Positions 1 to 6,445 of a stretch of DNA of 6,445 nucleotides are shown piece after piece. The stretch is from a bacterium (lineage in GTDB: Bacteria; ARS69). The stretch lies in NCBI GenBank assembly GCA_025774865.1, contig JALGZO010000745.1, positions 1 to 6,445 of the forward strand, given 5' to 3'. The notes beneath the pieces are model-generated. The model was not told the DNA's origin, did no database searches, and saw nothing but the letters and a program-made list of their open reading frames with translations. The position numbers and the translations under genes were made by a program. Each line of letters opens with the position of its first letter. Position 1 is the stretch's first letter.

Positions 1-221
1 TAACCCGAGAGAAAGAACGAGACCCTCGACGCCTTGCCCAGCGCATTGACGGGCTGGTACTCGACCCGCACCCCGGCTCGAGGGGAGGCGTCGGTCGTGT
101 CGTCGAACTGACCGAGGGGGATCAGGGCTCCGCCCGTGATCGAGAAACGTGTCTGCGCTTCGGCCGCACTCGCCGCCACGAGGAGGGACACTCCCAGGAG
201 GAGTACTCGGCGGAAATTCAT
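1..221 (-). CDS. Secreted outer-membrane beta-barrel-like protein (N-terminal part, runs off the window)
   Basis: Only the first 73 codons are present; the reading frame is open to the left edge, so the C-terminus is outside the window. The ATG at 221 is preceded by AAAGGA (227-232) at a 5-base spacing, which supports this start. Residues 1-22 form a clear Sec signal peptide: Arg4-Arg5, a hydrophobic core (about 6-17) and an AEA cleavage site before Gln23. The mature start (SITGGALIPLGQF, about residues 27-39), followed by a Gly/Val/Tyr-rich stretch, resembles the first strands of small outer membrane beta-barrel proteins. That part is pattern recognition, not proof; a periplasmic protein is possible. 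It is the main evidence here for a diderm host. It has its own candidate promoter in the gap before it and is probably not part of the uppP transcript. Confidence 0.72.
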   Translation of the reverse strand, partial: MNFRRVLLLGVSLLVAASAAEAQTRFSITGGALIPLGQFDDTTDASPRAGVRVEYQPVNALGKASRVSFFLSG

Positions 222-280
222 GATGGTCCTTTCGGCCCTTACGGGTGGTTCGTCGGAGTCGCGGCGAAGGAGGGGAAACC

Positions 281-309
281 AATCTAGGGGGGAGCCCGCC
301 CCGGCGCAA
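281..309 (-). promoter_or_regulatory. Candidate sigma-70-like promoter for the outer-membrane-type gene
   Basis: On the minus strand, TTGCGC (309-304) and TAGATT (286-281) are separated by exactly 17 bases. The -10 matches TATAAT at four positions and the -35 matches TTGACA at three. Transcription would start near 274, leaving a leader of roughly 50 bases before the ATG at 221. The same TAGATT hexamer occurs in the candidate promoter before the TPR gene. The -35 lies in the loop of the hairpin at 296-316. Confidence 0.35.
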
Positions 310-316
310 GGGGCGG
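296..316 (-). terminator. GC-rich hairpin after uppP, possible terminator without a U-tract
   Basis: CCGCCCC and GGGGCGG form a perfect 7-base-pair stem around a 7-base loop, starting 10 bases beyond the uppP stop. No run of T follows on the minus strand; the next bases are C-rich. A canonical intrinsic terminator is therefore not supported. It could end transcription imperfectly, or protect the 3' end of the TPR-trpA-uppP transcript. Confidence 0.35.
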
Positions 317-325
317 TTGGGAACC

Positions 326-1141
326 TCAGAAGCCCGGCGCCACCAGCACCAAGAGACCGACGGACAGGCAGTACCCGGCGAACCAGTGGAGCCTTCCCGT
401 CCGGACCACCCGCAGCAGCCACACCAGCGCGACCCAGCCGACGCCGAAAGACGAGAAGAACCCGAGCGCGAGGGGCCCCACCCTCCCCTCCGACGAGCCC
501 AGCAATCCCGGCAGTTCCATGATCATCGAACCCAGAATCAGCGGGATCGCGGCCAGAAACGAGAACTCCGCGGCTCGCCTTCTCCCCACTCCGAGAAAGA
601 TCGCGACCGAAATGGTCACGCCCGATCGCGAGATGCCCGGCAGAATCGCGCACGCCTGGGCCCAGCCGATGAGGAACGCGTTGCCCCAGCTGACCGCTCC
701 CTCGCCTCTCGGCGCCCACCGCGTCGCGAAAAGGATCGCGCCAGTGACCAGCAGATAGCCCGCCACGACCCGAGTATTCGCGAACGCCTCTTCGACGAAA
801 CCCGAGAAGGCGAGTCCGACGATGGCCCCGGGAATCGTCGCGACGACAACCTTGGCGGCGAGCAGCGAATTCGCGCTCCAATCCGCCATCGGTCGGCCGA
901 CCTGCGCGGGCAGCTCGAGAAGACCGCGGATCAGCTCCTGCGTGGGGCGTGAGAACACGATGACGATCGCCAGCAACGTCCCCGCGTGCAGCAGCACCGC
1001 GAACGCCACACCGCCGCCCGGAGCGTCGAGCCACGCCTCGGCGAGCGCGAGGTGTCCGGAGCTCGAGACCGGAAGGAACTCCGTCAGCCCTTGGACGATT
1101 CCGAGCAGTAATGCCTGCCACCACGCGAGCGCTTCATTCAT
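326..1141 (-). CDS. uppP: Undecaprenyl-diphosphate phosphatase (UppP/BacA)
   Basis: This integral membrane enzyme removes a phosphate from undecaprenyl diphosphate, regenerating the lipid carrier for peptidoglycan and other envelope polymers; members of the family confer bacitracin tolerance when abundant. The 271-residue length is typical (E. coli 273). Two family signatures are present. The first is QGLTEFLPVSSSGH at 17-30, giving Gln17, Glu21 and His30 at the positions of the E. coli Glu17/Glu21/His30 motif. The second is PGISRSG at 168-174, with Arg172 matching the conserved catalytic arginine. Hydrophobic segments run through the whole chain, as expected for a multi-spanning protein. The start ATG overlaps the trpA stop as ATGA (1141-1138) with no well-placed ribosome binding site, so translation probably depends on trpA. 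Family assignment is very secure; the link to trpA is only positional. Confidence 0.96.
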   Translation of the reverse strand: MNEALAWWQALLLGIVQGLTEFLPVSSSGHLALAEAWLDAPGGGVAFAVLLHAGTLLAIVIVFSRPTQELIRGLLELPAQVGRPMADWSANSLLAAKVVVATIPGAIVGLAFSGFVEEAFANTRVVAGYLLVTGAILFATRWAPRGEGAVSWGNAFLIGWAQACAILPGISRSGVTISVAIFLGVGRRRAAEFSFLAAIPLILGSMIMELPGLLGSSEGRVGPLALGFFSSFGVGWVALVWLLRVVRTGRLHWFAGYCLSVGLLVLVAPGF

Positions 1142-1947
1142 GCAGAGCGCGCCGCCTCGAGCGCGTGACGCAAAGCACGCGCAGTCTCGCGAAGCTCGCC
1201 GGCGGCCCGGCGGATTGTGCGGGCGCGCTCCACGAGGGCGACGAGCGCACTGCCGACGATGACCCCGTCCGCCAACGCGCCGGCCTCACGCGCCTGGTCG
1301 GGCGTCGAGATGCCGAATCCGAGCCCGACCGGAATGTCCGACATCGACCGCACCTGCTCCAGAACGGGCCGGAACGAGTCGGAGAGACCCTCACGCTCGC
1401 CCGTCACGCCGAGTCGACTCACACAATAGACGAACCCGGTGGTCACCTCGATGACGCGACGAATCCGATCCGCGTCGGAAGTGGGCGCGACGAGGAACAC
1501 CGTACCGAGCCCCTCCGTCTCGGCCGCGGGGAGAAAGGATGCTGACTCCTCGGGGGGGACGTCGGTCAGGATCGTTCCGATCACTCCGGCTGCGCGCGCT
1601 TCCCGGGTGAAACGGTCCCAGCCGAATCGCAGTACCGGGTTGAGATACGTCATGATCACGAGCGGCACACCCGTCCGGTCCCGGATGCGGGCCGCGCACT
1701 CGAGCACGTCGCCGAGTCGAGTGCCGGCCAGGAGCGCTCGCTCCGAGGCGCGCTGAATCACGGGTCCATCCGCCAGGGGATCAGAAAACGGCACTCCGAT
1801 CTCGAGGAGATCCGAACCTCCCTCGACGAGCGCCTCCGCGAAGTCGACGGTCTCCGAAAGGCCGGGATCGCCGGCCGTCAAGTAGGGGATCAATGCGGCT
1901 CGGTTTTCGGAGCGAGTTCGTTCGAAGAGCTCGCGAAGTTCGGTCAA
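1138..1947 (-). CDS. trpA: Tryptophan synthase alpha chain (TrpA)
   Basis: TrpA cleaves indole-3-glycerol phosphate to indole and glyceraldehyde 3-phosphate; indole is passed to the beta subunit TrpB, which joins it to serine. The 269-residue TIM barrel matches the usual length (E. coli 268). PYLTAGDP (21-28) and the catalytic block LEIGVPFSDPLADGP (48-62) are intact, with Glu49 and Asp60 at the E. coli catalytic positions. The flexible loop SRLGVTG (177-183) and the phosphate-binding GFGIS (210-214) and GSA (232-234) are also present. I place the start at the TTG at 1947: it gives the family N-terminus, and it overlaps the stop of the TPR gene as TTGA (1947-1944). The frame stays open upstream to 2445, but that part lies inside the TPR gene and does not resemble TrpA. 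No trpB or other trp gene is adjacent. Confidence 0.95.
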   Translation of the reverse strand: MTELRELFERTRSENRAALIPYLTAGDPGLSETVDFAEALVEGGSDLLEIGVPFSDPLADGPVIQRASERALLAGTRLGDVLECAARIRDRTGVPLVIMTYLNPVLRFGWDRFTREARAAGVIGTILTDVPPEESASFLPAAETEGLGTVFLVAPTSDADRIRRVIEVTTGFVYCVSRLGVTGEREGLSDSFRPVLEQVRSMSDIPVGLGFGISTPDQAREAGALADGVIVGSALVALVERARTIRRAAGELRETARALRHALEAARSA

Positions 1948-3071
1948 GACGGCCGGGCCAGCAGAGCTTCCGACCGACGGTACGCGTCGCGAGCTTCCTC
2001 GCTCGCGCCTTTCTTGTCGTACGCAATCCCGAGATGGTAGTAGGCGCGACTGTCGTCGGGGGCGAGCGCGATCGCGCGCTCGAACGCCGTGATCGCCTCG
2101 TCGACGGCGTCCATCTTGTTGTGGAGGCACCCGAGCGCGTAGTAGGCGCGGGAATCGTCGGGGTTCACCTCGAGCGCGTTGCGGATCTCGCGGATGGCCT
2201 TCGGATAGAGCCCTTTCTTGTGGTACGCCTCGCCGAGGTGATAGTAGGCACGTGCGTTCACCTCGCTCGCCTTCTTCAAGTGCACGATCGCCGTTTCGAA
2301 GAGCCCGCAGTCCAGATAGGCCAGTCCGAGATTGAAGCGCGCCTCGGCGTTCTCGGGGTCGAGCCGAAGCGCGCGGGAGAACTCCTCGATCGCCTCGTCG
2401 AACATGCGGTGCTCGCCGAAGAGAGCCCCGAGGTTCGAGTGCCACTCGGCCCGCGTCGGCTCCAGCGTGACGGCCCGCTTGAGTTCGTGCACGGCGCGCT
2501 CGAAGTCACCCTGACGGTCCAACAACACTCCGAGATTGCCGTGCGCCCTCGCGAAACTGGGATCGGTGTCGAGGGCGGCCTCGTAGGACGCCCGGGCGAG
2601 ATCGTCCTTCCCGTTGCGCGCGTAGGTGACGCCGAGGTGGTACAGCGACTCCGCCGACGGGCCGGAGAGCTCGATTGCCTCGCGATGGTGCTCGAGGGCC
2701 TCGTCGTACATGCCGGCCAGGTCGAGCGTCTTCGCGTACTGCGTGTGGGACGAGGCGTGCTTCGGTTGGAGGGCCAGGCATCGAGTGAAGTAGTCGAGAG
2801 CTTCGTCGACCGCGCCCGCCTTGCGCGCGGCGATCCCGCACTCGAACGCGGGCTCGAGATCCTCCGGGAGAAGCTCCGAGACCTTTCGACGCGCTTCGTA
2901 CTCACCGCGGTAGTCGCGGGCGCGCGCGCAGGCCACCGCGAGACGTCGCCAGCTGTCGGGATCGCGGGCACCGCGCCCCTTCACCTGGCGCTCCGCTTCC
3001 GAAACGTCACGCGACGGTGTGGCCTTGGCCTGGGAACCGTGGCGGGCTCCCCAACCGAGCTTCCCGAGCAT
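1944..3071 (-). CDS. Tetratricopeptide (TPR) repeat protein
   Basis: The 375-residue protein is almost entirely TPR units, which stack as helix pairs and usually bind other proteins or peptides. I can delimit about ten: 37-71, 72-105, 106-139, 140-173, 174-207, 208-241, 242-272, 273-306, 307-340 and 341-375. The first is degenerate, and the seventh is 31 residues instead of 34. The first 36 residues are basic and low in hydrophobicity; there is no signal peptide or membrane segment, so a cytoplasmic location is likely. The ATG at 3071 follows GAGGGGGG (3075-3082) at a workable distance. A strong promoter-like site lies just upstream, and the stop overlaps the trpA start, so this is the first gene of a TPR-trpA-uppP unit. 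The partner and role are unknown. Nothing in the sequence ties the protein to tryptophan synthesis beyond gene order. Confidence 0.93.
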   Translation of the reverse strand: MLGKLGWGARHGSQAKATPSRDVSEAERQVKGRGARDPDSWRRLAVACARARDYRGEYEARRKVSELLPEDLEPAFECGIAARKAGAVDEALDYFTRCLALQPKHASSHTQYAKTLDLAGMYDEALEHHREAIELSGPSAESLYHLGVTYARNGKDDLARASYEAALDTDPSFARAHGNLGVLLDRQGDFERAVHELKRAVTLEPTRAEWHSNLGALFGEHRMFDEAIEEFSRALRLDPENAEARFNLGLAYLDCGLFETAIVHLKKASEVNARAYYHLGEAYHKKGLYPKAIREIRNALEVNPDDSRAYYALGCLHNKMDAVDEAITAFERAIALAPDDSRAYYHLGIAYDKKGASEEARDAYRRSEALLARPS

Positions 3072-3104
3072 CAGCCCCCCTCACCCGTGGTCTGGCCCGC
3101 GCGG

Positions 3105-3134
3105 AATCTAACGTTCCGACTTCCTGAAGGTCAA
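3105..3134 (-). promoter_or_regulatory. Candidate promoter of the TPR-trpA-uppP operon
   Basis: On the minus strand, TTGACC (3134-3129, five of six matches to TTGACA) is followed after 18 bases by TAGATT (3110-3105, four of six matches to TATAAT). Transcription would begin near 3098, giving a leader of about 27 bases containing the GAGGGGGG ribosome binding site. The location directly ahead of the first gene of the unit is right. No operator-like repeat, leader peptide or tryptophan-codon attenuator is visible in this short leader. Confidence 0.5.
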
Positions 3135-3139
3135 GATCC

Positions 3140-3152
3140 GGGCCCTCGGCCC
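3140..3152 (-). terminator. Short hairpin after the mglA-like gene, weak terminator candidate
   Basis: GGGCC and GGCCC pair around a 3-base loop, 12 bases beyond the stop of the GTPase gene. The stem is only 5 base pairs and no T-run follows, so termination is doubtful. It sits just upstream of the -35 of the TPR promoter. Confidence 0.22.
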
Positions 3153-3164
3153 ATGATGGTTCGT

Positions 3165-4190
3165 TCAGCCCTGGGGGTCGAGCGTCAGGTCCAGGATCAG
3201 ACGGATCCGGCGCGCACCACCAGCGAGATCGGCCCCCGAGATCGGAACCGTGATCACCTTCTCGATCACGGCGGCGGGCCGGTCCGCAGCGAGCTCGAGG
3301 CCCGGCGGCGGCGCGGGATTCGGAGGGGGCACCAGTGACTGGATCATGGGCTCCAAGGTCGGCTCGGACAGCGACGGGAACGGAGCCGGAGGCGGCGGGG
3401 CCATCGGAGCGGGCGGAAGAGGAGCCATCGGAGCGGCCGGCGGCGGAGCTATCGGGGCCGGCGGCGGCGGCGCAGGGGCCCGGCGTTGAGGCTGGGGGTC
3501 TCGAATCGCTTCCCGCACCTGATTGACCATCGTGGGATCCACGCGTGGGGCCGCCGGCGGCGGCGCGGCCGCGGGGCGAGACTCCGGTCTCGGCGAGTCG
3601 CCGCGCAGCTGCGCCTCGAGTCGCCGCATCAGCATCTCGGCTACTTTCTCGAACGCCTCGAATACGCCCTCACCGGTGACGGCGACTCCCGGGAAGCTCG
3701 GAACGCCGTACGGGTTCAGTTCCCGGTCGAGCTCCTCGATCGGCATCGCGTCGGGCATGTCCCTCTTGTTGTAGGACATGACCCACGGGAGATCGTCGAG
3801 GCACATTCCGTACTCGAGCAGGTTGGTCCGCAGGTTGCGCAAACTGTCGATGTTGGCGGCAAGCTGAGAGCGCTGCGAATCGGCAACGAAGACGATTGCG
3901 TCGGCTCCCTTGAGCACGAGCTTGCGGGTCGCGTTGTAGTAGACCTGACCGGGGACCGTGTAGAGAAGAAAGCGGACATTGAAGTCTCCGATCGAGCCCC
4001 GACTGATTGGAAGCAGGTCGAAGAAGAGCGTGCGCTCCGCCTTCGTCTTCATCGACACCATCTTGCCACGCGTGTCGGCGGGGGTTTGACCGTAGATGTG
4101 TTCGAGATTCGTCGTCTTCCCGGACAGGGCCGGACCGTAGTACACGATCTTCCCGCTGAGCTCTCGACCTGTGTAGTTGAAGACGACCAT
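3165..4190 (-). CDS. MglA-family small GTPase with long Pro/Ala-rich C-terminal extension
   Basis: MglA proteins are Ras-like switches; in Myxococcus xanthus MglA controls cell polarity and gliding, and its GTPase activity is stimulated by the Roadblock protein MglB. Residues 1-195 align without gaps to that protein in my memory of it. They carry the P-loop GPALSGKT (19-26), Arg53-Thr54, the G3 motif TVPGQ (78-82, with the catalytic Gln82) and NKRD (141-144). Position 21, equivalent to Ras Gly12, is Ala. M. xanthus MglA ends near residue 195; this protein continues to 341. Residues about 196-300 are Pro/Ala-rich with an octapeptide repeat, and about 308-341 form a non-repetitive, strand-like tail (VITVPISG, RIRLILDLTL). 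The ATG at 4190 follows GAGAGGGA (4198-4205) at a 7-base spacing and gives the family N-terminus, although the frame stays open upstream to 4517. No mglB gene is visible. Function in motility or polarity is an inference from the family. Confidence 0.93.
   Translation of the reverse strand: MVVFNYTGRELSGKIVYYGPALSGKTTNLEHIYGQTPADTRGKMVSMKTKAERTLFFDLLPISRGSIGDFNVRFLLYTVPGQVYYNATRKLVLKGADAIVFVADSQRSQLAANIDSLRNLRTNLLEYGMCLDDLPWVMSYNKRDMPDAMPIEELDRELNPYGVPSFPGVAVTGEGVFEAFEKVAEMLMRRLEAQLRGDSPRPESRPAAAPPPAAPRVDPTMVNQVREAIRDPQPQRRAPAPPPPAPIAPPPAAPMAPLPPAPMAPPPPAPFPSLSEPTLEPMIQSLVPPPNPAPPPGLELAADRPAAVIEKVITVPISGADLAGGARRIRLILDLTLDPQG
3387..3458 (-). repeat. Three tandem 24-base units encoding a Pro/Ala octapeptide
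   Basis: Residues 245-268 of the MglA-like protein read as three octapeptides, APIAPPPA, APMAPLPP and APMAPPPP, and a fourth unit begins with APF. Each is encoded by 24 bases, and the DNA copies are similar but not identical. The units form the core of a longer Pro/Ala-rich linker that is likely disordered or extended. Such in-frame repeats can change copy number by slippage or recombination without breaking the frame. Confidence 0.7.
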
Positions 4191-4280
4191 GAATGCGTCC
4201 CTCTCGTGCCTTTCGGTCCTTTTCGAGCCCTCGCCGGCCGCGGTGGGCGCACGTCGAACCCGATGGCCCCGCGTCCATCC

Positions 4281-4310
4281 TTGACAGGGATTTCGGCAGC
4301 TGCGTAGCTT
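4281..4310 (+). promoter_or_regulatory. Candidate promoter for the acyltransferase-glycosyltransferase pair
   Basis: A perfect TTGACA (4281-4286) is followed after 18 bases by TAGCTT (4305-4310), which matches TATAAT at three positions and resembles the TAGATT seen at two other sites in the window. Transcription would start near 4317. This lies after the TTG at 4309 and before the TTG at 4357, so if real it excludes the more upstream start. It sits in the divergent gap shared with the mglA-like gene. I found no convincing promoter for that gene on the opposite strand. Confidence 0.4.
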
Positions 4311-4344
4311 GACTGAAGTCGACGACCCCTGGACGTGTGCTTCT

Positions 4345-4355
4345 GAGAGAAGAGG
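4345..4355 (+). promoter_or_regulatory. Ribosome binding site deciding the acyltransferase start
   Basis: The purine run GAGAGAAGAGG ends one base before the TTG at 4357; its first GAGAG is 7 bases from that codon. The alternative starts, TTG at 4309 and ATG at 4381, have no comparable run at the right distance. Confidence 0.45.
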
Positions 4356-4356
4356 C

Positions 4357-5184
4357 TTGCTGCTCGCGGCTCTCACCGGAATGGCTCGCACCGTGCCCCT
4401 GGACGTCGGGTATCGGCTCGCGGAGCTCCTCTCGGACGGGCACCGGGTGCTCCATCCGGGGCGCCGGAGGGCCGTGGAGGGGAATCTCCGGGTCCTCGTC
4501 GGGGATCGGGATGTCAAAGGGCTCGTAGGCGAGGTCTTCCGGAACTACGGTCGGTTCCTCTTCGAGTTCATCCGGGGGCCCGAGCTCCCGGAACTGGACT
4601 ACGTGCTGGAAAATCGGGAGGTTCTCGACCGGGCGAGGGCGAGGGGGCGTGGGGTCGTCCTCGCGGTCGTCCATACCGGGAATTGGGAAATCGGTGGCGC
4701 GAGGCTCGCCGCCAGCGGGGTTCGGGTCCACGCCGTCGCGGGGACCCAGCTGCGGGAGGCGTGGACGGATGAGCTCCGCCGGCGACAGGAGCGGATCGGG
4801 GTGCGAATCCTTCCCCCGACGGGGACGGCGTTTCGCGAGATGCCCCGGATTCTGGCGCGAAACGAGGTCGTGGCCTTGCTCATCGACGGGAACCTGTTCC
4901 GGCGCGGAATCCCGGTGCCCCTCTGCGGGCACGAGGTCGAGCTTCCGGCCGGACCGGCCCGTCTCGCGGCCCGAACGGGGGCGGCACTGGTCCCCGCGTT
5001 CTCGGTGCGGTCACCGCACGGTCTGCGGGCCCGGTTTCTCGACGAGGTCCCGGTTCGGGATGCCCGGCCGGAAGCGATTCGAAGAGCCACGACAGAGCTC
5101 GCCGACCGACTCGGTGAGCGACTCGTCGAGCATCCCGAGCAGTGGATGATCTTCCGGCGAGTTTTCGAAGGGCGAGGGTCGTGA
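4357..5184 (+). CDS. LpxL/PatA-type lysophospholipid acyltransferase
   Basis: The family transfers acyl chains from acyl-ACP or acyl-CoA to membrane glycolipids: LpxL/LpxM act on lipid A and PatA on phosphatidylinositol mannosides. Residues are numbered from the TTG at 4357 (275 residues). The HX4E catalytic motif HTGNWE is at 106-111, LIDGN at 175-179, the PAGPARLAARTGAALVP block at about 197-213, and PEQWMIFRR near the C-terminus (260-268). The N-terminus is hydrophobic, with a following basic stretch (RRR at about 36-38), consistent with peripheral attachment to the inner membrane. An upstream TTG at 4309 would add 16 hydrophilic residues and lacks a ribosome binding site; the ATG at 4381 would cut into the N-terminal helix. 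The PimA-like gene follows after 19 bases, which favours a PatA-like role over lipid A acylation; no lipid A genes are near. Family is secure, substrate is not. Confidence 0.9.
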   Translation: MLLAALTGMARTVPLDVGYRLAELLSDGHRVLHPGRRRAVEGNLRVLVGDRDVKGLVGEVFRNYGRFLFEFIRGPELPELDYVLENREVLDRARARGRGVVLAVVHTGNWEIGGARLAASGVRVHAVAGTQLREAWTDELRRRQERIGVRILPPTGTAFREMPRILARNEVVALLIDGNLFRRGIPVPLCGHEVELPAGPARLAARTGAALVPAFSVRSPHGLRARFLDEVPVRDARPEAIRRATTELADRLGERLVEHPEQWMIFRRVFEGRGS

Positions 5185-5196
5185 GGAGGTCGGGAG
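5184..5196 (+). promoter_or_regulatory. Ribosome binding site for the GTG start of the PimA-like gene
   Basis: AGGAGG (5184-5189) overlaps the last base of the acyltransferase stop, and GGGAG (5192-5196) is 7 bases before the GTG at 5204. The second has the better spacing. Together they support the GTG as the true start and co-translation with the preceding gene. Confidence 0.6.
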
Positions 5197-5203
5197 AAAC
5201 ACC

Positions 5204-6340
5204 GTGAGAATCGCCGCCGTGACGCAGCCGTACTACCCCCAGAATGGCGGCGTCTCCGAAAACGTGCATCACACGACGCTCGAGCTCCGGAAGCTCGGGC
5301 ACGACGTGGACATCATCACTTCACGCTTCCGATCGGCGCCCGAGAGCAGCGACGGGGTGCACCGGGTGGGGCGCAACATCCTGGTTCCGCACCTGGGTGC
5401 CTTCGCCAACGTGAACGCCGGCGTGCACCTTTCCCGAGACGTACAGCACCTGTTCGCACGTCACGAGTACGACGTCGTGCACGTGCACGAGCCGATGAGC
5501 CCGACCCTCCCCCTCGTCGCCATCGAGGAGGCTCCCGAGCAGGCGGTGGTGGTCGGCACGTTTCACGCGTCGTCTCAGCGCGGGGTGGCGTACCGCGTGG
5601 GGCGGCGGTTCCTGCGGCGCTACTTCGAGCGCCTCGACGGGCACATCGCGGTGTCACGGGCCGCGCGCCGCTTCGTCCTCCGGTATTTCAACGAGGACTA
5701 TCGCATCATCCCGAACGGCGTCGATCCGGAGCGCTTCCGCCCGTCCGTCGCGCCACTCGACGGCTACGAGGCCGACCGCCCGACGATCCTTTTCGTCGGC
5801 CGTTTCTACCCCCGGAAGGGCTTTCCGATCTTGCTGTCGGCGCTTCCCCACATCAGCGACGTGGTGCCCGACGTGCGCGTTGTCGTCGTCGGTTCCGGCC
5901 CTCTCGCTCCGTGGTACCGCACCCTCGCGCGACGCGCGCCGTGTGAGGTCACCTTCCTGGGCGAGCTCTCGGCGGCCGACATTCCGCGGGCCTACCGCAG
6001 CGCGAACGTGCTGGTCGCTCCGTCGACCGGACAGGAGAGCTTCGGCATCATTCATCTCGAATCGATGGCCTCGGGCGTACCCATCGTCGCCAGCGACATC
6101 GAGGGATACCGCGAGGTCCTCGACCCGGGTCGGGAGGCGCTCCTCTTCCCGAACCGGGACTCCGAACCGCTGGGCTCGGCCGTCGCCCGGGTGCTGACCG
6201 ACCGGCACCTCGCGCAATCCATGGGGGCGGCGGGCCGCGAGAAGGCCGTCCGCTTCTCCTGGTCCGGCATCGCCCGGCAGCTCGAGACCCTCTACCTCGA
6301 GCTGCTCGACCGGAAGCAGCGCATTCGCCTGGCTTCCTGA
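5204..6340 (+). CDS. GT4 glycosyltransferase, PimA-like (probable glycolipid mannosyl/glycosyltransferase)
   Basis: This is a GT-B fold, retaining GT4 enzyme that moves a sugar from a nucleotide donor to an acceptor at the cytoplasmic membrane. The 378 residues match PimA (phosphatidylinositol mannosyltransferase) along the chain. GGVSENV (15-21) is the N-terminal glycine loop, followed by HVHEPMSP (93-100) and TFHASS (119-124, with His121). Next come IPNGVDPERF (169-178), FVGRFYPRKG (197-206, with Arg200 and Lys205 likely contacting the donor diphosphate) and the EX7E motif ESFGIIHLE (278-286). PimA has counterparts for each, and the spacing differs by only a few residues. There is no signal peptide or membrane helix. 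The GTG start is fixed by a good ribosome binding site, and the gene sits 19 bases after the acyltransferase. GDP-mannose as donor and phosphatidylinositol as acceptor are guesses from similarity; two acceptor-side residues differ (see findings). A general capsule or sugar-lipid glycosyltransferase is the alternative. Confidence 0.9.
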   Translation: MRIAAVTQPYYPQNGGVSENVHHTTLELRKLGHDVDIITSRFRSAPESSDGVHRVGRNILVPHLGAFANVNAGVHLSRDVQHLFARHEYDVVHVHEPMSPTLPLVAIEEAPEQAVVVGTFHASSQRGVAYRVGRRFLRRYFERLDGHIAVSRAARRFVLRYFNEDYRIIPNGVDPERFRPSVAPLDGYEADRPTILFVGRFYPRKGFPILLSALPHISDVVPDVRVVVVGSGPLAPWYRTLARRAPCEVTFLGELSAADIPRAYRSANVLVAPSTGQESFGIIHLESMASGVPIVASDIEGYREVLDPGREALLFPNRDSEPLGSAVARVLTDRHLAQSMGAAGREKAVRFSWSGIARQLETLYLELLDRKQRIRLAS

Positions 6341-6355
6341 ATTGGTGCTCGGGGG

Positions 6356-6376
6356 GCGGAGTCTTCCTCGCTCCGC
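6356..6376 (+). terminator. Weak hairpin after the glycosyltransferase gene
   Basis: GCGGAG and CTCCGC can pair as a 6-base-pair stem around a 9-base loop, 15 bases beyond the stop. No T-run follows, so a standard intrinsic terminator is not supported. The rest of the window to 6445 holds no gene I can support; it may continue into a longer intergenic region beyond the edge. Confidence 0.2.
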
Positions 6377-6445
6377 AGCTGCGTCGCCGGTGCGAGGCCG
6401 GCTCGGACTGCGGCGTCGGGTTCGCCTTCGCTCCGCTATACGCTC

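Follow-up and report, generated by a model that had tools for sequence, protein, structure and literature searches.

A PatA-type acyltransferase gene paired with a PimA-clade glycosyltransferase gene in an LPS-bearing lineage outside the actinobacteria points to a probable acylated glycosyl-phosphatidylinositol

The window analyzed here, a single 6,445-base contig of a metagenome-assembled genome (785 contigs, 92.65% complete, 8.3% contaminated), carries a PatA-type acyltransferase gene followed by a PimA-clade glycosyltransferase gene, and the likely product of the pair, in a lineage that bears LPS and lies outside the actinobacteria, is an acylated glycosyl-phosphatidylinositol (estimated probability about 0.72). 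What the sequences themselves show, and what this reading draws on, are the families of the genes, their catalytic residues, the association of the glycosyltransferase clade with genes for inositol lipids, and an LPS-bearing background. Phosphatidylinositol mannosides (PIMs), like the LM and LAM derived from them, count as actinobacterial hallmarks. The PIMs have been described from Mycobacterium, Propionibacterium and other actinobacteria (PMC3229680), and inositol lipids are known in Bacteroidetes (PMC9246714). In the open-access literature, which leaves subscription journals and preprints largely uncovered, no earlier report was found of LPS diderms with PatA-PimA pairs or PIM-like operons, or of PIM-like genes outside Actinobacteria.

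Both open reading frames of the pair were intact, and the coordinates and order proposed in a first-pass annotation, with the acyltransferase gene preceding the glycosyltransferase gene on the same strand at a distance of 19 bases, were borne out (Table 1). The acyltransferase start that it had placed at position 4357 is a plausible in-frame TTG, but the TTG at 4309 is equally plausible. It had also taken the neighbouring gene to encode an outer membrane protein; the adjoining gene actually encodes an MglA-like GTPase, and the outer-membrane-protein-like fragment lies at the opposite end of the window, where a Pfam search of its translation gave zero matches.

Table 1. Genes and gene fragments of the window.
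Feature	Coordinates	Strand	Start	Remarks
PatA-type acyltransferase, Lip_A_acyltrans family	4309..5184	+	TTG	
PimA-clade GT4 glycosyltransferase	5204..6340	+	GTG	
MglA-like small GTPase, Pro-rich C-terminal tail	3165..4190	-		Divergent neighbour of the pair; context only
TPR protein	1944..3071	-		Context only
TrpA, tryptophan synthase alpha	1138..1947	-		Context only
UppP/BacA undecaprenyl-diphosphatase	326..1141	-		Context only
3'-truncated ORF, signal-like N-terminus, outer-membrane-protein-like by inspection	1..222	-		74 residues

The glycosyltransferase contains Pfam GT4/GT1 domains (118 bits), and its closest solved relative was M. smegmatis PimA, matched over the full length at 204 bits, with the second-best structure at 90 bits. 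Its structural model aligned with PimA over 354 residues (Z 41.3, 2.7 A, 35% identity) and with the next family at Z 38.2; further GT4 structures also aligned well (Z 35-38, and many above 30), so that the fold alone does not fix specificity. In a maximum-likelihood tree, which included few characterised GT4 families besides PimA and left out the partial sequences of G105 and G140, the window enzyme and Mycobacterium PimA fell together in a 29-member clade with support of 100/100, while the host's own eight GT4 paralogs lay outside it, as did GT4 enzymes from archaea, and this placement was unchanged when the tree was repeated with near outgroups. With a profile made from actinobacterial PimA sequences only, the window enzyme scored 247 bits, and none of the eight further GT4 enzymes of the genome exceeded 86 bits. 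A generic GT4 identity was ruled out by both trees and by this score gap, and the earlier description of the enzyme as PimA-like, as opposed to capsule- or sucrose-type GT4, was upheld by the clade and the profile. The catalytic and sugar-phosphate residues H118, R196, K202 and E274 of PimA were conserved in the alignment.

The host genome was found to hold a full-length gene for MIPS (inositol-phosphate synthase) together with three CDP-alcohol phosphatidyltransferases, namely a PgsA-type enzyme whose score passes the curated cut-off, a PgsA-like enzyme and a PIPS-type enzyme that matches PIPS structures. The roles of residues in the inositol-phosphate pocket of M. tuberculosis PgsA1 have been described (PMC6506517), and R94, S132, K135, R137, R152, R155 and R195 of that protein are all kept in the host PIPS but not in the two PgsA paralogs. 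Against NCBIfam, the host PIPS scored 142.6 bits with the BT1523 model, 138.6 bits with the PIPS model and 142.6 bits with the archaeal model, all under cut-off. Since PIPS was detected in 5/5 genomes of the host phylum (62-70% identity) and MIPS in 4/5, binning contamination was ruled out as their source. Neither gene adjoins the acyltransferase-glycosyltransferase pair in the host genome. LPS synthesis by the host is indicated by its gene content: LpxC is present in two contig pieces, LptC and LptB genes lie beside a contig-end LpxL C-terminal fragment, and there is a separate second LpxL-type acyltransferase gene. The first-pass annotation had envisaged a PIM-like glycolipid in a diderm, non-actinobacterial host, and this proposal has gained support on each side, the outer membrane from LpxC, LptB and LptC, and the glycolipid from the finding of MIPS and of a PgsA1/PIPS-type enzyme with every inositol-phosphate residue, in a genome where the window acyltransferase is not the sole LpxL.

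The link to inositol lipids extends well beyond the host. In a survey set of 386 diverse genomes, PIPS was present in 137 and MIPS in 157. Glycosyltransferase matches (threshold E up to 1e-35) were obtained in 31 genomes, 30 of which carry PIPS (Fisher p = 7e-14) and 30 MIPS (p = 6e-12), and 30 of the 31 have both genes against a background of 32%; counted by family, both occur in 19 of 20 (background 32%, p = 7e-9), and all these p-values are indicative, as the matches were chosen by similarity to the window and the families are not fully independent. The sole exception, G155, has the weakest glycosyltransferase match and was placed outside the PimA clade in the tree. Such enzymes share one operon with both inositol genes in unrelated bacteria: in G339 and G068 the genes are arranged as PIPS-MIPS-acyltransferase-glycosyltransferase-acyltransferase-PHP, G380 has the same genes rearranged, and in G335 the glycosyltransferase gene adjoins PIPS. 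These operons and this adjacency tie the glycosyltransferase clade to inositol lipids. A Mycobacterium-like genome (G375) served as the positive control and displayed the order PIPS-PatA-PimA-NUDIX. The operons of G339 (L153, 3818-9279), G068 (L154, 4264-9919) and G380 (L157, 5257-10404) are compact and have two PF03279 acyltransferases; the second of these may add a fourth chain, and the PHP-domain phosphoesterase could be the phosphatidylinositol phosphate phosphatase.

The pair itself is syntenic in two other genera of the host's family (G002 and G003; 57/71% and 52/60% identity), and this conservation in sister genera indicates that the adjacency is not due to chance. Adjacent acyltransferase-glycosyltransferase pairs were also found in families f174, f69 and f135, in G034 (f31) and in the Mycobacterium-like control; in two incomplete genomes of the host's family (67% and 82% complete) no pair was detected, and the neighbourhoods at the GC-rich loci L160, L163 and L166 rest on tblastn only. 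LpxC was present in 8/8 non-actinobacterial pair genomes checked besides the window genome, a set that did not include G034, and a search for it in the Mycobacterium-like G375 was negative. An MglA-like GTPase is encoded near the pair in G002, G003, G138 and G329 as well, the TPR protein shows conserved synteny in G002, G003 and G138, TrpA recurs in G003 and G329, and UppP/BacA in G003 and G138. The MglA-TPR-UppP arrangement common to G138 and the TrpA-MglA arrangement common to G329 suggest that the locus may have been vertically inherited among the lineages of the host, G138 and G329. Three distinct families thus far share a block close to the pair in which the genes for the MglA-like, polarity-type GTPase and the TPR protein are joined by UppP or TrpA (window 326-4190; L051, L050, L167, L161). 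In G138 an MFS transporter gene (Pfam MFS; L167, 4425-5642) adjoins the pair, and in G105 a protein resembling this transporter is encoded between the glycosyltransferase and the acyltransferase (L159, 2879-4231); the MFS-type protein at these two loci is a possible glycolipid flippase.

The acyltransferase matched PF03279 (102 bits, Pfam), and its top solved relative by sequence was PatA at 70 bits, followed by LpxM at 18 bits. A Foldseek search with its AlphaFold model (pLDDT 89, compared with 92 for the glycosyltransferase model) likewise gave PatA as the best match (E 2e-18), with LpxM at E 5e-13. H122 and D193 align with the catalytic H126 and E200 of PatA; the E200 position is Asp in 3/3 members of the host's family and in most related tree rows, and the catalytic His is invariant. 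The C-terminal motif reads PEQWMIFRR in the window enzyme, PEDWHMLQP in PatA and PEQYMWLHRRFK in LpxL, and in the alignment the LpxL motif PEQYxWxHRRFK was absent from the window enzyme. In the tree, a 99/97 branch set the window acyltransferase together with PatA and the inositol-operon acyltransferases, apart from E. coli LpxL and the LpxL of the same genome. An LpxL identity was ruled out by this branch and by the C-terminal motif. Acyltransferases that are unpaired and come from MIPS-lacking genomes also fall on the PatA side of the tree, so resemblance to PatA does not by itself prove inositol lipids, and with the NCBIfam PatA equivalog the window enzyme scored 142 bits, under the 209-bit cut-off. 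PatA-like acyltransferases with no adjoining PimA-like glycosyltransferase were seen at L096, L097, L101, L104, L105, L107 and L108, in genomes that lack MIPS and have LpxC where tested.

The most serious alternative is that the product is a different, non-PIM inositol glycolipid, with the glycosyltransferase attaching a sugar other than mannose, such as glucose, GlcN or GlcNAc, either to phosphatidylinositol phosphate or to some other inositol lipid, and the acyl chain placed on inositol or elsewhere. We rate it as a real contender, a little short of an even chance, and it overlaps the preferred explanation, where the sugar stays open. The changes at substrate positions speak for it. Y62, N63, S65 and R68 of PimA, which we take to be its PI-loop residues, and D253 and K256, presumably its guanine contacts, are not matched as a set by the window enzyme. 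N63, the Asn of the NGS loop, is conserved across the clade except in the window family, which has Leu at this position (HLGAFANVN), and this may reflect a change of acceptor; Y62, Q18, N97 and K123 are likewise changed. Only the actinobacterial members of the clade retain both D253 and K256, and the loss of these residues from the window family makes GDP-mannose uncertain as the donor. In PatA, E149, R164 and H284 are predicted to bind PIM2 (PMC4792965), and in the alignment none of the three is kept in the window family (Gly, Gln/His and Met/Ser). With substrate-binding residues of both mycobacterial enzymes changed, the product may differ. The inositol operons of other bacteria, which unlike the mycobacterial cluster hold a PHP-domain protein and two acyltransferases, also favour a non-PIM product, but the conserved catalytic and sugar-phosphate residues and the wide margin by which PimA is the nearest solved relative argue against it. 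These comparisons give good support to the view that the pair acts on an inositol lipid in the manner of PatA-PimA, while its assignment as a phosphatidylinositol mannosyltransferase with a PIM acyltransferase is not established.

It is improbable that the acyltransferase is instead a lipid A enzyme of the LpxL/LpxM type, or a lysophospholipid acyltransferase, lying beside the glycosyltransferase by chance. Membership of PF03279, a family that includes LpxL, and the LPS made by the host would fit such an enzyme, but the missing LpxL motif and the position on the PatA side of the tree do not. The further LpxL-type genes of the genome, one separate and one a fragment beside lptC-lptB, mean that the window enzyme is not the only lipid A candidate, and a chance adjacency is at odds with the recurrence of the pair in four unrelated non-actinobacterial families besides Mycobacterium. 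Still less probable is a glycosyltransferase of capsule, LPS-core, sucrose or glycogen metabolism that is PimA-like only superficially, for which the great size of the GT4 family and the many GT4 structures aligning to the model at Z >30 leave some room, but against which stand the tree, the profile gap, the co-occurrence with PIPS and MIPS and the finding of zero polysaccharide genes around the glycosyltransferase within the window.

For the acylated glycosyl-phosphatidylinositol, we infer the acceptor, the order of the steps and their membrane location as follows. MIPS would convert glucose 6-phosphate to inositol 3-phosphate, which the PgsA1-type enzyme would join with CDP-diacylglycerol to give phosphatidylinositol phosphate, and a putative phosphatase would release phosphatidylinositol. 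On the cytoplasmic side of the inner membrane, the window glycosyltransferase would use a nucleotide sugar to place a hexose, by analogy a mannose, on the inositol, and the PatA-type enzyme would move a third acyl chain from an acyl thioester to the sugar just added. The predicted product, in a diderm that carries LPS, is an acylated glycosyl-phosphatidylinositol similar to PIM1.

Among known systems, mycobacterial PimA (Rv2610c; PDB 2gej, 4n9w), a phosphatidylinositol alpha-mannosyltransferase, resembles the window glycosyltransferase in clade, fold, sequence (34% identity over 370 residues) and position downstream of a PatA-type acyltransferase gene; it differs in N63, other PI-loop residues, D253 and K256, and in the window no PIPS gene lies directly upstream. 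The PIM acyltransferase PatA (Rv2611c; PDB 5f2t, 5oce) is the best sequence and fold match of the window acyltransferase and shares with it the catalytic His, the type of C-terminal motif and the gene order, whereas identity is about 28%, Asp stands for Glu200, the acid of HX4D/E varies among family members (E, D, V), and E149, R164 and H284 are not kept. LpxL and LpxM belong to the same Pfam family as the window acyltransferase, from which the 99/97 branch and the PEQYxWxHRRFK motif separate them. To our knowledge, no PimA/PatA pair is known in the Bacteroides inositol lipid cluster. That cluster (BT_1522-BT_1526) resembles the host system in placing inositol lipids in an LPS diderm, and the host PIPS scores similarly with the BT1523, PIPS and archaeal models; the cluster leads to inositol sphingolipids, and the passages of its description drawn on here mention no PimA/PatA pair (PMC9246714). 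The actinobacterial PIPS-PatA-PimA-NUDIX cluster of the PIM pathway (PMC3229680) has the same enzyme set as the host genome and the same order of the two window genes, but the host has PIPS and MIPS elsewhere in its genome, along with LpxC and LPS-export genes.

Taken at sequence level, these results suggest that a glycolipid thought typical of actinobacteria may be made much more widely, perhaps in altered form. The wider proposal, to which we give even odds, is that many LPS lineages have an overlooked class of envelope lipids, acylated glycosyl-phosphatidylinositols whose sugars replace or accompany mannose, that the PatA-PimA module is ancestral or widely exchanged, and that the actinobacterial PIM pathway is one specialised branch. 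If LPS diderms do make related acylated inositol glycolipids, this would bear on the origin of PIMs and on their envelope role, and the use of PimA/PatA homologs as actinobacterial markers would have to be tempered. A triacylated hexosyl-phosphatidylinositol is predicted in lipid extracts, and the operons of G339, G068 and G380, with nearly every predicted step, offer direct gene targets for a lipid search.

Some minor observations accompany these results. Archaeal GT4 enzymes from Thermococcus, Methanothermococcus and Thermoplasmata (L063, L064, L067-L070) were some of the outgroups closest to the PimA clade and may act on archaetidylinositol. Two PimA-clade glycosyltransferases each were found in G129, G073, G214 and G335 (L164, L170, L175-L177, L179), as if a paralog, and not a PimB'-like enzyme, added the second sugar. 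The acyltransferase match in G198 (L094) contains an in-frame TAG, which may be a frameshift, a sequencing error or a sign of decay. In the host genome, a second, short PgsA-like CDP-alcohol transferase (L014, 1402-1929) lies between recN and trpE; it scored under the PgsA cut-off and is without the inositol-phosphate residues.
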